Of a DNA stretch of 64,000 nt, positions 1-64,000 are shown piece by piece (positions within the stretch are counted from its first letter, which is position 1; every line of letters starts with the position of its first letter). The translations under genes and the position numbers were made by a program. This DNA is from Paenibacillus sp. R14(2021) (GTDB lineage: Bacteria > Bacillota > Bacilli > Paenibacillales > Paenibacillaceae). The notes beneath the pieces were generated by a model. The model searched no databases. It was not told the origin of the DNA and saw only the letters and a program-made list of their open reading frames with translations. The DNA lies in assembly GCF_019431355.1 (NCBI RefSeq), contig NZ_CP080269.1, forward strand, positions 5,901,001 to 5,965,000. Reading direction: 5' to 3'.

Positions 1-1
1 T

Positions 2-544
2 GTCACTCCGGAGCAAACGATTCCGGACCGTCCGCTGCATGTGCCCTGGGAAAGCTGCATTACGATTGGAACGTCGTTCTCGTTCGGATATGAAGATCAA
101 TATAAATCTGCCCGCCAATTGGTTCATATCCTGATGGAAGTGGTCGCCAAGGGCGGAAATCTAGCCCTGAACGTTGGACCGCAGCCGGATGGCAGACTTC
201 CGAAGGGCGCCATTAAGAGCATGAAGGAGCTTGGCGGGTGGTTAAAGGTGAATGGGGAAGCAGTATACGGCACGCGTATTTGCGCGCCTTACTTCACGGG
301 CGAGTGCGCCTTCACGCGAAAAGGCGACACCGTATACTGCACCTATTTATATGACAGCGAAATTTCGCAGGTATCCGAGCACATCTCAATCCCCTATACG
401 GATGCGGTTGAAGCGATCGAGCTTGTCGGGACTGACGAACCCTTGCCCTTCAAGCGGATCGGCACTGGACTCACGCTGCAGCTTCCGGCAAGTCAGCTGA
501 ACGGGAAAGCGCCGATCGCGCACGTATTCCGTATTCGATCCTAA
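2..544 (+). CDS. Alpha-L-fucosidase (GH29), C-terminal part only
   Basis: The reading frame is open from the first bases of the window, so the start lies upstream. The visible 180 residues match the end of GH29 alpha-L-fucosidases: a GGNLALNVGP-type strand of the catalytic barrel, the conserved PQPDGRLP turn, a helix with GGWLKVNGEAVYGT, then a C-terminal beta-sandwich. GH29 enzymes release terminal L-fucose by a retaining mechanism. The nucleophile Asp lies outside the window. A cre-like site follows the stop codon, then an AraC regulator and a sugar ABC importer. L-fucose isomerase is encoded 15 kb downstream, which suggests fucosylated glycans are used. No signal peptide can be judged. Confidence 0.85.
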   Translation, partial: VTPEQTIPDRPLHVPWESCITIGTSFSFGYEDQYKSARQLVHILMEVVAKGGNLALNVGPQPDGRLPKGAIKSMKELGGWLKVNGEAVYGTRICAPYFTGECAFTRKGDTVYCTYLYDSEISQVSEHISIPYTDAVEAIELVGTDEPLPFKRIGTGLTLQLPASQLNGKAPIAHVFRIRS

Positions 545-554
545 GCGTGAGGCA

Positions 555-570
555 TTGAAAGCGGTTACGA
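555..570 (+). promoter_or_regulatory. cre-like site (CcpA operator)
   Basis: TTGAAAGCGGTTACGA matches the published cre consensus WTGNAANCGNWNNCWW at every fixed base, with one W position off. It lies 10 bases after the fucosidase stop and 80 bases before the AraC-type regulator start, where CcpA could repress the regulator or transporter genes under carbon excess. The match is seen directly; binding is inferred. Confidence 0.6.
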
Positions 571-650
571 CGGTAGAATTGCTGGGGTATATGGTGTAAA
601 ATTATATTTTCAAAGATTCATTCACCAAAGCGAATGACCGGGGGGATAAA

Positions 651-2867
651 ATGAGCAGCAGCTGGTTTCAAAAATTGCTTTTATCTTATCTACCTGTGTT
701 TGTCGTGGTGGTCACGATCTTGTTCGTCGTTTTCTTCCTAACGCTAAGCGAGCAGAATCGCAAAGAAGCGCTGAAAGCCAACGGATTTCTTGCGGAACAA
801 GAAGTCCGTTTTACGGACAATTCCTTGAAGACGATCGATTATCAAGTGTTACGCGATACGCTTTCTTCCGCAGAGCTGAAGCGGTTCTTTGGCACGGATA
901 GCAGCGACGTGTATGGCAACATTCAAGCCAACAAGCTCATCAATGACTGGAAACTCAATTACCCGATTATCGACTCCGTTTATTTTATCCGATTGAAGGA
1001 CCGTTTCGTCTTAGGGGACGGATCGGGACTGCAGTCGGACTTTATGGATAATGCGTTCATACGCCCCTATATCGAGCAACGAGCGGCAGCCGGCAAATGG
1101 TCGGGAAAGCGAAGCTATAAGCCGTATGAAGCATCGGAGCGATCGGATGTCATTTCCCTGGTGCAGGGGTACCCGCATTTTACGATGAAGAAAAAAGGCT
1201 TCGTGGTCCTTAATGTCAGCTTGTCCAAACTGAAACAAACCCTCTTACCGATGTATAATCCTTCGCTTACGTTTGTTCGAATCAGTGATAACCAGGGCGG
1301 CATCCTGATGGATGACAAAGCTGTCAATCCAGGGGAACGAAGCGTCCTGTCCCGGTATGTTTCCCCCTATACCGGATGGGTGTTCGAAAGCGGTCCGGCT
1401 AACGGAAGGTTGTCACGGCTTGCTCTCAATTTCTACAGTATTTGGGTCATTATAGCCGTTGCCGTCGTGCTGCTTGGCGTTGTCTGGGTCGTTCATGTCA
1501 CTCGCCGGAATTATAAGCCGATCAGCCAATTGGTATTGCTAATCCGAACAAGTGCTTTGATTAAGCCCGACATCGGTCAGCCCGGCAGTAATGAATTCGG
1601 GTTTATTCGCGGGGCGCTGGAACATCTGATGGAGGAAACCACGAGAACGAGGGTGAAGGACGAGAAAACGATCATCTTACAGAAGAAGCATCGGTTCCAA
1701 GAGACCGTAGAAGGTACCGCCCCGGTTCGCGAAACGGAATGGCAAACGGATTTGATTGCTTTCCACGTGAAGCCGGCGGGATCGCTAGCGTTCATGCTCG
1801 AGCTGGAAATCGATCGGTATCCACAGTTTACCGCTGGTTACCATCATCAAGATCAATCGATACTCAAATTCGTTGTTTCGAGCGTTACCCAAGAGACAGC
1901 GGGTCAGAGCGACGCTTCGACGTGGGTGGAATGGGTCACGGATCGCAGGCTTTCCGCCATTGTATGGGTGCCAGACGAAGCGGACGGCGCCCAGCTGAGC
2001 ATGCTGATTGGAGAGCAGATCGTAGAGTGGGTGCGCAGCAATTTGAGCTTCACCGTCACGATTGGCGTTCACGGTATGGCGGCAAATCTCGAGGAAATCA
2101 GGCGTTCTCATGAAATCGCGCGCAACCTGCTGCAATATAAGGCTGTACTTGGTACGGGAAGGGTGCTGAATTCGGAGGAATTGGACGGGGCCGAACATCG
2201 CGTTCATGACTTTTTCGGGACGATCCATGCGCTGTCGCAAGGGATCCGGCTCGCCGAGAGCGGATGGAAGAGGCATTTGGACGAGTTGTTTGACCAAATC
2301 TCGGATTCCGTCTCGTCACGGAAGGAAATCGAGAGCCTCCTGCAGCTCCTGCAGCAGCAGCTGAACCGGGTATTCCTGGAGCTATCCAAGGATTATCGGA
2401 ATGTGTGGAAGGATGCAGGCGCCGAGCTGTTTGAGCTTTGGAGGAACTGGGAGACACTATCCGAACTGCAGCAGGGATGCGCGCGAATTTTCGAGGCAGT
2501 GACGGGTAAATTTCAGGTTTTGAAGGATTCACAGCGGACGCGAGCAGTTATTGGCGATATCCGGTCCTACATAGAAGAAAATTATCCGAATCCGGAGCTG
2601 TCGCTCGATCATCTCAGCGATAAGTTTACGCTTCATGCCAAGAATATCAGCAAGCTGTTTAAGGAGGAATGCGGCTGCAATTTCGTCGATTTCCTAATCG
2701 GTCTGAGGATGGATAAGGCTAAGCTGCTGCTCCTTTCGACGGACAAGTCCCTTCAGGAAATTAGCTCGCAGGTCGGCTATTTCAACTATAATTCTTTCAA
2801 CCGGGCATTTAAAAATGTTGCAGGATTTTCTCCAAGCGATTATCGCAAACAACAAGCTTATCGATGA
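651..2867 (+). CDS. Membrane-anchored AraC-family transcriptional regulator
   Basis: 738 residues; ATG start 6 bases behind a GGGGGGA SD. A first membrane segment (about residues 11-31) and a second (about 260-283) bracket an extracytoplasmic sensor region. A coiled linker follows the second segment, and the last 100 residues form an AraC-type double helix-turn-helix (SDKFTLHAKNISKLFKEECG, then QEISSQVGYFNYNSFNRAFK). This architecture is common in Paenibacillus next to sugar ABC importers and usually senses an external saccharide. The importer genes that follow are the likely targets. The sensor part has no motif I can name. A rho-independent terminator closes the gene. Confidence 0.85.
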   Translation: MSSSWFQKLLLSYLPVFVVVVTILFVVFFLTLSEQNRKEALKANGFLAEQEVRFTDNSLKTIDYQVLRDTLSSAELKRFFGTDSSDVYGNIQANKLINDWKLNYPIIDSVYFIRLKDRFVLGDGSGLQSDFMDNAFIRPYIEQRAAAGKWSGKRSYKPYEASERSDVISLVQGYPHFTMKKKGFVVLNVSLSKLKQTLLPMYNPSLTFVRISDNQGGILMDDKAVNPGERSVLSRYVSPYTGWVFESGPANGRLSRLALNFYSIWVIIAVAVVLLGVVWVVHVTRRNYKPISQLVLLIRTSALIKPDIGQPGSNEFGFIRGALEHLMEETTRTRVKDEKTIILQKKHRFQETVEGTAPVRETEWQTDLIAFHVKPAGSLAFMLELEIDRYPQFTAGYHHQDQSILKFVVSSVTQETAGQSDASTWVEWVTDRRLSAIVWVPDEADGAQLSMLIGEQIVEWVRSNLSFTVTIGVHGMAANLEEIRRSHEIARNLLQYKAVLGTGRVLNSEELDGAEHRVHDFFGTIHALSQGIRLAESGWKRHLDELFDQISDSVSSRKEIESLLQLLQQQLNRVFLELSKDYRNVWKDAGAELFELWRNWETLSELQQGCARIFEAVTGKFQVLKDSQRTRAVIGDIRSYIEENYPNPELSLDHLSDKFTLHAKNISKLFKEECGCNFVDFLIGLRMDKAKLLLLSTDKSLQEISSQVGYFNYNSFNRAFKNVAGFSPSDYRKQQAYR

Positions 2868-2873
2868 TCCATC

Positions 2874-2915
2874 AAACCTTGGACGTGCTGACGCATGGCG
2901 GTCCAAGGTTTTTTG
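2874..2915 (+). terminator. Rho-independent terminator after the AraC regulator
   Basis: Inverted arms AAACCTTGGAC (2874-2884) and GTCCAAGGTTT (2901-2911) run straight into a T tract. The hairpin starts 7 bases after the stop codon and separates the regulator from the importer operon. Confidence 0.85.
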
Positions 2916-2926
2916 CTTTTTTCGTG

Positions 2927-3016
2927 AATAGGCAGTCCCTGTTAAATAGGCTGCCTAGGGCGATCATCTAAGCAGCGGCGAAAAATAGGCAAAGTAGAAA
3001 AATGCGGGATAGGCAA
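2927..3016 (+). repeat. Four AATAGGCA-like direct repeats upstream of the importer operon
   Basis: AATAGGCA (2927), AATAGGCT (2945), AATAGGCA (2984) and GATAGGCA (3009) lie in the same orientation in the gene-free stretch between the AraC terminator and the first permease. AraC-family activators bind direct repeats upstream of their target promoters, so these are candidate sites for the upstream regulator. The rest of the 2916-3217 gap holds a GAAAAGCGCTTTGG palindrome at about 3041-3055 that matches cre only weakly, and no convincing gene. Confidence 0.45.
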
Positions 3017-3217
3017 GCTTCCCGCGCATGCGCAGCGCGGAAAAGCGCTTTGGAGAAAATTGCGTGCTCAAGGAATCTTACGCATTGCTGTTTCGATGCA
3101 ATGCCAGCTAGAATCAAGCTATCGAACCAAGCCCGGCGAGGCAGCTAGTAAGCTAGTAAAGAGAGACTTGGCCGGGGCTTGAAACAAGTCATGAGTCTGA
3201 ATGAAGGAGAAATGCGG

Positions 3218-4123
3218 ATGGTACAAACATGGATCAAAATGAGGCGGAGCTGGGAATTGTATCTCCTGGTTCTTCTTCCGGTGCTTTATCTGATCATTTT
3301 TCAGTACATTCCCATGTTCGGCGTTATCATCGCATTCAAAGATTTCAATGTGATAAAAGGGATTTTGGGTAGCCCGTGGGTGGGCTTCAAGCACTTTAAT
3401 GAATTGTTTCAATCACCGAATTTTCCGCTGCTAATCAAAAACACACTTCTAATCAGCTTATATTCTCTGATAGCAGGTTTTCCGATTCCGATTCTCCTGG
3501 CGCTGGCCCTGAACGAAATTCGAACGGGTTTTTTCAAACGATCCGTACAGATGATCACTTACGCGCCTCACTTTATTTCAACCGTCGTCATGGTATCGAT
3601 CGTTATCCTGATGCTTTCGCCGCATGTCGGCGTCGTGGATCGGTTGTTCACGTTTTTCGGATGGCCAGGGACGAATTTCATGGGCGAGCCGACATTGTTC
3701 AAATCCATTTACGTTTGGTCCGGCGTATGGCAGGAAATGGGGTATGCCTCCATCATCTATATCGCCGCATTAGCCGGCGTCGATCCTTCACTCTATGAGG
3801 CAGCGCGGATGGACGGAGCGTCCCGAATCAAGAAAATCATTCATATCGATCTGCCTTCATTGATCCCGATTGCGGTTACGATGCTGATTCTCAGTTTGGG
3901 TAGCGCCATGGCGGTTGGCTTTGAAAAAATCTACCTGATGCAAAATTCGCTCAACCTGAGTACATCGGAGGTTATTTCCACTTACGTATACAAGGTCGGT
4001 CTCCTTGGGGCCAACTTCAGTTTCTCCTCCGCGGTCGGGTTGTTCAATTCCGTCATCAACCTGATGCTGCTCGTTATCGTCAATGCCATTGCCCGTAGAG
4101 TTTCAGAGAACAGCTTATGGTAG
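3218..4123 (+). CDS. Sugar ABC transporter permease (LplB-type)
   Basis: 301 residues from ATG 3218, chosen because AAGGAG at 3204-3209 sits 8 bases upstream; ATG 3212 is closer and the TTG at 3179 has no SD. Six membrane segments are visible. The EAARMDGASRIKKIIHIDLPSL stretch (EAA loop, about 200-220) is the contact point for the ATPase subunit. The family imports oligosaccharides (LplB/YteP type). The gene overlaps or abuts the second permease and is followed by a solute-binding lipoprotein. No ATP-binding gene is present, as is usual for importers that share an MsmX-type ATPase. Confidence 0.9.
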   Translation: MVQTWIKMRRSWELYLLVLLPVLYLIIFQYIPMFGVIIAFKDFNVIKGILGSPWVGFKHFNELFQSPNFPLLIKNTLLISLYSLIAGFPIPILLALALNEIRTGFFKRSVQMITYAPHFISTVVMVSIVILMLSPHVGVVDRLFTFFGWPGTNFMGEPTLFKSIYVWSGVWQEMGYASIIYIAALAGVDPSLYEAARMDGASRIKKIIHIDLPSLIPIAVTMLILSLGSAMAVGFEKIYLMQNSLNLSTSEVISTYVYKVGLLGANFSFSSAVGLFNSVINLMLLVIVNAIARRVSENSLW

Positions 4124-4137
4124 AAAGGCGGCCGTCT

Positions 4138-5037
4138 ATGCTGACCAAACAAAGAATCAGGGAACCGTTCGGCGACCGCGTACTGCTAACCATCATTTAT
4201 TTCCTGCTCGGTACGTTGACGCTGACGGTGCTTTATCCGCTGCTTTATATTTTAAGCTCGTCCATCAGCTCGCCTAACGCCGTCGTTTCCGGCCAAGTGT
4301 GGTTGTTTCCGGTCGAGTTTTCACTCCGAGCCTATAAGTCGATTTTTCAGAGCTCCCAGTTGATGCTGGGCTATTATAACAGCATTGTCTATACCGTCGT
4401 CGGCACATTTATCAACGTGGCCTTTACCGTGCTGATGGCTTTTCCCCTATCGCAGCGAACGATGGCTGGCCGTAAGTACATCATGATTCTCATGATGATC
4501 ACGTTATTTTTCAGCGGCGGCCTTATACCCACTTACCTGTTGGTCAAAAATTTGCACATGCTGGATACACGTTGGGCGCTATGGCTTCCCGGAGCGTTCT
4601 CCGTCTTCCAGGTGATTATCGCAAGAACCTTTTTCCAAACCTCGATTCCGTTGGAACTGCAAGAGGCTTCCCAGATTGACGGCTGCCGAGATTCGCGTTA
4701 TTTGTGGAGCATCGTTTTGCCGCTGTCGAAGCCGATTCTAGCCGTGATGACGCTGATGTATGCGGTAGGGCACTGGAACGCTTACTTTGATGCACTCATC
4801 TATTTGAGATCCGAGCATCTGTTTCCACTTCAATACGTCCTGCGGAATATGTTGATCCTTAACGCGGCCGACCCGGAGATGCTGGCGAATACGGCCCAGA
4901 AGCTGCGCGATCAAGGCTTCGAGCAGGTGCTGAAGTACGCGCTTATCGTCGTTGCCTGCGTGCCGGTGCTCATTATGTACCCGTTCGTGCAAAAGCATTT
5001 TGTCAAAGGGGTTATGATCGGCTCCTTAAAGGGCTAG
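4138..5037 (+). CDS. Sugar ABC transporter permease (LplC/YtcP-type)
   Basis: 299 residues from ATG 4138, preceded by GAAAGGCGG at 4123-4131. An in-frame ATG at 4117 overlaps the end of the first permease and is possible but lacks an SD. It belongs to the MalG-like inner-membrane permeases: six membrane segments and an EASQIDGCRDSRYLWSIVLP EAA loop at about 180-200 for ATPase docking. It forms a heterodimeric channel with the upstream permease. The ending (KGVMIGSLKG) is the usual one for this family. Confidence 0.9.
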   Translation: MLTKQRIREPFGDRVLLTIIYFLLGTLTLTVLYPLLYILSSSISSPNAVVSGQVWLFPVEFSLRAYKSIFQSSQLMLGYYNSIVYTVVGTFINVAFTVLMAFPLSQRTMAGRKYIMILMMITLFFSGGLIPTYLLVKNLHMLDTRWALWLPGAFSVFQVIIARTFFQTSIPLELQEASQIDGCRDSRYLWSIVLPLSKPILAVMTLMYAVGHWNAYFDALIYLRSEHLFPLQYVLRNMLILNAADPEMLANTAQKLRDQGFEQVLKYALIVVACVPVLIMYPFVQKHFVKGVMIGSLKG

Positions 5038-5198
5038 CTGATTGAAGATAAGCCAGCGAAAACGTGAATTAAAGGTGGAGGTGAGGCGGCAGCCGATTCA
5101 AAGCGTTCAAAGGGCAATAAAGCTGGGGGAACTGCTCAAGTTTCACGAATACGTATGAGCAGGCAACAACTTATATGATCCAAGGAGGAATCAGACCT

Positions 5199-6890
5199 TT
5201 GAAAAAGTCCATTTGGGTATCGCTTATGCTTGTATTGATCAGCAGTATCGTCCTTTCCGCGTGTGGCAGCAGCGACAAGAAAGATAATGCCGGAGCCGGT
5301 AAAGCCAATACTGGAGCTGAAGCCTCGAACGACAAGGCTGCGGACGACAAGGCTGCGAACGAAACACCGTCCAAACCGGTTGATATTGGATTCTTTGCTC
5401 CGCAAGGGAAGGCGCCGCTCGAGGACAACGATTACACCAAGTTCGTGGAACAGAAATTCAACGTCAAGATCAAGTGGGACTTGGCGCCAACCGATGCGCT
5501 CGTAGACCGCAGACAGCTGCTGCTCGCGAGCGGCGACTATCCGGAGGTGTTCCTGGAAGGCAAATTCACGAATTCGGACCTGATGACATACGGCAAACAG
5601 GGTGTGTTGATTCCGCTTAACAATTTGATTGACAAGTACGCGCCGAATTTGAAAGCGATGATGGACAAGAAGCCTTATTTGAAAGAAGCGATGACGGCGC
5701 CGGACGGCAATATTTATGGGATTCCGCGCTTTAACGAGTGTTACCACTGCACGTTCTCGCAGAAGTATTGGATCAACAAGGAGTGGCTCGACAAGCTTGG
5801 TCTTTCCGTACCGACGACGACGGACGAGCTCTATAACGTATTGAAAGCCTTCAAAACGAAAGATCCGAACGGCAATGGAAAAGCGGATGAAATACCGCTC
5901 ACCGGCGCGCCGAACAAATACGTCTGGAACGGTAATATCGATGCGTACCTCATGAATGCCTTTATTTACAATGATAATGACAAATACTTGACCGTTACGG
6001 ACGGCAAAATAGATTTTGCCGCGAATAAGCCGCAGTGGAAGGAAGGTCTGGTTTACTTGCACAAGCTGTACAGCGACGGCTTGATCGACAAAGCGTCTTT
6101 TACGCAAAACGACCAAGCGGTCGGTCAGCTCGGTAATCGCGAGGGCGACGAAATCGTCGGTTCCATCACGACGGCGCTGCTCAGCTACCTGGTAAACACG
6201 TACGACGATAAGATCACGCGCCACAAGCATTGGGTCATCGTGCCGCCGCTTAAAGGACCTGAGGGCGTACAGCTTGCGGGCATGTGGCAGGGCTTTGGCG
6301 AGTTCGCCATGACCATTACAAATAAAGCAAGCGAAGAGCAGCAAATCGCAGCGATTAAAATTGCCGACTATGCCTTCAGTGAGGAAGGTGCGCTGCTCAG
6401 CGAATATGGCGTGAAAGAGGGAATTGGCTGGAAGAAAGCAGAAGCCGATGAGAAGAACATTGACGGGAAACCGGCCAAATACAGCTTCGCAAATCTTACA
6501 CCAGTTGACCCAAATGTCGTTCGCAACGACAGCTGGTCGCTGCTGGGACCGAAGGATCTGTCAAAGGATTTCCGCGACTTGTTCGCAACAGCGCAGGATC
6601 CGCTGACCGGCGCAGGTTACGAGAAGCGTCTGGCCGACGCTACCGCCGCGTTCGCTCCGTATGCGCCTAAGGAATTCTATCCGGCCAGCGCATTCGTTCG
6701 TCCCGAAGATACGGACACGATCGCCCAGTTGGCGACGTCCATTAAAGACTACGTGCAGTCCAACATGGCACAGTTCATCATCGGCGATAAGAACATCGAT
6801 AAGGATTGGGATGCCTATGTGAAAGGGTTCGACGGTTTGAACCTGCCGCAGTACATCCAAATCTATCAATCGGCGTTAGAGAAAAAATAA
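5199..6890 (+). CDS. Extracellular solute-binding lipoprotein of the sugar ABC importer (LplA-type)
   Basis: 563 residues from TTG 5199, 10 bases after AAGGAGG (5182-5188); the in-frame ATG at 5175 lies before that SD and is rejected. The N-terminus is a lipoprotein signal with lipobox LSAC (Cys at about 22), then an acidic Ala/Asp/Asn-rich tether. The rest is a large family-1-type binding protein (DPNGNGKADEIPLTG, MWQGFGEFAMTI) of the kind paired with LplB/LplC permeases. It presents oligosaccharides to the permeases on the outer face of the membrane. The ligand cannot be read from the sequence; the neighbouring fucosidase hints at a fucosylated glycan. Confidence 0.88.
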   Translation: MKKSIWVSLMLVLISSIVLSACGSSDKKDNAGAGKANTGAEASNDKAADDKAANETPSKPVDIGFFAPQGKAPLEDNDYTKFVEQKFNVKIKWDLAPTDALVDRRQLLLASGDYPEVFLEGKFTNSDLMTYGKQGVLIPLNNLIDKYAPNLKAMMDKKPYLKEAMTAPDGNIYGIPRFNECYHCTFSQKYWINKEWLDKLGLSVPTTTDELYNVLKAFKTKDPNGNGKADEIPLTGAPNKYVWNGNIDAYLMNAFIYNDNDKYLTVTDGKIDFAANKPQWKEGLVYLHKLYSDGLIDKASFTQNDQAVGQLGNREGDEIVGSITTALLSYLVNTYDDKITRHKHWVIVPPLKGPEGVQLAGMWQGFGEFAMTITNKASEEQQIAAIKIADYAFSEEGALLSEYGVKEGIGWKKAEADEKNIDGKPAKYSFANLTPVDPNVVRNDSWSLLGPKDLSKDFRDLFATAQDPLTGAGYEKRLADATAAFAPYAPKEFYPASAFVRPEDTDTIAQLATSIKDYVQSNMAQFIIGDKNIDKDWDAYVKGFDGLNLPQYIQIYQSALEKK

Positions 6891-7409
6891 ATCGAGAGCC
6901 AGCGCACGGGGGTGTCCCAAAAGTCATCAAAAGATGACGATGGATTCCTTGAATATAATTGGTTAAGGTAGGAATCCGCTCACATAGGCGAACGCTGACG
7001 CTTCTCCAGAATCATGCGACCTGCTCCGTTCAGGGCTCCTTGGCCTCGCGGACAACAACCGGAAAACGATGGACCGTGAACAGCAAGAGCCTTCGGATCT
7101 GCCGGGCTTGAAGGTAGAGGGTTTACCAATTTTGGTTACGGCCTGTTGAATGCAAATCAAGGGGGAAGCGCGATGCGCTTCCTTTTTTTGTTGACGGGTC
7201 ACGTGAACGAGCCGGTAATTCTGAACAATTAGGCAACAGCCGGCATCATCGGTCATCGGCTTATGCATGCGGTCTCAAAAAAATGTTTTCCAAAATTTCG
7301 CAACTATTACAGGGAGTGTGACGTCTTACTAAGCAATGTTGGTAACTAGCACTGCCGAGAGACGCATTTCATGCGCTCGGGGCAAAAGAGAGCGTAGAGG
7401 AGACGTAGC
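6891..7409. other. 519-base gene-free stretch with a possible IS end and a terminator
   Basis: Starting at about 6908 is GGGGGTGTCCCAAAAGTCAT, which resembles the terminal inverted repeat of IS1182-like elements; no partner end or transposase is seen. It overlaps a small hairpin GTCATC-aaaa-GATGAC (6922-6937). A perfect terminator stem lies at 7164-7182. Just before the next gene a hairpin CCGAG..CGCAT-ttc-ATGCG-CTCGG (about 7352-7378) sits in the leader. Frames here look random and I see no supported gene. Confidence 0.4.
7164..7189 (+). terminator. Rho-independent terminator
   Basis: GGAAGCGC (7164-7171), a three-base loop, and GCGCTTCC (7175-7182) are followed by seven T. It probably ends transcription that reads through from the ABC importer operon. 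An SD-like AGGGGG and an ATG fall inside the stem and loop; this is taken as coincidence. Confidence 0.7.
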
Positions 7410-9413
7410 ATGAAATTGTTGAAATGGTTGTTGGTCGTATCGTTCTTATTGCTGCCTTTTACATCCGCAGCAGCATCCAATCTCGCTTCCGCGGAAGGCC
7501 TGGGGCAAGCGGATCCCGCTTCCGCCACGGATAAGCTGGTCCTGACGATGGGGAGCACCAAGATGATCCATAATGGCGTAACCTATACATCCGCGCAGCC
7601 GGTAGCCGCTATTAAGGGCAGAACCTTTATCCCGTTCAGCTCCATCGCAGCCCGCTACGGCTATAAGATTTCGTACGATGCCAAGCAGAAGGCGTCCATC
7701 GCGAAGAACGATCAGCATGAGCTCGTATTCAAGGTAGGCAGCGCCATCGCAACGCGAGACGGCGTCCAGGTTCAGCTGACTGGCGCAGCTTATATCTCGA
7801 AGGGTTACCTCATGGTGCCGCTGCGTTCATGGGGCGAGATGGCCGACAGCACGATCGCAGTCGTTGGCAATCAGATTACGCTGAAATGGTCAACAGTGGT
7901 CATTCCGCCTAAACCAACGGCGGATTTCGAAGTCCAGCCTGCCGAGATATATGCAGGGCAAACGATCGTCACCTACGTGGATCACGCGACGAATATGACG
8001 GGGCTGCCGCTCATGAACGAACGTTGGGACGGCCGGATGGATATGTTCCCGGCAGCGGGCACCTATACCATCACAAGAGAAGTGGAAGACAGCAATGGCG
8101 TCTGGAGCGATCCGTTCTCCGTCACCGTGACGGTCAAACCGCCGAATCTGCCGCCGGTGGCGGATTTCTCCACGGATAAGCCGCAGTACCGCATCGGCGA
8201 GAACGTGACGTACACGGACCTGAGCACCGATGACGAGAACGCTATCGTCCGCAGCACGTTTACAGGCAACGACAAGGCTTTCTTCGAGCCGGGCGACAAG
8301 CTCGTCACGCTGGTCGTCGAAGACAAGAACGGCATGACGTCCACCGTGACGAAGACGATTACAGTCACGAGCCAAGTGCTGTATACCAAAGACGAATATG
8401 ACCGGCTGTTCACGGCGACTGGCGATATCTATGCGGTTGACGGTGCTTCCGTGTTGAACTTCCCGGCTTACGCATACAAGATCGTATCGGAGCCGGCCCA
8501 AATGGTTCGCAGTAACAGCCCGGAGACACTACTGCAAGAAGGCATTGAGTACCGCGCGCAATTGACTGGGAAAGTCCGGTTCATGTTTCATAATGTCAAT
8601 AATATCGGGTACCCAGTTACCATACATCTACTGGCGACCAATATGGGGAGTTCCGCAGCGAGTTATAGTAAGAGCGCTTCGGGCATGGGCGGACCGACGG
8701 CTTCGCCCGAGCTGGCCGGCAAGCTGTCCACGTCCCGTTATCTAACCTCGCTGGCAAGCAATCCGACTCCGCAGTGGTCGACGATCCAGCCAGGCCAGAC
8801 GATCGAAGTTCTGCCTGACATTGCCAAGACGCCAATAAAGCAGGGAGAGTCGCTTAGCTCTTACGTCGACGCCTATTCTGATAAAGAGCTGCTATACAAC
8901 ATCGTCGTCACGGCCGTGGGCAAGGATCCGATTGCAGAGCTGCCAAACCTGGCGGTGATGCCGCGCTACGACAAGCATGTAAGAGGCACGTTTAACAATG
9001 CCGATCGTTCTATCGATATCGATGAACAGCTCGGCGCTTCGCCGCAGCGTATCATGTTCGGCGATAAGGGCGGAGCGGATTCGATCTTGGACGGAATCGA
9101 CGAGACGACGGGTGAGCTGGAGTACAATCGAGGCAATTACGGCGTGCTGTACCGCTTGCATCTGTCACATGTCGCGCCGCGCACTTTGATCTCGCTTAAT
9201 GCGCGGGGCGGTCTGTATACGGGGGCGTTCCTCGTCAATGGGCAGCTCGTGACGGTCGCGAATAACCAGGCACTGCGGAGTAACGCCCAATCTGCTGTCA
9301 TGTATCGAACGGGAGAGAACGAGGAAGCGATCGATATCGTGTTCACGATCGCATCGGGGAGCAACCTGCCGATCGCAATGACGTTTACGCCGCTACCGCA
9401 GCTGCGACAATAG
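7410..9413 (+). CDS. Secreted protein with copper-amine-oxidase-like stalk domain and PKD-type repeats
   Basis: 667 residues; ATG behind GAGGAG. A Sec signal peptide (LLKWLLVVSFLLLPFTSAAA) is followed by a copper amine oxidase N-terminal-like domain (about 45-155: GRTFIPFSSIAARYGYKISYD, then GYLMVPLRSWGEMADS), the stalk module common on Paenibacillus surface proteins. Two PKD-like beta-sandwiches follow (about 160-245 and 246-325; PPVADFSTDKPQYRIGENVTY). The C-terminal half (330-667) is unassigned. No sorting motif or membrane anchor is seen at the end, so release or wall association is inferred. Function unknown; a role in the cell envelope is likely. Confidence 0.75.
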   Translation: MKLLKWLLVVSFLLLPFTSAAASNLASAEGLGQADPASATDKLVLTMGSTKMIHNGVTYTSAQPVAAIKGRTFIPFSSIAARYGYKISYDAKQKASIAKNDQHELVFKVGSAIATRDGVQVQLTGAAYISKGYLMVPLRSWGEMADSTIAVVGNQITLKWSTVVIPPKPTADFEVQPAEIYAGQTIVTYVDHATNMTGLPLMNERWDGRMDMFPAAGTYTITREVEDSNGVWSDPFSVTVTVKPPNLPPVADFSTDKPQYRIGENVTYTDLSTDDENAIVRSTFTGNDKAFFEPGDKLVTLVVEDKNGMTSTVTKTITVTSQVLYTKDEYDRLFTATGDIYAVDGASVLNFPAYAYKIVSEPAQMVRSNSPETLLQEGIEYRAQLTGKVRFMFHNVNNIGYPVTIHLLATNMGSSAASYSKSASGMGGPTASPELAGKLSTSRYLTSLASNPTPQWSTIQPGQTIEVLPDIAKTPIKQGESLSSYVDAYSDKELLYNIVVTAVGKDPIAELPNLAVMPRYDKHVRGTFNNADRSIDIDEQLGASPQRIMFGDKGGADSILDGIDETTGELEYNRGNYGVLYRLHLSHVAPRTLISLNARGGLYTGAFLVNGQLVTVANNQALRSNAQSAVMYRTGENEEAIDIVFTIASGSNLPIAMTFTPLPQLRQ

Positions 9414-9431
9414 CCAGCCCTTTCTAGACCC

Positions 9432-9477
9432 AAAGCAGCCTTAGTTCGGTATGAGCCGGGCTAACGCTGCTTTCTTT
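9432..9477 (+). terminator. Rho-independent terminator
   Basis: AAAGCAGC (9432-9439) pairs with GCTGCTTT (9466-9473), followed by CTTTC. It closes the secreted-protein gene. Confidence 0.65.
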
Positions 9478-9531
9478 CTATTCCCAACCTACCTGCGGAC
9501 ACGACGACGATTCGAAGACTGGAGGAATGAC

Positions 9532-10569
9532 ATGAACAGCGGCTTTCAGATGGATACCGATGCCAATCGGCGGCAAACACTGGCACGAACGAAGCAAGCG
9601 GCGCTTATCGCCCTGCAGGAATATGAGGTGGATTGGCATGCCATCCACTTTATCCAAGTATCTGAGCATGCGACCTTTCGCGTGGAGAGCAGCACGGGGG
9701 AACACTATTTGCTCCGCATCCATGCGTCCAGCAAGCCGGATGATGCAACGAAATCCGAGCTGGAATGGTTAGCATTTCTGAGGAGCAAGGGGACAATCGT
9801 GCCGCATGGGGTACCTAACCGTGCAGGGGGGATGATAGTTCATCTTGTGCTCGATGACGGTCAGCGGTTTGATGCAACCCTATTAACGTGGATTGAAGGT
9901 GAGCGGCTGGATCGAGGAACACTTACGGAAGATCATATCGCTAGAATGGGGTTGTTATTGGCGGAGCTTCACGAGAGCAGTGCTGATTTCATTCCGCCCA
10001 GCGGCTTCACGCGTCCAATCTGGGGAAGCGAGAGCTTTAAGCGAGACTGGTCGCATTTGCAGCGGCATCACAGCCACTTCATTACCGAGCATGCTTTCGA
10101 GCTGTATTCCAGGGCAGCTGACAAAGTAGCGGGTCATCTCGCTGCCCTTATTCCCATAGAACGACACTATGGCATGATTCATGCAGACCTGCATATCGGG
10201 AATATCGTTATCCATGCGGATAAACCCTATGCGATCGATTTCGGCAGATGCGGCTTCGGCCATCATCTGTACGACATGGCTCAATCGATTATGGGGCTTC
10301 GTCCGCATCATAGAAAGCAATTCATAGAAGGCTACAAGAAGGTGAGGACGATGGGCGACGACGCCATTCCGCTGCTGGAGAGCTTCTTGATCATGTCGTT
10401 GATGGAGGCGTACAGCTTCCATGCGGAGAATATGCTAGAGGCGGAAGGCTTGATAGAAGAGCAGCCCTATGCGATGGCCTTATTGAATGCTTACGTGAAC
10501 GGGGAGCCGTTCTTGTTCCAGCCGCTTGATGAAGTTTCGATTGAAGTTTCGATGGCGGATGGGACGTAA
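9532..10569 (+). CDS. Aminoglycoside phosphotransferase (APH)-family kinase
   Basis: 345 residues from ATG 9532 with GGAGG at 9521-9525; an upstream in-frame ATG at 9451 lies inside the preceding terminator and is rejected. The APH/choline-kinase fold is marked by the catalytic loop HADLHIGNIVIH (Brenner motif HxDxxxxN) and the metal-binding IDFGRCGFGHHLYDMA. The family phosphorylates small hydroxylated molecules such as aminoglycosides, homoserine, methylthioribose or choline with ATP. Nothing in the sequence or neighbours picks the substrate, so an antibiotic-resistance role should not be assumed. Confidence 0.8.
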   Translation: MNSGFQMDTDANRRQTLARTKQAALIALQEYEVDWHAIHFIQVSEHATFRVESSTGEHYLLRIHASSKPDDATKSELEWLAFLRSKGTIVPHGVPNRAGGMIVHLVLDDGQRFDATLLTWIEGERLDRGTLTEDHIARMGLLLAELHESSADFIPPSGFTRPIWGSESFKRDWSHLQRHHSHFITEHAFELYSRAADKVAGHLAALIPIERHYGMIHADLHIGNIVIHADKPYAIDFGRCGFGHHLYDMAQSIMGLRPHHRKQFIEGYKKVRTMGDDAIPLLESFLIMSLMEAYSFHAENMLEAEGLIEEQPYAMALLNAYVNGEPFLFQPLDEVSIEVSMADGT

Positions 10570-10700
10570 GGATGGATTGAAAGCAGGCTGGAAGCCCGAT
10601 GACTTCGGTTACGTACCGAAGCCATCGGACAAGGCTGCCGGGAACGATCACATTTTGACCAAGCCGCTATCCTGCAGCGGTTATCGTTTGCTTTCACATG

Positions 10701-11159
10701 CTAATTCAAATGCCGTGTCATTACGCCGATTTCCGTCTTGAAGCCGACGTTTATGCGGTCCCATCCATTGACCGAGACAATCAGGAAGCTGAGATCCGAT
10801 ATTTCCTTCTCCGAGAAATACGCGCGAACATTGTCATACACATCGTCAGGTACGCCTTGATCCGGCAAATTCGTCAATATATCGGTCCATTTCAGGGCGG
10901 CCCTTTCCCGCGGCGTAAACAACGTCGATTCCTGCCAATTTAAGATTGCATCAAGGCGCAGCTCGCTCTCACCATGAATCTTGGCTTGCTTGAGATGCAT
11001 ATCCAGGCAGAATCCGCATCCATTTAGCTGCGAAGCTCGGATTGAAACAAGATCTACCATACTTCCTTCAATGGCGCCTTCACTCAAGGCGTTGGTGAAG
11101 GCCAGAAACTTTTTGAAGAGTTCCGGCGATTGCTGGGCAAAATTCACACGTTGCGTCAT
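10701..11159 (-). CDS. Carboxymuconolactone decarboxylase/AhpD-like protein
   Basis: 152 residues, with an AAGAGAGG SD. The CMD fold is shown by the redox motif NGCGFCLDMHLKQA (CxxC plus His, about residues 46-58), as in AhpD-type alkylhydroperoxidases and their many uncharacterised relatives. LDAILNWQESTLFTPRERAALKWTDILT is the second conserved helix pair. Such proteins are trimeric or hexameric cytosolic peroxidase-like enzymes. There is no oxidative-stress partner next door, so its electron donor and substrate remain open. It converges with the APH gene; a hairpin at 10601-10624 lies between the two. Confidence 0.85.
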   Translation of the reverse strand: MTQRVNFAQQSPELFKKFLAFTNALSEGAIEGSMVDLVSIRASQLNGCGFCLDMHLKQAKIHGESELRLDAILNWQESTLFTPRERAALKWTDILTNLPDQGVPDDVYDNVRAYFSEKEISDLSFLIVSVNGWDRINVGFKTEIGVMTRHLN

Positions 11160-11380
11160 AGGCGATGCCTCTCTTTACTGAAAAATGGGAATCCAAGCTC
11201 TCCTTGTTGTTCGAAATAGGCCATGGCTGCTGACTAAGCTTGGCAGGAGGTAACAGCATTTCCAAGCATGGTAAGCCTTAGTGTATACCGCCGCGTATTC
11301 CGCTATGCCAGCAAGTCGTATGAATCGACCGGGTTTATACGATTCCTGCCGCGGTCGCGGAAGCGCTCAAGAAAATACAC

Positions 11381-11426
11381 GGGGCTGTATCTGAAGACAT
11401 CTTGGATGCCTTCAGGTACAGCCCCG
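11381..11426 (-). terminator. Strong hairpin, probable terminator of the zinc-ribbon gene
   Basis: GGGGCTGTATCTGAAG (11381-11396) pairs with CTTCAGGTACAGCCCC (11410-11425) apart from one interruption. Read on the minus strand it ends in GTGTATTTTC, a moderate T tract, 60 bases after the zinc-ribbon stop codon. The remaining 11160-11488 gap shows no supported gene. Confidence 0.5.
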
Positions 11427-11488
11427 CTTGTGGGATCCATAGACGAACGGACAACTTTACATAGGAAGTGCCTTGCGCGAGCTGTCCC

Positions 11489-11812
11489 TTAGTCGAACAA
11501 GTCGCCGAACACATCCAAGACTGATTTCTTTCTCTTCTTCGAGTAAGCATCATGGGGTTTGTAACCAGGTTGATGAGCAGAGGAGGAAGAATAACCGCCG
11601 GGTTGGTGGGCGTTCTCGCTGCGCCGTTCATCGTCCCGTTCGCGGTGATGCCATTCGTTATATTCGTCACGGACCTCGCGGACATTGCTCATCAGCTTGT
11701 CCAGCTCGCCTCGGTCCAGCCAAACTCCCTTACAGCTTGGGCAGACATCGATCAGGATGCCATTCTTCTCCACTTCCCGCATACGAGAATCATCACAAAC
11801 CGGACATTTCAA
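11489..11812 (-). CDS. zf-TFIIB-type zinc-ribbon protein
   Basis: 107 residues, starting with TTG 8 bases after AAGGAGG. The N-terminal 45 residues form a TFIIB-like zinc ribbon: CPVCDD at residues 3-8 and CPSCKGVWLDRGELDKL at about 24-40, giving four Cys ligands and the family WLDRGEL signature. The tail is hydrophilic and rich in Arg, His, Glu and Ser, ending in a basic patch and VLDVFGDLFD, probably disordered. The family is widespread and uncharacterised. No partner gene is evident. Confidence 0.8.
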   Translation of the reverse strand: MKCPVCDDSRMREVEKNGILIDVCPSCKGVWLDRGELDKLMSNVREVRDEYNEWHHRERDDERRSENAHQPGGYSSSSAHQPGYKPHDAYSKKRKKSVLDVFGDLFD

Positions 11813-11983
11813 TGCAATCGCCTCCTTGATAGATTAACTTTTCTATACGTTGGAATCGCTGAGCGGTTTCGATATTTGAACCTGCGGATGCGCGCGTCTG
11901 CTGCGCTTCTTGATGTTCCTCTCTAGCCGGCCGCCGGCCGCTTGTAACGGCAGCTCATAGAAATGGAAACATAGTAAACAGAG

Positions 11984-12027
11984 GCGTTCCATGGGACATC
12001 CCAGATGACGATGGAGCGCTATTTTTT
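11984..12027 (+). promoter_or_regulatory. Attenuator-like terminator in the leader of the MFS gene
   Basis: GCGTTCCAT (11984-11992) pairs with ATGGAGCGC (12011-12019), followed by TATTTTTTG. The gene upstream is on the other strand, so no + strand transcript needs ending here except the MFS leader, whose start codon is 133 bases further on. A regulated attenuator is the simplest reading. The promoter was not clearly identified. Confidence 0.5.
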
Positions 12028-12159
12028 GTGAAAACTTGGGATATGCTTGTCCTTTTGGTATGCTGGGAGCAGCAGAGCGCCGGATTGCATAATCGGCAGA
12101 CGGCAAGCAAATACTTCCATTGCTTCGCTTCCGCAATTATAAGAGACAGAAGGTTGCGT

Positions 12160-13482
12160 ATGAACGACAAAATGGTGCTGCCGGTCTGGACGATCGGCTT
12201 GTTTATTGTAGTCATGAATACGACGATGTTTAACGTATCCATCCCTACGATTATTACGGATCTTCGCATCACCGCAGACCTGGGTTCCTGGATTATTTCA
12301 AGCTATTCCATCGGATACGCGTTATCCACCGTTATTTACAGCCGGCTATCGGATGGCGTCCCGATTCGCAGACTGCTGGCGATCGGACTCATTACGCTCG
12401 GCCTAGGATCGGTCTTCGGCTTGTTTGCAACAAACTTCAACGCGCTGCTCCTGGCGCGGATATGCCAGTCTGCGGGAGCAGGGGTTATGGCGGGACTAGG
12501 TCTTGTGCTTGTAAGCCAGTACGTACCGGCGGAGAGGCGGGGCTCGGCGATTGCGATGATTTCTTCGGGCAGCGCCATGGCATTCGGTCTTGGTCCCATC
12601 GTAGGCGGAGCGATCAGCCATTACTGGGGCTGGAACGGCCTGTTCGCCATGACCTGTCTGGTGCTGCTCATTCTCCCGATTCTGCTGCGGCTCCTGCCAA
12701 GGGAGACGGTGACGAAATCTAAATTTGATCTTAACGGGGCAAGCTTGACCGTCGTTAATGCGGCAACACTGCTGCTGGCTGTGACGCAGCAGTCCATTAT
12801 TTGGCTAATCGTCAGCGTGCTGTCGTTCTTGGTTCATGCTTGGCATATGAAGAGGGCGAACGGGGCGGCCTTCATTAATCCGGCGCTGCTCGCCAATTCC
12901 GCTTATCTGAAGCTGCTGGCGGTCGGGTTCTCGATCTTGGTCTTGAATTTGGGCAATCTGTTCCTGATGCCGCTGGTGCTTGCGAATTTGTTTCACAAAT
13001 CCGCCCTCGTGATCGGTCTGATGATTGCGCCCGGCGCGATTTTGTCATCCTTGCTCGCGCGCTTCGTCGGGCTCTTGATCGACCGATACGGCAGCATGCG
13101 GATGATGCTGATCGGTCACGGCGTGCTGGCGCTCGTCATGCTCGTTTTTTATATGAACGCGGGCGCTTCGCCGGCCGTCATTCTTTGCGGTTATCTATGC
13201 TTCTCGCCGGCTTTCTCGGGAACGCTGTCCTCGCTTAATAACGAAACCTCGCGAATCCTGCCCAAGTCTTTCATCGGCTCAGGGATGGGCTTCATGCAAT
13301 TGATACAGTTCTTTGGCGGCTCCATTTCGGTCGCGGTTTGCGGCATTCTGCTTGAAGTGCAGAAGAAAACAACGCTCGTACATAGCTACCAGAACGTCTA
13401 CGGCATCTTATTCATCGTCATTCTTTGCTCGCTTGGCATGGTTTGGTTATACAAGAAAACGAAGATCAAGAGCTTTTCCTGA
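12160..13482 (+). CDS. MFS exporter, DHA2-like (tetracycline/drug efflux type)
   Basis: 440 residues from ATG 12160. The frame stays open upstream to 12028, but that part lies just behind the hairpin and is not hydrophobic. Multiple membrane helices (12-14) are visible. Family motifs include NTTMFNVSIPTI in helix 1, GSWIISSYSIGYALSTVIYSRLSD (motif A region), LARICQSAGAGVMAGLGLVL, and motif C-like GSAMAFGLGPIVGGAISHYWGW in helix 5, typical of drug/H+ antiporters. It probably exports a lipophilic compound by proton exchange. The attenuator-like leader supports inducible control. Substrate unknown. Confidence 0.82.
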   Translation: MNDKMVLPVWTIGLFIVVMNTTMFNVSIPTIITDLRITADLGSWIISSYSIGYALSTVIYSRLSDGVPIRRLLAIGLITLGLGSVFGLFATNFNALLLARICQSAGAGVMAGLGLVLVSQYVPAERRGSAIAMISSGSAMAFGLGPIVGGAISHYWGWNGLFAMTCLVLLILPILLRLLPRETVTKSKFDLNGASLTVVNAATLLLAVTQQSIIWLIVSVLSFLVHAWHMKRANGAAFINPALLANSAYLKLLAVGFSILVLNLGNLFLMPLVLANLFHKSALVIGLMIAPGAILSSLLARFVGLLIDRYGSMRMMLIGHGVLALVMLVFYMNAGASPAVILCGYLCFSPAFSGTLSSLNNETSRILPKSFIGSGMGFMQLIQFFGGSISVAVCGILLEVQKKTTLVHSYQNVYGILFIVILCSLGMVWLYKKTKIKSFS

Positions 13483-13522
13483 TGAGGGATGCACGTAGTA
13501 AAAGAAAACGATTCTGAACAGG

Positions 13523-13552
13523 AAGCGGACAGCGGGAGCTGTTCGCTTTATT
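13523..13552 (+). terminator. Rho-independent terminator of the MFS gene
   Basis: AAGCGGACAGC (13523-13533) pairs with GCTGTTCGCTT (13538-13548) around GGGA, followed by TTATTT. It lies 40 bases after the stop. Confidence 0.7.
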
Positions 13553-13638
13553 TGCGTTTTGGCAGCCGCGCGGAAGGTACTTTCGCTTGGCATGGCAGGT
13601 CTTTTCCAATTTTTACGTCTCTCTCTGTCTATATTTGC

Positions 13639-13644
13639 TATAAT
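13639..13644 (+). promoter_or_regulatory. -10 box TATAAT of a probable promoter
   Basis: A TATAAT preceded by TTGC lies 62 bases before the start of the small membrane protein. The -35 is poor: no TTGACA-like hexamer at 16-18 bases. It may rely on the upstream TTGC extension. Confidence 0.35.
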
Positions 13645-13705
13645 AGATAGGGCTTTAGAACGATGGCAAGATGAAGAAAACGACAAAGGACGGCGTATAC
13701 GAGTG

Positions 13706-14017
13706 ATGAAGCGTTCGACGGCAATGATACTATTAATCGGATCGCAGCTGATTTACGTCGTGTCCCTGATTGGCTGGCTGTTCGTCTTGGGCATGTCCGC
13801 CATGGGATTCGACGACCCCAAAGCAATGAACAGCGTCATGCTGTGGTTGATTTTGGCTTATATTCTTGTGTATCCGGCAGCAGTGCTCATTTCGGCGGTT
13901 GCAGCCTGGATTAAGTTTGCCCGTGGACGATTGAAGGCGGCCTTGATTTGGAATGCGGTCCCGCTGCTTTGGCTCGTTCCTCTGCTTGTGCTGTTGTTCA
14001 TTGTGTTTTTATCTTAG
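13706..14017 (+). CDS. Small integral membrane protein of unknown function
   Basis: 103 residues from ATG 13706 (GTG 13703 is also possible), with AAAGGACGG upstream. Three hydrophobic helices are visible: ILLIGSQLIYVVSLIGWLFV, VMLWLILAYILVYPAAVLIS, and LIWNAVPLLWLVPLLVLLFI. A short basic loop (KFARGRLK) separates helices two and three. No enzyme motif is seen. A TATAAT box precedes it and a terminator follows, so it is probably its own transcription unit. I do not recognise a named family. Confidence 0.65.
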   Translation: MKRSTAMILLIGSQLIYVVSLIGWLFVLGMSAMGFDDPKAMNSVMLWLILAYILVYPAAVLISAVAAWIKFARGRLKAALIWNAVPLLWLVPLLVLLFIVFLS

Positions 14018-14029
14018 CGCTGCCGGGCG

Positions 14030-14074
14030 AAGCAGGTCCTATCGGGGATTTTCCGGGCGGGGTCTGCTTTTTTT
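14030..14074 (+). terminator. Rho-independent terminator
   Basis: AAGCAG (14030-14035) pairs with CTGCTT (14064-14069), followed by a run of T. It ends the small membrane protein gene and insulates the fucose operon promoter. Confidence 0.55.
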
Positions 14075-14089
14075 GTCGAAACTATCTCG

Positions 14090-14118
14090 TTGACACCTCG
14101 AAAATCTAATAGTATGCT
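14090..14118 (+). promoter_or_regulatory. SigA promoter of the fucose operon
   Basis: TTGACA (14090-14095), a 17-base spacer, and TATGCT (14113-14118). It is 58 bases before the LacI regulator start and immediately upstream of two overlapping palindromes. Confidence 0.75.
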
Positions 14119-14124
14119 TCACAT

Positions 14125-14148
14125 GTAATCGATTACGTAAACGATTAC
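14125..14148 (+). promoter_or_regulatory. Tandem LacI-family operators
   Basis: GTAATCGATTAC (14125-14136) is a perfect 12-base palindrome. It is followed without a gap by GTAAACGATTAC (14137-14148), palindromic at 10 of 12 positions. Both carry the central CG typical of LacI/RbsR-type operators (compare GTAAACGTTTAC). They start 7 bases after the -10 box, so bound repressor would block initiation. The LacI gene directly downstream is the obvious binder, giving autoregulation of the operon. Confidence 0.75.
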
Positions 14149-14175
14149 ACGATTTACGACAGAGGTGGAATTATT

Positions 14176-15183
14176 TTGTCCAAGGCAACAATTAAGCAGG
14201 TCGCGGCCGAGGCCGAGGTGTCGACAGCCACGGTATCCCGTGTGCTGAACAGCTCCGGCTATGTCAGTCCGGATGTGAAAGCGCGCGTCTACGATGCCGT
14301 AACCAAGCTGAATTACCAGCCCAGCGCGATCGCCAGAAGCTTGAAGCAGGATAAGACGTTTATGATCGGCGTGGTCGTCCCCGATATATCCAATCCTTAC
14401 TTTATGGGCATTTCCCGGGGAATAGAAGATGTCGCTTCGAAGGAAGGCTTTCAGATGCTGTTCTGCAGCTCTGACGAGGATTCGGCCAAGGAAGACAGGT
14501 TGCTGCGGCTGCTTCACGAGAAACGAGTAGACGCGATCGTGCTCGCCACGTCGGGAGGAAATGGCGGACTTATCGCCAATTTGATCGATAACGGACAGCC
14601 CATCGTGCTGATTGACCGGAAGCTGGAATTGTCGGAAGGTTTGCCCAAGCTTGACCTTGTAGCCGAGGACAACAGCCATAGCGCTTATTTATTGACGAAA
14701 GCGCTGCTGGACGACGGGCATACGCGCATCGGCGCAGTGAACGGTCCGACCCGCGTAAGCACGGGGCGCGAACGTCTTGAGGGCGTGCTTCAAGCAATGA
14801 AAGAGCACGGCTTGGAGGATCAATTGCTGCTCTACAGCGGCGATTTCTCAATCGCTGGCGGCGAACGGGCCGTCCGGCAGTTCCTGCAGGAGGTAAGCAA
14901 GCCGACGGCGATCGTCTCGCTGAACAACCAGATGAGCCTTGGCGTGCTGCTGGAGCTGGTGCGCAGCGGGCTTCATATCCCGAACGACATGGCGGTCGCT
15001 TCCTTCGGGGAGGTGGAATCCGTTCTACTGTTGAAGCAGCCGGGCTTCTACTATGTCGACCAGCACCCCTATGATATGGGTGTCAGAGCCGGTGAACTAC
15101 TGCTTCGTTTGATCCAGAAGGATAGCGGCACGGAGGATCCTGTTACGGCGATATTCAGCAATGAAGTAAAGCAGATGCTTTGA
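14176..15183 (+). CDS. LacI-family repressor of the fucose operon
   Basis: 335 residues from TTG 14176 with AGAGGTGGA 7 bases upstream. The helix-turn-helix (IKQVAAEAEVSTATVSRVLN, residues 5-24) and hinge (YQPSAIARSLKQ) are typical. A periplasmic-binding-protein-like effector domain follows from DKTFMIGVVVPDISNPYF. It is first in an operon with L-fucose isomerase, a GH172-type and a GH43-type protein. The inducer is probably fucose or a pathway intermediate (inference). It most likely binds the palindromes at 14125-14148. Confidence 0.9.
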   Translation: MSKATIKQVAAEAEVSTATVSRVLNSSGYVSPDVKARVYDAVTKLNYQPSAIARSLKQDKTFMIGVVVPDISNPYFMGISRGIEDVASKEGFQMLFCSSDEDSAKEDRLLRLLHEKRVDAIVLATSGGNGGLIANLIDNGQPIVLIDRKLELSEGLPKLDLVAEDNSHSAYLLTKALLDDGHTRIGAVNGPTRVSTGRERLEGVLQAMKEHGLEDQLLLYSGDFSIAGGERAVRQFLQEVSKPTAIVSLNNQMSLGVLLELVRSGLHIPNDMAVASFGEVESVLLLKQPGFYYVDQHPYDMGVRAGELLLRLIQKDSGTEDPVTAIFSNEVKQML

Positions 15184-15220
15184 ATTCGTTTGTTAACACT
15201 CGTTTAGGAGGAATGCAGCA

Positions 15221-17011
15221 ATGGATATTCAGATCGGCAATCGGCTTCAAGGCAGCATGCCGAAGATCGGCATTCGGCCCATTATCGACGGACGCCGCGG
15301 GGGCATCCGGGAATCGCTTGAGGACGTAACGATGGAAATGGCGAGGAGCGCAGCGGCGTTCTTGTCCGGCAATCTAAGGCATAGCAACGGACTGCCTGTG
15401 GAATGCGTGATTGCGGATACGTGCATCGGCGGAGCGGCAGAGGCCGCGCGGGCGGAAGAGAAGTTCGCGCGCGCGGGGGTCGGCGTTACGATTTCCGTGA
15501 CGCCGTCTTGGTGTTATCCGACCGAGACGATGGACACGAACCCGGCAAGGCCGAAGGCCGTATGGGGCTTCAACGGCACGGAGCGTCCGGGCGCCGTCTA
15601 TCTCGCCGCCGTGCTTGCCGCGCATAATCAGAAGGGGCTGCCGGCATTCTCCATCTATGGCCGCGACGTCCAAGATATCGGCGATACAACCCTGACGCCG
15701 GATGTCCAGGAGAAGCTGCTGCAGTTCGCCAAAGCTGGACTTGCGGTTGCCACGATGCAGGGCAAATCGTATTTATCCATGGGCTCGGTATCCATGGGCA
15801 TCGCCGGCTGTATCGTCGATGAGTCCTTCTTCCAGCGGTACCTCGGCATTCGCAACGAGTACGTCGACATGACGGAATTCGTGCGCCGGATGGAGCTGGG
15901 CATTTATGATAAAGCAGAATTTGAAAGCGCTCTCTCTTGGGTGAAGGCAAATTGCAGGGAAGGCGCGGAAGTCAATCCGGTCCACCTGCAGCGGACAGCG
16001 GAGCAGCAGGAAGCCGATTGGGAAACCGTCGTCAAAATGACGCTTATTGCGCGCGACCTTATGATCGGCAATCCGAAGCTGAACGCGATTGGATACGGCG
16101 AAGAGGCGCTCGGGCATAACGCGATTGCCGCCGGCTTCCAAGGGCAGCGCGCATGGACGGATTATTATCCGAATGGCGATTTCATGGAGGCGATGCTCAC
16201 ATCCTCCTTCGATTGGAACGGCATCCGTGAGCCATTCATGCTGGCGACGGAGAACGATACGCTTAACGGCATCACCATGCTGTTCGGTCACTTGCTGACG
16301 GACGCTGCGCAAATTTTCGCGGACGTTCGCACGTATTGGAGCCCAGACGCGGTGAAGCGGGTAACAGGCCATCAGCTGGAAGGCCCGGCGGCAGGCGGCA
16401 TTATTCATCTCATCAACTCCGGACCGGCGGCGCTGGACGGCACGGGCCGGCAGACGCTGGACGGCAAGCCGGCGATGAAACCGTTCTGGAACATTACGGA
16501 GCAGGAAGTGGAGGATTGCCTCGCTGCCGTACGCTGGAGTCCAGCGGTCGACTTCTTCCGCGGCGGCGGCTTCTCCACGGACTTCACGACGAAGAGCAGC
16601 ATGCCGGTGACGATGGCGCGCATCAACCTCATCGCGGGGCTTGGACCGGTGCTGCAGCTTGCCGAGGGCTATACGGTAGAGCTGCCGGACGATGTGCATG
16701 ACAAATTGGATCAGCGCAGCAATCCGACATGGCCGACGACCTGGTTCGTGCCGAATGTGACGGGCGAAGGGCTGTTCAAGGACGTGTACACGGTGATGAA
16801 CAATTGGGGGTCCAACCACGCTTCCATCAGCTATGGCCATGTCGGCGGCGATCTCATTACGCTTGCGTCGATGCTCCGCATTCCGGTCAGCATGCACAAC
16901 GTTGCGGATGACCGCGTATTTCGTCCAAGCCTCTGGAGTGTGTTTGGCGGCATGGATCCCGTCGGTGCCGATTTCCGCGCCTGCGCAGCGCTCGGACCGC
17001 TGTATCGCTAG
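15221..17011 (+). CDS. fucI: L-fucose isomerase
   Basis: 596 residues, matching the family length of about 590; ATG behind TAGGAGGA. It interconverts L-fucose and L-fuculose (and D-arabinose and D-ribulose) using Mn2+. Recognisable stretches are the N-terminal [41 protein letters not shown] and [18 protein letters not shown], and in the C-terminal half the metal-site segments [19 protein letters not shown] and [18 protein letters not shown]. It is second in the operon after the LacI gene. No fuculokinase or fuculose-phosphate aldolase gene lies in the window, so the pathway must finish elsewhere. Confidence 0.95.
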
Positions 17012-17079
17012 CCCGCAAAACGACAGAACGTTGCTATTGGACTGCAACCTACTTACCTAACGATGAGGAGAGATCGACG

Positions 17080-18162
17080 ATGAACAGCTTCAATGGACTG
17101 GATATGCATTTGGGCAGCTTGGCGAGACTATCGGATGCAAGAACAAGATCCATCAGCCCGGAAAATTTCACCGGTGAGAAGGGCAAAGGCGGCATGGCTG
17201 ACACCGGGACGGGCGCGAACTGCGCACGCGACCTCGGCGTTGGCTGGAAGGTTTCGCCGTCCGTCGAGATTGCACCCGGTGCAACGTTCACCATGGGCGA
17301 AATCCAAGGACCTGGTGCCATTCAGCATATTTGGCTGACCTGCATACCGACATCTTGGCGCAATATGATTCTCCGCTTCTATTGGGACGGAGAAGCGAAT
17401 CCTTCGGTCGAGGTGCCGGTTGGCGATTTCTTCTGCAACGGCTGGCAGGAGCGCAGCAATGTGAATTCGCAGCCTGTGGCTGTTAATCCGGCAGGCGGCA
17501 TGAACTGCTACTGGCAGATGCCCTTCCGCCAGTCGGCGCGCATCACGATGGAGAATACATCGACGGAGAAGGCCGTCTTGTACTACCAAATCGATTACAC
17601 GCTGACGGAAGTGCCTGAGGACATGGCTTATTTTCACGCGCAATGGCGAAGAAGCAATCCCGTTCCTTACAAGGATGTCCATACGCTTCTGGACGGCGTG
17701 TCGGGCAAGGGTCATTACGTGGGAACGTACTGCGCATGGCAGGTTAACAACACAGGCTGGTGGGGCGAAGGCGAAATCAAGTTCTTCATGGACGGCGATG
17801 GGGAATTCCCGACGATTTGCGGCACGGGCACCGAGGATTATTTTGGCGGGGCATGGAACTGGGAGCAGCCGCAGGGGCAGTACGGGACGTATTCCACCGC
17901 TTATCTCGGCATGCATCAGGTGATCAAGCCGGACGGCCTGTACCGCAGCCAAGCACGCTTCGGCATGTATCGGTGGCATGTGCTCGATCCGATCCGTTTC
18001 GAGAAGGAGATCAAGGTGACCATTCAAGATCTTGGCTGGCGCTCCGGAGGACGCTACTTGCCCCAGCAGAGCGATATCGCGTCGACGACGTTCTGGTACC
18101 AATCGGAGCCGCATGCGCCGTTCCCGGCGTTACCTGGCAATGACGAACGGGAGGTCATCTAG
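17080..18162 (+). CDS. GH172 / DUF2961-family glycoside hydrolase
   Basis: 360 residues; ATG after GAGGAGAG. The fold signature is a double jelly roll: FTGEKGKGGMADTGTGANCARDLG near the N-terminus, GPGAIQHIWLTC, the acidic FFMDGDGEFPTICGTGTEDYFGGAWNW core (about 240-265), and the closing LPQQSDIASTTFWYQ. GH172 members characterised elsewhere act on alpha-D-fructofuranosides or alpha-D-arabinofuranosides. There is no signal peptide, so the substrate must be imported. Placement after fucI suggests work on a fucose- or arabinose-like sugar, but the true substrate is unknown. Confidence 0.85.
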   Translation: MNSFNGLDMHLGSLARLSDARTRSISPENFTGEKGKGGMADTGTGANCARDLGVGWKVSPSVEIAPGATFTMGEIQGPGAIQHIWLTCIPTSWRNMILRFYWDGEANPSVEVPVGDFFCNGWQERSNVNSQPVAVNPAGGMNCYWQMPFRQSARITMENTSTEKAVLYYQIDYTLTEVPEDMAYFHAQWRRSNPVPYKDVHTLLDGVSGKGHYVGTYCAWQVNNTGWWGEGEIKFFMDGDGEFPTICGTGTEDYFGGAWNWEQPQGQYGTYSTAYLGMHQVIKPDGLYRSQARFGMYRWHVLDPIRFEKEIKVTIQDLGWRSGGRYLPQQSDIASTTFWYQSEPHAPFPALPGNDEREVI

Positions 18163-18192
18163 GAAAGCTGCGCTGGAAGATCGAGATTACGA

Positions 18193-18222
18193 TAGACACC
18201 TTCATAGTGAATTTCGTATAAT
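18193..18222 (+). promoter_or_regulatory. Possible internal promoter before the GH43 gene
   Basis: TAGACA (18193-18198), an 18-base spacer, and TATAAT (18217-18222), 38 bases before the GTG start. It could give the GH43 gene extra or independent expression within the operon. Confidence 0.45.
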
Positions 18223-18260
18223 CATATGGAATTCATTATACCCATTCAGGAGGAGTCAAT

Positions 18261-19151
18261 GTGAGAGGGATCGTCAATCCGATCGTGCCGGGCTGGTATG
18301 CAGACCCGGAAGCAAGAACGTATGAGGGCCAATATTGGATCTATGTGACCCGATCCATTACGGAATATACGAAGCAGATGAATCTGGAGGCGTTCAGCTC
18401 TCCCGATCTGATCACGTGGACGAAGCATGAAGGCATTATCGCCATGGAGGATTTTCCTTGGATTTGGCGTGCCGTGTGGGCACCGACCATCATCGAGAGC
18501 AAGGGCCGCTATTATCTGGTGTTCGCTTCCAACGATATTCAGAGCAACGACGAGGTCGGCGGTCTTGAAATCGCTGTCTCCGATACGCCGGAAGGACCTT
18601 TCCGCGGCTACCTCGGCAAGCCGCTCATCGACCGGTTCATTCATGGCGCTCAGCCGATCGACGCGCATCTTTTCAAAGACGATGACGGCGCGATCTATAT
18701 GTATTACGGCGGCTGGAGCCACTGCAACGTTGCGAAGCTGAACGAGGACATGACCGGCTTCGTGCCGTTCGAGAACGGCGAGACGCATATCAGCATCACG
18801 CCGGAAGGCTATGTGGAAGGGCCTTGCATGATCAAGAAGGACGGTCTCTATTACTTGATGTGGTCCGAAGGCGGCTGGGGAGACGGGTCGTACCGCGTGG
18901 CTTACGGCGTGAGCGAAAGTCCGATCGGTCCATTCGCGTCCAAAGGGACGATTCTGCAGCGGCAGGAGCCGATTGCAGAAGGGCCAGGCCATCACGGCTA
19001 CCTGCATCTGCCGGAGAACGACGAATGGTTGATCGTGTATCACCGCCGTATCATCGGGGACACGGAGCGGGGGAACCGCGCTTTGTGCATCGACAAGATG
19101 CAGATCGGTGACGGTGTTATTGGGCCGGTCACGATGACGGACAGCTGGTAA
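18261..19151 (+). CDS. GH43-like five-bladed beta-propeller glycosidase
   Basis: 296 residues, starting with GTG 18261 behind CAGGAGGAG; the ATG two bases earlier is out of frame. The three acidic residues of GH43 can be placed: Asp15 in GWYADPEA (general base), Asp134 in QPIDAHLF (pKa modulator), and Glu186 in YVEGPCM (general acid). It is an inverting exo-acting fold, mostly arabinofuranosidase or xylosidase. With no signal peptide it is cytoplasmic and probably trims imported oligosaccharides together with the upstream GH172 protein. It ends the fucose operon at a strong terminator. Confidence 0.88.
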   Translation: MRGIVNPIVPGWYADPEARTYEGQYWIYVTRSITEYTKQMNLEAFSSPDLITWTKHEGIIAMEDFPWIWRAVWAPTIIESKGRYYLVFASNDIQSNDEVGGLEIAVSDTPEGPFRGYLGKPLIDRFIHGAQPIDAHLFKDDDGAIYMYYGGWSHCNVAKLNEDMTGFVPFENGETHISITPEGYVEGPCMIKKDGLYYLMWSEGGWGDGSYRVAYGVSESPIGPFASKGTILQRQEPIAEGPGHHGYLHLPENDEWLIVYHRRIIGDTERGNRALCIDKMQIGDGVIGPVTMTDSW

Positions 19152-19203
19152 GCAAAGACGCCGGAATCGAGCGTCATGGCGGATGTACGCCAATAAAGTC
19201 ATA

Positions 19204-19244
19204 AAGAAGAGGCCCTTGCGATTGCCGCAGGGGCCTCTTCTTTT
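19204..19244 (+). terminator. Terminator of the fucose operon
   Basis: A long stem, AAGAAGAGGCCC (19204-19215) with GGGCCTCTTCTT (19231-19242), is extended inward by TGCG/CGCA and followed by TTTT. The rest of 19152-19452 holds only the TetR promoter. Confidence 0.85.
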
Positions 19245-19378
19245 GCTGGAAACCGTCCATTTGCAGGGCGTCAATGCCGCTTCCCGCGCATAAGGCAAGG
19301 CGTCCGCTCGCACGATTCGGGCTAGATCATCCGCGCCAGTGGATGCCGGCGCAAGCCTGCGGTGACCGCTGCTTACGA

Positions 19379-19408
19379 TTGACAGGAGGTACCAATGGCG
19401 GCTATACT
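19379..19408 (+). promoter_or_regulatory. SigA promoter of the TetR gene
   Basis: TTGACA (19379-19384), an 18-base spacer, and TATACT (19403-19408), 45 bases before the TetR start codon. Confidence 0.7.
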
Positions 19409-19414
19409 TTTCGC

Positions 19415-19431
19415 TGTGCGATCGTTCAATG
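19415..19431 (+). promoter_or_regulatory. Probable TetR operator, copy 1
   Basis: TGTGCGATCGTTCAATG lies at the expected transcription start, just after the -10 box. It matches the site at 20166-20182 at 14 of 17 positions and has a CGATCG dyad core. The position is suited to autorepression. Confidence 0.6.
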
Positions 19432-19452
19432 AAACGTTGGAGGGACCTTTGG

Positions 19453-20073
19453 ATGGCAAGGATCAACACTCGAAAAGAGCAAGCATTGGCAACACGAGAG
19501 AAGCTGCTGGAGACAGCTAAAGCTCTTTTCGCGGAGACGGGCTACCACGGCACTCCCGTGCGTGCAATTACGAGACAGATCGGTATGGGCGATGGTATTC
19601 TGTATCACTACTTTCCTGGCGGCAAGCAGGAGATCATGTCCGTGCTGCTGCGCGAAAGCTTCAAACGCCGCGAGCTTGAGATCGTACGGCTGACGAACGA
19701 AGCGAACGAGGAGCTGCCGCTTCGCGATGCGCTTCAAGTCATGACGACGAAATTCAACGAGCTGTTCGTCAATGATTTGGACCTCATGCGCATCCTGTTC
19801 CGGGAGAACGACCTGCTGGATTTGGAAGAAGCGAAGCAGCTCTCCGTAATGCTGAAGGAACAGACGGAACGGATCGCGGATTTCTTGCGCAGGCGGCATG
19901 CGAAGGGCGAAATCAGGCCGATGAATTTCTCGCTGGCTGCCCAGCAGTTCTCGTCGATGTGGATGCAGTATACGCTGAGCACAATCAGCGGGATTAAATT
20001 GGTAACCGAACCGGATGTTGCTGCGTATATGGAAGAGATGATCGATTTCACGCTGAGCCTATGGCGGGCATGA
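19453..20073 (+). CDS. TetR-family transcriptional regulator
   Basis: 206 residues from ATG 19453, 9 bases after GGAGGG; an in-frame ATG at 19429 lies before this SD. The N-terminal helix-turn-helix reads LFAETGYHGTPVRAITRQIGMGDGILYHYFPGGKQEI (about 22-58), the standard TetR signature. The C-terminal helical domain would bind a small ligand. The matching operator-like sites in its own promoter and before the downstream LtaS-type gene suggest it controls both, so envelope stress or a lipid-like effector is plausible but unproven. Confidence 0.85.
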   Translation: MARINTRKEQALATREKLLETAKALFAETGYHGTPVRAITRQIGMGDGILYHYFPGGKQEIMSVLLRESFKRRELEIVRLTNEANEELPLRDALQVMTTKFNELFVNDLDLMRILFRENDLLDLEEAKQLSVMLKEQTERIADFLRRRHAKGEIRPMNFSLAAQQFSSMWMQYTLSTISGIKLVTEPDVAAYMEEMIDFTLSLWRA

Positions 20074-20114
20074 TGCGTCGATCCCCGGTAGGTTGACGAA
20101 TAGACACACACCTT

Positions 20115-20152
20115 ATCCTTGAGCAGGCTTGTCGACTGGGCAAGGATTTCTT
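20115..20152 (+). terminator. Possible weak terminator after the TetR gene
   Basis: ATCCTTG (20115-20121) pairs with CAAGGAT (20141-20147), followed by TTCTTG, a short T tract. Confidence 0.35.
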
Positions 20153-20165
20153 GTTGCCTCTTTAC

Positions 20166-20182
20166 TGAGCAATCGTTCAATC
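20166..20182 (+). promoter_or_regulatory. Probable TetR operator, copy 2, upstream of the LtaS-type gene
   Basis: TGAGCAATCGTTCAATC shares TGnGCnATCGTTCAAT with the site in the TetR promoter. It lies 82 bases before the LtaS-type start codon. A clear -35/-10 pair was not found beside it. Confidence 0.55.
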
Positions 20183-20264
20183 AACCGGAATAAGCAAACG
20201 AAGTACAGGTCTACATAAGCTTGGCTGTGCTTCAAATTTTATAATGTTGAAGGTGATAACGAAG

Positions 20265-22136
20265 ATGGTAGGATCTAAGCTCTTGAATCGAAGATTTCTC
20301 CTGTTTACGCTGTTTCTGTTGGTCAAAGGCGTCTTAGTTTGGTTCGTCGTCTTCGACGAAGGTCCGACCCCGATGACGATCGTCACAGAGCTTCCGTTTA
20401 TTTGGCTTGTCTTCTGCTGCATTGAGCTGTTTACGCGCAAGCGGAAGTCCATCTATTATTTAAGCGCCAATCTTGTCATTACACTGCTCTATTTCACCGT
20501 CCTCATGTATTACAAATATTACGGCATCATCGTGACCTATCACGCCATCGCCCAAGCCGATAAGGTGACGCAGGTCGGCGAGAGCACGTATTCCCTCATG
20601 GACCCGTACTATTTGCTGTTCTTCGTCGATGTCGTGGTGTTGGCGCTCATCTTCTATTGGCCGAAGAGAACCTTCAAGCCGTACATGATGCCCAAACGAT
20701 TGAAACCTGCAAGAAAAATAGCGCTGTATGCGCTGCTTGCCGCGTCGCTGATGCTGTGCGTCTTCAATGTCTGGCCGAACCGGGCCAGCATGAACGAGAA
20801 CAAGCAGGCAGAGGGTATGGGCATTCTTAATTATGAGTTATACACGCTCCTCTCCGATTCCACGGAGGAGCAAGAACCTGTACCGGAGGCCGAAATTTCG
20901 CAGCAAGCGATCGACGAGCTGAAAGGCATTGCCCCGCAGAAGGCGGCAGCGAGCGGCTTCGGTGCCGCCAAGGGCAAGAACGTCATCATTCTCCAAATGG
21001 AATCGTTTCAGGATTTGCTGATCGGACTGAAGCTAGACGGGCAGGAGATTACGCCGAATTTGAACAAGCTGGCACAGGAGAACTTCCATTTTGACCGCTT
21101 CTATACGATGGTGGGGCAAGGCACGACTTCCGATGCAGAGTTCGTGGTGAATACGTCGCTGTACGTGCCCAAGCACGAGGCCGCGACGGATCATTACGTG
21201 GAGAAAGCCATTCCGAGCCTGCCGAAGCTGCTTCACGCGAACGGTTACGATACGGCAACCTTTCATACAAACGAGGTGCATTTCTGGAATCGCAGCGAGT
21301 TGTATGCCTCAATCGGCTGGGACCGTTATTATGACGAGTCATTTTTCGGCGACGACGATCACGTTGCCTTCGGTTCTTCCGACGAGGTGCTGTATGCCAA
21401 GACCGTCGATGAACTGGAGCGCATGGATCGAAGCGATAAACCGTTCTATGCCCAGGTCATCTCGATGAGCGCGCATCATCCGTATAACATTCCGTCGTCC
21501 AAATATCGGATGACGCTGCCGGAGCGTTACGAGAATACGCTGGTCGGCAGCTACATCCGCGCACAGAATTACGCGGACTATGCGCTGGGCTTATTCGTTG
21601 CGGACTTGAAGGAACGCGGACTCTGGGACGACAGCGTCATCGTCATGTACGGCGACCATCAAGGGCTGCCGAATTATTCGCTCGGGGGCGAGGAGAAGCA
21701 GCTGCTTGAAGAGCTGCTCGGCTATGCGTACGGATATCCCGACATGTTCCGGATTCCGCTTCTTCTTAGCGCTCCCGGCGTGACGTATCCGTCCATTCAG
21801 CATCAGGTGGGCGGACAAATCGACATTGCCCCGACCGTGGCGAATCTGCTGGGCGTGCCGATGGACGATCAGCTTCATTTCGGCCAGGACCTGCTTCGGC
21901 AAACGTCCAATTTGCTGCCGATGCGGCATTTTCTGCCGACGGGCTCCGTCGTGACCGACGATCAATTGTTCTTGACAGGGAAGGGCTTCGCGGATGGGAC
22001 GGACGTTGCGCTGCCCGGTCAGAGCGGTCATGCGATGCGAACGACGGAAGAGCAGTACAATCGGGCGCTGAGGCTGCTGCGGCTATCGGACAGCTACGTG
22101 TCGTATTTGCCGCCGAAGTCGGAAAGCAGCGAATGA
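20265..22136 (+). CDS. LtaS-type lipoteichoic acid synthase family protein
   Basis: 623 residues from ATG 20265, 7 bases after GAAGGTGAT; ATG 20244 has no SD. Five N-terminal membrane helices (to about residue 175) anchor an extracellular sulfatase-like domain. The metal and catalytic residues are visible: ILQMESFQD (metal Glu), TMVGQGTTSDAEF with the catalytic Thr, ATFHTNEVHFWNR, and MYGDHQGLP (metal Asp and His). LtaS enzymes transfer glycerol phosphate from phosphatidylglycerol to build lipoteichoic acid; close relatives are primases or stress-induced paralogues, and which applies here is unclear. Two hairpins follow the gene. Confidence 0.9.
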   Translation: MVGSKLLNRRFLLFTLFLLVKGVLVWFVVFDEGPTPMTIVTELPFIWLVFCCIELFTRKRKSIYYLSANLVITLLYFTVLMYYKYYGIIVTYHAIAQADKVTQVGESTYSLMDPYYLLFFVDVVVLALIFYWPKRTFKPYMMPKRLKPARKIALYALLAASLMLCVFNVWPNRASMNENKQAEGMGILNYELYTLLSDSTEEQEPVPEAEISQQAIDELKGIAPQKAAASGFGAAKGKNVIILQMESFQDLLIGLKLDGQEITPNLNKLAQENFHFDRFYTMVGQGTTSDAEFVVNTSLYVPKHEAATDHYVEKAIPSLPKLLHANGYDTATFHTNEVHFWNRSELYASIGWDRYYDESFFGDDDHVAFGSSDEVLYAKTVDELERMDRSDKPFYAQVISMSAHHPYNIPSSKYRMTLPERYENTLVGSYIRAQNYADYALGLFVADLKERGLWDDSVIVMYGDHQGLPNYSLGGEEKQLLEELLGYAYGYPDMFRIPLLLSAPGVTYPSIQHQVGGQIDIAPTVANLLGVPMDDQLHFGQDLLRQTSNLLPMRHFLPTGSVVTDDQLFLTGKGFADGTDVALPGQSGHAMRTTEEQYNRALRLLRLSDSYVSYLPPKSESSE

Positions 22137-22229
22137 ACGGCCATAATGAAGCACGCCGCTCGCAGTCAGGGCGGCGTTTCGTGCAGAAGGGCCGTTGATG
22201 GCCGCCATTCATACCAAGGCATGAATAAT

Positions 22230-22260
22230 CCGCATAGCGTAACTGCTGTGCGGTATTTTT
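22230..22260 (+). terminator. Rho-independent terminator after the LtaS-type gene
   Basis: CCGCATAGC (22230-22238) pairs with GCTGTGCGG (22245-22253), with one mismatch, followed by TATTTTT. A second GC-rich hairpin (22153-22178) lies closer to the stop but has a poor T tract. Confidence 0.6.
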
Positions 22261-22275
22261 ATAGGCGGGAATTGG

Positions 22276-22303
22276 TTGCGAATGCCGGGATTTCAAGTAT
22301 AAT
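22276..22303 (+). promoter_or_regulatory. Probable promoter of the molybdopterin oxidoreductase
   Basis: TTGCGA (22276-22281), a 16-base spacer, and TATAAT (22298-22303), 46 bases before the start codon. Confidence 0.5.
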
Positions 22304-22348
22304 GGGCTGAAATGATGTTGATTATCGGGTTATGAAAGGAGCGGCAGC

Positions 22349-24400
22349 ATGAATGATTATCTGAACCAGCCAAACGGCGTATTTCCGTCCGTTTGCTCGC
22401 TCGATTGTCCCGATCAATGCGGACTTCTCGTGCATAAAGAAAATGGGGTTATTGTTCGGATCGAGGGCGATCCGTCGCATCCGGTCACGCAGGGCGCCAT
22501 TTGTAATAAGGTGAGAAATATGAATGCCAGAATTTACGATGAGAAGCGGCTGAAGTATCCGCTTAAGCGGACCGGACCGAAGGGCAGCGGCGAATTCCAG
22601 CGCATCAGCTGGGAGGAAGCTATCAATGCCATCGCTGCGCAGTGGAAGTCGCTCATTGCCGAGGAAGGCGCAGAGTCGATTCTGCCTTACAGCTTCTACG
22701 GCAACATGGGCCGCGTCCAAACGGAGAGCATGGGGAGAAGGCTGTTCAACCGGATGGGCGCAAGCCAGCTGATTTATTCCATCTGCGAAGCGGCCGGAAC
22801 AGTCGGCTACCAATATACGATGGGCGGCAGCTTCGGGACGGATCCGGAGGATACCGTGCATGCCAAGCTTATGATCATGTGGGGCATTAATGCAGTGAGC
22901 ACGAACATGCATCAAGTGGCGATTGCGGAGAAGGCCCGTAAGAATGGGGCCAAAGTCGTCGTCATCGACGTTCACCGCAACCGCACGGCCAAATGGGCGG
23001 ATTGGTTTATTCCAATCAAGCCGGGGACCGACTCCGCGCTTGCGCTTGGCCTCATGCATGTGCTGTTCGCCGAGAACCTCGTCGACGAAGCTTTCATGGC
23101 GCAGCATACCGTCGGACATGAAGCGCTGCGCGAGCATGTGAAGGCGTATGCGCCGGACGTTGTCTCAGCCATCACCGGCGTGCATGCCGAAGATATCATC
23201 AAGCTGGCCCGCATGTACGGCGGTACGGAAGAAGCTGCGTTTATCCGCATCGGAAACGGCCCGCAACATCATGACAACGGCGGTATGACGATTAGGTCCA
23301 TCGCCTGCCTGCCTGCCGTTACTGGACATTGGCTGCGCAAGGGCGGCGGCGCCATCAAGGGCAACGGCGGCCATTTGGCACTCAACCGGCGTGCGCTGGA
23401 GCGGCCGGATACGATGCCAAGGGGAGATAATCGGCCGCGCGAGATTAACATGAACCTGATCGGCGAAGCGCTGCTGGAGCTCGATAAGCCGATCTCTTCC
23501 TTATATGTCTACAACTCCAATCCGGCTGTGGTTGCACCAAACGCGAGCAAGGTTCGAGAAGGGCTGGCCCGCGAGGATTTGTTCACCGTCGTACACGAGC
23601 TATTTATGACGGAGACGGCGAAATACGCCGATATCGTACTGCCCGCAACGTCTACGTTTGAGAATACGGACTTCTACACATCGTACTGGCACCACTATGT
23701 GCAGGTACAGCAGCCGGTCATTGCGGCTTACGGGGAGAGCAAGTCCAATACGGATGTGTTTCGTCTGCTTGCGGAAGCGATGGGCTACGTGGACGAGATG
23801 TTCCTCGACAGCGATCTGGATTTGATCGGACAAGGGCTCAGCAATCCCAACAACCCGGCGCTGGCAGGCATCACGGCTGAATTATTGCTTGAGAAGCAAT
23901 TTGTCAAAGCGAGCGTCAAGCCGCTGTTCCCAGGTAAGCTGCGCACGGCGAGCGGCCGAATCGAGCTGTACTCGGCGAGCATGGAGCGCCATGGTCTGCC
24001 GGCGCTGCCAACGTATACGCCGCTCGTCGATGACGGACCTTATCCGTTTTTGTTTATACCGACCGCGAACCATAACTTCTTGAACTCCACGTTTGCGCAT
24101 AACGAGAAGCATAAGTCGATGGAGAAAACGGCTAAGCTTTATATGAACGTCAGCGATGCCGAAGGGCTGGGAATCACTGACGGCGAACAAGTGCGCGTAT
24201 GGAACAGCCGGGGCGAATGCGAGCTCACGGCGGTCGTCGGGGAAGACGTGCTGCCCGGTGTCGTGGTCAGCCAAGGTCTCTGGGCGGATAGTAAGTCGGG
24301 CATGGCGGGCGTTAACGCGCTTACGCCCGATCGGGTGGCCGACATGGGGAACGGTGCGACCTTCTTCTCCGGTAAAGTACAGGTGGCAAGAGCCGTCTGA
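22349..24400 (+). CDS. Molybdopterin-dependent oxidoreductase (DMSO-reductase superfamily, YoaE/YyaE-like)
   Basis: 683 residues; ATG behind GAAAGGAGCGGC. An N-terminal 4Fe-4S site is set by Cys residues in SVCSLDCPDQCGLLV and GAICNKVRN (about residues 15-55), followed by molybdopterin-binding domains (MIMWGINAVSTNMHQ, VVVIDVHRNRTAKWADWFIPIKPGTDSALA) and the C-terminal MGD domain with ANHNFLNSTFAHNEKH. It resembles the single-subunit YoaE/YyaE proteins of B. subtilis, whose substrate is unknown. No electron-transfer subunit, twin-arginine signal, chaperone or cofactor gene is nearby, so it is probably cytosolic. It is a single gene with its own promoter. Confidence 0.87.
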   Translation: MNDYLNQPNGVFPSVCSLDCPDQCGLLVHKENGVIVRIEGDPSHPVTQGAICNKVRNMNARIYDEKRLKYPLKRTGPKGSGEFQRISWEEAINAIAAQWKSLIAEEGAESILPYSFYGNMGRVQTESMGRRLFNRMGASQLIYSICEAAGTVGYQYTMGGSFGTDPEDTVHAKLMIMWGINAVSTNMHQVAIAEKARKNGAKVVVIDVHRNRTAKWADWFIPIKPGTDSALALGLMHVLFAENLVDEAFMAQHTVGHEALREHVKAYAPDVVSAITGVHAEDIIKLARMYGGTEEAAFIRIGNGPQHHDNGGMTIRSIACLPAVTGHWLRKGGGAIKGNGGHLALNRRALERPDTMPRGDNRPREINMNLIGEALLELDKPISSLYVYNSNPAVVAPNASKVREGLAREDLFTVVHELFMTETAKYADIVLPATSTFENTDFYTSYWHHYVQVQQPVIAAYGESKSNTDVFRLLAEAMGYVDEMFLDSDLDLIGQGLSNPNNPALAGITAELLLEKQFVKASVKPLFPGKLRTASGRIELYSASMERHGLPALPTYTPLVDDGPYPFLFIPTANHNFLNSTFAHNEKHKSMEKTAKLYMNVSDAEGLGITDGEQVRVWNSRGECELTAVVGEDVLPGVVVSQGLWADSKSGMAGVNALTPDRVADMGNGATFFSGKVQVARAV

Positions 24401-24461
24401 TCGGTTATGAGCGTATTCATAAGGTCTTGTAAACACACTCTACTTTATTTAAGTAAGTTGC

Positions 24462-24490
24462 TTGACATTATTAACTGTAACTCATATAAT
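24462..24490 (+). promoter_or_regulatory. Consensus SigA promoter before the IDEAL-domain gene
   Basis: TTGACA (24462-24467), exactly 17 bases, and TATAAT (24485-24490), a perfect consensus. An inverted repeat overlaps the spacer and -10, so strong but repressed transcription is expected. The start would fall near 24497. Confidence 0.85.
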
Positions 24491-24496
24491 TACAGT
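24476..24496 (+). promoter_or_regulatory. Operator-like inverted repeat, copy 1
   Basis: TGTAACT, seven bases, then TTACAGT. The arms TGTAA and TTACA are spaced by nine bases, and the site covers the -10 box. The same 21-base layout recurs 79 bases downstream with 16 identical positions. The arms resemble TnrA/GlnR half sites, but those use a seven-base spacer. Confidence 0.55.
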
Positions 24497-24507
24497 AACA
24501 AGAGAAC

Positions 24508-24546
24508 AGGACGACGAGCTAGACCTGCGGATCGTCCTCTCTTTTA
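24508..24546 (+). promoter_or_regulatory. Attenuator-like hairpin in the leader
   Basis: AGGACGA (24508-24514) and TCGTCCT (24532-24538) form a stem followed by CTCTTTT. It starts about 11 bases after the predicted transcription start, so an unattenuated product would be a roughly 50-nucleotide RNA. Confidence 0.5.
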
Positions 24547-24554
24547 AGATATAA

Positions 24555-24575
24555 TGTAACTGGAATTGTTACAGT
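24555..24575 (+). promoter_or_regulatory. Operator-like inverted repeat, copy 2
   Basis: TGTAACT, seven bases, then TTACAGT, placed between the attenuator hairpin and the start codon (24613). It shares 16 of 21 positions with the site at 24476-24496. Its extended arms are TGTAAC/GTTACA. Confidence 0.55.
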
Positions 24576-24612
24576 TCGTGCAATTCGAATCTAATGACGG
24601 GTGGTGCTGACG

Positions 24613-24984
24613 ATGAGCTTTGCAATCAGTGATTGGGTACAAGGCAGAACCAAGGATGGAGAGCTTATTCAAGGGTTTATTACTGCGATTAATGCGGGAC
24701 ACAATGTTGCGAGCGTCTATGTGGTTCAATCCGATAACGATGCTGCCGTAGGCACTACGGTTGCTGTTCTGAGCAGCTGGCTGAAAGAACAGCCAACGCT
24801 GTCGGTGTTGGATTATGAAGAGCCGATCCTTGATTTTATCGAGCTGGCCCTGTCGACGCGGGACTCGGAATGGTTCGAGGAGCTGACGGAGCGGCTTCAT
24901 GCCGTCCTTCAACAAGACGGCAGCGCGGATGACGGCAATACCCCCTTCCTGCCCCATCGCAACCGTCTCGGCCAAATGCGCTAA
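24613..24984 (+). CDS. Small protein with a C-terminal IDEAL-like motif
   Basis: 123 residues from ATG 24613 (a GTG at 24601 is possible), with GGGTGG upstream. The N-terminal 55 residues look like a small beta-barrel (FAISDWVQGRTKDGELIQGFIT, then ASVYVVQSDND). The segment LDFIELALSTRDSEWFEELTERL (about 78-100) fits the IDEAL motif of Firmicutes regulatory proteins such as YpiB: hydrophobic-D/E-x-A-L, then D-x-x-x-F/W-x-x-L. The tail is acidic and probably flexible. The role is unknown; it may be a protein-interaction adaptor. The elaborate leader suggests tight regulation. Confidence 0.6.
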   Translation: MSFAISDWVQGRTKDGELIQGFITAINAGHNVASVYVVQSDNDAAVGTTVAVLSSWLKEQPTLSVLDYEEPILDFIELALSTRDSEWFEELTERLHAVLQQDGSADDGNTPFLPHRNRLGQMR

Positions 24985-25010
24985 GCATGGCGAGGCTCCT
25001 ATAAGAATGG

Positions 25011-25034
25011 CCGGAATTTTCGAATTCCGGTCTA
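25011..25034 (+). terminator. Hairpin after the IDEAL-like gene
   Basis: CCGGAATT (25011-25018) and AATTCCGG (25023-25030) form a perfect stem around a TTCG tetraloop. The T tract after it is poor. Confidence 0.45.
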
Positions 25035-25097
25035 TTCGTCGTTCCTGTCTTCCTCTAAAATAAGGAGAAAACACACCGGACTCGGGAGGCTCCGCCC

Positions 25098-25967
25098 ATG
25101 GGTTTAAGGCTTCTGATCCATAACCGATATCTAAGGATCGAGCATATTGCGACAAATCACCAGAAGAAACGAATAGGTACGCTGAACAGCCGGCATCGTC
25201 ATCCCGTCTTTCATCTGATGTACATCCTGGACGGCGAAGGCAGCTTCCATCTGAATGATCGCGTAACGCGCGCGATGCCTGGCTGCCTGTATATCATCAG
25301 CCCGAATGAGTGGCATCAATTCTATGCCGATGAAGCTAAGCGGCTTCATAATTTGGAATGCACCTTTATGCTGCGAAGCGAAGATCATGCACCCGCGGAA
25401 GTCGATTTCTTCGCATGGTTCGAGGAGAAACGGGGCATTGCAGTTCCTGCGGCGCTTCGGGACGAACCTATTGACGTACCGGTGCAGCTGCGGCCATTCC
25501 TGCTCGAGGGCTTTAACCGGCTGCTGGATCCAGGCAATCGCTATGTGACGGCTGAGCATATGTCACTCATGACGCTCGATTTGGCGCTGCGGGTCGAAGA
25601 GCTGCTGTGGCAGCTGGTCTCGTCAAGCACAAGTCCGAGCTCCGAGGGCGGTGCCAAAGAAATCGCCGTGCTGCAGCAATATATGGCAGCACATCTCGGG
25701 GATGCCGTTCAGCTGGAGCAGCTCGCTCGTCTCGTGCACTGGACCCCAAATTATTTATGCCGCGTGTTCAAGACCCGAACCGGCTGCACGCCGCTCGCTT
25801 ATTTGCAGCGCCTGCGCATGACGGAAGCCGAGAAGCTGCTGCTGTACACGGATCTACCGGTGTTTACGGTTGCGGACATGCTGGGCTACGAGGACCCGTC
25901 TTATTTTGCGCGGCTGTTCAAACGTTATTACGGGCGCGCGCCAAGCGTATACCGCACAGGAGGATAA
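25098..25967 (+). CDS. AraC-family transcriptional regulator
   Basis: 289 residues; ATG after CGGGAGG. An N-terminal cupin-type ligand domain (HRHPVFHLMYILDGEGSFHLND, PGCLYIISPNEWHQFY) is followed by two helix-turn-helix units (LEQLARLVHWTPNYLCRVFKTRTG and VADMLGYEDPSYFARLFKRYYGRAP) at about 200-289. This cytosolic type usually activates the adjacent sugar or oxidation genes when its ligand binds. The likely target is the PhyH-type gene 111 bases downstream. Confidence 0.88.
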   Translation: MGLRLLIHNRYLRIEHIATNHQKKRIGTLNSRHRHPVFHLMYILDGEGSFHLNDRVTRAMPGCLYIISPNEWHQFYADEAKRLHNLECTFMLRSEDHAPAEVDFFAWFEEKRGIAVPAALRDEPIDVPVQLRPFLLEGFNRLLDPGNRYVTAEHMSLMTLDLALRVEELLWQLVSSSTSPSSEGGAKEIAVLQQYMAAHLGDAVQLEQLARLVHWTPNYLCRVFKTRTGCTPLAYLQRLRMTEAEKLLLYTDLPVFTVADMLGYEDPSYFARLFKRYYGRAPSVYRTGG

Positions 25968-26000
25968 GATCGTCCGCATGCGGCGTTGTTTTATCCCTTC

Positions 26001-26016
26001 AAGGAAGCGCTTTCGA
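26001..26016 (+). promoter_or_regulatory. cre-like palindrome before the PhyH gene
   Basis: AAGGAAGCGCTTTCGA matches the cre consensus with two mismatches and has a symmetric GAAGCGCTTTC core. It lies 62 bases before the start codon. Confidence 0.4.
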
Positions 26017-26077
26017 CTGTTACGATAAGAGCAGTAAGAAAGGCGCAATGGATATCAGTCCTTGGAGGTCGGCCAAC

Positions 26078-26956
26078 ATGCGGTTAACTGTCGAACAAAT
26101 CATTACCTATCAAACGGAAGGTTATTTGATCGTGCCTGATGTCTTAAGCCGCGAAGCGCTTCGCCCGGTAATTGAGGAGCTGGAAAGGGAAATTGATGCG
26201 CGCGCCAGAAGGCTCTACGCGGAGGGGAAACTGAGCGAATTGCACGAAGACGAGCCGTTCGAACGCAGATATGCGCGGCTGTACGATCAGTGCCGGGAGT
26301 TTGCCGGCGGCCTTGATATCGCGGATTACCTGGGTGAAGCGATGTTCCGGCATCTCGGGAACGAGCAGCTGCTGGACGTTGCGGAATGTTTGCTCGGAAG
26401 CGAGCTCAGCTGCAATCCCATTCAGCATGTGCGCGCGAAGCTGCCGTCGCGATCGACAAGCGGCGAACCGGATTATTTTCAAAATGTCCCTTGGCATCAG
26501 GATTGCGCTGTCACCACGCAGGATTCCGAAGCCTCGGAAATTATCACGTTCTGGATGCCGCTCGTGGATGCAACGGAAGAGACGGGCTGCATGGAAATCA
26601 TGCCGCGCGTGTTCAAGCAAGGCTATATCAACCATCGTGCCGAAGGCGGCACGACGATTGACCCCGTCAAGCTTCCGGACGTGGAGCCCATTCTAGCGGC
26701 CTGCACGAAAGGCAGTCTTGTCATCATGAACAAATATACACCGCATCGCGGCATCAGCAACAGGTCGGACATCATCAGATGGTCAATTGACCTGCGCTAT
26801 CACAAAACAGGAGCCAATTCCGGACGCTCGTTCCAGCCGTCCTTCCCTGTGCGAAGCGCCTCCAGGCCGGAAAGCGTCCTTACCGATTGGGCCGAATGGC
26901 GCCGCATGTGGCAGGCTGCCAAAGAGGTGAAAGGAAGAAAGCTGCACCGGGTCTAG
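26078..26956 (+). CDS. Phytanoyl-CoA dioxygenase (PhyH)-family oxygenase
   Basis: 292 residues from ATG 26078, about 9 bases after TTGGAGGT; ATG 26048 is an alternative. It is an Fe(II)/2-oxoglutarate oxygenase: the metal triad is His140 and Asp142 in VPWHQDCAV and His223 in YTPHRGISNRS, and Arg234 (IIRWSIDLRY) would bind 2-oxoglutarate. DYFQNVPWHQD and FWMPLVDATEETGCMEIMPR are family hallmarks. Substrates in bacterial relatives are diverse. Flanking AraC genes and the sugar isomerase suggest a small accessory catabolic unit. A hairpin around the stop (26948-26970) lacks a T tract. Confidence 0.87.
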   Translation: MRLTVEQIITYQTEGYLIVPDVLSREALRPVIEELEREIDARARRLYAEGKLSELHEDEPFERRYARLYDQCREFAGGLDIADYLGEAMFRHLGNEQLLDVAECLLGSELSCNPIQHVRAKLPSRSTSGEPDYFQNVPWHQDCAVTTQDSEASEIITFWMPLVDATEETGCMEIMPRVFKQGYINHRAEGGTTIDPVKLPDVEPILAACTKGSLVIMNKYTPHRGISNRSDIIRWSIDLRYHKTGANSGRSFQPSFPVRSASRPESVLTDWAEWRRMWQAAKEVKGRKLHRV

Positions 26957-26997
26957 GGGGTGAAGACCCGATTCGGACGCAGGCTGTTTATCTTCCC

Positions 26998-27867
26998 TTA
27001 GCTAGGCCGCTTCGCCTTACGGTATGCGAGCGGGGCCATGCCCTTGCGTTCCCGGAAGATTTTGACGAATGTCTTGTACGAGCCGAAGCCCACTTCAAGC
27101 GCGACCTCGATGACGCTGTAATCGGTGGAGACGAGCAGGGAGCTGGCATGACGCAGACGCAGGTCCTGCAGGAAATGAAGAAACGTCTGCCCAGTCTTCT
27201 CCTTGATGACCTCGCTGATGCGCGAGACGCTCATGCCGAATAAGCCGGACAGCTGAGAGAGCGTCAGATTATCCTGGTAATTGCGGTGAATATGATGGAT
27301 GATCGGCCAGACGGAAGCACCGCTCTTGCCTGGCCTAAGCGGCGTCTCGGGGACCAGCTGATGCCTCCTGCGTTCGCGGTCGAAGCAGATGAGCAGCTCT
27401 TTCAACCGTGCCTGCAGCATGGTCAGCCGCCAAGCGTCATCCCCTTGATATTCGCGCATCATATCTTCGATGAGAAACCGTGTCCGCTCAGCCATCGCAC
27501 CCGTAAACGTCATGTAAGGCGCCATCGCGCTTGGTTCGACCAAGTCGGACAAGCCGTCGCCTTGGCCGCCGGCATCCATGAGCAAATCCATGCTGAACAT
27601 GCAGTTGTACAACACGAGCGTGCTTCCCGGTTCCGTAAATAGCTCATGCACCTGGTAAGGCTGAACGAACGTGAACGTGCCGGGTACCATTTCGTGCCGG
27701 ACATTGTTGATGAGCTCCGAGCCTCTGCCCTTAATGACATAGGACAGCTCCAGGAAGTCATGCCGATGCGCCGGATAGCCGCGCTCCAGGGAATGAAGCC
27801 CGATATGAAAGGGAAAGGTCGAGTCCGCGTTCGGGTAGGTTTTCAGATAAGCTGGAAAATGAGTCAT
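26998..27867 (-). CDS. AraC-family transcriptional regulator
   Basis: 289 residues; ATG after GGAGGATCC on the minus strand. The N-terminal cupin (FPFHIGLHSLERGYPAHRHDFLELSYVIKGRGSELI) senses the ligand, and the C-terminal pair of helix-turn-helix units (LSQLSGLFGMSVSRISEVIKEKTG; VIEVALEVGFGSYKTFVKIFRERKG) binds DNA. It is convergent with the PhyH gene and divergent from the TIM-barrel isomerase, its most likely target. The shared 203-base upstream region carries a symmetric ATGAT..ATCAT element. Confidence 0.88.
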   Translation of the reverse strand: MTHFPAYLKTYPNADSTFPFHIGLHSLERGYPAHRHDFLELSYVIKGRGSELINNVRHEMVPGTFTFVQPYQVHELFTEPGSTLVLYNCMFSMDLLMDAGGQGDGLSDLVEPSAMAPYMTFTGAMAERTRFLIEDMMREYQGDDAWRLTMLQARLKELLICFDRERRRHQLVPETPLRPGKSGASVWPIIHHIHRNYQDNLTLSQLSGLFGMSVSRISEVIKEKTGQTFLHFLQDLRLRHASSLLVSTDYSVIEVALEVGFGSYKTFVKIFRERKGMAPLAYRKAKRPS

Positions 27868-27929
27868 CGTTTCTTTGGATCCTCCGAAGAAATGGGACGT
27901 TTATCGAAATATGAGACAAGCTTTTTTCT

Positions 27930-27946
27930 ATGATTTACTTTATCAT
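27930..27946. promoter_or_regulatory. Inverted repeat in the AraC/isomerase divergent region
   Basis: ATGAT, seven bases, ATCAT: a 17-base dyad in AT-rich sequence between the two divergent starts. It could be a regulator site; no other evidence. Confidence 0.3.
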
Positions 27947-28070
27947 AAATACGTCATATGCGTTATTGTGCGTCTGAGCTGTTTACGTGCATGACGCGAT
28001 TTGAGAATCATCCCGTATGGACCATGAAGTGAAGCTGGACTGGAACTTATAAGAATCGGAGGCTGAACTT

Positions 28071-28910
28071 ATGTTAAGAGGACTTTCCCATGCCGGACTC
28101 GGCAATATCGGCAGCGACGAGCAATTCATTGCACTCGCCCATGAATACGGTTTTCAAACGGTCGACATTGATGCCAAAGGGCTGATCGACCGTAACGGCG
28201 TGGACGGAGCGCGCGAGCTGCTGGCTCGCCATAACATCACCATGGGTGCGTTCGGCTTGTCGGTGGACTGGCGTACGACGGACGAGTCGTTCCGTGCCGG
28301 CTTGGCACGGCTGTCCGAGGAAGCGGCTGCAGCGGCGGCGCTTGGCTGTCAAGTTTGCTGCACTTACGTACTGCCTGCGACGGATTACAAGGCCGCGCAT
28401 TTTATGGTGCTGGCAACCCGCAGGCTCCGTATCTGCGCGCAAATTCTCGGCGCTTACGGTATTCGTCTCGGTCTTGAGTTCGTCGGCCCGCATCATCTGC
28501 GCACGGCATGGGCCAACCCGTTCCTGTGGACGATGCACGAGACGCTGGATTGGATCGACGCCATCGGCGAGCCGAATGTCGGCCTCCTGTTCGACTCGTA
28601 TCACTGGTACACGAACGGCCATACCGTTGCGGACATCGAAGCGTTGACGCCGGATCGGCTCGTTCACGTGCACATCAACGATGCGCCGGACGTGCCTGTC
28701 GAGGATGCGCGCGACAACGGAAGAATTTATCCGGGCGAAGGGGTCATTGACCTGGCCGGATTCCTCCGTGCCCTGAGCGCCATTGGCTATAAAGGCTCCG
28801 TATCGCAGGAGATTTTGACGGCCGAAGCGCCGTCAGCTTCGCCAACGGAGCTACTGGCTCGTTCCAAAGCCGGCTTCGACAAGGTGTATAGAGCGGCAGG
28901 TTTGGCTTAG
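28071..28910 (+). CDS. Xylose-isomerase-like TIM-barrel sugar phosphate isomerase/epimerase
   Basis: 279 residues; ATG after CGGAGG. The AP-endonuclease-2/IolE-like barrel carries divalent-metal ligands at the expected strands: Glu in IRLGLEFVGPHH, Asp and His in VGLLFDSYHWYTNG, His in DRLVHVHINDAP, and Glu in SVSQEIL. Such enzymes isomerise or epimerise keto-sugars or inositol derivatives in the cytosol. It is divergent from an AraC regulator, which probably controls it. A terminator follows. The specific substrate cannot be read from sequence. Confidence 0.85.
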   Translation: MLRGLSHAGLGNIGSDEQFIALAHEYGFQTVDIDAKGLIDRNGVDGARELLARHNITMGAFGLSVDWRTTDESFRAGLARLSEEAAAAAALGCQVCCTYVLPATDYKAAHFMVLATRRLRICAQILGAYGIRLGLEFVGPHHLRTAWANPFLWTMHETLDWIDAIGEPNVGLLFDSYHWYTNGHTVADIEALTPDRLVHVHINDAPDVPVEDARDNGRIYPGEGVIDLAGFLRALSAIGYKGSVSQEILTAEAPSASPTELLARSKAGFDKVYRAAGLA

Positions 28911-28932
28911 CCTAATCTCTCGATTCAGCGTG

Positions 28933-28975
28933 ATCCCGTTTCAATCTGCGGCAAGCGGGTTGAACGGGATTTTTT
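28933..28975 (+). terminator. Rho-independent terminator of the isomerase gene
   Basis: ATCCCGTTTCAA (28933-28944) pairs with TTGAACGGGAT (28960-28970) with one bulge, followed by TTTTT. Confidence 0.7.
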
Positions 28976-29078
28976 CGCGAGGCATGAATTTGCAGAAGAA
29001 CGTCAGGTGCCGATCAAAATTTGCTTCCATCTATGCTACAATTAGAACAAGGAATCCGAATCAAGGTAGGGGAAACGC

Positions 29079-29654
29079 ATGGACGTCATAACAGCGATTC
29101 ACACAAGAAGAAGCATGGGGAAAGTTACGCAGGAGCCGATCGCCAAAGAGACGATCGAGCAAATTTTGGAGGCCGGCGTTTGGGCGCCGAACCATCGATT
29201 GACGGAGCCATGGCGGTTCTTCGTCTTGACGGGCGATGGACGAAACAAGCTTGGCGAGGCGCTCGGTGCCATCGCGATAGCGAATGAACCAGAAGACGCG
29301 ATCCCGGCAGAAAGGGAAGCGAGGCTCGAAGGCGCGATGAAAAAAGCGCACCGCGCGCCGGTCATCATTGGCGCAGCTGTTGTACCGTCGGATAGACGCG
29401 ACGTGATCGAGCTGGAGGAATACGGCGCGGTGAATGCGGCCATTCAGAATATGCTGCTGGCTATCCACGCCCTAGGACTCGGCGCTATTTGGCGCAGCGG
29501 CGAGCCTTGCTACAATCCGATCATGAACGATTGCTTCGGCTTGCGGCCGCAGGACAAGATGCTGGGCTTCATCTATCTTGGCGTACCCGATATGGAGACG
29601 CCTGCAGCGAGACGGGCGCCGGCGGCTTCGAAGACGACCTGGATCGACAACTAA
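29079..29654 (+). CDS. Nitroreductase-family FMN oxidoreductase
   Basis: 191 residues; ATG after AAGGTAGGGGAA. The FMN-binding elements of the family are in place: TRRSMGKV near the N-terminus (phosphate contact), APNHRLTEPWRFFVLTG, and the C-terminal GLGAIWRSGEPCYNP followed by LRPQDKMLGFIYLGVPD. It is a dimeric cytosolic enzyme of the YdjA/NfnB type that reduces quinones or nitro compounds with NAD(P)H. The terminator between it and the convergent GH gene serves both strands. The physiological substrate is unknown. Confidence 0.88.
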   Translation: MDVITAIHTRRSMGKVTQEPIAKETIEQILEAGVWAPNHRLTEPWRFFVLTGDGRNKLGEALGAIAIANEPEDAIPAEREARLEGAMKKAHRAPVIIGAAVVPSDRRDVIELEEYGAVNAAIQNMLLAIHALGLGAIWRSGEPCYNPIMNDCFGLRPQDKMLGFIYLGVPDMETPAARRAPAASKTTWIDN

Positions 29655-29659
29655 ACGAG

Positions 29660-29703
29660 AAAGAGGCGAGCAGCGGTTGATCCGCATGCTCGCCTCTTTT
29701 TGC
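29660..29703. terminator. Bidirectional terminator
   Basis: AAAGAGGCGAGC (29660-29671) and GCTCGCCTCTTT (29688-29699), with inner GCGG/CCGC pairing. T-rich on the + side; A-rich upstream (ACGAGAAAG), which reads as a short T run on the - side. It ends the nitroreductase gene and the convergent glycoside hydrolase gene. Confidence 0.75.
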
Positions 29704-29714
29704 GTTTACTTGCC

Positions 29715-32700
29715 TTATTTCACGGTGATGCTGACTTCCTGCGGACGGTAGACTGCCAGCAGTTTGCCGTCGGCATCGGCGGCGAACATAACGGTTCGCT
29801 CCTGCGGAAGGTCGAAGGCATAGCCCGTGCCGGTCTTCGGATCGCGGACTTCAACCGCGGCATCGCAGCCGAATTCCGAGACGAAGATATAGAGCGAGCC
29901 GGCTGCGAAGGACAGCTTGCGCCCGTATACGCCTGGCAGGTCGCCGGCGAGCAGCCACTCCAGCTCCGATTCAACGCCGGCTTGCGAGAGCGCGGCTTCA
30001 TAGACGGCTTGCAGCGGCTCCAGCCGTTCGTTAAGCTCAAGCGGAAGCGGGCAGTAGAGCAGGCGGCCTGCGCCGAGCGCGATTTCCGCCAGCTCTGCAG
30101 GGCCTTTGGCTCCGTTTGCCGGCAAGCCTTTGCAGCTGTCCGCAATGCGCGTACCGCCGAAAGAGACGGGCAGGAGCCTGCCGCCGAGCTCTAGGAGCTC
30201 CTCGCGGAGCAGATTGCCTACGGCGCCAAGGCCAAGCGCATCCGCTTGGCGCTGTGCCGGACGCCAGTACTCGTCAAGCCCCAGCGGGCCAGTGAAGAGC
30301 AGCGTCCCGCCATGCGTCTTCACATGTGTCGTCAACGCTTCAAGTGCCGCGCCGCTGAAATTATGCGCGCTTGGCACGATAATAAGCTTTGGCTTCGTAG
30401 CCGCGAGTGCATCCAGCTGATATTCGCCCAGTCCGAAGGCATGCACGTTCATCGTGTACGACAGCGTGCGAATGGCGCGTGTAGTAGCAGCGAACGCGAG
30501 CTTCCGGTTGGAGAAGTCGTTGGAATACGGGAAAATAACGGCGACTTCTTCCAGCTTCCTGTCCTCGAACAGGTCGCGGATCTCGGCCATGAAGGAGCCG
30601 AAGTCATACGATACGGCTGCTTCCGGCTTCTCCGTGCCATCTGCGCGAAGCGCGCCGATGTTGGATTCATTGACATTGTTCATATAGAAGTTGATATTCC
30701 ATATCCACTGGACCGCACCTGCGCCACCAGTCGAGAAGGCGTAAGCGTACTTGCGCTCGAGAATGTTGCGCAGCTCTTCTTCGCTTCGTTTCGCGCGGCC
30801 GTCCGGCGTTTCCACGTACATGATACCGGTCTCCTGAATGAGATTCGGCTTATCCGGCGCTTTCGTGAAGACGCCGTCCCAGACGAGATCGTCCATTTTC
30901 CACCAGGAGTGAACGGTCGTATAGTCGACTTCTTCCGCGTAGAAGAACGGAGAAGGACGTTGACCGCCAAGACCTTCGTCTTGACCGACCGTTACGAGCT
31001 GCTTCGGTTGAATGGAGCGGATCGTATCGATCAGCTGCGATGCCCAGCGGTTGTGCATGTCCATCGTGAAGAGCGTGTAGTCGAGCCAAGTACCACCGCG
31101 TTTCGCGAGCATTTCGGTCGTATTAAAGTTGATGTCGCTTGCTTCAGGCAGCGTGACAGCTTCGAAGGAAGGCAGCTCCGCCGGCGTCATGTTCCAGCGC
31201 TCCTGCAGCAGCGTAATCGAACCATGACGCTTCCGCAGCCATTCGATATAGGCGGCTTTCTCGAAACCGTCCTGCGCGGAGCGCGGGCCGCTGAAGATCC
31301 GTTTGGGATCGAACATCGACGGCTCGTTGATCAGATCCCAGTGTACATGCGCCGAATCCTTGTGACGGGAGACGACGGCAGTGATGAACCGTTTCTGCGC
31401 TTCTACGCTGCGCGGATCGAGATAAGGGTTGACCCCCTGCCACGTCTCCGGTGTGAAGGCGAAGAAATTGAATGTCACCTCTAGGTCATAGCGCTTCGCG
31501 GTTAAGAAGAACGCGTCGATTGCGCGAAGCACTTCCTCGTAAGGATGGCCGTCGACAAACATGACGCTGCGCCAAGCCGTCCATACACCTGTGCGGATGG
31601 AGTTGATACCCGCACGTTTCATCTGCGCCATGTCCCGGTCCCATACGGCTGCGTTCGGCAGAAACAGGAATTTGCGCGCGACGTCGCTCGTCATGTACGT
31701 CATGCCGACGATCGGCAGCGGCCTGCCGTTCTTGCGGAAATAGTCGCGGTCGCACGAGATCATCTCGCCGGCCTGCAGCAGCTCGCGGTCCATTCCCCAG
31801 AAGCCTTGGCGAAGCAGACGGCGCTCGCCCGAAGGAGACACGGCTTCGCATTCCACCGCATAGAAGCCTGCTTCCGCGTCCAGCGGTGTGACGATCCGCT
31901 GAATGACCAGCTCGCGGCCGATCTCAAGAACTGCTTCCGTACTCCATACCTGCGTAAATTCGCCGTTATCGTAGTTGAACAATGGCTCGGGCTCGTTCAC
32001 CGTGCTGTGGTTGGCCTTCAGTACACGCAGCTTGAAGCTCCATGCCGCGGTCGATGCGCTGATGCGCTCCGTGCGCGACTGCAGCAGCTGTTGGCCTTGC
32101 AGCATCAGAACCGGAAGCTCGCCAAGCTCGTAAGAGCCGTAATTGGGCTTCAGCCATAATTCCGTAACGCCTTTCGCCGTAAAATCCGCCCATGCGGCAA
32201 GTGCCTCTGCGCCGCTGCCGGACCAGAAGCCGGAACGAATCGGCTGGTTGATGAAGATCATCCGGCTTCCGCCGAACGGGCCTTTCGTATGCTCGAGCAG
32301 CACGGCGGGCGCCGAACGTTCGCGGGCCAAGCCGTCGCCGCTGATGCCTTTAAGAAGCGGGTAGATGTGCGCATCGATCGGGCCGCTCGAGCCAAGCTCC
32401 CCTGGGCAATCGTCGGTTCGCGATACGTGCAGGACGAGACCGTAAGTCGGCTCAATCTCGAAGAGGGCTTCATAGCCTTCGAAGATCGGAATATCGCGGT
32501 GATGCCTCAAGCTGGCGATGCCATCGACACCGACAGGAAGCGCCTCATGAATATGCAGCTGCTGATGATAAGCGGTTTGGTCAGGCTCAGCCGTCCAGCT
32601 TCCTGTCGAACCCGTAACCGGCGTCTTGAAGGGGGCGCCGCCTGCGGCAAGAAGCCCTTTGCCTTGGCTGACATGTGCCAGAATGGCCGGCCACGCCGAT

Positions 32701-32879
32701 TTCGGGAAGTACGGGCCATGCAGATGGACATAAGCGGCCGCGCCTCCGTTCAGCGCTTCCTCGAGCTCGGATGCATCGACAATGCGGAAATTTTCTTTGA
32801 GCCTTGCAAGCGCGACCGGATTCGGGCGTTCGCCCGCATAAGGAAAGCTTTCGTCATAAAACAGAACCAAACGGCTCAT
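29715..32879 (-). CDS. Large clan-A glycoside hydrolase, beta-galactosidase-like
   Basis: 1054 residues from the ATG at 32879 (GAGAGG upstream); an extension to 32921 is possible. Residues 1-390 hold a Rossmann/amidotransferase-like part (LVLFYDESFPY, AYVHLHGPYFPKSAW) plus beta-rich sequence. The TIM barrel runs from about 400 to 800, with acid/base Glu in HWDLINEPSMF and probable nucleophile Glu in LIQETGIMY. A second amidotransferase-like domain follows (VIFPYSNDFSNRK, PKLIIVPSAHNFSG, HGGTLLFTGPLG), as in GH42 trimerisation domains. There is no signal peptide, so action is on imported sugars. A LacI gene is divergent. Family assignment beyond clan A is uncertain. Confidence 0.8.
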   Translation of the reverse strand: MSRLVLFYDESFPYAGERPNPVALARLKENFRIVDASELEEALNGGAAAYVHLHGPYFPKSAWPAILAHVSQGKGLLAAGGAPFKTPVTGSTGSWTAEPDQTAYHQQLHIHEALPVGVDGIASLRHHRDIPIFEGYEALFEIEPTYGLVLHVSRTDDCPGELGSSGPIDAHIYPLLKGISGDGLARERSAPAVLLEHTKGPFGGSRMIFINQPIRSGFWSGSGAEALAAWADFTAKGVTELWLKPNYGSYELGELPVLMLQGQQLLQSRTERISASTAAWSFKLRVLKANHSTVNEPEPLFNYDNGEFTQVWSTEAVLEIGRELVIQRIVTPLDAEAGFYAVECEAVSPSGERRLLRQGFWGMDRELLQAGEMISCDRDYFRKNGRPLPIVGMTYMTSDVARKFLFLPNAAVWDRDMAQMKRAGINSIRTGVWTAWRSVMFVDGHPYEEVLRAIDAFFLTAKRYDLEVTFNFFAFTPETWQGVNPYLDPRSVEAQKRFITAVVSRHKDSAHVHWDLINEPSMFDPKRIFSGPRSAQDGFEKAAYIEWLRKRHGSITLLQERWNMTPAELPSFEAVTLPEASDINFNTTEMLAKRGGTWLDYTLFTMDMHNRWASQLIDTIRSIQPKQLVTVGQDEGLGGQRPSPFFYAEEVDYTTVHSWWKMDDLVWDGVFTKAPDKPNLIQETGIMYVETPDGRAKRSEEELRNILERKYAYAFSTGGAGAVQWIWNINFYMNNVNESNIGALRADGTEKPEAAVSYDFGSFMAEIRDLFEDRKLEEVAVIFPYSNDFSNRKLAFAATTRAIRTLSYTMNVHAFGLGEYQLDALAATKPKLIIVPSAHNFSGAALEALTTHVKTHGGTLLFTGPLGLDEYWRPAQRQADALGLGAVGNLLREELLELGGRLLPVSFGGTRIADSCKGLPANGAKGPAELAEIALGAGRLLYCPLPLELNERLEPLQAVYEAALSQAGVESELEWLLAGDLPGVYGRKLSFAAGSLYIFVSEFGCDAAVEVRDPKTGTGYAFDLPQERTVMFAADADGKLLAVYRPQEVSITVK

Positions 32880-33045
32880 AATCGCCACTGCCTCTCGAAT
32901 TAGGAATGATTTCGATGTCATGCTTCTTGTTTTTGTTAGGTTTGTTAGGTGAATCGACTCTTTATCCGCGGCCCACTTTAGAGGTAAACTAGAGAAATGT
33001 CAACACGATTTCCCCTCAATCCCTTCGAAACGGAGAAGCGTCCAA

Positions 33046-34164
33046 ATGGCACAAAAAATATCCATGCAGCAGCTTGCGGATCGGCTTGGTGTATCCAAAT
33101 ATACGGTCTCGCAGGCGCTTTCGGGCAAGCCCGGCGTCAGCGAGGCGACACGCCGGGAGGTGACGGCGCTTGCCGCAGCTCTGGGCTACGGCTTGAAGAC
33201 ATCGCCGGCAGACGCTCGATTATCGCCAAACGATACGAAGAAGCTCTATATCGGTCTGGACGAGCGGCATGTCAAAGAACCAAATTTCTGGCAGCGCGTC
33301 ATCGAAGGACTGGAAGCCGGCTGTCGACTGCACGGCCTTGCTCCGCATTTCTTCGCATTCGGTCAGCATGCCTATTCGGCAGCGGATTTCCCGGCGCAGC
33401 TTGGCATTGAAGACGCGGCGGCAGACGGGGCAGGCTTCCTCATTGCCGGCAGCTGCCCGCTGAGCACGCTTCTGCAGCTGAAACATTTCGGCCTGCCAAT
33501 GGTTCTGGCCGATCACGAAGAGCCCCTTACCGGCGCGGACGCCGTGCTGAATGCCAATACGGAAGCCGGCCGGATGGCCTGCCGCCATCTGCTGTCAAAG
33601 GGCTGCCGGTCACTAGTATTCGCAGGACGCGACAGCTTCGCGGTTAGTTTTCGGGAGCGTTGGTGGGGCTGCCGGCAGGCGATGGAGGAAGCGAAGGAAC
33701 CCCGGCGTTCTCAGACGTCTGCAGATACGGGAGCGATGCCCACCTTCGTCTATGCCGGCAGAGGCGCAGCAGGCGATCCGAGAGCACTGCAGTTGAAGAA
33801 GTGGACCCTGCCTTACGGTAATATGCCGGTGCGGACGTGGCAGCCGGCTCTGGAGCGGCGAATTGAGGCCGCTTCCGCGGAAGGCAGCCTGCCGGACGGC
33901 ATTATCTGCGCGAATGACGATATCGCGCTTCATGCGCTGCAGGTGCTGGCGGCGCGCGGCCTGCATCCTGGCATCCGTGTTGTCGGCATCGACAATACGG
34001 CACCCGGCATGGAGGCGTCCGTTCCGCTCACGACAGTCGATTTGGCGAAGGAATGGCTCGGCATCCGCGCCGTTGAAGCATTCATCCGCAGAGCCCGGCA
34101 GCCTGAGGCCCAGCCGGAGAAGATCATTCTCTCCGCTCGTCTGCTCGTCCGCAAATCGGGTTAG
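33046..34164 (+). CDS. LacI-family transcriptional regulator
   Basis: 372 residues; start preceded by GGAG with wide spacing. The N-terminal helix-turn-helix is MQQLADRLGVSKYTVSQALSGKPGVS (about 7-32) and the effector domain starts at KLYIGLDERHVKEPN. The C-terminal part keeps the family layout (DGIICANDDIALHALQVLAARGLHPG, VVGIDNT). It is divergent from the large glycoside hydrolase and is its likely repressor. A tandem GTTAGGT-TT-GTTAGGT direct repeat lies in the shared intergenic region (32935-32951). Length is slightly above the usual 330-345 residues because of an insert near 215-235. Confidence 0.86.
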   Translation: MAQKISMQQLADRLGVSKYTVSQALSGKPGVSEATRREVTALAAALGYGLKTSPADARLSPNDTKKLYIGLDERHVKEPNFWQRVIEGLEAGCRLHGLAPHFFAFGQHAYSAADFPAQLGIEDAAADGAGFLIAGSCPLSTLLQLKHFGLPMVLADHEEPLTGADAVLNANTEAGRMACRHLLSKGCRSLVFAGRDSFAVSFRERWWGCRQAMEEAKEPRRSQTSADTGAMPTFVYAGRGAAGDPRALQLKKWTLPYGNMPVRTWQPALERRIEAASAEGSLPDGIICANDDIALHALQVLAARGLHPGIRVVGIDNTAPGMEASVPLTTVDLAKEWLGIRAVEAFIRRARQPEAQPEKIILSARLLVRKSG

Positions 34165-34258
34165 AGCAGGGCATAAACCGCTGGACATGTCGCGCTTCCG
34201 CATTCGCCCGCATAGGATACATCAGAAGCCTATACCTGGCCGAGAGGAGTTTCCATTC

Positions 34259-34354
34259 ATGCAACTGGAACGCGACTTGCGCTTCATGATCATGCTGCTC
34301 GCGCTTGTGCTCTATGTCCTGCTAGTCGTTCTGTTGTTCGTCGCCCTATTCTAA
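34259..34354 (+). CDS. 31-residue single-span membrane peptide
   Basis: ATG 34259 is 10 bases after a strong GAGAGGAG SD. The product is short: a charged start (MQLERDLRF) and one continuous hydrophobic helix (MIMLLALVLYVLLVVLLFVA) ending in LF. It lies between a LacI gene and the spoVA operon. The SD and compact transmembrane shape support a real small protein. Function unknown; sporulation or envelope roles are possible given the neighbour. Confidence 0.5.
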   Translation: MQLERDLRFMIMLLALVLYVLLVVLLFVALF

Positions 34355-34432
34355 TGAGGCTAAACCTTCAGCACCGCCGCGCGGAGCCGGGGGTTTTTTG
34401 TTTCGTCACAGCGCAGACGGCTTCCATTTTCG

Positions 34433-34462
34433 GCATAAGGATATCCGGATTGACACATACTT
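34433..34462 (+). promoter_or_regulatory. SigG-type promoter of the spoVA operon
   Basis: GCATA (34433-34437), an 18-base spacer, and CATACTT (34456-34462) fit the forespore SigG consensus (GHATR, 17-18 bases, CATNHTA) with one mismatch at the last base. spoVA operons are SigG-dependent in Bacillus. The predicted start (near 34469) precedes the SD at 34479. A SigA reading with TTGACA at 34450 would start downstream of that SD and is rejected. Confidence 0.6.
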
Positions 34463-34493
34463 CTATAAGGACGTTTATAAGGAGGGCACGATC

Positions 34494-34985
34494 ATCGCAA
34501 CAAAGAACGCAGGACAGAACAAATACAAGAAGATGGCTATGTCGCCCAAGGAATATCAAAACTTTGCCAAACAGCGAGAGCCTTCCCGCTCGATTCTGAT
34601 GAACTGCATTCGGGCGTTTGTGGTCGGCGGAGCAATTTGCGTCGTCGGACAAGCCATTTCCGAAGTGTTTATTTATGGTTTGCATATGTCCAAGCAGGCA
34701 GCTGGGAATCCCACCGTCGCGGTGCTCATCCTGCTCTCGGTTATTCTGACCTGCTTAGGCGTCTACGATAAGATCGCCCAGTGGGCGGGAGCGGGTACGG
34801 CAGTGCCTGTCACGGGCTTCGCGAATTCCATGTGCTCTGCAGCGCTTGAGCACCGCAGCGAGGGTCTTGTGCTCGGCGTTGGGGCCAATATGTTCAAGCT
34901 GGCGGGCTCAGTAATCGTGTTTGGCGTCGTTGCGGCGTTTTTCGTGGGCTTGGTCTATCTCATCTTCGGAATCGGAGGGCACTGA
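34494..34985 (+). CDS. spoVAC: Stage V sporulation protein AC
   Basis: 164 residues if translation starts at ATC 34494, 7 bases behind AAGGAGGG (34479-34486); no ATG, GTG or TTG lies near that SD. The first in-frame ATG (34533) has no SD. A TTG at 34398 precedes the SD. SpoVAC is an inner-membrane channel component for Ca-dipicolinate. The sequence shows a basic N-terminus, then membrane helices NCIRAFVVGGAICVVGQAIS, NPTVAVLILLSVILTCLGVY and a C-terminal hydrophobic pair, with the family signature GAGTAVPVTGFANSM. It is first of the spoVAC-AD-AE set. Confidence 0.85.
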   Translation: MATKNAGQNKYKKMAMSPKEYQNFAKQREPSRSILMNCIRAFVVGGAICVVGQAISEVFIYGLHMSKQAAGNPTVAVLILLSVILTCLGVYDKIAQWAGAGTAVPVTGFANSMCSAALEHRSEGLVLGVGANMFKLAGSVIVFGVVAAFFVGLVYLIFGIGGH

Positions 34986-34987
34986 TC

Positions 34988-36004
34988 ATGCTGCGCGGCA
35001 AACAAACCTGGTGGTTCGACCAACGTCCCGTCATCATCGGCGCAGCTACCGTTGTCGGTCCGGATGAAGGCGAAGGGCCGCTTGCGGCGGAATTCGATCT
35101 CGTCCATCCCGAGCTGGATATGCAGCAGAAGAGCTGGGAGAAAGCGGAGCGGCTGCTGCTGGAGCAAGCCTCCGACATGGCGCTGCAATCCGCAAAGGTA
35201 AACAAGCAGCAGCTCCAGTTCTACGTCGGCGGCGATCTGATGAACCAAATCATTAGCAACAGCTTCGCTGCGAGAACGATCGGTGCTCCCTATCTGGGGG
35301 TTTTCGGCGCGTGCTCGACCTCCATGGAGTCACTGGCGATTGCGTCCTTGATTGTGAATTCCGGCTCGGGCGATTACGTGCTGGCAGGAACGTGCAGCCA
35401 TAATTGCACGGCCGAGAAGCAGTTCCGGTATCCGACGGAATACGGCTCGCAGAAGCCGCCTACGGCACAGTATACCGTAACCGGCGCCGGCGCCGCGGTT
35501 GTGGCGGCGAACGGCGCAGGGCCGATCGTCGAATGCGCGACGATCGGCCGTATCGTGGATCTGGGCATTACGGACCCGTTTAACATGGGTGCGGCGATGG
35601 CTCCGGCGGCGGTGGACACGCTGCAGGCGCATTTCAACGATACGGGGCGCCAGCCGAAGGACTATGATCTGATCGTGACGGGTGACCTCGCGACTGTCGG
35701 CCATGGCATCGCGAAGGACTTGCTGGCAAGGGACGGCGTGCCCATGGAGGATACGGTGTTCGGCGACTGCGGGCTGATGGTGTACGACGTGAAGAAGCAG
35801 AAGGTGCAGGCAGGAGGAAGCGGCTGCGGCTGTTCCGCCGTCGTGACGTACGGCCACCTTCTGAAGCGGCTGCAGAAGGGCGAGCTGAAACGTATTCTCG
35901 TCTGCGCCACGGGGGCGCTGCTGTCGCCATTATCGTATCAGCAAGGCGAATCCATTCCCTGCATCGCGCATGCGGTCGCGATCGAAAGTCCAGTGCACAA
36001 TTAA
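34988..36004 (+). CDS. spoVAD: Stage V sporulation protein AD
   Basis: 338 residues, starting two bases after spoVAC stops. SpoVAD has a thiolase-like fold and binds dipicolinic acid on the outer face of the forespore inner membrane. Family signatures are PVIIGAATVVGPDEGEGPLA, YVGGDLMNQIISNSFAAR, GVFGACSTSMESLAIAS, and GTCSHNCTAEKQFRYPTEYG. The ending LLSPLSYQQGESIPCIAHAV is also typical. Translation is probably coupled to spoVAC and spoVAE. Length and order match the three-gene spoVA arrangement of Paenibacillus and clostridia, without spoVAA, AB or AF. Confidence 0.95.
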   Translation: MLRGKQTWWFDQRPVIIGAATVVGPDEGEGPLAAEFDLVHPELDMQQKSWEKAERLLLEQASDMALQSAKVNKQQLQFYVGGDLMNQIISNSFAARTIGAPYLGVFGACSTSMESLAIASLIVNSGSGDYVLAGTCSHNCTAEKQFRYPTEYGSQKPPTAQYTVTGAGAAVVAANGAGPIVECATIGRIVDLGITDPFNMGAAMAPAAVDTLQAHFNDTGRQPKDYDLIVTGDLATVGHGIAKDLLARDGVPMEDTVFGDCGLMVYDVKKQKVQAGGSGCGCSAVVTYGHLLKRLQKGELKRILVCATGALLSPLSYQQGESIPCIAHAVAIESPVHN

Positions 36005-36025
36005 ACGCCAAAGGAGCGGAGCAGC

Positions 36026-36376
36026 ATGATTTATTTGTGGGCCTTTATAGTCGGCGGCGGAATTTGCCTCATCGGGCAGCTGATGTTCGATGTGGTGAAG
36101 CTGACGCCGGCACATACGATGGCCGTCTTGGTCGTCATCGGAGCCATCGTGGACGGCATTGGCTGGTATGATCCTCTGATCAGCTTTGCCGGAGCAGGAG
36201 CTACGGTTCCCATCACTAGCTTCGGCAACGCGCTGGTGCACGGCGCCATCACGGAGCTGAATCGCGATGGATGGATCGGGATCATTACGGGAATCTTCGA
36301 CATCACCAGCGCCGGCATATCGGCGGCGATTATTTTCTCTTTCCTCGCGGCGCTTGCCGTCAGGCCGAAGGGGTAA
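36026..36376 (+). CDS. spoVAE: Stage V sporulation protein AE (AEb type)
   Basis: 116 residues; ATG after AAAGGAGCGG. It is a small polytopic membrane protein: [41 protein letters not shown], and the conserved [21 protein letters not shown], which parallels the SpoVAC signature. With SpoVAC and SpoVAD it forms the dipicolinate import/release channel. It ends the operon at a clear terminator. Confidence 0.92.
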
Positions 36377-36421
36377 TGCAAGCGATATCCAAATGTAATC
36401 CGAGCGTCATCCAACCGTCAT

Positions 36422-36459
36422 AAATTGGAGGTTCCCTGTGGGAATCTCCAATTTTTTTT
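36422..36459 (+). terminator. Terminator of the spoVA operon
   Basis: AAATTGGAGGTTCCC (36422-36436) pairs with GGGAATCTCCAATTT (36440-36454) apart from one bulge, followed by a run of T. Confidence 0.9.
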
Positions 36460-36553
36460 GGCGCTTCTGCGACTATACGGGAAGTTGTATATTTTGTAAA
36501 ATAATAGGACCTGCATCCGCACTTATTTCTAGCATCATCCGGGAGGAATGTTC

Positions 36554-37510
36554 ATGGATACACGCACAGCGGAATACCAGTTGACCAAAGAAATCCGCAG
36601 CAATTTGGAAAGCTGCATTCTGGGAAAGGCAGCCGAAATCGAACGCATGCTGACAGCGCTTCTGGCCGGCGGCCATGTCTTGATCGAGGATGTGCCCGGC
36701 ACGGGGAAGACGCAGCTTGTGAAAGCGCTGGCTCGAACGATCGGCGGTCAGTTCCGCCGTATTCAATGCAACCCCGATCTGCTGCCAACGGACATTACGG
36801 GCGTTGCCATCTACCATCCGAAGAATGAAACCTTCATGTTCCGTCCTGGCCCAGTCATGGCCAATCTTGTCCTTGTCGACGAAATCAACCGGGCCACGAC
36901 GAAGACGCAGTCCGCGCTGCTGGAAGCGATGGAGGAGCGCCATGTTACGGTCGACGGCGATACCTATGAGCTTCCGGTTCCGTTCACCCTGATTGCAACG
37001 CAGAACCCGATCGAATTCGATGGCACCTATACGCTGCCCGAAGCGCAGCTTGACCGTTTCATGATGAAAATCTCGCTCGGCTACCCCGATGCGGCAACCG
37101 AGCGGCAGATGATCACGTCGCCGCATGCGACTTCGCCGGCAGAGCTGCTGGAGCCCGTCGTTACGGCCCAGCAGGTAGCGCAAATGATGGAGGAAGTGAA
37201 ACGCGTCCATCTCGATGATGCGGTTGCGGATTATATCATTCGCATCGTCCGCGGGACGCGCGCGCACAGCGGCGTTCAGCTGGGAGCCAGCCCGCGGGCG
37301 GCAATTTCGCTTACGGCAGCCGCCAAAGCAAGTGCTTTTTTGCAGGAGCGGGACTACGTCATTCCAGATGATATCAAGCAGCTTGCTTCCACCGTGCTCG
37401 CTCATCGGATCATTCTTCACACGGAATCCAGGATGAACGGCATGACAACGGAGCAGGTCGTCGAAACGGTCATACGTGAGACGCACGTTCCCGTTCGGAT
37501 GGAGCGATAA
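36554..37510 (+). CDS. MoxR-family AAA+ ATPase
   Basis: 318 residues from ATG 36554, 7 bases after GGGAGGA; ATG 36548 is too close to the SD. Walker A (EDVPGTGKTQLVKAL), Walker B (NLVLVDEINRATTKTQ), sensor 1 (FTLIATQNPIEFDGTYTLPEAQLDRF) and the C-terminal lid (SPRAAISLTAAAKASAFL) are all clear. MoxR ATPases act as chaperones for membrane-bound DUF58 partners. The DUF58 and transglutaminase genes follow at short distance or overlapping, the classical three-gene unit. The target is unknown in Bacillales. Confidence 0.93.
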   Translation: MDTRTAEYQLTKEIRSNLESCILGKAAEIERMLTALLAGGHVLIEDVPGTGKTQLVKALARTIGGQFRRIQCNPDLLPTDITGVAIYHPKNETFMFRPGPVMANLVLVDEINRATTKTQSALLEAMEERHVTVDGDTYELPVPFTLIATQNPIEFDGTYTLPEAQLDRFMMKISLGYPDAATERQMITSPHATSPAELLEPVVTAQQVAQMMEEVKRVHLDDAVADYIIRIVRGTRAHSGVQLGASPRAAISLTAAAKASAFLQERDYVIPDDIKQLASTVLAHRIILHTESRMNGMTTEQVVETVIRETHVPVRMER

Positions 37511-37515
37511 CGCTC

Positions 37516-38772
37516 ATGCTTACGGCTAAAGCAGCGATGCACAGGTGGCGGCTGATCGGCTTTCTATATGTATCCGCTCTGCTATTTGTCCTGTTTCAAG
37601 GCGGCAAAACGTCCTTTATGCTCTTCTGTATCTTTAATGTGCTGCTCATTTATTTGGTATTCGGCCGCTGGAGCGGCATCGCGAAGGTATCGGGCGAGCG
37701 GAGGCTGCACAACGGCGCAAGCTCGCTGACGGAACAGGCGCTCGTCGCAGGAACCCGGCTTGAAGTGAACATCGACGTGCAAATTCCAGGCGTCTGGCCG
37801 ATTCCTTACGTACTGGTCCGCGACCGGCTCGTCGGTCAGAACGGAAGCGTGATTCCGTTCGAAGCCTCGTTCGTGCCCAATTACCGGCGGGCAGGGAATG
37901 TAACCTATATGACGCCGCCGCTCGAACGAGGAGTCTACCATTTTGAAGCAACGGAATGCTCGACCCGCGATATTTTCGGCTTGTTCGAACATACCGGTGC
38001 CTTTAGTTCCTCGGTTCCGTTCAGCGTCTATCCGCGAACGGCGCCGATCCGGAACTGGCAGCAGCTGAAGCGAGGCTCCAAGGGACCGTATTCCACGTCG
38101 GCCTCGCGCCAGTCTGCGAAAGAAACAACGCAGATCAACGGCGTGCGCGAATATATTTATGGCGACCGCTTGTCCCGCATTCACTGGAATGCTACGGCCA
38201 AAACGGGCCAATGGAAATCCAAAGAGTTCGAACGGGAATCGCTTCCGCGCACGATCGTTATGCTGGACCGCTATTCCGGGGCATACGCGAATAAGGAACA
38301 GTTTGAGCTTGCCGTATCGACGGCCGCTTCCCTGCTGGAATTCGGCTTTCGCCGTTCGACTGCGGTTGGCTTGATTTCCGTTGGTTCGAAGAGCGAGGGC
38401 TATGCACCGCAGTCTTCCGCCGAACAGCGCGAGCTGATGATGAAGCATCTCGTCCGCGTACAGGCCGACGGCGATCAGCCGCTGTATCGCGCGCTTCGGC
38501 AGTCCGGCGCTCTTGCGGCTGCAGGAACCTTCGTCATTATCGTAAGCCCGCAGCCGGGCGAGGATACGATTCGTGCAATGGAATGGATGAACCGGACGGG
38601 CGTTGTGCCGCTGCTTATTCACTTGAAGCAGGCCGAAGCAGGCGCGCAGGGCAAGGTCAGCGACATACGCTCCGGCGAATGGCTGCGGCTGCTCCGTCGC
38701 AGCGGCTTTGCCGTCTATGGTATTAGCAGCCTGCAGGAGCTGCCGGACGTGCTGGAAGGAGGCCGGGTATGA
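37516..38772 (+). CDS. DUF58-domain membrane protein
   Basis: 418 residues, 5 bases after the MoxR gene. Two N-terminal membrane segments (about 13-50: WRLIGFLYVSALLFVLFQ, MLFCIFNVLLIYLVFG) are followed by a beta-sandwich region and the DUF58 signature YIYGDRLSRIHWNATAKTGQWKSKEFERE at about 212-240. A von Willebrand factor A-like fold follows (TIVMLDRYSGAY). DUF58 proteins partner with MoxR ATPases at the membrane. Its stop overlaps the start of the transglutaminase gene (ATGA), showing coupled translation. Confidence 0.9.
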   Translation: MLTAKAAMHRWRLIGFLYVSALLFVLFQGGKTSFMLFCIFNVLLIYLVFGRWSGIAKVSGERRLHNGASSLTEQALVAGTRLEVNIDVQIPGVWPIPYVLVRDRLVGQNGSVIPFEASFVPNYRRAGNVTYMTPPLERGVYHFEATECSTRDIFGLFEHTGAFSSSVPFSVYPRTAPIRNWQQLKRGSKGPYSTSASRQSAKETTQINGVREYIYGDRLSRIHWNATAKTGQWKSKEFERESLPRTIVMLDRYSGAYANKEQFELAVSTAASLLEFGFRRSTAVGLISVGSKSEGYAPQSSAEQRELMMKHLVRVQADGDQPLYRALRQSGALAAAGTFVIIVSPQPGEDTIRAMEWMNRTGVVPLLIHLKQAEAGAQGKVSDIRSGEWLRLLRRSGFAVYGISSLQELPDVLEGGRV

Positions 38773-41003
38773 CGGCTATTGGACGGACGGCAATAAGATG
38801 GATAACTGCCGAAGCCTATCGGAAACTATCCGCCATTTTTGCTTCGATGATTGTCTACCAATGGATCCGCTCCTTCGGTGACTATTGGTGGAGCGAGACG
38901 TTTACGATCGTGAACGGCGTGCTGCTTGCTGCCGCTGCGGCGAATCTGCTCCTGCCGTCCAAGCTCGTCTCCGGCGCCGTGCAGCTGATTATACTGCTGG
39001 TGCTGAACGTCGCTTACTCGGGCTATGCCTGGATGCCATTCGAAGGAAATCGGAAGTCTGCCTCCGAATGGCTGCATTGGATCAGCGACCAAATTACGCA
39101 GCTCAGTCCGTTTCTCTGGATCAGCCTAGGCGTATGGCTGGTTTTCCATCTGATCGTTCTTCTGAGGCATAGACGCATCTATATCATGCTTCTTATAGGC
39201 AGTGCGGTGTTTTCGCTGACAGTGGCCGACTCCATGCTTACGCCGCTCTATCTTTGGGACGAAATCGCATGGCTGGTATTCATCGGCCTCGGGTGGCTCG
39301 TGGTCAGCCACTTCGCTGCCTTCAAGAAGCGCCATCCCGAGAACTGGGCGCAGCTGCTGGAATACCCCGTCAGCTTGTTTCTTCCGATTCTGCTCATCAT
39401 TACGCTTGTGATGGGCGCCGGATTATTCGTTCCCTCGATCAAGCCGGTGCTGACGGACCCCTATACGGCTTGGAAGGAAGCGCGCGGGGAGCCGATTACT
39501 TCCCTGCTTGGAGACAAGGCAATCACAATTGCCTCGACCAAGAGCGATGCCGATACCCGCTCAGGCTACGGCCGCAACGACAGCGTGCTGGGCGGAGGCT
39601 TCACGTTCGACTACACGCCGGTTATGACCGTTACGACGAATAAGAAGAGCTATTGGCGCGGTGAGACCAAGGCGCTTTACAGCGGCAGCGGCTGGGTAGA
39701 GGCTCCTGATGAGAAGAAGGAAGAAGCGCTGACTGGCATTGCTAACGGTTCGGTGCTTCCAGCAGGCGGACAGCCGTCTGAAGCCAATGTCGAAGTCGTG
39801 AAGCAAGCTATTGAAATGGTGCGTAAGGATAAATTTCCTGTCTTATTCGGCGCTGGACCGATTACGAAGGTGGATACGATCAATAACAGCTTGACATCGT
39901 TTCCGGCATTGAGCTGGTTGCAGCTTTCGTGGGAGCTTCGTCTTGCGAAATCAGTCCCTCGATATCCGAGTACCTATACGGTGGAGTCGAACGTGCCGGT
40001 GCTGGACGAGAAGCGGCTGCGTGCCGGTGACGCGGTGCAGCCTGCTGAAGGGATCGACCCGATGTATATGCAGCTGCCTGAGGAATTGCCTGATCGCGTT
40101 AAGACGCTGGCCATAGACCTGACGCGGAATGAAGCGACGCCTTATGACAAGGTGAAGGCGCTCGTTACTTATCTGCAGGTGAACTACAGCTATACGAATA
40201 CGCCGGACTTAAACCAGAAGGAAAGCAATGATTTCGTTGATGCGTTTCTATTTGAAATCAAGGAAGGCTATTGCGATTATTTCTCGACATCGCTCGCGGT
40301 CATGGCGCGCTCCATCGGGATTCCGGCAAGATGGGTGAAAGGCTATTCCTCAGGATCGCTGCCCGTCGATCCCGATGCGCTTCGGATTCAGGGCATGCCT
40401 GAGATCGATCGAAATCCCGATGGCGCAGGCACGTATACGGTCCGAAACTCGGATGCGCATTCGTGGGTCGAAATCTACTTCAATGGGTATGGGTGGCTCC
40501 CGTTCGAAGCGACGGCAGGATTTGCGTATCCGTACTCGCTTCCGAAGGATGCGCCGGTTACGGTGCCGGATACGGGGGCTGCGGACGATGCTCCTCTTAC
40601 TCAAGTTGATCCAGGCAGCGAGGGGTTCCATTTACAGCCTTGGATGTTCTGGGCAGCAGCCGGAATTCTTGTTCTGTTCTTGGCAGGGATGAATTATCGC
40701 AGGCTGACGGCCGTGTTCTGGCGCTATCGCGGCGGCTCGGATTCCGTAAATGCGCGAATCGTCAATGAGACGAACCGTCTGATGCGTTACTGCCGCAAGA
40801 AGGGACTGGATTTTGAAGACCATGAAACGGTGCGCGAAACGATGGGACGCTGGTCGACGCGATTGACTGCGCTCCAGCCTCAATTCCGGATCGTGCAGCA
40901 TGCATTCGAGCAAGCTATGTACGGCAGCAAGGCGATATCCCAGCAGGAAGCGGACCATGCAGCTGCCATGATGAAGCAAATCCGCGAGCATTTAGGGCGT
41001 TAA
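38769..41003 (+). CDS. Membrane transglutaminase-like protein (TgpA type)
   Basis: 744 residues; the ATG overlaps the preceding stop. The N-terminal 220 residues have about six membrane helices. An extracellular region with the transglutaminase core follows: catalytic Cys in EGYCDYFSTSLAVMARSIGIPARWV (about 500), His in NSDAHSWVEIYFNGYGWLPFEATAG (about 560), and a trailing Asp/Glu position. One more membrane helix (WMFWAAAGILVLFLAGM, about 625) leads to a C-terminal cytoplasmic domain. It is the third member of the MoxR-DUF58-transglutaminase set; the substrate protein is unknown. Confidence 0.9.
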   Translation: MTAIGRTAIRWITAEAYRKLSAIFASMIVYQWIRSFGDYWWSETFTIVNGVLLAAAAANLLLPSKLVSGAVQLIILLVLNVAYSGYAWMPFEGNRKSASEWLHWISDQITQLSPFLWISLGVWLVFHLIVLLRHRRIYIMLLIGSAVFSLTVADSMLTPLYLWDEIAWLVFIGLGWLVVSHFAAFKKRHPENWAQLLEYPVSLFLPILLIITLVMGAGLFVPSIKPVLTDPYTAWKEARGEPITSLLGDKAITIASTKSDADTRSGYGRNDSVLGGGFTFDYTPVMTVTTNKKSYWRGETKALYSGSGWVEAPDEKKEEALTGIANGSVLPAGGQPSEANVEVVKQAIEMVRKDKFPVLFGAGPITKVDTINNSLTSFPALSWLQLSWELRLAKSVPRYPSTYTVESNVPVLDEKRLRAGDAVQPAEGIDPMYMQLPEELPDRVKTLAIDLTRNEATPYDKVKALVTYLQVNYSYTNTPDLNQKESNDFVDAFLFEIKEGYCDYFSTSLAVMARSIGIPARWVKGYSSGSLPVDPDALRIQGMPEIDRNPDGAGTYTVRNSDAHSWVEIYFNGYGWLPFEATAGFAYPYSLPKDAPVTVPDTGAADDAPLTQVDPGSEGFHLQPWMFWAAAGILVLFLAGMNYRRLTAVFWRYRGGSDSVNARIVNETNRLMRYCRKKGLDFEDHETVRETMGRWSTRLTALQPQFRIVQHAFEQAMYGSKAISQQEADHAAAMMKQIREHLGR

Positions 41004-41009
41004 GCTGCA

Positions 41010-41046
41010 GCCGGCGAAGATGTGAAAGCATCGAGCCGGCTTTTTT
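41010..41046 (+). terminator. Terminator of the MoxR/DUF58/transglutaminase operon
   Basis: GCCGGC (41010-41015) with GCCGGC (41035-41040) and inner GATG/CATC pairing, followed by TTTTTT. Confidence 0.8.
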
Positions 41047-41074
41047 GCAACAAATTCGCAAGTTATGGTATAGT
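41045..41074 (+). promoter_or_regulatory. Probable promoter of the yqeG-yqeH operon
   Basis: TTGCAA (41045-41050), an 18-base spacer, and TATAGT (41069-41074). It starts inside the T tract of the preceding terminator and leads to yqeG 34 bases later. Confidence 0.55.
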
Positions 41075-41107
41075 TTGCGTGATAGCGATAACAGGGGAGT
41101 CGAAACT

Positions 41108-41635
41108 ATGTTTGAACGGCTGTTGCCGCAAATGCGCGTCAATACCATATATGATATCAATCTGAATGCCCTGAAAGAGCAGGGCATCATCGGAATCATT
41201 ACCGATCTCGATAATACGCTTGTCGGCGCAAAGGTGCCTCTGGCAACGCCGCAGCTTACGCAATGGCTGGACGATGTGCGAGATTCGGGCTTCAAGGTCG
41301 TCATCGTGTCCAACAACAACGAGACGCGCGTGTCCAAATTCGCCAAGCCGCTGAACATTCCGTACGTACATGCTGCGCGCAAGCCTGCGAACCGGGCATT
41401 CAACCGGGCGCTCGCTGAGCTTGGACTGCCTGCGGAGAAGACCGCCGTCATCGGCGACCAGATGATGACGGACGTGCTCGGCGGACGGCGAATGGGGTTG
41501 TTCACCATTCTGGTCAGCCCGATCGCGCCTAATGATGAAGGAATCATGACCCGTTTCAATCGGATGCTCGAGAAACTCGCCCTGTCTCGTCTGAGGAAAA
41601 AAGGGCTCTGGCCCGAGGAGGAACGTAAGTCATGA
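41108..41635 (+). CDS. yqeG: YqeG-family HAD phosphatase
   Basis: 175 residues from ATG 41108 (AGGGGAGTC upstream); frame extension to 41045 covers the promoter and is rejected. HAD subclass IIIA: motif I is GIITDLDNTLVGAK, motif II is VVIVSNNNETRV, the Lys is in HAARKPANRAF, and motif III is AVIGDQMMTDVLGG. B. subtilis YqeG heads the same gene order. The phosphatase substrate is not known. Its stop overlaps the yqeH start. Confidence 0.92.
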   Translation: MFERLLPQMRVNTIYDINLNALKEQGIIGIITDLDNTLVGAKVPLATPQLTQWLDDVRDSGFKVVIVSNNNETRVSKFAKPLNIPYVHAARKPANRAFNRALAELGLPAEKTAVIGDQMMTDVLGGRRMGLFTILVSPIAPNDEGIMTRFNRMLEKLALSRLRKKGLWPEEERKS

Positions 41636-42753
41636 CGAAACAGCAAGCAGAAGGCCGGTCCTGCGCCGGCTGCGGCGTAAAGCTGCAGACCGAATCTGTA
41701 GACCAGCTCGGTTACATTCCGGAAGGGGCACTAGCCAAAGAACCGCCGGTTTGCCAGCGGTGCTTCCGCATTAAGAATTATAATGAAGCGGCCTCCGTCG
41801 CCATTGATCAGGACGACTTCCTGAAGCTGCTGAGCGGCATTGCCGGCACGAACAGCCTTGTCGTGCATATCGTGGATTTGTTCGATTTTGAAGGCAGCTT
41901 GATTTCCGGTCTCCAGCGGTTCGTCGGCAATAATCCCGTGCTGCTTGTCGTGAACAAGATCGATTTGCTGCCGAAGAGCATTAACCCGAACCGGCTGCTC
42001 AATTGGGTGCAGAAGCAGACCAAGGCGCAGGGCCTAAAGGTCGTGGATATCGTCCTCTGTTCGGCGAAGCGGAATATCGGCTTCGAGCGCGTCATTGAAT
42101 CAATCGGCAGACATCGCGGCGACCGGAATGTATATGTGGTCGGGGCGACGAATGTGGGCAAGTCTACGCTTATTAACAGGTTAATCCATGACTACAGCGA
42201 CTTGGAACGCGAGCTCACGACATCCCGTTACCCGGGAACGACGCTTGACGCGGTTCATATTCCGCTTGATGACGGCAAGGAAATCATTGATACGCCGGGC
42301 ATCGTCTACATGCATCGGATGACGGAAATCGTTCCGCGCGACGTGCTGGGCGCGCTGCTGCCGGACAAACCGATTAAGCAGCTCGTCTATCAATTGAACG
42401 AAGGGCAGACGCTGTTTTTCGGTGCGCTGGCGCGGTTTGATTTTATCGAAGGGGAACGTCAATCCTTCTCGCTTTATGTATCCAATGCGCTTCAGGTGCA
42501 TCGGACGAAGCTGGAACGGGCGGACGAGCTGTTCGCGGAACATAAAGGCGAGATGCTTGCGCCGCCGTCACGGGAGCAGCTGGAAGAAATGCCTGCGTGG
42601 ACACGCCATCGGCTGAATATTCGCCGCGGCACCGACACGGATATCTTCGTCTCGGGTTTGGGGTGGATTCATGTGAATGGCGCCAGCGGAGCTCTGATTG
42701 ACATGCACGTACCCAAGGGCATTCGCGTCCTAACCCGCGAGGCGCTTATCTAA
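41632..42753 (+). CDS. yqeH: Ribosome biogenesis GTPase YqeH
   Basis: 373 residues; ATGA overlap with yqeG. An N-terminal zinc finger (CAGCGVK, then CQRCFRIKN) precedes a circularly permuted GTPase: G4 (VVNKIDLLPKS) and G5 (LCSAKRN) come before G1 (GATNVGKSTLIN), G2 and G3 (IIDTPG). YqeH is needed for 30S subunit assembly in B. subtilis. It lies in the conserved yqeG-yqeH-aroE order. Confidence 0.95.
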   Translation: MTKQQAEGRSCAGCGVKLQTESVDQLGYIPEGALAKEPPVCQRCFRIKNYNEAASVAIDQDDFLKLLSGIAGTNSLVVHIVDLFDFEGSLISGLQRFVGNNPVLLVVNKIDLLPKSINPNRLLNWVQKQTKAQGLKVVDIVLCSAKRNIGFERVIESIGRHRGDRNVYVVGATNVGKSTLINRLIHDYSDLERELTTSRYPGTTLDAVHIPLDDGKEIIDTPGIVYMHRMTEIVPRDVLGALLPDKPIKQLVYQLNEGQTLFFGALARFDFIEGERQSFSLYVSNALQVHRTKLERADELFAEHKGEMLAPPSREQLEEMPAWTRHRLNIRRGTDTDIFVSGLGWIHVNGASGALIDMHVPKGIRVLTREALI

Positions 42754-42801
42754 GCAGGGCATGGATGGTTCATGGAGGTTTGGGGGAGAGTGAGAGGGAC
42801 A

Positions 42802-43665
42802 ATGGGCAACGCGGTGGACAGTCATACCGTGCTATACAGCGTAATCGGCGATCCGATCCGGCATTCTAAATCGCCGATCATGATGAACCGCGCTTTTCGG
42901 GAATGCGGCATTAATGGGGTCTACACCGCCTTTCATATTACGACGGAACGTCTCGGCGATTTCATAGCTGGCGTCAGAGCCATGGGCATTCGAGGCGTTA
43001 ACGTGACGATTCCGCATAAGCTGGATATCATGCCGCTGCTGGATGAAGTTCACGAGAGCGCCCACGCGATCGGAGCCGTAAACACCATTGTCAACAATGA
43101 CGGTCATCTGGTCGGCTATAACACAGATGGGATTGGTTATGTCCGGTCCCTCAAAGAAGAAGTGCAGCCTGATTTGACGGGAGCGCGCGTGCTCATTGTC
43201 GGTGCGGGCGGAGCGACGAGAGGGATACTGTACGCGCTGGCCGGGGAAGGCGTCGCTTCCGTGACCATCTCGAATCGGACGGTTGCCCGCGCGCAGGAGC
43301 TTGCCGACGCATTCCGCGGTCTCGTGCCTTCCATTCGGGCGATTGGCCAAGACGAACTTCGAGATGCTTGCGCCGAGAGCGATATTGTCATTAATACGAC
43401 CTCGCTCGGCATGTACCCGAATGTGGAGGCGACGCCGCTTGAAAGCGTCTGGCTGAGACCGGGAACCGTTGCCAGCGATTTGATCTACAACCCGCTGACG
43501 ACGCGTTTCTTGGCAGAAGCGAAGGAACAGGGCTGCCGTATTCACGGCGGACTTGGTATGTTTATTTATCAAGGCGCTTACGCGTTCGAATATTGGACGG
43601 GACAGCCGGCACCGGCGGCAGCGATGCGGGAAACAGTGCTCGCGGCGCTCCAGTCCAATAGTTAA
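42802..43665 (+). CDS. aroE: Shikimate dehydrogenase
   Basis: 287 residues from ATG 42802 with GAGAGGGA just upstream; the in-frame ATG 42772 has no SD. It reduces 3-dehydroshikimate with NADPH. Shikimate-binding SKSP (residues 22-25), catalytic Lys in NVTIPHK, VNTIVNNDGHLVGYNTDG, the NADP site VLIVGAGGATRGI, and the NRT motif for the phosphate (SNRTVARA) are all present. Operon position is as in B. subtilis. Confidence 0.95.
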   Translation: MGNAVDSHTVLYSVIGDPIRHSKSPIMMNRAFRECGINGVYTAFHITTERLGDFIAGVRAMGIRGVNVTIPHKLDIMPLLDEVHESAHAIGAVNTIVNNDGHLVGYNTDGIGYVRSLKEEVQPDLTGARVLIVGAGGATRGILYALAGEGVASVTISNRTVARAQELADAFRGLVPSIRAIGQDELRDACAESDIVINTTSLGMYPNVEATPLESVWLRPGTVASDLIYNPLTTRFLAEAKEQGCRIHGGLGMFIYQGAYAFEYWTGQPAPAAAMRETVLAALQSNS

Positions 43666-43690
43666 TTTCATGAGAGAAGGAACACAACCT

Positions 43691-43981
43691 ATGTTAACAG
43701 GCAAACAAAAACGTCATTTGCGCTCTCTTGCGCATCATCTTCAGCCTATCTTCCAAGTTGGCAAAGGCGGCACGAACGATCATCTCGTTCGCCATATCGT
43801 AGAAGCCATCGAAATTCGCGAGCTGATCAAAGTTTCCGTGCTCAATAACAGCTCGGACGATCCGCGGGAAGTCGGTCAATGGCTTGCAGAAGAATCCGGC
43901 TCAGAGCTCGTTCAAGTCATCGGCAAAACAATTGTACTCTACAAAGAATCCAAGGATCATAAAACGATCGAGCTTCCCTAA
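43691..43981 (+). CDS. yhbY: YhbY/YqeI-type RNA-binding protein (CRM domain)
   Basis: 96 residues from ATG 43691 with GAAGGA upstream; earlier in-frame starts lie inside aroE. The CRM fold carries the family signature LTGKQKRHLRSLAHHLQPIFQVGKGG and EAIEIRELIKVSVLNNS. YhbY proteins bind pre-50S ribosomal particles. It lies 25 bases after aroE in the conserved order. Confidence 0.93.
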   Translation: MLTGKQKRHLRSLAHHLQPIFQVGKGGTNDHLVRHIVEAIEIRELIKVSVLNNSSDDPREVGQWLAEESGSELVQVIGKTIVLYKESKDHKTIELP

Positions 43982-44022
43982 GAGGGCTTGCTTGTAGATG
44001 GATGCGAGAGGAGCTTCGGCTA

Positions 44023-44616
44023 GTGACAAAAGTAGGATTTATGGGGGGCACGTTCGACCCCGTTCATTACGGACATCTGCTAGCTGCCGAGACGGCAAGG
44101 GAAGCATGCGGCCTGGACGAGATTTGGTTCTTCCCATCCGGACAGCCGCCGCTGAAGGATAATGGTCCTCAAGCGGAAGGCGCTGCACGGCTCGAAATGG
44201 TATACCGGGCGATCGATTTTCAACCTCATTTCCGCGCAATGGACGTTGAACTGGAGCGGGAAGGTATCAGCTTCACGATCGATACGATCAAGTCGCTGCA
44301 TGCGTTGTACCCTGGCCGAACCTTCAGCATCATTATCGGAACCGACCGCGTCAACGATCTGCCGCAATGGCACGAGATCGAAGAACTGGCCGATCTGGTC
44401 TCATTCATCGGCGTGACACGTGCAGGCGAAGTCTTCCAGTTGGAAGGACTGCCGGCATTCATCACAGAAAAGTTGACGATTGTGGAGATGCCGCTGATTG
44501 AGATATCCTCAACGGATATCCGGGCGCGAATTGCTTCGGGCCGTTCCATTCGATTTATGGTACCGGAGAAGGTGCATTCGTTCATCCGAAGGAATAGACT
44601 CTATGAATCGGAATGA
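44023..44616 (+). CDS. nadD: Nicotinate-nucleotide adenylyltransferase
   Basis: 197 residues from GTG 44023, 9 bases behind GAGAGGAG; ATG 44002 precedes that SD. Nucleotidyltransferase motif GGTFDPVHYGHLLAAE near the N-terminus and the C-terminal ISSTDIRARIASGRSIRFMVPEKV (ISSTxIR) identify NadD, which joins NaMN and ATP to NaAD. The end overlaps the yqeK start by 14 bases, so translation is probably coupled. Confidence 0.95.
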   Translation: MTKVGFMGGTFDPVHYGHLLAAETAREACGLDEIWFFPSGQPPLKDNGPQAEGAARLEMVYRAIDFQPHFRAMDVELEREGISFTIDTIKSLHALYPGRTFSIIIGTDRVNDLPQWHEIEELADLVSFIGVTRAGEVFQLEGLPAFITEKLTIVEMPLIEISSTDIRARIASGRSIRFMVPEKVHSFIRRNRLYESE

Positions 44617-45178
44617 GATGATGGCGGCTGTCCAGGCCGAGATGCCCGCGCGGCGCTGGAAGCATACGCTCGGCGTAATGGAAACTTCGATCGTGCTCGC
44701 AGAGCGCTTCGGCGGCGATCCTGTGAGAGCGGAGCAAGCGGCTATTCTTCATGATGTCGCGAAGTACTGGGCGACGTCGCGCATGGAAACGATTATTCGT
44801 GAACAAGCACTGCCGGTTGAGCTTCTTCGCTTCGATAAAGAATTATGGCATGCGCCGGTCGGGGCATTCATCGCAGAACGCGACTACGGCATATCCGATA
44901 TTGAAATCTTGGATGCGATCCGCTTCCATACATCAGGCCGCGAGGGTATGACCTTGATGGACAAAATCGTGTGCTTAGCCGACTATATGGAGCCGGGACG
45001 CGATTTTCCCGGTGTCGATCGCATCCGAGAATTGGCAATGCAGCATTTGGATCAGGCACTGCTGGCCGGATTTGATTCCACGATTTCCTTCCTGCTACAG
45101 CAGGGCAAGCGGATCTTTCCGCTTACGATTGCAGCTCGGAACGATTTACTACTTCACCTCAAGGAGGCTGGGCAATGA
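44603..45178 (+). CDS. yqeK: HD-domain phosphohydrolase YqeK (diadenosine tetraphosphatase type)
   Basis: 191 residues from ATG 44603, 9 bases after AAGGA, inside the end of nadD. HD-domain metal ligands: His in WKHTLGV, the HD pair in AAILHDVAKYW, His in ELWHAPVGAF, and Asp in VCLADYMEPGRDF. YqeK enzymes cleave Ap4A symmetrically to ADP. The stop overlaps rsfS (ATGA). Confidence 0.93.
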   Translation: MNRNEMMAAVQAEMPARRWKHTLGVMETSIVLAERFGGDPVRAEQAAILHDVAKYWATSRMETIIREQALPVELLRFDKELWHAPVGAFIAERDYGISDIEILDAIRFHTSGREGMTLMDKIVCLADYMEPGRDFPGVDRIRELAMQHLDQALLAGFDSTISFLLQQGKRIFPLTIAARNDLLLHLKEAGQ

Positions 45179-45522
45179 CATTGAACCCAGAAGGACTGCT
45201 GCAAGTTGTAGTTGCAGCTGCAGAAGAGAAGAAAGCACACAACATCGTAGCGTTGGATTTGAAAAACATTTCGCTCGTCGCGGACTATTTCGTAATCTGC
45301 CACGGGAATTCCGACGTTCAGGTTCAGGCGATCACGACGGAGATTCGCAAGCAAGCAGAATCCCGCGGCGTTCGCGTCCGCGGAATCGAAGGCACGGACA
45401 GCGGCAGATGGGTACTCGTCGACATCGGTGATGTCGTCGTGCACATTTTCCACCGCGACGAACGTGAATATTACAATATTGAACGACTTTGGTCCGATGC
45501 GAAGGTTGTGGAATTTGCATGA
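45175..45522 (+). CDS. rsfS: Ribosomal silencing factor RsfS
   Basis: 115 residues, translationally coupled to yqeK. The DUF143 fold shows DLKNISLVADYFVICHGNSDVQVQAI, EGTDSGRWVLVDIGDVVVHIFHRDEREYYNIERLW. RsfS binds L14 on the 50S subunit and blocks joining with 30S when nutrients are low. Its stop overlaps the next start. Confidence 0.95.
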   Translation: MTLNPEGLLQVVVAAAEEKKAHNIVALDLKNISLVADYFVICHGNSDVQVQAITTEIRKQAESRGVRVRGIEGTDSGRWVLVDIGDVVVHIFHRDEREYYNIERLWSDAKVVEFA

Positions 45523-46460
45523 GCCTTATCGCAGGCACGATCATGAATCTCAGGGTGGCACGTGAAGTGTCGCCCTACGGGTATTTTCTGACCGACGGCG
45601 AAGCGGAAGTACTGATGCACTACACCGAAATCGTCGGCAAACGCCCAAAAATCGATAATTCGTATGATGTCTTTCTTTTTTTTGATTCCGAGGACCGCAT
45701 CGCAGCGACCATGAAGACGCCGCTGATCCAACTTGGTCAAGTCGCAAGGCTGGCCGTTGCGGATATTCATCCGCGAATCGGCGCTTTTCTAGAGATGGGG
45801 CTTGGCAGGCAGCTGCTGCTACCGTTGTCGGAGCAGCCTGAGCTGAAGGAGCTCCGTCCGAAACGCGGCGATGAGGTGCACGTCATTTTGGCACATGACA
45901 AGATCGGCCGCCTCGTCGCGAAGACCGCGTTTGAGGAAGAGCTTGCCGAGCTTGCTTTCCATGCACCGTCTTCCTGGCATAACACGTGGGTCGAAGGCTG
46001 GGTGACCAAGACGCTGAAGATCGGTTCATTCGTGATGGTCGACGGCGGCGTGCTCGGCTTCGGCGCCTATGGGTTTATTCCGGCGGATGATCGGACCCGA
46101 TTGCTGCGTCTCGGCGAGCGGGTTAAGGCACGGGTCACGTTCGTTCGCGAGGACGGGCGTGTGAACCTGTCCATGAACCAGCGCAAGGAAGTCGGCCGAT
46201 TGGAGGATTCCGATCGGATTCTGGCTTTCATCAAGGAGCGTCCGAATGGGTCCATGCCTTATTCTGACGATACGCAGGCCGACATCATCAAGCAGAAATT
46301 CGGCATCAGCAAGGGTGCGTTCAAACGTGCGCTCGGCAAATTGATGCGCGAAGGGCTTGTGACGCAGGACGGAAACTGGACCAAGCTGACCGAACAGGCG
46401 GCGTCGTCGGAGAACAAGGACCATGAGACGAATCAGGCGCAGCCGGGCTCCCCGGAATAA
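45519..46460 (+). CDS. S1-domain RNA-binding protein (CvfB/YitL family)
   Basis: 313 residues from ATG 45519, overlapping rsfS by four bases. There are three S1-like OB folds (N-terminal AGTIMNLRVAREVSPYGYFL; middle; and a canonical one near ERVKARVTFVREDGRVNLSMNQR) and a C-terminal winged helix (FGISKGAFKRALGKLMREGLV). This is the CvfB layout; Staphylococcus CvfB regulates virulence through RNA binding. In B. subtilis the homologue is elsewhere, so its place in this cluster is a difference. The tail is hydrophilic and probably disordered. Confidence 0.88.
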   Translation: MSLIAGTIMNLRVAREVSPYGYFLTDGEAEVLMHYTEIVGKRPKIDNSYDVFLFFDSEDRIAATMKTPLIQLGQVARLAVADIHPRIGAFLEMGLGRQLLLPLSEQPELKELRPKRGDEVHVILAHDKIGRLVAKTAFEEELAELAFHAPSSWHNTWVEGWVTKTLKIGSFVMVDGGVLGFGAYGFIPADDRTRLLRLGERVKARVTFVREDGRVNLSMNQRKEVGRLEDSDRILAFIKERPNGSMPYSDDTQADIIKQKFGISKGAFKRALGKLMREGLVTQDGNWTKLTEQAASSENKDHETNQAQPGSPE

Positions 46461-46477
46461 GGGGGGCTGATCGGAAT

Positions 46478-47233
46478 ATGGAGGCTTATACGCAGTTTGC
46501 AGGCGTCTATGACCGGCTGATGGCGGAGATGCCATACCCGCAATGGCTGGCTTTTGCGGACGCATGCTGGGAGCGGTACGGCAGACCGAAGACGATCGTC
46601 GATCTAGGCTGCGGGACGGGCAGTATCGCCATTCCGCTCGCCCGCTCGGGCTTCAACGTATTCGGCATTGATCTGTCATCGGATATGCTGACGATCGGCC
46701 GCAGCAAGTGGGGTGACGCCGCAGCCGCCGGAAGCGTAACCTGGCTGCAGCAGGATATGACGGAATGGGAAATCGGCGAAGCGGCCGATGCCGTCATTTC
46801 GTTCTGCGACTGTCTTAATTATTTGACCGAAGAGGACGATGTGCTGCGTGCGTTCGCGGCAACGCATCGGGGGCTTAAGCCGGGCGGGCTGTTCCTGTTC
46901 GACGTGCATGCGCCGCGGACGCTGAGCCGCTATGCGGAAGAGCAGCCGTTCGTGCTGGACGAGCCGGATGTGGCCTATATTTGGACCTGCGAGCTGGACG
47001 AGGAACGCGTGGAGATCGAGCATCATTTGACGATCTTTGCTGAAGCGGAAGCCGGCCGGCGCGGCAAATATGCCCGCATCGAGGAAACGCATGTGCAGCG
47101 CGCTTACGACGCGGAATGGCTGCGGGAAGCGCTGCTTGCGACAGGCTTCAAGGCCGTCGAGATGTTTGGGGATTTCAAGCTGGAACCAGCCGATGATGAG
47201 ACGGAACGGTTGTTTTTTGCCGCTGTAAAGTGA
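46478..47233 (+). CDS. Class I SAM-dependent methyltransferase (YqeM-type)
   Basis: 251 residues; ATG behind AAGGGGGG. Motif I is IVDLGCGTGSIAIPLA, with the post-I acidic residue in FGIDLSSDM, and motif IV is AVISFCDCLNYL. It occupies the yqeM position after the rsfS group, and the N-terminal YTQFAGVYDRLMAEMPYPQW is the usual start of that family. Substrate unknown. The leuS promoter begins 39 bases after the stop. Confidence 0.88.
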   Translation: MEAYTQFAGVYDRLMAEMPYPQWLAFADACWERYGRPKTIVDLGCGTGSIAIPLARSGFNVFGIDLSSDMLTIGRSKWGDAAAAGSVTWLQQDMTEWEIGEAADAVISFCDCLNYLTEEDDVLRAFAATHRGLKPGGLFLFDVHAPRTLSRYAEEQPFVLDEPDVAYIWTCELDEERVEIEHHLTIFAEAEAGRRGKYARIEETHVQRAYDAEWLREALLATGFKAVEMFGDFKLEPADDETERLFFAAVK

Positions 47234-47271
47234 AATTTGACTGCTTTTGCAGCTTCTTGGGCGCTTCTTTC

Positions 47272-47301
47272 TTGACATGTGCCGATCGGCTTCATTATAA
47301 T
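47272..47301 (+). promoter_or_regulatory. SigA promoter of leuS
   Basis: TTGACA (47272-47277), an 18-base spacer, and TATAAT (47296-47301), directly upstream of the T-box leader. Confidence 0.85.
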
Positions 47302-47308
47302 CGAACTA

Positions 47309-47660
47309 ACCATTTTTATTTATAGGGAATTCCCTGTAAATGCTGAGGGATTGGAACTTGCACGGCCGGAGTTTCGTCCCGCAATAGGTGTTGAAGAGGA
47401 GCATTAGCTTCGGAACGCTGCGATCAGAGAGCCGGCGGAAGGTGCAAGCCGGACCAGTGTGAAGCGAACTCGCCTTGGAGCCGCATGTGAACAGCCCGCG
47501 ATGGTCATTCGGAGGCTGGCAAGCATGCCGTTTCGCCCGCGTTAAGGGGAAAGAGTGAGCAGCCGGTAAAGCATACCGATCCTGCTAACTAGGGTGGTAC
47601 CACGGGAGCGTAATCCTCTCGTCCCTAGCGATTATCGCTGGGGGCGGGAGGTTTTTTGTT
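47309..47660 (+). promoter_or_regulatory. Leucine T-box riboswitch
   Basis: The leader holds the T-box sequence AGGGTGGTACCACGGG (47591-47606), which pairs with the tRNA acceptor end. Stem I includes GGTGCAAGCCGG, and the specifier loop GAACTCGCC places CTC (47469-47471, Leu) as the codon read by tRNA-Leu. A terminator follows: CCTCTCGTCCCTAGCG (47615-47630) pairs with CGCTGGGGGCGGGAGG (47636-47651) and runs into TTTTTT. Uncharged tRNA-Leu would stabilise the antiterminator and switch leuS on. Confidence 0.92.
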
Positions 47661-47746
47661 TGTACAGGGGTGAACCTGCGCCAGGCGTAAGGTTCGGCGG
47701 CAGCCATTCAACTGCACAGGATAGATAATAGGGAGGCTAATGTAAG

Positions 47747-50185
47747 ATGACACAGGAACGACAAGAACAGCAGGGCTACAACCCGCTAGTCATTGAACCG
47801 AAATGGCAGCGTTATTGGGACGAGAATGCAACATTCAAGACGACGGAGGATGCGGGGAAGCCGAAGTTTTACGCGCTGGATATGTTCCCGTATCCATCGG
47901 GAGCAGGTCTTCACGTCGGTCATCCCGAAGGCTACACCGCGACGGACATCGTGTCGCGCTACAAGCGGATGCGCGGCTACAACGTGCTTCATCCCATGGG
48001 CTGGGACGCCTTCGGACTGCCTGCCGAGCAGCATGCGCTCGATACGGGTGAGCATCCGCGCGAAATTACGGTGAAGAACATTAACAACTTCCGCCGTCAA
48101 ATCAAATCGCTCGGCTTCTCGTACGACTGGGACCGCGAATTCAGCACGACGGATCCGGATTATTACAAGTGGACGCAGTGGATTTTCATCCAGCTGTTCA
48201 ATAAAGGGCTGGCCTACGTTGCGGAAGTGCCGGTGAACTGGTGTCCGGCGCTCGGAACGGTATTGGCGAACGAAGAGGTCATCAACGGCCTCAGCGAACG
48301 GGGCAATCATCCGGTTATCCGCAAGCCGATGCGCCAATGGGTGCTGCGGATTACGGAATACGCGGAGCGTTTGCTCGAGGATTTGGAAGAGCTGGACTGG
48401 ACCGAGAGCATTAAAGACATGCAGCGCAACTGGATCGGCAAATCCAAAGGCGCGGAAGTGACGTTCGCGATCGACGGCCACGATGCGGCGCTTGTCGTCT
48501 TCACGACCCGTCCGGATACGCTGTTCGGCGCATCGTACTGCGTGCTTGCGCCGGAGCATGAGCTCGTCGCGTCCATTACTACGGCTGATCAAGCGGCAGC
48601 CGTGAAGGAATATCAGGAAACGGCTGCGCGCAAGAGCGATTTGGAACGCACGGATCTGAACAAGGACAAATCCGGCGTATTCACGGGTGCTTATGCGATT
48701 AATCCGGTTAACGGCGCGCGCGTGCCGATCTGGATCGCGGATTACGTGCTTGCCGGTTATGGAACGGGCGCCATCATGGCGGTTCCGGGTCATGACCAGC
48801 GCGACTGGGAGTTCGCGAAGCAGTTTGATCTGCCGATCGTGGAAGTTGTCCAAGGCGGCAGCGTGAGCCAAGAAGCTTATGCGGGCGACGGCGCGCATGT
48901 CAACTCCGGCTTCTTGGACGGCTTGACGAACGAAGCGGCGATTGCCCGCGCGATCGAATGGCTGGAAGCGGAAGGCAAGGGCCAAGGCAAAGTGACGTAT
49001 CGTCTGCGCGATTGGCTGTTCAGCCGCCAGCGCTACTGGGGCGAGCCGATTCCAATTCTCCACCTGGAGGACGGCACGATGAAGCCTGTTCCGGACGATC
49101 AGCTTCCGCTTCTGCTGCCGGACGTCGACCAAATCAAGCCGTCTGGCACGGGCGAATCGCCGCTTGCGAACGTAACGGAATGGGTGGAAACGATCGATCC
49201 CGAAACAGGCCTGCGTGCGCGCCGCGAGACGAACACGATGCCGCAATGGGCGGGCAGCTGCTGGTATTACCTGCGGTTCATCGATCCGCATAACGACAAA
49301 GAGCTCTGCTCCAAAGAGAAGCAGAAGGAATGGCTGCCCGTCGATCTGTATATCGGGGGCGCGGAGCATGCGGTGCTTCACTTACTCTACGCGCGCTTCT
49401 GGCATAAAGTGCTGTACGATATCGGAGTCGTAGATACGAAAGAGCCGTTCCATAAGCTCGTCAACCAAGGTATGATACTCGGCACCAACAACGAGAAAAT
49501 GAGTAAATCCCGCGGCAATGTCATCAATCCGGACGATATCGTGGGCGAGTACGGCGCGGATACGCTGCGTATGTACGAAATGTTCATGGGACCGCTCGAA
49601 GCGACGAAGCCGTGGAACACGAACGGCGTCGAAGGGATGTACCGTTTCTTGAGCCGTGTATGGCGGTTGTTCATTGGCGAGAACGGCGAGCTGAGCGAGA
49701 AAATCGGCGGAGAAGCATCTGATGCGTTCAAGCGCACCTGGCACAGAACCGTGAAGAAAGTGACGGACGATTATGAGAATCTGCGCTTCAACACCGCAAT
49801 CAGCCAGCTGATGATTCTCGTCAACGACGCTTATAAAGCAGAATCGCTGCCTCGCGAGGCGGTGGAGCACTTCGTGCAGATGCTGGCTCCGCTTGCGCCG
49901 CATATTTCGGAGGAGCTCTGGTCGAAGCTTGGTCATACCGGTTCACTGACCTATGCGGCATGGCCGGCCTACGAGGAGGCTTGGACAGTCGACCAAGAAG
50001 TTGAAATCGTCGTTCAAGTAAACGGAAAAATCATGGACCGCATTGCCATTGCAGCTGACACCGATGAAGCCGAAATGGAACGCATCGCGAAAGCTTCGGA
50101 CAAAGTTTCCGAAGCCATTGCAGGCAAGACGGTTCGCAAGCTGATTGTCGTGAAGGGCAAGCTCGTTAATATTGTCGTAGGTTAA
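47747..50185 (+). CDS. leuS: Leucyl-tRNA synthetase
   Basis: 812 residues; ATG after AGGGAGGC. Class I synthetase motifs: HIGH-type HVGH in [17 protein letters not shown] and KMSKS in [11 protein letters not shown]. The CP1 editing domain is present ([38 protein letters not shown]). The C-terminal anticodon domain and the short UNE-type tail ([11 protein letters not shown]) are complete. It charges tRNA-Leu. Expression is governed by the leucine T-box. In B. subtilis leuS is not in the comE neighbourhood. Confidence 0.97.
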
Positions 50186-50199
50186 GCGGCATACCATAC

Positions 50200-50255
50200 A
50201 AAGAGGTGAACGACCTTTTAACGCAAAGCATGCGTTAAGGGCCGTTCACCTCTTT
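50200..50255. terminator. Bidirectional terminator shared by leuS and comER
   Basis: AAAGAGGTGAACG (50200-50212) pairs with CGTTCACCTCTTT (50243-50255), with inner TTAACGCA/TGCGTTAA pairing. The last codons and stop of comER (50235-50237) lie in its downstream arm, so the hairpin doubles as coding sequence. Confidence 0.75.
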
Positions 50256-51074
50256 GCCGTAGAAGGAGACCGCGACGCGTTCCAAATCCTCGTGATATTT
50301 GGCATGCGTCGTCCGGATGACGCTGTTGAATACACCGTCAAGCTCGCGGTCCAAGAGGGCAAGCGCCTGCATAGTGATGCCTCCCGGTACGGCGACGCGT
50401 GCCTGCAATTCCTCCGGCGTCATATCGCCAGAAGTAAGCAGCTGCCCAGTGCCGAGCAGCATCTCGCTTGCAATTACACGGGCCTGCTCACGGGATATTC
50501 CGGTTTCCTCCACTGCCGCATCGATGAACTTCTGTAGCAGAAACGACATGAAAGCAGGTCCGCAGCTGGAGAGATCCGATACAATGCGCGCATGCGCCTC
50601 GTCGATTTGGAGCGGTTCGCTAATATACGAGAGCAATCCGTTCAAGCGAAGGATGTCGGCATCGGTCATCCGGCTGCCGTACATGCAGAGGGCTGTTCCG
50701 CTGCACATGTAATTCGTAATGCTCGGAATGACTTTGGCGACTTTGCAGGGCACCGATTCCTCCAGCTGCTCCAGCAGCACGGGGCTCGTGATCGAGATAA
50801 TGAGCTGATTAGGAAGCAAAGCATCGCGAATGCCGTCGAGCACGTTTTTATATTCAAGCGGCTTTACACAGAGGAAAATGATATCCTGATCGATCACCGC
50901 ATCGCGGTTCAAAGGGACGGCCTGCAGGCCTGGGTGGCGGTCCGCTAAGCAGACGGCCTTGGCGAACGTACGATTGCTGGCTGTAATTTGTGACGGCTTG
51001 AGTGCCCCCGATCCGATAAAGGTATCAATTAGCAGACTGCCCATGCTCCCAATCCCGATAAACCCGACATTCAT
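50235..51074 (-). CDS. comER: ComER, pyrroline-5-carboxylate reductase-like protein
   Basis: 279 residues from the ATG at 51074 with TAGGAGGGA upstream. An N-terminal Rossmann fold (MNVGFIGIGSMGSLLIDTFI) and a C-terminal dimerisation domain (SDLSSCGPAFMSFLLQKFIDAA, VAVPGGITMQALALLD) resemble ProC. In B. subtilis comER lies divergently from the comE operon, as here; its role in competence is doubtful, and sporulation or biofilm links have been reported. It may be a genuine reductase. Confidence 0.9.
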   Translation of the reverse strand: MNVGFIGIGSMGSLLIDTFIGSGALKPSQITASNRTFAKAVCLADRHPGLQAVPLNRDAVIDQDIIFLCVKPLEYKNVLDGIRDALLPNQLIISITSPVLLEQLEESVPCKVAKVIPSITNYMCSGTALCMYGSRMTDADILRLNGLLSYISEPLQIDEAHARIVSDLSSCGPAFMSFLLQKFIDAAVEETGISREQARVIASEMLLGTGQLLTSGDMTPEELQARVAVPGGITMQALALLDRELDGVFNSVIRTTHAKYHEDLERVAVSFYGKEVNGP

Positions 51075-51301
51075 CGCAATCCCTCCTAAGCGCTGTTGAT
51101 GCAACAGCACGGCTTCAACAGCTTTTTGCAGATGCGGCTTCCTGACCCATACGGTTATCGCTTATCGGTACCGGAATGGGCTTACGAACAAACGTGTGTC
51201 ATTATCATGCTCTTGCTACATTATGCGGGCGGGCAAGGCCGACATGACATTTTCAGAAAAATTTTGGACGGAAGGTCCGTCCTGAGAGGTTGGCGTTTCA
51301 T

Positions 51302-51898
51302 ATGAAGCAGTCCGGATTTGGCACGGCGCCTAGGAAATTGAATGTTGTAATAGCAGGTATGATTGCAGCTGCTGTTATTTTGGTTGGAGCCGCAATCATG
51401 CATCGCGGTGATGCCCCGCAGCCGGCTTGGACGGCGGTAAACGCCGAGGTAGACCGGGCGCTTGCCCCTCTTGAGCAGCGTCTCGCAGACAAGGCGGAGC
51501 ACCAAGACGGAGGCAGCAAGAAAGTGCCTAACGGCGACACAGCCGAGGCAGCGCAAGGCAAGCCGGATCAAGCAGTGTCTGAAGTGAAGCGAGCTGCCGA
51601 AGAAACACACGGGTCAAGCACCGTTCAGGACTTGCCGGCTGCGCAGGATGCCGAGACTGAGGCGCCTCCAGCTGAAAGCCCCGCCAAAGCGAATAACGCT
51701 GGTAAAATCGATATTAACCATGCGAGAGCAGCCGAGCTTGACGCGCTCCCCGGAATCGGCGCATCCAAGGCGGCCGCGATCGTCGCCGACCGGCAGAAGA
51801 ACGGGTTGTTTCAGCATGTCGAAGATTTGCTCCGCGTGAAGGGAATTGGTCCTAAATTGCTAGAAAAGATGAAGTCTTCCATTGTTCTCCAGCCCTGA
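51302..51898 (+). CDS. comEA: ComEA-type DNA receptor with helix-hairpin-helix domain
   Basis: 198 residues from ATG 51302 (TTG 51290 is closer to the SD but less likely). One N-terminal membrane anchor (LNVVIAGMIAAAVILVGAAIM), an Ala/Glu/Gln-rich linker (about 45-135), and a C-terminal double helix-hairpin-helix: IDINHARAAELDALPGIGASKAAAIVADRQ and FQHVEDLLRVKGIGPKLLEKMK. It binds incoming double-stranded DNA. The SLBB/oligomerisation domain common in Bacillus ComEA is absent and replaced by the low-complexity linker. It heads the comE genes, divergent from comER. Confidence 0.88.
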   Translation: MKQSGFGTAPRKLNVVIAGMIAAAVILVGAAIMHRGDAPQPAWTAVNAEVDRALAPLEQRLADKAEHQDGGSKKVPNGDTAEAAQGKPDQAVSEVKRAAEETHGSSTVQDLPAAQDAETEAPPAESPAKANNAGKIDINHARAAELDALPGIGASKAAAIVADRQKNGLFQHVEDLLRVKGIGPKLLEKMKSSIVLQP

Positions 51899-53257
<1,359 letters not shown>

Positions 53258-53319
53258 GCAAGCGCCGTAGCTCGGAAAGGATGGCATACAGGGAAATGAC
53301 AGCAGAGGGACAAGACATC

Positions 53320-53826
53320 ATGAGAAAAGACTGGGATACGTATTTTATGGACATCGCTTATATGGTTTCGACACGATCGCGTTGTCCGCGCAGGCATGTG
53401 GGGACGGTGCTCGTACAGGGCAAGAAGCTGCTCGGAACCGCCTATAACGGCGCGCCGATGGGCGTCGCAGACTGCTCGGAGGACGGCTGCATGATCGTCG
53501 AGGAGCTGGAGATGAAGGAGGAGGACGGCGTGGAGCGCATGGTCAAGAAGCAGCGCTGTATCCGAACGATTCACGCGGAGCAAAATTTGCTTCTCTTCAC
53601 GGACCGGATCGACCGCGAAGGCTCCACCGTCTACGTGACGGATCAGCCCTGCTGGACATGTGCCAACATGCTGGCAAACAGCGGCGTGAAGGAAATCGTC
53701 TATCACCGCATATACGCGAAAGACAGCGAGAAGGTCATTTCCCTGATGCAGGTCAAAGGTATTGCGTTCCGCCATATGCGCGTTTATGAGCCGCCGGCTC
53801 AAGCCGGCATGCATGTGATTTCGTAA
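53320..53826 (+). CDS. comEB: dCMP deaminase ComEB
   Basis: 168 residues from ATG 53320, 9 bases after GAGGGA; two earlier in-frame ATGs have poor spacing. The zinc deaminase motif is complete: HAE in RTIHAEQNLLLF (His ligand, catalytic Glu) and PCxxC in DQPCWTCANML. The N-terminal RKDWDTYFMDIAYMVSTRSRCPRRHVG matches ComEB. It deaminates dCMP to dUMP for dTTP synthesis. It sits before comEC as in B. subtilis. Confidence 0.93.
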   Translation: MRKDWDTYFMDIAYMVSTRSRCPRRHVGTVLVQGKKLLGTAYNGAPMGVADCSEDGCMIVEELEMKEEDGVERMVKKQRCIRTIHAEQNLLLFTDRIDREGSTVYVTDQPCWTCANMLANSGVKEIVYHRIYAKDSEKVISLMQVKGIAFRHMRVYEPPAQAGMHVIS

Positions 53827-53844
53827 GCGGCAACCATGAGGAAG

Positions 53845-53922
53845 AACCTCTGGCTGCGCCATAGCAAGGTTTCTGCCCCGACGGGGGATGAGGCTTTCTG
53901 CGGTGCGGTTGGAGGTTTTTTT
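53845..53922 (+). terminator. Terminator- or attenuator-like structure between comEB and comEC
   Basis: AACCTC (53845-53850) pairs with GAGGTT (53912-53917), with further TGCGCC/GGTGCG pairing and an inner CCCC/GGGG hairpin, then seven T. It lies 19 bases after comEB and 34 before comEC, so it could reduce or condition comEC transcription. Confidence 0.4.
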
Positions 53923-53955
53923 GGTTTGGATGCTAAGAGAAAGGAGTGGAATGCG

Positions 53956-56718
53956 ATGGAACGGAGGCTGCTCGTTTGGTTTACGGTTTGCTGGGTGCTG
54001 GGCAGCGCCGCAGCTTCATCCTTGTCCGGCCCCGGCACCGTGCTGGCCGGTGCCGGGCTGCTGGCGGCGCTGGCCGCAGCCGCCCTGCTGCGGCGCTCGA
54101 CCTGGCCGGCCGCCGCAGCTTGCTTGGCGGCGTACGGCTTGGCTGCCGGGCAGCGGATGTGGGCCGATGCCCGCAATGTTACCTCGCTGCCGGTGCAGTA
54201 CTCGGCGGCGATTCAGTCTTCGCCGGCGGCTGCTGCGGTTTATGCAGCGGAACTGGCGGGGGTGATCGTGTCGGCGCCGGAAATCGACGGCGACCGTGTG
54301 CAGTTTCGCGTGGCGGGGCGAAGCATCTCGCTAACCGGTAGAGATGCGCCGTCGTCGATCGAGCTCGGCGGGGAGCGCATGCTCGTGCAGGTCAAGCTCG
54401 CGGCGGAAACAGAGCTGCGAATCGCCGCGGGGTGGCGGCGCGGGCAGCAGGTGAACGTCACCGGCGAATTGTCGGTTCCCGGCAGCAGTACTAATTTCGG
54501 CGGCTTTGATTATCGCCGATACCTGCTCGGCCAGCGCATCCACTGGCTGCTGGGCGCGGACGGCGCTGCCGCCGTCCGCGCAAGCGCCGGCTCCCGCCTA
54601 AGCTTGGCCTCGCAGCTGCAGCATATGGATGCCGTGCGCGCCGCGCTCGGCCGGCGAATGGACGCGCTTTATCCCGGCGTCCAAGGCGGCTACATGAAAG
54701 GCCTCGTCCTCGGCATAAGCGAGGATCTCGATCCAACGATGTTTCGTCAGTTTTCGCAGCTCGGTCTCACGCATATTCTGGCCATATCAGGCTTGCATGT
54801 CGCCGTGTTTCTTTATGTGCTCGGCGGCCTGCTGCGATTGACTCGCATGACGCGGGAGCGTATGCTGCTTATCTTGATTGCGGCCGTGCCGTTCTATGTT
54901 CTGCTTGCGGGCGCATCCCCGTCGGTCGTTCGATCCGGTATCATGGCCATGCTCGGCTTGGCTGCGGCGCGCATGCACAAACTCAAGGACGGCCTGCACC
55001 TGCTGGCAGCCGCTGCGCTGCTCATGCTCCTATGGGATCCGTATATGCTGGGAAACGTCGGCTTCCAGCTGTCATTTCTCGTAACGGCCGGTCTCATTCT
55101 AGGCGCCATGCCGGTGCGCAGGCTCTTCCCCGGCGGTAATCCGTGGTGGAAGGGAGCGCTGTTCGATCTGCTATCCGTAACTATGGTCGCTCAAGCCGTA
55201 TCACTGCCGCTTACGCTATACTATTTCAACGGCTTGCACCTGCTGTCCGTTGCGGCGAATCTCGTGCTGGTGCCGTTTATCAGCTTCATCGTCATGCCGC
55301 TTGGCGGAGCTTCGCTGCTGCTGGATGGTATGTGGCATCCAGCAGGTGTGCTCCTAGCCGAGATCACGGCCATTGGCAATGAGTTGACGTTCGGCTTCGT
55401 CTTCAAACTGAGCGAGATGAAGAGCTTTCGCCTGATATGGGCGACACCTGCGCTCTGGTGGGTGGCCGGTTATTATGCGGCGCTTGCAGCGTTGTTCTTC
55501 TTATTAAAGCGGCGCCAAGAGAATCGTACGGCCGCGGAACAGGGGAATGTTTTGGCCGATTCGAACATCGCGGCAGCGGCGGCAGAGTCAGGCTCGAAGG
55601 GATCGTTTGCTTCTGCTTTATCAGGGACTGATGCGCCTACGCAGCCGCTCTCAGGCTTGCTGCGTTCGGCGGTCCCGGCCGGTGCATCGACACCGTTCAT
55701 CACGCTGCCATTGGCAGCCTCCTCGCGGCGATTTGGTGCGCTGGCGCTGGTGGTTGCGATAGCAGCACTTGCCGCTCTATTGATCGGGGCATACGCACCG
55801 GACTATGGCGACCGCAGCGCTTATGTGGACTTCTTGGATGTCGGGCAAGGCGACTCCGTCTATATACGGACACCGGAAGGCCGGCATATTTTAATCGACG
55901 GCGGCGGAGCGGTTTCCTTCGGCAGCAAGGAATCGTGGAGGCAGCGAGCTGATCCGTTCGAGGTCGGTCAGAAGCTGGTCGTGCCGCTCCTGCAGCAGCG
56001 CGGCGTTCATCACATCGATCTGCTCGTTCTCTCGCACCTCGACAGCGACCATATCAAGGGTCTTCAAGCCGTCGTCGACGCCATTCCGGTTCGAGCGATT
56101 CTATGGAACGGAACGGTCAAAGCGTCCAAAGACGCCGTTTCACTGCTTCGCGCGGCGGTAGATGCACGAATTCCGCTGTATCAAGCCGCGGAAGGACTTA
56201 CTTGGACGATGGATTCTTACACGAGCTTGCGGTCGATTGGAACACCTCCAGGGATTAGTCAAGCTGAGGCCGCTGCGCACATCGTTCCCGACATTGAGGA
56301 ACAGAACGGTCAGAGCGTTGCCCTGCTCATTACGCTTTATAACCGGCAGTTTCTATTTACGGGCGATGCGGATGCGGCGGAAGAACATGCGATTCTGGAG
56401 CAGCTGCAAGCGGCGGGGGAGCAATCTGAAGAGGCTGCGGCGGCGAACCAGTACCCCATCGACGTCATGAAAGTATCGCATCATGGGAGCAAATCCTCGA
56501 CCTCGGATGAATGGCTCGCCTATTGGAAGCCGGACGCGGCGGTCATTTCGGTCGGACGCAGCAATACCTACGGACATCCGCACCAGACCGTCGTTTCACG
56601 GCTTCAAGAGAGAGGTGCTGCCATTTACCGTACGGACTCCGGAGGCGAAATCCAGTTCCGAATCCGTCCTTCGGGCATACTGGAGCATCGAGAGCGGCTT
56701 TTGGAGCATCATGATTAG
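53956..56718 (+). CDS. comEC: ComEC/Rec2 DNA uptake channel
   Basis: 920 residues from ATG 53956, 9 bases after AAGGAG; the frame opens earlier at 53836 across the hairpin region. Layout: N-terminal membrane helices and OB-like domain (RVQFRVAGRSISL), the central competence domain with many helices (GLVLGISEDLDPTMFRQFSQLGLTHILAISGLHVAVFLY), and a C-terminal metallo-beta-lactamase fold (VDFLDVGQGDSVYIRTPEG, LVLSHLDSDHIKGL, VSHHGSKSSTSDEWL). It transports single-stranded DNA into the cytosol. It ends with no clear terminator. Confidence 0.94.
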   Translation: MERRLLVWFTVCWVLGSAAASSLSGPGTVLAGAGLLAALAAAALLRRSTWPAAAACLAAYGLAAGQRMWADARNVTSLPVQYSAAIQSSPAAAAVYAAELAGVIVSAPEIDGDRVQFRVAGRSISLTGRDAPSSIELGGERMLVQVKLAAETELRIAAGWRRGQQVNVTGELSVPGSSTNFGGFDYRRYLLGQRIHWLLGADGAAAVRASAGSRLSLASQLQHMDAVRAALGRRMDALYPGVQGGYMKGLVLGISEDLDPTMFRQFSQLGLTHILAISGLHVAVFLYVLGGLLRLTRMTRERMLLILIAAVPFYVLLAGASPSVVRSGIMAMLGLAAARMHKLKDGLHLLAAAALLMLLWDPYMLGNVGFQLSFLVTAGLILGAMPVRRLFPGGNPWWKGALFDLLSVTMVAQAVSLPLTLYYFNGLHLLSVAANLVLVPFISFIVMPLGGASLLLDGMWHPAGVLLAEITAIGNELTFGFVFKLSEMKSFRLIWATPALWWVAGYYAALAALFFLLKRRQENRTAAEQGNVLADSNIAAAAAESGSKGSFASALSGTDAPTQPLSGLLRSAVPAGASTPFITLPLAASSRRFGALALVVAIAALAALLIGAYAPDYGDRSAYVDFLDVGQGDSVYIRTPEGRHILIDGGGAVSFGSKESWRQRADPFEVGQKLVVPLLQQRGVHHIDLLVLSHLDSDHIKGLQAVVDAIPVRAILWNGTVKASKDAVSLLRAAVDARIPLYQAAEGLTWTMDSYTSLRSIGTPPGISQAEAAAHIVPDIEEQNGQSVALLITLYNRQFLFTGDADAAEEHAILEQLQAAGEQSEEAAAANQYPIDVMKVSHHGSKSSTSDEWLAYWKPDAAVISVGRSNTYGHPHQTVVSRLQERGAAIYRTDSGGEIQFRIRPSGILEHRERLLEHHD

Positions 56719-56993
56719 TGCCAGAGTAAGCCTTTGTTGAAATCTCTCTGATTCTATTGAAAAATAAGGTAGAAATACTGCGCCACGGAATGATTACATC
56801 AGCCCGTTCTGAGCAATTTTCAGAACCTACATATCGAAATAAAATGGATTAAATTGTATTTAAAATGAATAATCATGCTATTAAATAAGAATTTTCAAGG
56901 GAATATGCCCCTTTAACTGCTTTCAGGCTATGATAGACTTTGATATAATGGCCTAACAAGAATGTAGTTTATCACCAGGGGGCATGTATTACT
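56719..56993. other. AT-rich gene-free stretch
   Basis: 275 bases, clearly AT-richer than the neighbouring genes. A TATAAT box at 56944-56949 has only a weak -35 (TTTCAG at 17 bases), and CCAGGGGG at 56975-56982 is the SD of the next gene. No terminator for comEC and no small gene is evident. Confidence 0.5.
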
Positions 56994-58406
56994 TTGTCAG
57001 TTTTCGATGAACAGCGGACAACTATACACTATCAATTTATGCGGTCGGACGCTCATGCTGCCGAAACCATTATGCTGCTGCATGGAAACGGTCTAAATAG
57101 CTCGCATTGGGGAAGCTTGACTGCAGACTTGAACCGAGAATATCATCTGCTGTTAATCGATTTGAAAGCTGGCAGCGAAGAGTCAATAAGTTGGGATCTG
57201 CTCTGCGAGGAGTTATCGGCAGTTACGACGCAGCTTGGCTTAACGTCTATCCATATCATCAGCCATGCATTCGGAGGATCTCTCGGCATTGCGTTTGCCG
57301 GCCGGAATAGTCAGCTCGTCAAATCGCTCATATTGATCTCGATCGTTGTGTTCTATCCCTCGACTGAGTGGAATCAAATCGTGGACGAATATCAGAATGC
57401 CATTAAGCGGTTCGGTTTTCAAGAAGTCATTCACCGCGAAGTTCTTCCGTACTTGACGCTATTAGGCGAGGATGACGAGAGAGTGAAGTCTATCAAGCAA
57501 TCCTACGATGAAATGGATGAGCGCGCTTATAATAAATTGTTTACGCTTCAAATGCTCGATCGGCCCATAGAGGAAGCACGGAGTCTGGAATGTCCCGTAT
57601 TGCTGCTGGCAGGCGAGCGGGATCAATTATACTTGCCAATGCTTCAATCCATTACGACGAGTTATTTTAAGATGGGGAGCTTCCTCATCGTGCCTAATTC
57701 GGCGAATGCGGTATTTATCGATCAGCCGCAGCTGTCGGCGCAGTGGATGAGGGACTTTATTCGCAAAGCGGCCGATGCCAAACAAACCCAGGTACCTAAG
57801 CCCAAATCCAGTATGACCAGCTACTTGCCGTCGCTTGTACAGACGAGCTTGCTGCCTGCACTGGAAACGCTATCATATCCGCAGCAGCATGTTCTGAAGC
57901 TATCACTGCTTCATACCTTCCAGGTTCATATCAACGGCATCCCAGTCACGGAGGGCTGGAACAAACGTTATGCGAAAAATATTATCGCCTATTTGGCGAT
58001 GCATCCTTCATGTACAAGGGAAGAGCTGTGCGAATGCCTGTTTCCCCTGCTGCCGCGCAGCATTGCATTAAATAACGTAAAAGTGTATTTGGGTCATTTG
58101 AAGAAGCTGCTGCTGCTGCCCACTGGAGCTTCGCTTCTTCAATCCAGCCATGGACAGATCTTTCTGGATGCGAAGATCGAATGCGATTTGCAAGCCTATC
58201 TGGCAGCAGTCAAGAGCCTATCCCACTCCGAAGACAGTGCGGGGAAATATGCCTCGGCGCAGGAGCTGCTCCAGACAATCGGCACCGCAGGATTAAATTC
58301 CGGTATCAATGATCCGTGGTTTGCGGACTGCAAGCGTGAGATGGAAGATCTGCTTGTGCGGCTATCGAATTGGTGCGCATCATGGGATTCAAATTCGAAG
58401 GCGTGA
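56994..58406 (+). CDS. Catalytically degenerate alpha/beta-hydrolase fused to a SARP/BTAD-like winged helix
   Basis: 470 residues from TTG 56994, 11 bases behind CAGGGGG. Residues 15-260 are an alpha/beta-hydrolase fold: oxyanion loop MLLHGNGLNSSHW, nucleophile elbow SHAFGGS (90-96), acid strand LLLAGERDQ (Asp210), and C-terminal IVPNSANAVFIDQP. In active relatives the elbow is GHSxGG and the last motif carries His; here Ala92 and Asn238 take those places. Residues 300-395 match a SARP/AfsR-type winged helix (LHTFQVHINGIPVTEGWNKR, AYLAMHPSCTREELCECLFP, LNNVKVYLGHLKKLL), followed by a short helical BTAD-like tail. Probably a ligand-binding transcription factor. Confidence 0.7.
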   Translation: MSVFDEQRTTIHYQFMRSDAHAAETIMLLHGNGLNSSHWGSLTADLNREYHLLLIDLKAGSEESISWDLLCEELSAVTTQLGLTSIHIISHAFGGSLGIAFAGRNSQLVKSLILISIVVFYPSTEWNQIVDEYQNAIKRFGFQEVIHREVLPYLTLLGEDDERVKSIKQSYDEMDERAYNKLFTLQMLDRPIEEARSLECPVLLLAGERDQLYLPMLQSITTSYFKMGSFLIVPNSANAVFIDQPQLSAQWMRDFIRKAADAKQTQVPKPKSSMTSYLPSLVQTSLLPALETLSYPQQHVLKLSLLHTFQVHINGIPVTEGWNKRYAKNIIAYLAMHPSCTREELCECLFPLLPRSIALNNVKVYLGHLKKLLLLPTGASLLQSSHGQIFLDAKIECDLQAYLAAVKSLSHSEDSAGKYASAQELLQTIGTAGLNSGINDPWFADCKREMEDLLVRLSNWCASWDSNSKA

Positions 58407-58536
58407 ATTTATTGAATCGCTTACTTCGCACTGCACCTGAACAGCAGCAATGAATTCCAAGGCGTCTCAAAGGGCATCCTGATTATCAGAGATCTCAATG
58501 GTCCTATAGAAGAGCTTTGAAAAGGGGCGATTTATT

Positions 58537-58944
58537 TTGAACGGGAAAATACGTATGGGGATGATCGGATCGCTGCTGCTGTGCTCGGCTGCGCTTGCTG
58601 CTTCGGGATGCGGGAAGTCAGCGAATTCGAACAACACGAACACGAATACAGGCTCAACGAATAATGCCGGCTCGGGCGGAGGGCAGGCCATTACGGTCAA
58701 GGCAACCAACTTCAAATTCGACCAAACGGAGATTCATGTGAAGAAGGGTGATAAGGTCACCATTAAACTTGTGGACGAAGCAGGGTTCCATGGGTTCGCA
58801 ATACCTGACTACAACGTGGATATTAAGGAAAATAACGGTACCGCTACTTTTACGGCGGATAAAACGGGTGAACATCCTTATCATTGCTCGATCGTTTGCG
58901 GATCGGGCCATGCCAATATGGTCGGCAAATTAATTGTCGATTAA
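58537..58944 (+). CDS. CuA-type cupredoxin lipoprotein
   Basis: 135 residues from TTG 58537 after AAAGGGGCG. Lipoprotein signal with lipobox ASGC (Cys25), an Asn/Thr/Gly-rich tether (26-50), then one cupredoxin fold. The full binuclear CuA set of cytochrome c oxidase subunit II is present: His85 (FHGF), Cys117 and Cys121 (CSIVCGSGH), His125 and Met128. It would be tethered to the outer membrane face and could carry electrons or copper. No oxidase genes are nearby. Confidence 0.87.
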   Translation: MNGKIRMGMIGSLLLCSAALAASGCGKSANSNNTNTNTGSTNNAGSGGGQAITVKATNFKFDQTEIHVKKGDKVTIKLVDEAGFHGFAIPDYNVDIKENNGTATFTADKTGEHPYHCSIVCGSGHANMVGKLIVD

Positions 58945-58982
58945 AGCAGTTGAGTATGACCTGAAATACCTGGTTTATTACG

Positions 58983-59023
58983 AAACAAGGAGCTGTCCGG
59001 AATCGGACAGCTCCTTGTTTTAT
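58983..59023. terminator. Strong bidirectional terminator
   Basis: AAACAAGGAGCTGTCCG (58983-58999) pairs perfectly with CGGACAGCTCCTTGTTT (59004-59020). It serves the cupredoxin gene and the convergent 110-residue gene. Confidence 0.9.
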
Positions 59024-59038
59024 GTCTACATGCAGCAT

Positions 59039-59371
59039 TCAGCATATTTCTTTGATTTGCTTGGCCAAATGGATACGCTGAAGCTTCAGCTTCCAGATGA
59101 TCTCCCTGATCGTCGTTTCTTCCTCATTACTGGTGCTTTTCTTCATCAGCGCGAATAAATCCATCATTTTATTATTGATGTCGTTGAATTCCCGCCAGAG
59201 CTGCTCCTTCGTTGCTTCGCGCACATCCTCGGCATAAGCTTCATCTGTCCGGTTCAGCGCTTCTACAATTTCAGCCTGCCATGTTGTATCGCCAAGCGCC
59301 AATGCGTAATTATATAAATCCAGGTAGTCATCGACTCTTCGTTTGCGCCATTGATCTTGAGCTAATGTCAT
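59039..59371 (-). CDS. Hypothetical helical cytosolic protein
   Basis: 110 residues; the ATG at 59371 has GGAGGGG at good distance on the minus strand. The product is charged and predicted wholly helical, with coiled-coil-like C-terminal part (NEEETTIREIIWKLKLQRIHLAKQIKEI) and an N-terminal RRVDDYLDLYNYALALGDTTWQAEIVEAL. There are no Cys/His metal motif or membrane segments. I do not recognise a named family. Confidence 0.65.
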   Translation of the reverse strand: MTLAQDQWRKRRVDDYLDLYNYALALGDTTWQAEIVEALNRTDEAYAEDVREATKEQLWREFNDINNKMMDLFALMKKSTSNEEETTIREIIWKLKLQRIHLAKQIKEIC

Positions 59372-59504
59372 GGTGAAGACCCCTCCGCCGCTGATTATAT
59401 ACCTAGCATTATACTCGGATTTATTCTGAATTCAAGCCGAAATTCAACCGGACCAGTAAGCTGCATGACTCTTCTATTTGAAGTTGTACCCCAAAGCGCC
59501 AGGT

Positions 59505-59533
59505 TTGACACATCTGTGGTCTGATGGTATTGT
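59505..59533 (+). promoter_or_regulatory. Promoter of the hydroxyacid dehydrogenase gene
   Basis: TTGACA (59505-59510), a 17-base spacer, and TATTGT (59528-59533), 34 bases before the start codon. Confidence 0.65.
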
Positions 59534-59566
59534 TTGAGGCATTAATGGAAGGGGGAACTGTGCAGT

Positions 59567-60526
59567 ATGCGTACGATTGTTTCCGTTCATGCTTTCAATC
59601 AAGAACAGGTCAAAGCTATTCAAGACGCACTGCCGGGCGCTTCCTATACGGATGTTTCGGGCATGGAACCCGAGGAAGCAAGGGAGCGGCTTATCGCTGC
59701 GGAGATCATTCTCGGCTGGAACCGCGACGTGAAGAAGATTTTATATACTGACGGGCCGGCATTGAAATGGCTGCAGAATTTGGGAGCGGGTGTTGATCAT
59801 ATACCGCTTGACCGAATTGCGGCGCTTGGCGTCGTCTTGACGAATGCATCCGGCGTGCACCCTTCCCCGATTTCCGAAACCATATTCGCAATGCTGCTCT
59901 CCCTGACCCGAGGTGTTCATACTGCCGTCAGGAATCAGCAGTCAAGCGCGTGGAAGCCGAATGAACGGCTGGGAGAAGCGCATAACAAAACCATCTCGAT
60001 AATAGGCGTAGGAGCGATCGGACTGGAAACAGCCAAAATTGCGAAAGCGTTCGGCATGAATGTGCTTGGAATCCGTAAGTCGGGAGAGGCTGCGGAATGG
60101 GTCGATCGCATGTATTCGGTTAACGAGCTTGGCGAAGTGCTCGCGCAGAGCGATTATGTCGTTAACTGCCTGCCGCTGACACATGAGACGAAGCATTTGC
60201 TGGGTCGCGAGCAGTTCGAAGCTATGAAGCCGTCCGCGTATTATATCAACATTGGCCGCGGAGGGACGACGGATACGAGCGCGCTGGTGGACGCGCTTCA
60301 GAGCGGCAGCATCGCCGGCGCTGGCCTGGATGTATTCGAACAAGAGCCGCTGCCTGCCGATCATCCGCTTTGGCAGCTGGATAACGTGATGATTACGCCG
60401 CACGAATCCGGCAATACGGCGTATTATTTCGAGCGCGCGCTTGAAATTGTATTGGATAATTTGGCGCATTATCGTCAGAACGGTACGCCAGGACGGAATA
60501 TTGTCGATTATCGATCGCAATATTGA
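59567..60526 (+). CDS. D-2-hydroxyacid dehydrogenase
   Basis: 319 residues; ATG with AAGGGGGAA upstream. NAD(P) Rossmann motif ISIIGVGAIGLETAKIAKAFG at about 142-160, followed by the catalytic triad positions: Arg in INIGRGGTTDT, Glu in LDVFEQEPLPADHPL, and the His position near VMITPHESGNT. Family members reduce 2-keto acids (glyoxylate, hydroxypyruvate, phenylpyruvate) to D-hydroxy acids. Substrate not determinable. It has its own promoter and a terminator. Confidence 0.9.
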   Translation: MRTIVSVHAFNQEQVKAIQDALPGASYTDVSGMEPEEARERLIAAEIILGWNRDVKKILYTDGPALKWLQNLGAGVDHIPLDRIAALGVVLTNASGVHPSPISETIFAMLLSLTRGVHTAVRNQQSSAWKPNERLGEAHNKTISIIGVGAIGLETAKIAKAFGMNVLGIRKSGEAAEWVDRMYSVNELGEVLAQSDYVVNCLPLTHETKHLLGREQFEAMKPSAYYINIGRGGTTDTSALVDALQSGSIAGAGLDVFEQEPLPADHPLWQLDNVMITPHESGNTAYYFERALEIVLDNLAHYRQNGTPGRNIVDYRSQY

Positions 60527-60587
60527 ATCGCTGTTCGCAGCAATAGCTTTGCTAATGAAAAAGCATTAGCAGCAAATGATTCGAGTG

Positions 60588-60636
60588 CCGTACAACTGCT
60601 GGAAAAACGCTGGCAGGGTGTACGGTTCTTTTGTTT
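60588..60636 (+). terminator. Rho-independent terminator of the dehydrogenase gene
   Basis: CCGTACA (60588-60594) pairs with TGTACGG (60619-60625), followed by TTCTTTTGTTTT. A smaller GCTAATG/CATTAGC hairpin (60551-60570) precedes it. Confidence 0.7.
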
Positions 60637-60709
60637 TCTGCTATTCTTTTGATGTGGTCTATGTAAATGGATTGAAAAGAAATTGCATAAATTTTCTATA
60701 AAGATTAAT

Positions 60710-60735
60710 TGAAACGTTGTGCAACATTATACGGA
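60710..60735 (+). promoter_or_regulatory. ECF-type promoter of the sigma gene
   Basis: TGAAAC (60710-60715), exactly 16 bases, and CGGA (60732-60735). The -35 and spacing fit ECF promoters (TGAAAC, N16, CGTA/CGTC); the -10 keeps only CG plus the last base. It is placed 39 bases before the start codon, consistent with autoregulation. Confidence 0.5.
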
Positions 60736-60774
60736 CCTTACGCGTCTGTAAGGTTGCAAGAGGGGGGATCCTCC

Positions 60775-61323
60775 GTGGTAGAGCCAGGCCTTATCAAAGC
60801 CGCGCAAGCCGGCGATGGCGAAGCTCTTATTTCTCTATTGCGTGAGATTGAGAATCACGTTTATCGGACAGCTTATTATATTGTAAATAATGAGCAGGAT
60901 GCGATGGACGCTGCTCAAGAAGCACTTATTCGCATTTATACCAAAATCGGCACGTATGAGGAAAAAGCGCAGTTTAAAACGTGGGTCCAGCGGATCGTTA
61001 CGAATATATGTATCGATAAATTCCGCCGGAACAAGCCTACGGTCTCCATTGACGAGCATGACTTGGTGTTTCAGGACACCCATTCCGTAGAAGAGGAAGT
61101 TCTGTCCTCTTATGCGTCTCAGGATATCCGCCAAGCGATCGACAAGCTCCCCGAGCATCACAGGGCCGTCGTCGTACTGAGATACCTGCAGGATTTCTCG
61201 TATAATGAAATCGCGGAATCGCTAGACCTTCCGCTGAACACGGTCAAATCTTACTTATTCCGGGCGAGACAGCAGCTGCAAACTTATCTGCATGATTATC
61301 AGAGAGGGGGTGTCCGAGGATGA
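60775..61323 (+). CDS. ECF-family RNA polymerase sigma factor
   Basis: 182 residues from GTG 60775 behind AGAGGGGGGA; frame extension to 60709 runs through the promoter. Region 2 is AYYIVNNEQDAMDAAQEALIRIYTKI followed by FKTWVQRIVTNICIDKFRR. Region 4 is LPEHHRAVVVLRYLQDFSYNEIAESLDLPLNTVKSYLFRARQQL. It lacks regions 1.1 and 3. The overlapping downstream gene encodes a zinc-binding anti-sigma protein, the usual pair. The subgroup and signal are not known. Confidence 0.9.
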   Translation: MVEPGLIKAAQAGDGEALISLLREIENHVYRTAYYIVNNEQDAMDAAQEALIRIYTKIGTYEEKAQFKTWVQRIVTNICIDKFRRNKPTVSIDEHDLVFQDTHSVEEEVLSSYASQDIRQAIDKLPEHHRAVVVLRYLQDFSYNEIAESLDLPLNTVKSYLFRARQQLQTYLHDYQRGGVRG

Positions 61324-62426
61324 ATTGTCAAGAGGTGATGGACTATATGCAAAGGCAGCTTGACGGGGACCTTGATGAACAGGAAACCGAAATCTTGATG
61401 ACTCATACACGGCAATGCTCCGAATGCGCGGCCATGTTCGAGCGGCTCAAGCTGCTTTCTTCAGGACTGGAAAGCTTACCGAAGGTAACGCCAAGCTATA
61501 GCTTAGTTGATGCGATACTGCCTCGATTGGCCGAGCTTCAAACAACGGCCGATCTTCCAGGCCATGTGCCTCACATCGTTATTGCAGGTGAACCTGTGTC
61601 TCCTGCAGGACAGACAGCACCGGCGAAGAACCGTTGGAAGAAATGGCTCCCCGTATCCGCGTTGGGCGGTGTCGTAGCGGCCGGCGTGATGGTGGGGATG
61701 TTTTTCCTCAGCCATCAGTCGAACTATTCGCTTATCGACAATGACAGCGGGATTTCGGTTGCTGACTCAGCTGCTTCCAACAGTTCGGCATCCACGGACG
61801 ATTCTGCCGATGCCAATACGTCTAAGATGACGGACGGGTCGGATCGGGCAGCAGCGGCTGATGAGGTACCGGCGGCTCAAGGGGCAGCGAACAACAAGGT
61901 TGAGCCGGATACCGTCGTATCGAAAAAGGGCGCGGCACGGAATGTAGATCCGAACGGCGAGACGATGCCGCCATTATCGAATGGTGACGTGGCGCGTACT
62001 GAGGTTGAAGGAAGCGCGAATACGCCGAATTATGAAGTTTCCACGGACAGCAATTTGTCGCCTGCGGCAGACTCGGCTGGAAACAGCACGAAAGCAGCGG
62101 GTGGGACAGCCGCGAGTACGGATAAGCACGGTACGGAGTCCGATAAGGAGCAAGCCTTCACGTCTTCAGCCGTCATGGCTTCGCCAATTTCGGTCGACAA
62201 TAAGTTTCAGGCGTTTATCGTTGACAATTCGGTGAAAATCTACACGGTCAGCGATAGCTTGATGATCTTTCAAAGCGTCACACGAACCGGCATTTCGAAC
62301 CTGAAATGGGCGGCGGACAGCACATCGTTGACATACGAGGCTGTTTCGGCTGACGGTTCGAAGCATACGTACGTCGTCGACCCCAATGCGGCGACAGAGC
62401 AGGAACAAGTACAATCTATCAAATAA
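61320..62426 (+). CDS. Membrane anti-sigma factor with zf-HC2 domain
   Basis: 368 residues; ATGA overlap with the sigma gene. The zinc-containing anti-sigma fold is seen in the N-terminal 45 residues (LMTHTRQCSECAAMFERL: HxxxCxxC). One membrane helix follows at about 103-122 (SALGGVVAAGVMVGMFFL), then a long Ser/Ala/Asp/Asn-rich disordered region. The last 75 residues (FQAFIVDNSVKIYTVSDSLMIFQ, ISNLKWAADSTSLTYEAVSADG) look like a single beta-propeller-type blade. The extracellular part probably senses an envelope signal. Confidence 0.87.
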   Translation: MNCQEVMDYMQRQLDGDLDEQETEILMTHTRQCSECAAMFERLKLLSSGLESLPKVTPSYSLVDAILPRLAELQTTADLPGHVPHIVIAGEPVSPAGQTAPAKNRWKKWLPVSALGGVVAAGVMVGMFFLSHQSNYSLIDNDSGISVADSAASNSSASTDDSADANTSKMTDGSDRAAAADEVPAAQGAANNKVEPDTVVSKKGAARNVDPNGETMPPLSNGDVARTEVEGSANTPNYEVSTDSNLSPAADSAGNSTKAAGGTAASTDKHGTESDKEQAFTSSAVMASPISVDNKFQAFIVDNSVKIYTVSDSLMIFQSVTRTGISNLKWAADSTSLTYEAVSADGSKHTYVVDPNAATEQEQVQSIK

Positions 62427-62485
62427 TGATTTTGCCCATGCACACATGACGTGACAGCCGCGTATGGTGTAGGGTAGAAGAAGTC

Positions 62486-62569
62486 ATGGGACGTTCGAGA
62501 GCAGCCTTGACGTCGTATGACCATTCGCAGCCGGTACCATGGACCGATCGCTGGCGAATGTTTATATAG
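62486..62569 (+). CDS. Possible 27-residue peptide gene
   Basis: A short ATG frame (MGRSRAALTSYDHSQPVPWT and 7 more residues) between the anti-sigma gene and its terminator. The upstream AGAAGAAG is a weak SD. In B. subtilis the small yqzM gene lies near this place, but this peptide has no hydrophobic segment and does not resemble it. Support is low; the remaining 62427-62579 shows nothing else. Confidence 0.2.
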   Translation: MGRSRAALTSYDHSQPVPWTDRWRMFI

Positions 62570-62579
62570 ATGTTCGGGG

Positions 62580-62618
62580 ACAAAGGGATGAAGTGCAAGC
62601 CGCTTCATCCCTTTGTTG
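62580..62618 (+). terminator. Terminator of the sigma/anti-sigma operon
   Basis: ACAAAGGGATGAAG (62580-62593) pairs with CTTCATCCCTTTGT (62603-62616), followed by TGCGTTTT, a moderate T tract. Confidence 0.75.
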
Positions 62619-62674
62619 CGTTTTCTGCGGAATGACGCTATCGTAGGAATGACGGTTCAAAGGGGGATTTACGG

Positions 62675-63697
62675 GTGGAAATCAAAGACGCCGCAAAGGA
62701 ATGGAAGGCGGGACAGTTCAGGCCGGTCTATGTGCTGTACGGGAAGGATCGCTACCGAATGCGCCAATTCATCGACGCCTTGACGGACAAGCTGCTGCCG
62801 CCGGAAGAGCGTGAGCTTGGTATCGTGAAGTTCGATACGGCCGAGACGCCGATCGAGGAAGCGGTCGCCGAAGCGGATACGCTGCCGTTCTTCGCTTCGC
62901 GCAAGCTGGTGCTCATTCGGGATGCTTCCGTACTGGCTGCCGCTCAGGGGAAGGAAGGCAAGCTTGAGCACGGGACGGATTCGCTCCTCGCCTATTTGAA
63001 GCAGCCTTGCGAGAGCAGTGTCGTCGTCTTCCAGGTGATGGCTGAGAAGCTGGATGAGCGCCGAAAGGTTGTGAAATGGCTGAAGGAGCAGGATGCGCTG
63101 ATTGCGTTCCAAGAGCTTCAGGAGAACGAGCTGCTGCAGTGGACGGTCAAGCGGGCGGAAGAGCAAGGCAGAACGATGGGCCGCGAGGCGGCGCAGCTGC
63201 TTCTAGCAAGGACGGGGACGAGTATGCAGCATCTTGCGCATGAGGTAGATAAGCTCTGCCTGCATGCCGGCAGCGGCGGCACGATATCGAATGAGGACGT
63301 GGAGCATCTGATTGCTTCGACGGTCGAAGAGGACGTGTTCGCGCTTATTGACGCTATGGCGTCCCTGCATGTGGAGAAGGCGCTCAAGTTGTATGCTGAG
63401 CTCCTGCTTCGCCGCGAAGAGCCGATCAAGATCGCGGCTCTGATCGCGAGACAGTTCCGCATCATGCTGCAGGTGAAGGAGCTGGAGCAGCATAACTACT
63501 CCCCGCAGCAGATGGCTGGACAGCTGGGGCTGCATCCTTATGCCGTTAAGCTGGCTGCAGAGAAGGCGAAGCGATTCTCCGCACAGACGCTCGGGAAGCA
63601 TCTGAGCAAGCTCGCAGAGCTGGATTACGGCATGAAGACGGGACGCGTCGATAAGACGCTGGGTCTTGAACTGTTCCTGCTGTCGCTGGCAGCCTGA
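62675..63697 (+). CDS. holA: DNA polymerase III delta subunit
   Basis: 340 residues from GTG 62675 behind AAAGGGGGA. Clamp-loader delta: N-terminal PVYVLYGKDRYRMRQFIDAL, mid-region FASRKLVLIRDASVL and HLAHEVDKLCLHAG, and C-terminal collar (RREEPIKIAALIARQFRIMLQVKEL). It opens the beta sliding clamp. In B. subtilis holA (yqeN) follows comEC closely and precedes rpsT, as here apart from the inserted genes. Confidence 0.95.
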   Translation: MEIKDAAKEWKAGQFRPVYVLYGKDRYRMRQFIDALTDKLLPPEERELGIVKFDTAETPIEEAVAEADTLPFFASRKLVLIRDASVLAAAQGKEGKLEHGTDSLLAYLKQPCESSVVVFQVMAEKLDERRKVVKWLKEQDALIAFQELQENELLQWTVKRAEEQGRTMGREAAQLLLARTGTSMQHLAHEVDKLCLHAGSGGTISNEDVEHLIASTVEEDVFALIDAMASLHVEKALKLYAELLLRREEPIKIAALIARQFRIMLQVKELEQHNYSPQQMAGQLGLHPYAVKLAAEKAKRFSAQTLGKHLSKLAELDYGMKTGRVDKTLGLELFLLSLAA

Positions 63698-63734
63698 CGT
63701 GCTGTGGAAGCGCCTGGCGCTTGATAAATGCATT

Positions 63735-63777
63735 AAAAAAGTCCTGCCTTTCGCCGAAGCGAGAGAGCAGGACTTTC
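63735..63777. terminator. Bidirectional terminator between holA and rpsT
   Basis: AAAAAAGTCCTGC (63735-63747) pairs with GCAGGACTTTCGTT (63767-63780). The run of A on the left gives a T tract for the minus-strand rpsT transcript. Confidence 0.8.
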
Positions 63778-63788
63778 GTTTGTTTGGT

Positions 63789-64000
63789 TTAGGCTTGAGC
63801 GCTAAGTGCGTTCAGCTTTTTAGCCAGACGCGACTTTTTACGAGCAGCTGCATTTTTATGAATCAGGCCTTTAGTTGCAGCTTTATCCAGCTTCTTCGTT
63901 GCGTTGATCAAAGCTGCTTTGGCAGCAGCGACATCAGTAGCAACTACAGCTTGGTCAGCAGCTTTAACGGCCGTGCGGAGAGCTGATTTTTGCGAAGCGT
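63789..64000 (-). CDS. rpsT: 30S ribosomal protein S20, C-terminal part
   Basis: Reading the minus strand from the window end gives 70 codons ending at TAA (63789-63791). The sequence contains [16 protein letters not shown], then [15 protein letters not shown], and the S20 hallmark [21 protein letters not shown]20 binds 16S rRNA early in 30S assembly. The start lies beyond the window. rpsT convergent with holA is the normal order in Bacillales. Confidence 0.95.

Follow-up and report, generated by a model that had tools for sequence, protein, structure and literature searches.

Regulation in the style of the SARPs is described mainly for Streptomyces antibiotic clusters, and the classical SARP site consists of heptamer repeats with an 11-bp period near the -35 region; in AfsR promoters the -10 box lies at -12. 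To our knowledge, few pseudoenzymes have been described that serve bacterial transcription regulators as their sensor half, and we know of no DNA-binding domain in the plant gibberellin receptor GID1 and of none fused to NDRG proteins. For AfsR of Streptomyces coelicolor, the partial texts of PMC10936776 and PMC10972967 describe a winged helix (wHTH) plus BTAD fold, with seven helices in the BTA domain (PMC10936776), and an operator of two 11-bp repeats, the afs box, that spans -40 to -19 (PMC10936776) with the repeat CGTT(T/C)ATCGNN (PMC10972967); in the Streptomyces SARP classes the SARP part is N-terminal (same partial text of PMC10972967). EmbR of Mycobacterium tuberculosis, in the incomplete account available, has the wHTH and BTAD fold plus an extra domain, a C-terminal FHA domain and no hydrolase. 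Among hydrolase folds, GID1 is, in the portion of PMC3531792 that treats it, a receptor that lacks the catalytic His and whose Ser and Asp hold the ligand, and the human NDRG proteins appear in part of PMC7022630 as nonenzymatic hydrolase folds with a substituted triad.

The gene described here joins both kinds of fold. It lies in a window (the whole 64,000-nucleotide stretch of DNA that was analysed) of a 6.0-Mb, single-contig Paenibacillus genome; relatives that carry a species name come from Paenibacillus planticolens, P. aceris and P. cremeus, from which the order is presumably Paenibacillales. A sequence-only reading had described ORF 56994-58406 as a dead hydrolase in front of a SARP-type domain, with a nucleophile elbow SHAFGGS holding Ala92 and a His motif NSANAVFIDQP holding Asn238, and these features are as described (Table 1). 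With the protein alone as query, Pfam returned Abhydrolase_1 at 1e-10, a far poorer match to Ndr (20.9 bits against a cut-off of 23.3) and no match in the C-terminal half, which as sole query also drew no NCBIfam or Pfam match at E<=1. Structure prediction of both domains, proposed as a check, came out in favour of the reading: AlphaFold modelled the full protein as a hydrolase fold, a linker at residues 266-296, a winged helix from residue 300 and further helices (pLDDT 86.8, pTM 0.60, the domains' mutual placing being uncertain), and Foldseek matched the hydrolase domain to esterases. The protein thus has the alpha/beta-hydrolase fold and lacks the nucleophile-acid-His triad. Modelled alone, the C-terminal domain reached pLDDT 92.4, and its best Foldseek match in the PDB was AfsR (E 1.2e-5, TM 0.70 on the query), with EmbR the next named (E 7.8e-5).

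An OmpR-like winged helix followed by a BTAD, the SARP arrangement, is present, the BTAD being partial: the window domain's model has three helices in the BTA region as against the seven given for AfsR, and its nearest relatives extend some 20 residues further at the C-terminus. Unlike in AfsR, the SARP part is C-terminal, behind the dead hydrolase, with no NOD/TPR part. This sensor-first order is, as had been noticed from the letters, the reverse of that of the Streptomyces SARPs in the partial text of PMC10972967. The same genome also encodes a 604-aa protein (L173 1297-3111) with wHTH and BTAD last (Pfam BTAD 5.6e-14) and an N-terminal half without assignment. Directly 3' of the regulator gene lies a cupredoxin-like ORF (window 58537-58944; Cupredoxin_1, 24.8 bits, cut-off 27).

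Table 1. Features of the regulator gene and its surroundings (window positions unless a locus is named).
Feature	Position	Strand	Basis or remark
Pseudo-hydrolase SARP-type regulator gene	56994..58406	+	470 aa, TTG start
Alpha/beta-hydrolase domain, about residues 10-260	57021..57773	+	Pfam Abhydrolase_1, AlphaFold model, Foldseek to esterases
Ala92 at nucleophile position	57267..57269	+	alignment, triad census
Asp210, acid kept	57621..57623	+	alignment; Asp in 87/90
Asn238 at catalytic His position	57705..57707	+	Asn in 75/90, His in 2/90
Low-confidence linker, residues 266-296	57789..57881	+	AlphaFold model
OmpR/SARP-type winged helix, residues 300-397; recognition helix 355-372	57891..58184	+	models, profile search, Foldseek, alignment
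BTAD-like helices, residues 398-467, shorter than nearest relatives'	58185..58394	+	alignment, model, Foldseek
Possible gene promoter TTTCAG-N17-TATAAT	56921..56949	+	by eye, putative
110-aa ORF, homologue of small proteins behind the operator-promoter in L008/L009	59039..59371	-	phmmer 1.5e-11, 1.8e-10
Recurrent g1 TGTAACTCTTCTGTAACG site	L174 1501-1518		sites in G304, G306, G309, G316, G317

Searches with the window protein revealed matches at 1e-15 in 52 of the 394 genomes of its taxonomic family, some of the copies being stand-alone or broken, and a profile of the protein family found fused-size matches in genomes of another taxonomic family (f6) of the same order as well. Within a 398-genome sample of the phylum, its own genome and G162, of the same taxonomic family, matched at 1e-45, and no genome outside that taxonomic family did at E<=1e-45 with three candidates scored per genome. 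Plasmid and phage collections gave no match at 1e-10, PADLOC defence models gave none at 0.01, and among the open-licence papers searched, judged by title and opening of the abstract, we recognised no description of a dead-hydrolase/SARP fusion. The alignment shows both halves to be common to the full-length relatives. Our fetched set comprised 90 hydrolase domains; eight more fused-size matches (one each in G429, G438, G450, G452, G459, G472, G487 and G512) were left out, L064-L078, which duplicate loci already collected, were passed over, only one of any set of identical cores was kept, and the triad census left out locus L004 and the fragments of L012, L033, L045, L047, L060, L061 and L062. 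Among the variants were two family genes in tandem in G249 (L039), three family genes in G418, two members whose hydrolase match skips the cap region (L058 2460-4238 and L062 1611-2318) and, in genus g16, seven 301-aa stand-alone dead hydrolases (L051, L052, L053, L055, L056, L057 and L059) with no winged-helix remnant found nearby. An extra N-terminus of L058 was rejected, its ORF being antisense to a GGDEF/EAL-like ORF (by eye).

Evaluating the catalytic positions across the 90 domains, we found that triad loss is family-wide and not confined to one mutated copy. The nucleophile position holds Gly in 67, Ser in 10, Asp in 6, Ala in 3 and Thr, Asn, Glu and Gln in one each; the His position holds Asn in 75, Ser in 7, Tyr in 3, Phe in 2, His in 2 and Arg in 1; and the acid position holds Asp in 87, Glu in 2 and Val in 1, in keeping with the retained Asp210 reported earlier. 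Homologue alignment at residues 92, 210 and 238, likewise a proposed check, showed that Ser and His never occur together (0/90), and all of Ser, Asp and His were present in 13/13 outgroup enzymes. That two triad residues had been lost stands for the window copy, and needs qualifying for the family: among the 11 members of the nearest clade (L001, L005, L006, L008-L012, L081, L085 and L092), position 92 is Ser in nine and Ala in two, and Asn238 is found in all, so that Ala92 is a local change and the loss of His the shared feature. On a quick tree with several long branches, the nucleophile state changed at least 11 times. We consider it very improbable that the domain is still an enzyme with a Ser or Asp nucleophile and a different base: the ten Ser, the six Asp in place of Ser and the 87 acid Asp would allow for such a mechanism, but Ser never meets His and the commonest nucleophile/His-position pair is Gly/Asn, in 56 of the 90.

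The hydrolase domain is nevertheless under purifying selection, with dN/dS of 0.07-0.25 in 23 of 24 pairs (one pair was saturated, and some sequences were used in two pairs); for the 301-aa stand-alone relatives it was 0.13-0.18 in three pairs. Several residues are conserved in the family and absent from the outgroup, namely Ser116 (80/90), Tyr179 (81/88) and Phe241 (77/89), as well as Asn238. One use for such a domain would be a purely structural one, as a dimerisation or protein-protein module of the NDRG kind that senses no small ligand, the regulator being controlled by its amount or by a partner. Pfam Ndr matches 27/32 family members at E<=1 (far more weakly than Abhydrolase_1), NDRG proteins have no triad in the part of PMC7022630 that covers them, position 92 varies among eight residues, and in the seven 301-aa relatives the dead domain persists although no winged helix is attached. 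It is not obvious, however, why a mere scaffold should conserve Asn238, Ser116, Tyr179 and Phe241, and we regard this reading as rather unlikely. The earlier suggestion, made with GID1 as precedent, that the pocket binds a ligand is plausible; Ser and Asp hold the ligand in GID1 (PMC3531792, in part), whereas ligand binding in the family here is putative.

The C-terminal domains were matched unevenly by existing models, with Pfam Trans_reg_C found in 15/32 family members and BTAD in 2/32 (E<=1), and the NCBIfam SARP models BagI/FevR and AfsR in 14/30 and 12/30 at E<=1. A profile of these domains matched EmbR (5e-4) and AfsR (8e-4) in the PDB, both outscored by designed TPR proteins via the TPR-like tail. 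In the alignment with AfsR, for which we read the chain numbers as offset by 20 from those of the paper, R87 corresponds to Arg/Lys363, T88 to Val364, R92 to His/Tyr368 and R94 to position 370, which is Lys in 57/90 rows. The phosphate contacts R87 and R94 given for AfsR in the partial texts thus have aligned counterparts, whereas the base-contact residue R92 is His or Tyr here.

Upstream of many relatives we found an element, TGTAACG-N4-TGTAACG-N10-TAnnAT, that reads away from the regulator; read toward the family gene, its consensus is CGTTACA-N4-CGTTACA. Exact 7-mer direct repeats with a period of 11 occurred in 40 of 90 family upstreams (345 bp; L002-L004, L045, L047, L061, L062, the outgroup L120-L131 and three fragments left out), and repeats at any other period from 8 to 40 in at most 8; among 59 representatives below 70% identity, the figures were 25 and at most 4. 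The double heptamer was present at <=2 mismatches in 42/80 wHTH-bearing rows in the forward direction and 0/80 in reverse, and at <=3 mismatches in 56/80 and 2/80 (L012, L060 and L063, with a truncated or frameshifted C-terminus, are counted among the 80). Control upstreams from a simple ORF caller, which like the control neighbour ORFs include false ORFs, gave 5 forward and 13 reverse sites at <=2 mismatches and 10 and 24 at <=3 (n=628). A close site is missing in some members, with 24/80 upstreams exceeding 3 mismatches and 12/80 exceeding 5. Ten rows lack a complete winged helix; one of them, the broken fusion L050, had a site at <=2 mismatches and the other nine had none, and the element was absent from the upstreams of the seven 301-aa relatives.

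Alignment of the sites revealed a second conserved block at -16 to -11 across 40 representatives with a site (75% identity, as for the -10 spacing; taken from the 56 sites after removal of L090 and L039), which, read on the other strand, is a -10 box. Reading away from the regulator, a hexamer at N10 had at least 4/6 matches to TATAAT in 28/40, the next best spacing reaching 16/40, whereas toward the family gene no spacing exceeded 11/40; allowing N9-N11, the counts were 36/40 away against 12/40 toward. In genus g9 the box lies at N9. An earlier reading of L008-L010, in which a forward promoter carries a repressor site at +1, was rejected because the conserved box fits the promoter that reads away. 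In the sequences, the 17 bases upstream of the -10 box lead to the inter-heptamer spacer and not to a -35 box, which would fit an activator-dependent promoter. With the afs repeats at -40 to -19 and a -10 box at -12, the distance from heptamer to -10 box in AfsR promoters is also 10 bp. The orientation differs, as TGTAACG reads with transcription here and AfsR has CGTT(T/C)AT in the partial text on its operator, so that the contact with RNA polymerase would have to differ too.

Site presence also varied with the recognition helix. Sites at <=3 mismatches accompanied 46/58 members with Arg363 against 5/17 with Lys363, and 46/53 with His368 against 7/24 with Tyr368, counts in which relatedness is ignored; among representatives (70% identity) the comparison for residue 363 was 31/39 with Arg against 3/10 with Lys. 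The window protein has Lys363 and His368.

We then evaluated the element genome-wide. The pattern TGTAAYS-N4-TGTAAYS-N10-TAnnnT gave 27 matches in 25/394 genomes, present in 12/52 carriers of the family against 13/342 non-carriers (Fisher 1.1e-5), with 2 genomes of 394 for the reversed pattern. In carriers, 12/14 matches adjoin a family gene; the strict pattern is missing from 40/52 carriers, the fixed N10 missing the N9 members of genus g9. Among the non-carrier matches, 9/13 belong to two conserved sequences that recur across related genomes, and an orphan copy of the g16 element occurs in G353, where no family match lies beside it and a search of the genome at 1e-10 gave no fused match. Genomes without a family gene also showed two conserved direct-repeat sequences of the form TGTAATCAT..TGTAACC (L252-L254, L256 and L261-L265). 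In genus g9, a single exact double heptamer is present in each of 15/61 genomes, and in 12 of the 15 it lies upstream of the family gene. In 15 further genomes chosen for their family genes, 14/24 sites lay upstream of a family gene, two 3' of one (193 and 1195 bp) and eight elsewhere, with 2 for the control. Five g1 relatives had 17 sites at <=1 mismatch. Five of the 17 precede family genes or follow them closely and have 5-6/6 matches in the N10 box; besides these, L222 scored 6/6.

In 6/6 g1 genomes searched, a conserved TGTAACTCTTCTGTAACG also precedes an acyltransferase-like ORF (by eye) at a distance of about 100 bp. It was rejected as a family element, its -10 score at N9-11 being 0-2/6 in 6/6, and looks like an ECF sigma promoter, for which the consensus is TGTAAC-N16-CGTC. 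TGTAAC-type -35 boxes do resemble ECF promoters, and the element itself could be a repressor operator or belong to another factor such as an ECF sigma. This ECF-like g1 site, the excess of reverse over forward sites in control upstreams (13 against 5 of 628) and the 13 N10 matches in non-carriers are consistent with such an origin. We nonetheless judge it improbable, given the strict tandem repeat of 11 bp, the -10 box of sigma-A type that follows it at N10, the 12/14 carrier matches beside family genes, the lack of the element at the seven wHTH-less relatives and the association of sites with Arg363 and His368 (relatedness ignored).

To the extent that the element marks targets, these are often surface proteins. 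Behind it stand SLH-domain proteins (L139, 1720 aa; L170, 2430 aa; L161, 1593 aa, 588 bp away), a Peptidase_M14 protein, a C39/Cu_amine_oxidN1 protein, a NERD protein and small proteins. Where a clade lacks the element upstream, it may instead follow the family gene closely and stand before the next gene, which is an SLH-like secreted ORF (by eye) in L211, a Cu_amine_oxidN1/NPCBM protein 371 bp away in L143, with a homologue in L239, and a 2985-aa RHS/fn3/PKD protein in L135. ORFs of at least 150 aa starting within 420 bp numbered 31, of which 14 are a g9 gene 194-390 bp away (Pfam Radical_SAM/UPF0004/TRAM) that we take to be a miaB-type housekeeping gene; among the other 17, 13 are signal-peptide-like by a simple rule, in five homologous groups, against 110/554 control neighbours. 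One exact element in G309, at a distance from the family gene, precedes a homologue (37% over 434 aa, 1e-89) of the L139 target, the surface protein that adjoins the family gene in G357.

Smaller ORFs of 48-90 aa with a QLGL-like motif (by eye) lie behind the promoter in L094, L096, L100, L104, L109, L114 and L117, followed in L096 and L100 by an ORF resembling CpsB/YwqE phosphatases (by eye). Conserved neighbours were discarded as a clue to function, the widest cluster covering 6/43 loci and the rest being local synteny. A lone beta-ketoacyl synthase gene (L151 10753-11985) adjoins the regulator in 14 scanned g9 genomes, and g9 loci have an FMN oxidoreductase (Pfam) and rhamnose-type genes (by eye) near it; none of these neighbours is shared elsewhere.

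The window copy is a diverged, atypical member, and no element can be recognised for it. The window is free of sites at <=3 mismatches (2.6 expected by chance). In its genome 22 occur at <=2 mismatches, a number hardly above the 21 of the reversed control, and not one of the 22 is followed at N9-11 by a -10 hexamer of at least 4/6. The sequence-only reading had proposed the upstream and 58407-58536 regions for a DNA-binding check; binding to them is unsupported, since no copy of the relatives' operator is found there, and the protein may bind some other sequence in these regions. The 110-aa ORF, about 630 bp downstream of the regulator gene, has an ordinary promoter, TTGAAT-N16-TATAAT (by eye), and is preceded by a direct repeat TTGAATT with a 12-bp period. 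Either the site that the window copy recognises has changed, or its local target is gone. Outright decay into a gene without function seems a minor possibility: it would account for the lack of an operator nearby or of a convincing one in the genome and for the tail being about 20 residues short, yet 470 codons are open, core residues are kept, a plausible promoter is seen by eye and identity to four relatives of its genus (L008-L011) is 44-50%.

Taken as a whole, the triad census, the fold searches and the SARP-spaced operator beside relatives support the original proposal of a dead hydrolase joined to a SARP-type domain, and fusion, dead triad, purifying selection, SARP fold and the element with its position were all observed by computation. 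Because the enzyme-shaped part is dead and fused to a DNA-binding part, in a family whose relatives sit beside the element, the broken enzyme is probably a sensor controlling genes. We consider it probable that these proteins, found in the window's order, are SARP-type regulators with a catalytically dead alpha/beta-hydrolase domain as N-terminal sensor, the window copy being a diverged member. In many members the winged helix/BTAD part would recognise TGTAACG-N4-TGTAACG (11-bp period), which stands where a -35 box would be expected and precedes the -10 box by about 10 bp. Judging from the position of the element, the regulator would activate the gene behind the promoter, usually the divergent neighbour and in several clades the next gene. 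Its product is often a small protein or else a surface protein of the secreted or SLH type. The dead domain would most likely bind a small molecule or a partner protein that switches activity. DNA binding, the direction of control (activation) and sensing are what we infer from these patterns. Against this model count the orientation of the heptamers opposite to AfsR, the g9 element (box at N9) mostly fronting a miaB-type gene 194-390 bp away, a window genome without a convincing element, the 24/80 upstreams beyond 3 mismatches, the 40/52 carriers lacking the strict form and the 13 non-carriers with the N10 pattern. More tentatively, the family might be a bacterial counterpart of GID1 wired to DNA, in which a hydrolase that lost His, and mostly Ser, became a small-molecule receptor that directly drives SARP-dependent promoters of surface proteins, receptor, operator and target having stayed adjacent in many members.

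With a predicted sensor, a DNA site and neighbouring targets, the family would make ligand screening practical with a one-promoter reporter, and it would extend SARP-style regulation to the control of surface proteins in Bacillota.
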